From an uncultured Collinsella sp. (GTDB lineage Bacteria > Actinomycetota > Coriobacteriia > Coriobacteriales > Coriobacteriaceae): a stretch of 11,858 nucleotides of DNA. The DNA is taken from the NCBI GenBank assembly GCA_900754435.1, contig CAAECT010000012.1, positions 1-11,858 of the forward strand. Reading direction: 5' to 3'. Under the pieces are notes generated by a model, which saw nothing but the letters and a program-made list of their open reading frames with translations, was not told the DNA's origin and ran no database searches. A program made the translations under genes and the position numbers. Shown here one piece after another: positions 1 to 11,858 of the stretch. Each line of letters opens with the position of its first letter. Positions within the stretch are counted from its first letter, which is position 1.

Positions 1-27
1 CGTGAAGGGAGCGAAGAGCGTTGCTGC

Positions 28-789
28 CTAGGCTAGCCCCTTGTCACACAAACTACCGAAGCCTCTGATAAAGCGACACATCTCATCAATGTGAGCTGCA
101 AAACTCATGCCAAAGACGGGAGTTCCGTCTTCCTTCTCGTCGAGGATGCCCAGTCGATAGTCGTCGTCCTCGAGCATAGGCTGCGGAAGCCAGATAACCT
201 TGTTGAGGTTGTAGATGCGCTTATACTCGGCCTCTACTTCCTCTTTCGTGAACTCGGGATTACGCTTGCGGCATTCCGTGTCCTCGATGGCGATCAGAGT
301 GCCGTGACCGTCAAACTCGCGGTCGCCGCCCTCCGAAACCATTTCGGAATTGACGATATCGAAGCAACCGAGCGCAACCGCCATGTGAACGGCTGCCTTA
401 CGTGCGGACTGGCACTCCGGGGAGTTCTTGTCCCACACGCCGTAATAGGTCCAAGCGGGGTTGACCATGTAAGAATGGCCCTTGTCGTCGACCATGATGC
501 TGGGACCGTTGTCGCGGACATAGAAGTTGGAGTCTTCGAACTGCGTGATCTCGATGCGATCGAGATCAACCCCCTCCTCCTTCAGGCGCGAGCAAGCCTC
601 CTCATAGGAGCCGGGGGTGCCGCAATTGAGGTTGACCGTAACGTCGCCATACTCGAGCAGAGCCTTGATCACGTCAACGCAGGGCTGGCGGTTATCGTAG
701 CCCTCTGCACGGATGTAATCGGGAAGCCATGTCACATAGACGTTGGAGCGCTTCTCGAACTCGCCCGGCATACGATAGTTCTCGTACAT
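28..789 (-). pseudogene. C-terminally truncated agmatine deiminase family protein (peptidyl-arginine deiminase fold)
   Basis: Agmatine deiminases hydrolyse agmatine to N-carbamoylputrescine and ammonia in the cytoplasm. The 253-residue frame from ATG at 789 shows the family hallmarks in order: an N-terminal WLPDY segment, FYVRDNGPS (the RD carries one catalytic Asp), SEGGDREFDGHGTLI, RNPEFTKEE, VIWLPQ, and AHIDEMCRF with the catalytic His-x-Asp near residue 230. Family members are about 360-380 residues long and carry the nucleophilic Cys in a GGGNIHC-type motif at the far C-terminus. Here recognisable similarity stops just after AHIDEMCRF, and a TAG follows about 12 residues later, so the nucleophile is absent and the product should be inactive. 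The frame is open upstream to 1059, but that part runs through the operator and promoter region, so ATG 789 is preferred; it encodes MYENYRMPGEFEKR, a typical family start. The gene is divergent from tetR and probably controlled by it. Only 27 bases remain to the left edge, so I cannot see whether a detached 3' part lies further left. Confidence 0.75.
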
Positions 790-864
790 GGTTGGTCCTT
801 CCGTCGGGTTTCCCGCGATGCTGTCCGGCCGCGACAATAGCGGGGTTTCACCTGCTATAGTACT

Positions 865-897
865 ACTATACCTACCGTTCGGTAGATAATTTTGAAT
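865..897 (-). promoter_or_regulatory. Candidate deiminase promoter with embedded TetR operator (site A)
   Basis: Positions 872-885 read CTACCGTTCGGTAG, an inverted repeat with 6-bp arms around TT. On the minus strand a good -10 hexamer (TATAGT, 865-870) lies directly downstream of it. The operator would therefore sit in the spacer between -35 and -10 of the deiminase promoter, a classical repression position. The -35 hexamer is weak. The related sites at 921-936, 3042-3065 and 3117-3128 support the operator reading. Repression by the adjacent TetR protein is inferred. Confidence 0.55.
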
Positions 898-936
898 AAT
901 TGCCGCTCGCCTACTGATACATACCGTTCGCCGTAT
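892..936 (+). promoter_or_regulatory. Candidate tetR promoter and second operator-like site (site B)
   Basis: On the plus strand TTGAAT (892-897) and TGATAC (915-920) are separated by 17 bases, a plausible sigma-70-type promoter for tetR. Directly after it, 921-936 reads ATACCGTTCGCCGTAT, which shares the 9-mer TACCGTTCG with site A and is itself an imperfect palindrome. The position just downstream of the -10 suggests autoregulation by TetR. Both promoter and operator are predictions from sequence pattern only. Confidence 0.45.
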
Positions 937-1013
937 ATAGTGGTCATGTTTGGACACGAATTGATGTTCCGTTGCCATCCTTAATAATGTTGGTAGTGCG
1001 GAAGTGATTTGCA

Positions 1014-1592
1014 ATGGAGAAATGCAGCGTGAGCACAAGAAAAAAAATATTGGACGCAATGTACGATCTTGTGGCAGAAGTCGGTTATGACAAAGCGTCT
1101 ATCGGAAAGATTTGCGACTTTGTCGGTATATCCAAGCCGTCGGTGTACTACTACTTTCCCTCAAAAGAGGAGATTTTCACTACGCTCTTGGACAGCATGT
1201 TTCCGACCATTGACTATCAGCGCGACTACTCGCTAATAGTCGATAGGGACGGGTTCAAGGCCGCGCTTATCGAGCTCGGCAATTCAGTTATAGGTGGCTA
1301 TCGAAGCGATGAAAAGCGCCGGCGCGTGCTGGCCGAGGTTAGCGTTCAAGCAAATCGAATTCCTGCAGTTCAGGAACGTCAAGCGACGGCGACCAAACGA
1401 ACCATGGATGCGCTTAAAGACATCCTTCTTCATGGTGTAGAGATTGGCGCGTTTTCCGATAGCGCCGACGTAATGCTCTACGTACAAATTCTTTATACCG
1501 TTCTGGAGGGAGCAAGCAATACGGTCGCTCAAGGTGAGGATATTGATGAAAAAGCGGTTTGGGCGGGAATAGTCGAGCTTATGTTCAAATAA
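1014..1592 (+). CDS. TetR/AcrR family transcriptional regulator
   Basis: A 192-residue protein of normal TetR length. Residues 8-25 form the first helix of the DNA-binding domain, and residues 28-48 hold the helix-turn-helix with the family signature GISKPSVYYYFPSKEEIF. The C-terminal two thirds (about 55-190) is an all-helical ligand-binding/dimerisation region too divergent to name a ligand. The start ATG is preceded by GGAAG at 1000-1004, 9 bases upstream. The gene is divergent from the truncated agmatine deiminase and convergent with the MFS transporter. Inverted repeats of one type lie upstream of all three, so I infer it represses the deiminase and the transporter and controls itself. 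Base composition is more AT-rich than the right-hand genes, which may reflect acquisition by transfer. The family call is secure; ligand and targets are inferred. Confidence 0.9.
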   Translation: MEKCSVSTRKKILDAMYDLVAEVGYDKASIGKICDFVGISKPSVYYYFPSKEEIFTTLLDSMFPTIDYQRDYSLIVDRDGFKAALIELGNSVIGGYRSDEKRRRVLAEVSVQANRIPAVQERQATATKRTMDALKDILLHGVEIGAFSDSADVMLYVQILYTVLEGASNTVAQGEDIDEKAVWAGIVELMFK

Positions 1593-1653
1593 ACCAGCCA
1601 AGATGAAGCGCATGTTGGCACCCATGGTGCCTGCGGGCAACCTTTAAAACGAA

Positions 1654-1695
1654 AACAGGGGTCGACTCCAGTCTGGCTTGGAGTCGACCCCTGTT
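1654..1695. terminator. 17-bp perfect hairpin between convergent tetR and MFS genes
   Basis: AACAGGGGTCGACTCCA (1654-1670) pairs perfectly with 1679-1695 around an 8-base loop. Read on the minus strand, the stem is followed by TTTTCGTTTTAAA, so it can act as an intrinsic terminator for the MFS transcript. On the plus strand there is no U-tract, though it may still block tetR readthrough. The long perfect stem also suits a dispersed palindromic repeat. Confidence 0.7.
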
Positions 1696-1730
1696 GCGTG
1701 GCAATCTATGCCGATGCAAATCGGCGCTTA

Positions 1731-3011
1731 TTACTTTTCAGCAGCCTTATTGAGAAAGCCGGAAACGATAGCAAACGCAGCAATCATAAGGTTGCAGGCA
1801 ATGCAGAAGATAAATACTCCCTGGAATGACCCTGCCATGCCGTAAACCTTCATCATGACCGGCATTCCAAAAGCACCGACGACATAGCCCGCTGAGCAAA
1901 CGATCGAATAGATCCTTCCAAAATCGCGTGATCCAAAGAGCGAGAGGAGAAGCATCGGCATTGCGGTTCCAACGATGGCGAACATGACATCGTTTACACC
2001 AGCTGCAATGATGGAAACGGTCTCATTGCTTCCGCCAATGATAAGAAGCAGGAATGAAAGAATGCTGACACCTGTCCATGCGACCGTTGCTTTAATAGCG
2101 CCAAGCTTGTCGCATGTTTTGCCCACGAAGGGATTTAGGAAGATATCGGAGAGTGAAGCTGCCGAGACCATTAAGCTTCCTACGATAGGATTGAAACCGA
2201 CCTCGCTTGCATAGGTTGGAAACAGCTGGTTCATGCAGCAGGTGAGCTGCGCCACGCAAAGCAAGAGGACACAGAGAATAAAAGACGGCGTTTTCGCGGC
2301 ATCGCGGAGTGCCATGCCCGAAAGGACATCTTCCTGCTCATCGGCGCTGCAGCTCTCATGGGTTTCGGAGGCGGTCTCTCCGTACGGAAGCATATTGCGA
2401 TCAGAGGGGTTAAGGCTAATGATAAATGCGCTTGCAGGCAAAATCATAGCTGCAGAAACGGCCGCAAGCACGATGTATCCCGTACGCCAGCCTTGCTGCT
2501 CGATGACCAGTGTAATGACAGGACTCAATAACAGCGTGCAGAGAGAATTAACGCCCCAAGCGAGGCCGATGGCGAGACCGGACGATTTGCTGAACCATTG
2601 GTCAATGACATCGGACATGCAGACGCCCGTTGTAAACGAAAAGCAGATGCCGATCACTGCGGCGGAGACGGTGAACATCCAGACCTCGGTGTAGAACGCC
2701 ATTGCGGCGCCGGCGGCAATAAGGACGAGTTCAATGCAAATATGCCATGGTTTGCCGATTACTTTTGGAATGAAGCGACTCAAAAGCGGAAGCCCAAGCG
2801 CAAGGCCAAGAAGAATCGCGGTGAAATAGAAAGAAAAAGAAGTGTAGTCAAAGCCCAGATCTTCACATACTGGAGCAACGAATGAGCCGGCAATAATGCT
2901 ATATGTGCCAGTTGTTCCGGCGGACATTAAGCCGAGCGCAATAACGACGACCCAAGCAAATGCGCCGCTTTCACGGAGACAATCTTTTTTGGCTGGTGTG
3001 GTGAGAGTCAT
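1731..3011 (-). CDS. MFS transporter, oxalate/formate-antiporter-like subgroup
   Basis: A 426-residue integral membrane protein with about 12 hydrophobic segments in two halves, split by a hydrophilic central loop around residues 205-245. Family-like motifs are WFSKSSGLAIGLAWG near residue 140, as in OFA-type carriers, and the motif-A-like DIFLNPFVGKTCDKLGA between the first helices of the second half. The substrate cannot be read from the sequence. An in-frame ATG at 3086 would add 25 residues, but that extension runs through the operator palindrome and has no hydrophobic or family-like features. ATG 3011 has a GGAG ribosome-binding site 6 bases upstream and is chosen. The gene is convergent with tetR and shares operator-like sequences with it, so it is probably TetR-repressed. 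Transport of a polyamine-related or toxic ligand is possible given the neighbouring deiminase, but this is inference. Confidence 0.85.
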   Translation of the reverse strand: MTLTTPAKKDCLRESGAFAWVVVIALGLMSAGTTGTYSIIAGSFVAPVCEDLGFDYTSFSFYFTAILLGLALGLPLLSRFIPKVIGKPWHICIELVLIAAGAAMAFYTEVWMFTVSAAVIGICFSFTTGVCMSDVIDQWFSKSSGLAIGLAWGVNSLCTLLLSPVITLVIEQQGWRTGYIVLAAVSAAMILPASAFIISLNPSDRNMLPYGETASETHESCSADEQEDVLSGMALRDAAKTPSFILCVLLLCVAQLTCCMNQLFPTYASEVGFNPIVGSLMVSAASLSDIFLNPFVGKTCDKLGAIKATVAWTGVSILSFLLLIIGGSNETVSIIAAGVNDVMFAIVGTAMPMLLLSLFGSRDFGRIYSIVCSAGYVVGAFGMPVMMKVYGMAGSFQGVFIFCIACNLMIAAFAIVSGFLNKAAEK

Positions 3012-3041
3012 GGTTGCTCCATTTCTATCGGCAATACATCC

Positions 3042-3065
3042 TATATGCCTACCGATAGGTATATA
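3042..3065 (-). promoter_or_regulatory. Operator-like palindrome upstream of the MFS gene (site D)
   Basis: The core CCTACCGATAGG (3048-3059) is flanked by TATAT on the left and ATATA on the right, giving a 24-bp quasi-palindrome about 30 bases upstream of the MFS start. It shares CCTACCG with site A in the deiminase/tetR gap. The AT-rich arms could also supply a -10 element for the minus-strand promoter. TetR binding is inferred. Confidence 0.5.
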
Positions 3066-3116
3066 AACCAGAGGACTCTTCGTCAAGCATTAAGCGGGGA
3101 GAGGGAGTTCTTAACC

Positions 3117-3128
3117 TGCCGAACGGTA
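3117..3128. promoter_or_regulatory. Operator-like half-palindrome (site C)
   Basis: TGCCGAACGGTA shares the 10-mer CCGAACGGTA with the reverse complement of site A. It lies about 105 bases upstream of the MFS start, between site D and the hairpin that ends the ABC gene. It may be a secondary TetR site or a remnant of a duplicated promoter region. Confidence 0.35.
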
Positions 3129-3155
3129 ATTAGACCCCGTTTTCGCAAGGGTCTC

Positions 3156-3188
3156 AATGTGACAAAGGGACTGTCCCTTTGTCACATT
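3156..3188. terminator. 15-bp perfect hairpin overlapping the ABC transporter stop codon
   Basis: AATGTGACAAAGGGA (3156-3170) pairs perfectly with 3174-3188 around the 3-base loop CTG. The end of the stem supplies part of the ABC gene's TAA. Neither strand has a U-tract after the stem, so it is a weak match to a canonical intrinsic terminator and resembles a palindromic repeat element inserted at the gene end. A second small hairpin, AGACCC/GGGTCT (3132-3154), follows in the minus-strand direction. A partial match, CCCTTGTCACAC, is seen near 38-49 where the deiminase is truncated. Confidence 0.55.
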
Positions 3189-6100
3189 ATTCGGAGCGCA
3201 GGGCTTCGACGGGGTCCTTCTTGGATGCGCTACGGGCCGGCAGCAGGCCGGCAACGACCGTCAACAGCACCGAAATTGCAATGAGTACCAGCGCATCCTG
3301 CACGGGCAGGCTCATCAGGTTGGGAACCTGTTTGACCGCAAGTGCCCAGGCATTGACCGGGAAACTCACGAGCACCACGACGACAATGGCAAAGACGCCG
3401 GCAATGAGGCCCTCGATAAAGGTCTCGGCATTGAATACGTTGGCCACGTTACGCTTCGACGCGCCGATCGCACGCAGGATGCCAATCTCCTTTTTGCGTT
3501 CCAGCACACTGATGTAGGTGATGATGCCGATCATGATGGAGCTCACCACCAGGCTGATACTCACGAATGCGATGAGCACCAAGCTGATGGTGTTCACGAT
3601 GTCGGTCACCGAACCCATGATGATGCCCATGTAGTCTGTGTACGAAATTGCCCGATCATCGTGGCCAGCGGCTTTGACCTGCTTGTTGTACGCATCGATG
3701 TGATCGAGTACGCGCTCCTTGGCCTCAAAGTCGCGCGGGAAAATCTTGACCGAGATGGGATCGGCCTCGTCCGCATAGCCCAGTATGGTCAGATTGTTAT
3801 CGTAGGTGAGCTTCGACGCCTTGGCATAGCTCATCATGAGCGAACTCAGGTCCTCGGCGTCCATGTTGAAATGGATGGCACGAGCAAAGGCGCTCGCATC
3901 CACGTGCATGGCGCTCGCCAGGTTGGCAAAACTCGACGACATCTGCGTCGCCATCTGGTCCATAAGCCCTGCCGCGCCCGCCTTGAGCTGGGATGATACC
4001 GTCGACGCTATCTGCTCGCTGATCGACTTCATCACCTGATCCATAGCCTGCTGCAGATACGGAGCCAGCTGCTTTTGCACATAGTCGGTCATCGCCTGCT
4101 GCAGGCGCTCGGCCAGGGCATCGCCGCCGAGCGCTTTGAGCTGGGCTAGGATTTGCTGGGCTGCGGCATCATTCTCAAGATACGTCGAGAATGCGGCAGA
4201 GAGCTTTGACGCGTCCTTAAGATCATCGGGCGACAGCGCCTTAAACTGATCAGACTGCAAAAAGCCCTCAAACAGCTGGTTGGTTAGTGTTCCCACGTGC
4301 TGCATTTGCTCGGGCGTGAGTTCCAGACCGTCAAAGATACCCGAGAAATCTGGGGTTGGCGCTTTTGCCATGATGTCGCTGAAGTCGATGTCCTTGCCAA
4401 CGTCCGAAAGGTCAATGTCCAGACCGGACAGATCGACGTCCGAGAGATCAATGCCGCCGCCGGCAACACCCGAGAGTGCAGACGAATCGAACGAGAACGC
4501 GCTCTTAAGTGCTGCCTCGTCCACACTGAACATGCTGCCCAGATCCACTCCTTGTTTGGCCTCGCCTTGTAGTTCGTCGAAGGTTTTGCCCGTAAAGACA
4601 TCCGTCTCGGGGTGGTCGAGTTGCTCCTGCACAATCTGCGAATCGGCGGCGCGCTCCATAAGCTGGCGAGTCAGCGCATGCGTATAGGCAATGCCCGGAG
4701 ACAACGCACTCGCATTGGCCGTCTCGTTAGGTCGCACCACGCCCACAATGTGCACGTCAATACCGTCGGCAACCTTAGCAGCCATAAAGTCGGCGTCGTC
4801 AGACATGTCGGTCCACATGCCGGTCTCTTCGTTTTTGCGATAGGCATCGGCCGGCGACAGCACCTTAAACGTCGTGGACAACGCATCATCGTAGGTAAAG
4901 TCGGCGCCGGTCTCGGGCGTCTCGATCTTACCGTCGGCCGTCATGGCACTGTTTACCAGATCGTTGAGCTCATCGATATCCAGCGCACCGATGCTGTAGA
5001 GCGTATAGTCGCCCACCGTGCCACGACTCGAAAGCACCATCACGGCTTCGTTGGCAGACGTGGGCCAATGACCGGCGACGACATCGTACTGGCTGTCGAG
5101 CAGACTCTGGTCGTCGATCATCTCGTTAAAGACCGAGGTTCCCATGGATTCCATGCTCACCGTTGCCGCCGAGCTCGCGCCTCCGCTCATGGCCTCGGTC
5201 ATGGCGTTGGGCACCAGCCGGACAGGCTTCTCATCGCCCTTGCCGGCACGATAGACAACCGGCGATACACCGTAGCCGTACTGAATGGCGTTGACCTCTT
5301 TGTCGATACCGTCGCCGCCGTCGTCAAGCCATGCCTTAAAGCTCGTCATGTCGTTGGACTTAACGCTCGCAAACATATCCTTTACGGCCGTGACCACGGG
5401 AATCTTATCGGTTTCGGCACTGTCGTCGGACGAATCCACGTTTTCAGGCGAGTCATCATCCGCAGCCCCCTGTCCGCCCATCATGGACGACAGGTCGTAA
5501 TCCTGCTTGGAAATGGTGAGTGGGTAGCTCGAGAGCGTATCCTCCTCGACCTTTTTGATGTAGCCGTTTACGCCGTTGGACAGCGCCAGAATCGCCGCGA
5601 TACCGATAATGCCAATCGAGCCCGCAAAGGCCGTCATGGCCGTGCGGCCCTTCTTGGTCATGAGGTTTCGGGCAGAAAGCCCCAGCGCCGTCACAAAGCT
5701 CATCGAGGTTTTGCGCGTAGGCTTGGCCTCGCGGCGCGTGGCGTCAGCGACATCGAAAGGATCGGAATCGTCGGTGATCTTGCCGTCCGCCAGGTTGACG
5801 ATGCGCGTGGCGTATTGGTATGCCAGGTCGGGATTGTGCGTGACCATGATGACCAGACGGTCGCGCGCAACTTCTTTGAGCAAATCCATAACCTGCACGG
5901 ATGTCGTTGAATCCAAAGCGCCAGTCGGCTCGTCGGCAAGGACGATCTCAGGGTCATTGATCAGGGCGCGGGCAATGGCCACGCGCTGCATCTGCCCGCC
6001 CGATAGCTGGCTCGGGCGCTTGTTAACGTGTTCGCCCAGGCCAACCGCCTCGAGCGCCTCGCGCGCACGCTGGCGGCGCTCGGCATGCCCCACACCTGTG

Positions 6101-6429
6101 AGCGTAAGCGCCAGCTCCACGTTTTCCAAAATGGTCTGATGCGGAATGAGGTTATAGCTTTGGAACACAAAGCCGATGCGGTTGTTGCGATAGGCATCCC
6201 AATCGCGATTGTGAAAGTCCTTGGTCGAAATACCGTCGATTAGCAGGTCGCCGGAATCGAAATGATCGAGTCCACCGATAACGTTGAGCATCGTAGTTTT
6301 GCCCGAGCCCGAGGGACCCAGAATGGCCACGAACTCGTTATCGCGAAAAGACAGGCTTACGTTGTCGAGCGCCACCTGCATAAACGACTGCGTAACGTAC
6401 CTTTTGCAAATACCCTTGAGCTCCAACAT
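3187..6429 (-). CDS. ABC transporter, fused ATP-binding protein and FtsX/MacB-type permease with large extracytoplasmic domain
   Basis: A 1080-residue fusion. Residues 1-225 are a LolD/MacB-class ATPase: Walker A GPSGSGKT at 38-45, Q-loop Gln90, signature [15 protein letters not shown] at 142-156, Walker B with DEPTGALD at 166-173, and H-loop His198. TM1 is at about 264-286. An extracytoplasmic region of about 650 residues follows. It includes an Asp/Ser-rich repetitive stretch near 655-690 ([18 protein letters not shown]) and a helical, Gln/Ala-rich part near 760-880. Three more TMs (about 947-972, 1003-1025, 1043-1066) form the FtsX domain, with the conserved [19 protein letters not shown] between TM2 and TM3. 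Such mechanotransmission-type transporters export peptides or lipids or remodel the envelope without transporting through the membrane. ATG 6429 has GAGAGG 9 bases upstream and starts a typical [10 protein letters not shown]; a GTG at 6456 is possible but less likely. The gene is transcribed alone. The substrate is unknown. Confidence 0.93.
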
Positions 6430-6576
6430 GGACGGCAACCTCTCCCACGCGGGCACACTTGCCCGCTCTCCCCCGCCGTTCGTATTCGACGCGTTTGTCC
6501 TACTCTATCCCCATTTTTTGCCGGAACCAGTGAGGAATGTAACGAACCGCGCCAAAAAACGAACGGGACGGCGCCT
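6430..6576. other. Non-coding gap upstream of the ABC gene
   Basis: No gene is supported here on either strand. It should contain the minus-strand promoter of the ABC transporter, but I see no convincing -35/-10 pair. The GAGAGG ribosome-binding site of that gene lies at its left end (about 6439-6444). Confidence 0.5.
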
Positions 6577-6603
6577 AAAAGAAGAGGCCCCGAGCGGGAC
6601 CTC
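6577..6603 (-). terminator. Rho-independent terminator of the TlpA operon
   Basis: On the minus strand, GAGGTCCCG pairs with CGGGGCCTC (6584-6603; one mismatch in 9 bp, with the loop opening at the centre) and is followed directly by TTCTTTT (6577-6583). It lies about 80 bases after the TlpA stop codon, which fits termination of the three-gene minus-strand operon and insulation of the ABC gene. Confidence 0.75.
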
Positions 6604-6683
6604 TATATGGTGAAGCTTGTCTTGAAAGGCAGCGGACTACTCCGCACAGCGGCGCACGATCCTCGCCATGCTTTACGCGTTTT

Positions 6684-7655
6684 TTACTGCTCGCTATTCG
6701 CAATCGCCTGGTCGATAAGCTTGTCGAGTGCTGCGCGCTGCTCGGCGGAGCTGACGGCTCCCACGATTGGATCCCCTACGATGTTGCCGTTCTGATCGAT
6801 GACATACGTTGTCGGGAACGAGAACAAATTTGACGTGAACTTACCGGCCTCGCTATCCGACTTGAACCAGATGTTCTTATATGTCACGCCCTTCTTGCTC
6901 AGCACGTCCTTGGCATCTGCGATCTCGCCCTTGTTGCCATCGAGCGTAAAGGAATTGACGCCCACGACCTGGCCGCCCTTCTCGGCAAGCTCCTGATTCA
7001 GCTTCTCAAGATCGCCCAGCTCGCCCACGCACGGCTTGCAAGTAGTGAACCAGAAGTTCATGACGGTGACCTTGTTCTTAGAGAACAGCTCGTCGCTGTT
7101 CACGTCGTTGCCATCCAGGTCTTTGCCCGTAAAGCTGGGGAACTTCGTCGCCTCGCTCGAAGCATTGGCACCAGCCGTCATGCCAGCGGTCGAAGCGTCG
7201 ACGCTCTCGCCTGCGCTCGGCGTGCTTCCACAGCCGGGGAACTCCTTCTCCAAGCTCTCGAGCTTGTCCTCGATCTCCTTGATCTGCTGCGCACCAGCCT
7301 TGAGCGTCTTAAGCTCATCCGCCGTAAACTCATCCTTAGCGCCGTCGATGGTCTTGAGCAGAAAATCGCCGTAATTGCTGCCGTCCTCAATCATTGCCGA
7401 GTCTTTATTTGCCGCATTGAATACCTTTTCCCACAGCGCGTTATCACTCGAAAAGATCTCGTTCTCTTTCTGCATGAGCTTCGCATACAGCTCGGCGGCC
7501 TCGTCGGCATTGGCCGGCTTCTGCGCAGTGAGTTCTGCGATCTTAGGGTCGGAGCTCGCAGATTCGCTCGCATTGCCACCGGGCGCCGAACATGCCACAA
7601 GGCATAAGGCCAATACCGGCACCATAAACAGGGCCGCAATCTTAGAAAGCTTCAT
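6684..7655 (-). CDS. TlpA-like thioredoxin-fold lipoprotein (extracytoplasmic thiol-disulfide oxidoreductase)
   Basis: A 323-residue lipoprotein. Residues 1-21 form a lipoprotein signal peptide ending in the lipobox LVAC with Cys22 as the lipidated residue. Residues about 35-135 are charged, helical and not recognised. A Ser/Ala/Gly-rich linker follows, with an extra Cys at 142. Residues about 165-320 are an AhpC/TSA-Redoxin/TlpA domain: active site WFTTCKPC (Cys206, Cys209), cis-proline in SFPTTYVID (Pro281), and the typical insert before it. It should reduce or exchange disulfides outside the membrane. Two ATGs are possible: the one at 7661 has GGAGG only 1 base away, while the one at 7655 has it 7 bases away, so 7655 is chosen. 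It is the last gene of an operon, 29 bases after the polyferredoxin, its probable electron source. Family is certain; the physiological substrate is not. Confidence 0.93.
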   Translation of the reverse strand: MKLSKIAALFMVPVLALCLVACSAPGGNASESASSDPKIAELTAQKPANADEAAELYAKLMQKENEIFSSDNALWEKVFNAANKDSAMIEDGSNYGDFLLKTIDGAKDEFTADELKTLKAGAQQIKEIEDKLESLEKEFPGCGSTPSAGESVDASTAGMTAGANASSEATKFPSFTGKDLDGNDVNSDELFSKNKVTVMNFWFTTCKPCVGELGDLEKLNQELAEKGGQVVGVNSFTLDGNKGEIADAKDVLSKKGVTYKNIWFKSDSEAGKFTSNLFSFPTTYVIDQNGNIVGDPIVGAVSSAEQRAALDKLIDQAIANSEQ

Positions 7656-7684
7656 AGTCATTCCTCCGTTTTGTCGAAGCTTGT

Positions 7685-8587
7685 TTACTTTTTATCGGCG
7701 GTCAAGGGAAGCTTTTCCGCCGACACATCCAGGCCATAGCGATAGCTGATGGCATCGACAGGACAGGCCCCGATGCACTTTCCGCACCGGATACATTCGG
7801 CATGATTGGGCGCGCGGACCACATCAACGTCCATCTGACAAACCTTTGAGCACTTGCCGCACGAGACGCATTTGCATGCATCGACCCGGATCCCCAGTAG
7901 GGACACCCTATTCATGAGCGCATAGAATGCGCCGAGTGGACAAATCCATTTGCAGAAGGGGCGGTAGAACAAAATGCTCAGCACTACCACGGCAATGAGA
8001 ACGGCAAGTTTCCAAGTAAAGAGATGTCCCAACGCAGATCGAATGCCGGCGTTGGCAATGGCCAGCGGAATGGCGCCCTCGAGCACGCCCTGCGGACAGA
8101 TGTACTTACAAAAGAACGGGTCTCCCATGCCCACGTCGTTAACCACCAAGACGGGCAGCAGCACCACGGCAAACAGCAGCACGACGTACTTGATGTACGT
8201 GAGCGGCTTGAGCTTTTTCGTGGAGAACTTTTTGCCGGGAATCTTATGAAGCAGCTCCTGCAGCCAGCCAAACGGGCACAGAAACCCGCATACAAAGCGA
8301 CCCAGCAGCACGCCGAGCAAAATGAGCGTACCGGTAACATAGTAAGAAAAGTTGAACTTGGATGAACCTACCACCGACTGGAACGACCCGATGGGGCACG
8401 CACCCGATGCCGCGGGGCACGAATAGCAGTTAAGCCCGGGTACGCAGACTGTTTTTCCCGCGCCCTGATAGATGCCGCCTTTGGCAAAGTTTGGCAGGTG
8501 AATGTTGGTAATAAGTGTTGCCGCCGCCTGAATGAATCCGCGAAATCGGGCCAAAACATGCGACGCAGTGTTTTCTCTTTTATCCAA
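7685..8587 (-). CDS. NapH/YccM-type membrane-bound 4Fe-4S polyferredoxin
   Basis: A 300-residue integral membrane iron-sulfur protein. From a TTG start, an N-terminal region carries CVPGLNCYSCPAASGACPIG (Cys48, 54, 57, 64). Membrane segments lie at about 77-97, 131-150 and 191-208. Three Cys-x3-Cys-Pro motifs follow helices: CGFLCPFG (100/104), CKYICPQG (160/164) and CKWICPLG (212/216). Two classical 4Fe-4S ferredoxin clusters end the protein: CVSCGKCSKVC (240-250) and CIRCGKCIGACP (265-275). It probably carries electrons from the cytoplasm to or across the membrane. TTG 8587 is preferred: it gives the usual short polar N-terminus before RGFIQAAATLITNIHLPNF, has a GGAG 10 bases upstream and overlaps the stop of the preceding small gene (TTGGATAA), indicating translational coupling. 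A GTG at 8677 in the same frame would wholly overlap that small gene and adds an atypical sequence. Confidence 0.9.
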   Translation of the reverse strand: MDKRENTASHVLARFRGFIQAAATLITNIHLPNFAKGGIYQGAGKTVCVPGLNCYSCPAASGACPIGSFQSVVGSSKFNFSYYVTGTLILLGVLLGRFVCGFLCPFGWLQELLHKIPGKKFSTKKLKPLTYIKYVVLLFAVVLLPVLVVNDVGMGDPFFCKYICPQGVLEGAIPLAIANAGIRSALGHLFTWKLAVLIAVVVLSILFYRPFCKWICPLGAFYALMNRVSLLGIRVDACKCVSCGKCSKVCQMDVDVVRAPNHAECIRCGKCIGACPVDAISYRYGLDVSAEKLPLTADKK

Positions 8588-8726
8588 TTCCGATACACTC
8601 CAAGCACAGCCTAATCGCCTTGGCCAGCACGGCATCCGCCTCGCCACGCATAACGCCAAAGCACACCATGGCCACACCGACGATCAGCAACGCAACCCGC
8701 ATTACAGGTTTTACCGCTTTGAACAA
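8580..8726 (-). CDS. Small CXXC-tailed membrane protein (CD1871A family-like)
   Basis: A 48-residue protein from TTG 8726, or 40 residues from the in-frame ATG 8702. It begins MFKAVKPVMRVALLIVG, has one hydrophobic helix (about residues 9-25), then MRGEADAVLAKAIR, and ends in CLECIGIG followed by TAA. A short membrane protein with a conserved C-terminal CLECIGIG is, from memory, the hallmark of the CD1871A-type CXXC family found beside membrane ferredoxins and TlpA-like proteins in anaerobes. AGGAG at 8735-8739 lies 8 bases before TTG 8726 but 32 bases before ATG 8702, so the TTG start is favoured. It is the first gene of the redox operon; its stop overlaps the polyferredoxin start by 8 bases. 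The CXXC may bind a metal or shuttle electrons or thiols between the ferredoxin and TlpA; the function is not known to me. Confidence 0.8.
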   Translation of the reverse strand: MFKAVKPVMRVALLIVGVAMVCFGVMRGEADAVLAKAIRLCLECIGIG

Positions 8727-8816
8727 CCTGACCACTCCTTTCGTTACGCGACCATTGGACCATATCGGCTATAAAATCCGTGTTAAGCGCGATTTGAAAT
8801 GTGCAAGGAGACTGTT
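8727..8816. promoter_or_regulatory. Divergent control region between the redox operon and the two-component system
   Basis: This 90-base gap must hold both promoters. Plus strand: TATAAA (8770-8775) is a good -10 for the response regulator, without a clear -35. Minus strand: TTAACA and TATGGT separated by 16 bases are a candidate pair for the redox operon. AAGGAG (8805-8810) is the ribosome-binding site that decides the regulator start, and AGGAG (8735-8739, minus) that of the small CXXC gene. No repeated regulator-binding motif is obvious. Confidence 0.45.
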
Positions 8817-9491
8817 ATGCGTATTTTGATCGTCGAGGACGAGCGGGCGCTGTGTGACGCAATCGCGCGCAGCTTGCGAAACCTGGCATACAGCGTCGAC
8901 TGCTGTCACGACGGACAGGAGGCGCTCGACCTACTGGACGTTGATGCCTTTGACCTCGTGGTACTCGACCTCAACCTTCCCCGCATCGACGGCATGACCG
9001 TACTCAGGAAACTTAGGAAAACTGACTGCGAGACTAAGGTACTGATTCTGTCCGCACGCGGCGAAGTATCCGATAAAGTCGCCGGACTCGATGCCGGCGC
9101 CAACGATTACCTCACCAAGCCGTTCCATCTGGACGAGCTTGCGGCAAGGATTCGCAGCCTTACCCTCAGACGCTTTACACAAAGCGACATAGTATTAACC
9201 TGCGGAAAGCTCCGCTTTGACACCAAGGCGCGCATCGCTTCCGTGGACAGTGAGGCTTTATCTCTTACGCGCAAGGAAACGGGAATCTTGGAATACCTGA
9301 TGCTTAATCAGGGGCGTCCGGTAAGTCAAGAGGAGCTTATCGAGCACGTTTGGGATAGCAGCGTGAACAGCTTTAGCAACGCAACCCGCGTTCACATCTC
9401 GTCGCTCCGCAAAAAGCTGCGCAGCGTTTTGGGATACGACCCGATTCGCAATCGGATTGGAGAGGGCTACGTTATGGAGGATAGCGAATGA
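8817..9491 (+). CDS. OmpR/PhoB-family DNA-binding response regulator
   Basis: A 224-residue two-domain regulator. The receiver domain (1-115) has the acidic pair Glu7/Asp8, the phospho-accepting Asp51 in VVLDLNLP, Ser79 at the switch position and the conserved Lys101 in YLTKPF. The winged-helix Trans_reg_C domain (about 125-222) carries LTRKETGILEYLMLNQGRPVS, the recognition-helix region ATRVHISSLRKKL and the terminal IGEGYVM. An ATG at 8799 is in frame, but ATG 8817 has AAGGAG 6 bases upstream and starts the canonical MRILIVEDE, so it is chosen. The 3' end overlaps the histidine kinase start by 4 bases (ATGA), so the pair is co-transcribed and translationally coupled. It is divergent from the redox operon across about 90 bases, making that operon a natural candidate target. 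Confidence 0.95.
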   Translation: MRILIVEDERALCDAIARSLRNLAYSVDCCHDGQEALDLLDVDAFDLVVLDLNLPRIDGMTVLRKLRKTDCETKVLILSARGEVSDKVAGLDAGANDYLTKPFHLDELAARIRSLTLRRFTQSDIVLTCGKLRFDTKARIASVDSEALSLTRKETGILEYLMLNQGRPVSQEELIEHVWDSSVNSFSNATRVHISSLRKKLRSVLGYDPIRNRIGEGYVMEDSE

Positions 9492-10627
9492 AAAGGCTTT
9501 CCCTGCAATGGCGCATAACGATTATGACGGCACTGCTCACGTGTGCAGCATGCGTGCTGACGAACTGCCTGGTCGGCTATACGGGCATGCGCTACATGGA
9601 TGCCATCGGCAGTAACATCTCGGCCTTTAACGCAACCGGCGAAGATTCGCCCCAGGCGTTCGACCCAACGAAAGCGACCCTCGATAACGAGGTCACGATC
9701 GTCGTAAACGACGCACAGGAGTCTTTTGGCACGACGACCTGGTACATCACGGCTGGAGTCACACTCCTTGGCGGCGCGCTGGCATACTTTGTGAGCGGCC
9801 GTGCGCTCAAACCGCTACGGGCTTTTGCAGCCCAGGTTGAGCGTGTGCAGCCTGACAACCTAAGCGAAATCAGACTCAGTGAAGATGCGCCCACCGAGCT
9901 ACAACGATGCAGCGCCTCTTTCAACAACATGATCGCCCGTCTTGGCGAAGGGTTCTCTGCACAGCGTCAGTTTACCGGCAACGCCGCACACGAGCTGCGC
10001 ACCCCGCTCGCCCTTATGCAAGCACAGATTGAACTATTCATCTCCGAGCACTCCGGTTTGCAACCCGAAACAGCCGAGCTGCTCGGCCTGCTACAAGAAC
10101 AAACCGAGCGCATGTCTCGAATGACCAAGGTATTGCTCGAGATGAGTGAGCTCCGCAGCGTTCCTTGCGAGGACGATGTTGAACTTGGCCCCTTGTCCGA
10201 AGAGGTCCTCGCCGACCTTGCGCCACTTGCCGAAAATAAGGACGTAACCCTCGATTGCGCCGGAGACGCTTTGACAATCGGAAGTGATACGCTCCTCTAT
10301 CGGCTGGTGTTTAATCTGGTCGAAAACGCCATCCGTTACAGCCGCTCCGGCTCGACTGTCAACGTCTCCATCAGCGACAGCGACAGCCACGTGCTCCTAC
10401 GAGTCAAAGATGAGGGTCCAGGAATACCCAAGCAGTACCGAGAGAGCATCTTCCAGCCGTTCTTTCGTCTAGACAAATCCCGCAGCAGGGCATACGGCGG
10501 CGCAGGACTCGGACTAGCGCTCGTTTGGGAGATTGCAACGCTTCACGGTGGCGCTGTAGAGGTCGAAACAAGTTCCGAGAACGGAACCGTGATGCTCGTG
10601 ACCCTCTCAAAGGGGGCCACCACGTGA
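9488..10627 (+). CDS. Two-component sensor histidine kinase
   Basis: A 379-residue membrane kinase with complete catalytic boxes. TM1 is at about 10-32, followed by a short extracytoplasmic loop of about 50 residues (33-83) with no recognised sensor fold. TM2 is at about 85-103, followed by a HAMP-like linker (GRALKPLRAFAAQVERV). The dimerisation domain carries the phospho-acceptor His168 in NAAHELRTPLAL. The ATPase has the N-box NLVENAIRYS (Asn280), G1 DEGPGIP (308-314), the F-box FQPFFRLDKS and G2 GGAGLGLAL. GGAGG lies 7 bases before the ATG inside the end of the regulator gene. The pair resembles the CssS/QseC-type architecture in which small loops or the membrane sense envelope state. The signal is unknown; the neighbouring thiol-redox operon suggests envelope or redox stress, by inference. 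No obvious terminator follows; gene debris begins immediately after the stop. Confidence 0.94.
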   Translation: MKRLSLQWRITIMTALLTCAACVLTNCLVGYTGMRYMDAIGSNISAFNATGEDSPQAFDPTKATLDNEVTIVVNDAQESFGTTTWYITAGVTLLGGALAYFVSGRALKPLRAFAAQVERVQPDNLSEIRLSEDAPTELQRCSASFNNMIARLGEGFSAQRQFTGNAAHELRTPLALMQAQIELFISEHSGLQPETAELLGLLQEQTERMSRMTKVLLEMSELRSVPCEDDVELGPLSEEVLADLAPLAENKDVTLDCAGDALTIGSDTLLYRLVFNLVENAIRYSRSGSTVNVSISDSDSHVLLRVKDEGPGIPKQYRESIFQPFFRLDKSRSRAYGGAGLGLALVWEIATLHGGAVEVETSSENGTVMLVTLSKGATT

Positions 10628-10951
10628 TCCGACTGTCCAGGAGTTCCACTCGGCATTGTGAAACGCGTCCCAAAACTTGGACATGAGGAATGGAAGGCAG
10701 CAGTTCGCATCTATGCCGAGGACGAAGTCCTGGCGGGGATTCAGGATGCGCAGAGGAAGCTTACGGCAGAAAACCCCGACAGAGTCGTGACCGTCGGTGG
10801 CAACTGTATGGCGTCGCTTGCCCTCTTCGATTACCTGCACGGGAAATACGAGAACGTTGGAATCGTCTGAATCTATGCGCATCCGGATGTATCCACGCTG
10901 AATGATGGCTACCCCAACGCTCACGCCATGGTACTTGGCAGCCTTTTGGGA
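10628..10951 (+). pseudogene. Arginase/agmatinase-family remnant with internal TGA
   Basis: The reading frame 10628-10867 includes KRVPKLGHEEWKAAVRIYAE and VVTVGGNCMASLALFDYLHG, matching the middle of ureohydrolase-fold proteins, where a GG-H/N-C segment precedes the first metal ligands. It then meets TGA at 10868-10870, and the same frame continues IYAHPDVSTLNDGYPNAHAM to LGSLLG at 10951. Intact relatives read WIDAHPDVST here, so TGA replaces Trp (TGG to TGA) and the metal-ligand Asp of the D-A-H-P-D motif is Tyr. The N-terminal portion of the family and everything after LGSLLG are missing. No credible start with a well-placed ribosome-binding site exists (a GTG at 10658 has AGGAG 14 bases away). 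This is a dead fragment, possibly of an agmatinase-like enzyme. Confidence 0.75.
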
Positions 10952-10952
10952 G

Positions 10953-11228
10953 AAAGTCATCCTGGTCTTCGGCGGCGAATAACTCGAATGTCTGCAGGCA
11001 GACTCCAACCTGTGCGCGGAGAAGCTGGGCGACGCAAACAAGAGTCCTCGGCTCGAGCATGGAGATGAATCCGTCTATCAGTCTCATCGCATACTCAGAG
11101 GAGGATGCCAGATATAGATCCCATTGGGTAAAGTCGCCGTTCATGAAGGGAATCACTGCATTGCGCTCGGCGGCTCTCAAGGCACTCAGGCTTTGTTCTA
11201 TTTCCCAGCTTCTTGTTTGAACTGTTCG
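10953..11228 (-). pseudogene. Antisense fragment of an unrecognised protein
   Basis: On the minus strand a frame with natural-looking composition (open from about 11228) reads NAVIPFMNGDFTQWDLYLAS, then MRLIDGFISMLEPRTLVCVA, QLLRAQVGVCLQTFELFAAE and DQDDFL. It has alternating hydrophobic/charged helices and balanced amino-acid use. At about 10953 the pattern ends exactly where the arginase-family fragment on the other strand ends. Beyond that, the frame becomes Arg/Ser/His-rich, as expected of an antisense shadow. No proper start (TTG at 11180 only) or ribosome-binding site is visible, so both ends appear truncated. I do not recognise the family. Confidence 0.45.
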
Positions 11229-11290
11229 CTATCCAAAATGCCCCCAAATGCCGGCTTCTCAACAAATCAAAAAAGCAAGAGAGACAGAGA

Positions 11291-11488
11291 TTAGGTTCCT
11301 GCTCCACTGAACCCGCGCTTCCAGTCGAGACACTCCTCCTCGAAGATCTCCCCAGAGTCCCGCCTCTCGCGCCCCTCACGGAACTGTCCATATCAGTGTA
11401 GCCAATCCAAGCACAGCCCCACCGCACGGCCCAGTCGCTTCCGGTCCTGCGTGGCCCCGTGAAGGCGGAAGGGCGTGGTTGTCGTCAT
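11291..11488 (-). pseudogene. Small gene with in-frame TGA, unrecognised
   Basis: From ATG 11488, with AAGGA 5 bases upstream on the minus strand, the frame encodes MTTTTPFRLHGATQDRKRLG and then RAVGLCLDWLH, followed by a TGA at 11393-11395. The same frame continues YGQFREGRERRDSGEIFEEE and CLDWKRGFSGAGT to a TAA at 11291-11293. The part after the stop has the composition of a real hydrophilic protein, so this looks like a 65-codon gene broken by one nonsense change. Alternatively it is a 31-residue peptide gene (11393-11488) with fortuitous sequence behind it. No family is recognised. Confidence 0.35.
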
Positions 11489-11648
11489 CGCGTTCCTTTC
11501 TCCTCGTACCTTTTGGGCATGCGTCACGGGCCCCCGCGCGGCGCTGAGAGCGAATCGGCGCAGGCTTGGGGCCAGTTGCGTAGAGGTTGAGGTTCGGGTT
11601 TCGCCGGCTTACGCAGCTTGGCGGGCAGAGCGCCCGGGCTCGCTGCGC
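11489..11648. other. GC-rich non-coding gap
   Basis: No gene is supported. The stretch is strongly GC-rich, with a CCCGGG-centred imperfect inverted repeat (AGCG...CGCT, around 11629-11644) just downstream of the partial gene's stop on the minus strand. It may form part of its transcription end, but lacks a U-tract. Confidence 0.4.
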
Positions 11649-11858
11649 CTAGGGCGCGGCGGGATCCGCGACGCCGGAGGTGTCGATCTCGCCCAGATTG
11701 GCGAGCTGCTCGATGAGGGGGAGGCCCATCGGGTCGTCCACCTCGACGCCGCCGAGCACGATGGTGCTGTCGCGTGTGTCTATGTGGGTTGTGAACACGG
11801 CCGGGTCGAAACCCGAAGCGATAAAGCCAATGCCCGCGAGGACAACACCCGCGGCAAC
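11649..11858 (-). CDS. Membrane-anchored hypothetical protein, C-terminal part (runs off right edge)
   Basis: A frame open from the right edge to TAG at 11649-11651 gives the last 69 residues of a protein transcribed leftward. It begins with a hydrophobic segment, VAAGVVLAGIGFIASGFD, probably a transmembrane helix. It continues as a soluble tail, PAVFTTHIDTRDSTIVLGGV, EVDDPMGLPLIEQLANLGEI and DTSGVADPAAP. Codon use (GC-rich third positions) is strongly coding. The start and most of the protein lie outside the window. I do not recognise a family from this tail; a small membrane-anchored envelope or sensor-associated protein is possible. Confidence 0.7.
   Translation of the reverse strand, partial: VAAGVVLAGIGFIASGFDPAVFTTHIDTRDSTIVLGGVEVDDPMGLPLIEQLANLGEIDTSGVADPAAP

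Follow-up and report, generated by a model that had tools for sequence, protein, structure and literature searches.

The results of our analysis showed that a 48-residue protein with a C-terminal CXXC motif, encoded in a window of 11,858 nucleotides (the whole stretch of DNA that was analysed) from an uncultured Collinsella sp., is paired nearly exclusively, and in both directions, with one subfamily of polyferredoxins. This micro-protein is probably the thiol relay on the outer side of a pathway that carries reductant across the membrane, from ferredoxin to a TlpA-like lipoprotein. The features on which the argument is built are as follows.

8580..8726, minus strand: micro-protein gene; TTG start, 48 aa, one transmembrane (TM) segment, ends CLECIGIG; NF040920 family
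8595..8606, minus strand: CLEC (CXXC) codons, residues 41-44, read from the sequence; kept in relatives, members being chosen on the two Cys
8735..8741, minus strand: AAAGGAG, likely ribosome-binding site, 8 nt 5' of the TTG
7685..8587, minus strand: Fer4_5-type polyferredoxin, 300 aa; probable start a TTG that overlaps the stop of the micro-protein gene; PF12801 80.9 bits, cut-off 22
6684..7661, minus strand: TlpA-like lipoprotein with CKPC motif and lipobox; AhpC-TSA and Redoxin 57.1 and 52.2 bits, cut-offs 26 and 26.6
8817..9491, plus strand: divergent OmpR-type response regulator; PF00072 108.3 bits, PF00486 67.5 bits; cassette member in Coriobacteriia
9488..10627, plus strand: sensor histidine kinase; PF02518 93.2 bits, PF00512 48.5 bits; cassette member in Coriobacteriia
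6670-10611 of the window (6340-10364 of locus L176, 6644-10667 of locus L177): five-gene cassette with sharp ends

The earlier note had proposed a TTG-started gene of 48 codons ending in CLECIGIG, with a proper ribosome-binding site, one TM helix and a C-terminal CXXC, and in all of these respects it was borne out. The frame runs on the minus strand from 8726 to 8580 (48 codons and a TAA), the plus strand reading differently. The AAAGGAG at 8741-8735 and the TTG are kept in 19/19 coriobacterial copies (the window and 18 others, L019-L021 being excluded as too distant), and a GTG nine bases upstream of the TTG is lost in L017. The NF040920 profile gave 65.8 bits for the 48-residue form and 64.9 bits for the 51-residue form (cut-off 32; positions 2-38 of 38), and the protein, which has a single hydrophobic segment, shows the layout of that family, one TM segment followed by a CXXC right at the C-terminal end; comparison with Pfam gave nothing at E 0.01. 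A protein search retrieved 154 relatives among 155 candidates, with Collinsella, Olegusella and Slackia among the names given by their sources, and a search with an eight-sequence alignment retrieved 5017 among the 7998 candidates scored. The genome nearest to the window has 64% of its sampled sequence words in common with it. Of 58 relatives, 20 have the family, as do 18 of the 35 genomes of the nearest genus, and none of 14 control genomes gave a match.

The small frame is under purifying selection and the overlapping long start of the polyferredoxin is not. Among 13 distinct coriobacterial sequences the pN/pS of the small frame was 0.19, and 0.15 in its overlapped part, versus 0.83 in the overlap for the +1 frame of the long polyferredoxin start, which also carries a stop in L001. 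This is the opposite of an unconserved small frame beside a conserved longer polyferredoxin N-terminus, the pattern that the earlier note had named as counting against its gene. That note had also described the small gene as wholly overlapped by the long start; the overlap is present but extends over 98 of 147 bases (from GTG 8677), and the long start is itself unsupported. Because the long-start frame is not conserved, the true start of the polyferredoxin, whose frame has a pN/pS of 0.43 past the stop of the small gene, is most likely TTG 8587 and not GTG 8677. The notion that the small frame is simply the 5' part of a longer polyferredoxin, to which the GTG frame open from 8677 lends itself, can be dismissed with near certainty in view of these pN/pS values and the stop in L001, of an NF040920 score twice the cut-off and of the 5017 relatives.

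NF040920 is an already named family, the 'CD1871A family CXXC motif-containing protein' of NCBIfam, and the name carries no function. The earlier statement that the small member has no established role thus holds in so far as no functional study of the family name, of the motif or of NapH with TlpA was found in the open-access literature, but the family itself had been named before. Clostridioides difficile CD1871, which shares its number with the family name, is called an ABC transporter permease in an available part of PMC11326576; PMC12772354, in an available part, lists CD18710 under a conjugative transposon.

The polyferredoxin reaches the Pfam gathering score of Fer4_5 membrane Fe-S proteins and fails the NapH model TIGR02163 (69.7 bits versus a cut-off of 213.05, with a match only at 223-313). 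No Pfam match at E 0.01 was obtained for DsbD_TM (PF02683) in the polyferredoxin, or for the catalytic-subunit domain of ferredoxin:thioredoxin reductase in the polyferredoxin or the micro-protein. The lipoprotein qualifies as a TlpA/ResA-like exported thioredoxin by its domain scores and by its CKPC and lipobox, these last two being read from the sequence; it misses the specific ResA and TlpA NCBIfam cut-offs (ResA-type 48.7 bits versus 170).

A DNA pattern scan of named genomes returned 48 places, and at 39 of these there is a frame with a CXXC at its C-terminus; the places include Lachnospiraceae, Oscillospiraceae, Selenomonadales, Treponema, Synergistaceae, Desulfobulbaceae and Aminicenantes. 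Together with the window and 21 loci from relative genomes, these 39 named loci make up 61 anchored loci. A same-strand polyferredoxin lies 3' of the micro-protein gene, or overlaps it, in 61/61, and a TlpA match lies on either side in 55/61. Three of the six loci lacking TlpA (L002, L033 and L046) end at contig edges and three (L031, L034 and L035) do not; a rhodanese adjoins at L035, and a carboxymuconolactone-decarboxylase-family protein with CPMC at L031. Redoxin or AhpC-TSA were the commonest neighbour domains, in 23 of the 88 neighbour proteins scanned out of 111, a count obtained with a simple gene caller that missed the polyferredoxin in 4/40 loci. Methionine sulfoxide reductase, considered as a regular neighbour, was rejected, since it fell outside the 25 commonest of 89 families in these 88 proteins.

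The pairing was equally marked when whole genome sets were searched from both sides. In the set of 119 Coriobacteriia, 14 genomes contain the micro-protein, at 15 places in all. The same 14 have polyferredoxins of at least 221 bits, also at 15 places, and by coordinates each of these adjoins a micro-protein; the next score is 82. The second sample consisted of 199 genomes of the phylum around a Clostridium sp., of which 28 have a micro-protein at E <= 0.001 (24 over the NF040920 cut-off). Polyferredoxin scores in this sample were bimodal, with 31 genomes contributing 33 places of at least 174 bits and another 78 places scoring 83 bits or less, and all 28 micro-protein genomes are among the 31 polyferredoxin genomes (Fisher p 4e-31). 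The polyferredoxin is on the same strand and less than 300 bp away at 26 of the 28 micro-protein places (L106 being judged by coordinates); of the remaining two, L100 is interrupted by a group II intron reverse transcriptase and L109 has a gap of 0.7 kb. The three polyferredoxin genomes without a family match have a CLSC or CFSC variant directly upstream, and, with variants counted, a micro-protein precedes 31 of the 33 strong polyferredoxins. Beside the weaker Fer4_5 proteins (44 to 83 bits), a CXXC frame was found in 0/13, these being 13 of the 78.

The three-part thiol-electron association suggested from the window alone is therefore conserved far outside this genus, and its interpretation gains support. 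The association of the three genes is not in itself new, because a 2025 preprint (PMC12637426), in its available part, describes a three-gene '4Fe-4S ferredoxin / TlpA / CxxC protein' operon in gut bacteria, six instances from Clostridia and one from Firmicutes, with TlpA always present and the CxxC gene between the other two in all but one. The same three kinds of gene stand side by side in both cases, whereas the present module, compared with those instances, is from a coriobacterium, has the order micro-protein, polyferredoxin, TlpA and adjoins a divergent two-component system. What is new here is the nearly exclusive two-way pairing, with an FMN-binding lipoprotein at its two exceptions, as well as the scarcity of DsbD/CcdA in coriobacterial carriers and the five-gene cassette described below. 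Several loci vary the arrangement: at L140 the genes of the micro-protein and the polyferredoxin are separated by a group II intron reverse transcriptase, at L055 the micro-protein domain ends a frame of 220 residues with extra membrane helices and without a Pfam match, and Oceanirhabdus seepicola (G061, locus L043) has five copies of the family. Plasmid carriage was rejected, a search for it having given 1 of 72,556 records at E 1e-30.

An alignment of 104 polyferredoxins, among which some places were fetched twice, was used to locate the cysteines. The loop-0 motif fits 87 of them, of which at least 98% have Cys at each of 18 columns; loop 0 accounts for four of these columns, loop 2 for two, a pair of CX3CP motifs beside TM1 and TM3 for four and the two ferredoxin motifs for eight. 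The remaining 17 retain most of these cysteines, the first of loop 0 aligning in 35% and one of loop 2 in 71%. Loop 0 has about 0.08 K+R per residue and loop 2 about 0.06, compared with about 0.14 for loop 1 and 0.13 for the part after TM3, a pattern which suggests that loops 0 and 2 are outside and the ferredoxin motifs inside; the position of loop 0 is uncertain because the first TM segment is weakly hydrophobic and falls below the detection threshold. In the micro-protein, net positive charge is greater on the N-side of the TM segment in 76 of 92 members, and about 14 residues separate this segment from the CXXC. All 92, which were picked by their CXXC endings, have a Gly 17 residues before the first Cys and end at most four residues past the second. 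This charge pattern fits a location of the CXXC, with six cysteines of the polyferredoxin, on the outside.

In seven named loci the micro-protein and the polyferredoxin share one frame across the stop of the small gene, and as a modelling device L063 was translated through this stop and submitted to AlphaFold with a 68-row alignment. The joined chain (pLDDT 83.6, pTM 0.82) is modelled with the micro-protein as a helix at 2-24 and a second helix at 27-42 that reaches the CXXC; it offers no usable interface, and confidence is low at and after the CXXC and in loop 0. A Foldseek comparison of the model with the PDB gave 23 matches, none at E <= 0.001 and the best in the ferredoxin part. Sequence searches of the PDB, among the matches listed (60 each), placed those of the polyferredoxin at its ferredoxin end with none resembling the membrane part, and gave no match for the micro-protein.

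The two strong polyferredoxins that lack a micro-protein are both second copies, L141 in genome G081 and L142 in genome G200, and both retain the loop-0 cysteine motif as CCPGLNCSSC. Ahead of the gene of L141 stand a protein with FMN_bind (55.4 bits versus a cut-off of 22) and one matching Oxidored_molyb (30.3 bits versus 24), and L142 reads almost like it, with an FMN_bind lipoprotein ahead, identified there by reading the sequence, the Pfam test covering L141. An FMN-binding partner is the outer carrier known for NapH-like transmembrane Fe-S systems in the available part of PMC8238504. The position that the micro-protein has elsewhere is thus taken, at these two loci, by an outer redox carrier of a known type, which points to the micro-protein as an outer-side electron acceptor and is the best evidence for this role that the sequences provide.

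In the pathway that we propose, cytoplasmic ferredoxin would supply low-potential electrons to the two C-terminal 4Fe-4S motifs of the polyferredoxin, which would move them through membrane Fe-S sites, formed by the two CX3CP pairs, to an outer face rich in cysteines. The micro-protein, with its N-terminus inside, one TM helix and its CXXC at the outer membrane surface, would accept the electrons there as a dithiol and, by a presumed contact, reduce the lipoprotein TlpA, which would in turn reduce exported substrates. In Coriobacteriia the two-component system would control this pathway.

An alternative that we judge unlikely is that the two cysteines of the micro-protein are ligands, so that it would complete an Fe-S cluster on the outer face or stabilise the polyferredoxin, with TlpA reduced by the cluster or by the CYSC pair of the polyferredoxin. 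A C-terminus fixed within four residues of the second Cys and the near-obligate pairing are both consistent with this, and the six presumably outside cysteines of the polyferredoxin would make two four-Cys sites with the two of the micro-protein. However, L141 and L142 keep their loop-0 cysteines in the absence of a micro-protein, which is therefore not needed to complete that site there, and thiol relays usually take the CXXC form, as the relay that we favour does.

The genomic surroundings in Coriobacteriia bear on a second alternative. In 11 of 12 coriobacterial regions (all but L178) the module has a response regulator and kinase like those of the window nearby. The cassette made up of TlpA, polyferredoxin, micro-protein, response regulator and kinase measures 3.9 kb, and two families have it in common at a DNA identity of about 91%. 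Genomes G340 and G325, which belong to two coriobacterial families, neither of them that of the nearest genome, have 4030 bp in common at 91% DNA identity, with ends just outside TlpA and the kinase, and share three short matches outside this block; the stretch of the window matching G340 is 6670-10611. The polyferredoxins of G340 and G325 are 94% identical to that of the window, and that of the same-genus genome G022 is 79% identical. The ABC and MFS genes of the window lie outside the cassette. The best reading of these identities and sharp ends is that the five-gene cassette was likely transferred recently between families.

Outside Coriobacteriia, a response regulator was present in the fetched DNA at 4 of the 39 named loci, and the regulator is thus not part of the wider core; the two-component system was rejected as a universal partner of the module. 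The second alternative, a reverse flow in which oxidation of outside thiols feeds electrons inward, or redox sensing by TlpA and the micro-protein on behalf of the two-component system, draws on the 11 coriobacterial regions and the shared cassette. It is nevertheless improbable, since this scarcity beyond the class means that sensing is not the core role and since TlpA-type proteins usually act as reductants. An Rfam search found nothing in the window, and promoter and terminator scans performed no better than on shuffled sequences. Downstream (3') of the kinase, at 10658-10981, there are interrupted short frames resembling gene remnants, the pieces of which have no Pfam match.

The relay has partial counterparts among known systems. 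As in the NapH-like systems of PMC8238504, in the part available, a Fer4_5 membrane protein would carry electrons across the membrane to an outer carrier, and an FMN_bind protein adjoins the partnerless paralogue L141; unlike in those systems, the proposed outer carrier is a CXXC micro-protein with TlpA and the NapH cut-off is not reached. The available main text of PMC8238504 makes no mention of TlpA. By analogy with CcdA/DsbD, the module would supply reducing power to exported thioredoxin-fold proteins and would be an iron-sulfur substitute for them; it differs in having a polyferredoxin without DsbD_TM and in an expected donor that is ferredoxin, acting through Fe-S clusters, and not cytoplasmic thioredoxin. 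Ferredoxin:thioredoxin reductase uses the chemistry of an Fe-S cluster acting on a disulfide, with a thioredoxin-fold acceptor. The module would resemble it in passing electrons from Fe-S cluster to disulfide, whereas that enzyme is soluble and, as noted above, finds no Pfam counterpart in the polyferredoxin or the micro-protein.

We compared carriers and non-carriers of the module for DsbD/CcdA. DsbD_TM had no match in 12 of the 14 module-bearing coriobacterial genomes (controls positive in 10/14), the others being G325, over the cut-off, and G022, below it; two of eight same-genus genomes without the module have it. The TlpA domain of the window was found in 13 of the 14 coriobacterial carriers (not in G327) and in none of the eight same-genus non-carriers. 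In the phylum sample DsbD_TM was present in 11 of 28 module genomes versus 132 of 171 others, and in 14 of 31 versus 129 of 168 when all polyferredoxin genomes were taken, a trend with many exceptions in counts that are uncorrected for descent. Since 11 of the 28 carriers also have DsbD_TM, the module is not a strict replacement of DsbD/CcdA. The same genomes make it very unlikely that the module serves cytochrome c maturation, as ResA does with CcdA in Bacillus: the TlpA is related to ResA-type proteins (the 48.7 bits given above, under the cut-off of 170), but ResB, of system II, was matched in only one of the 14 coriobacterial carriers, and marginally there (controls positive in 5/14).

Several of the anaerobes examined encode an exported TlpA without a CcdA/DsbD match, and for these the module is a candidate route for reducing outside proteins, with ferredoxin in place of cytoplasmic thioredoxin as the presumed source of electrons. 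We put forward more tentatively, as a possibility that could well prove wrong, a broader proposal: that a ferredoxin-fed Fe-S protein requiring a CXXC peptide of about 48 residues is a widespread extracytoplasmic analogue of ferredoxin:thioredoxin reductase, its outer acceptor exchangeable between thiol peptide and flavin lipoprotein, standing in for CcdA/DsbD in many anaerobes and carried in Coriobacteriia as a mobile cassette with a two-component system. The relay reading suggests a function to be sought for a named, uncharacterised micro-protein family. The available part of PMC12637426 reports that its operon predicts side effects of cancer immunotherapy and suggests redox effects without giving a mechanism, and a defined reaction would make this link testable.

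The coriobacterial genome with DsbD_TM over the cut-off, G325, has a second TlpA match 121 bp past it, both in open frames of 448 aa. At C1:798341-799579 the DsbD_TM and this second TlpA-like match apparently belong to a single 448-aa frame, so that this TlpA of G325 seems to be fused with its own reductant.
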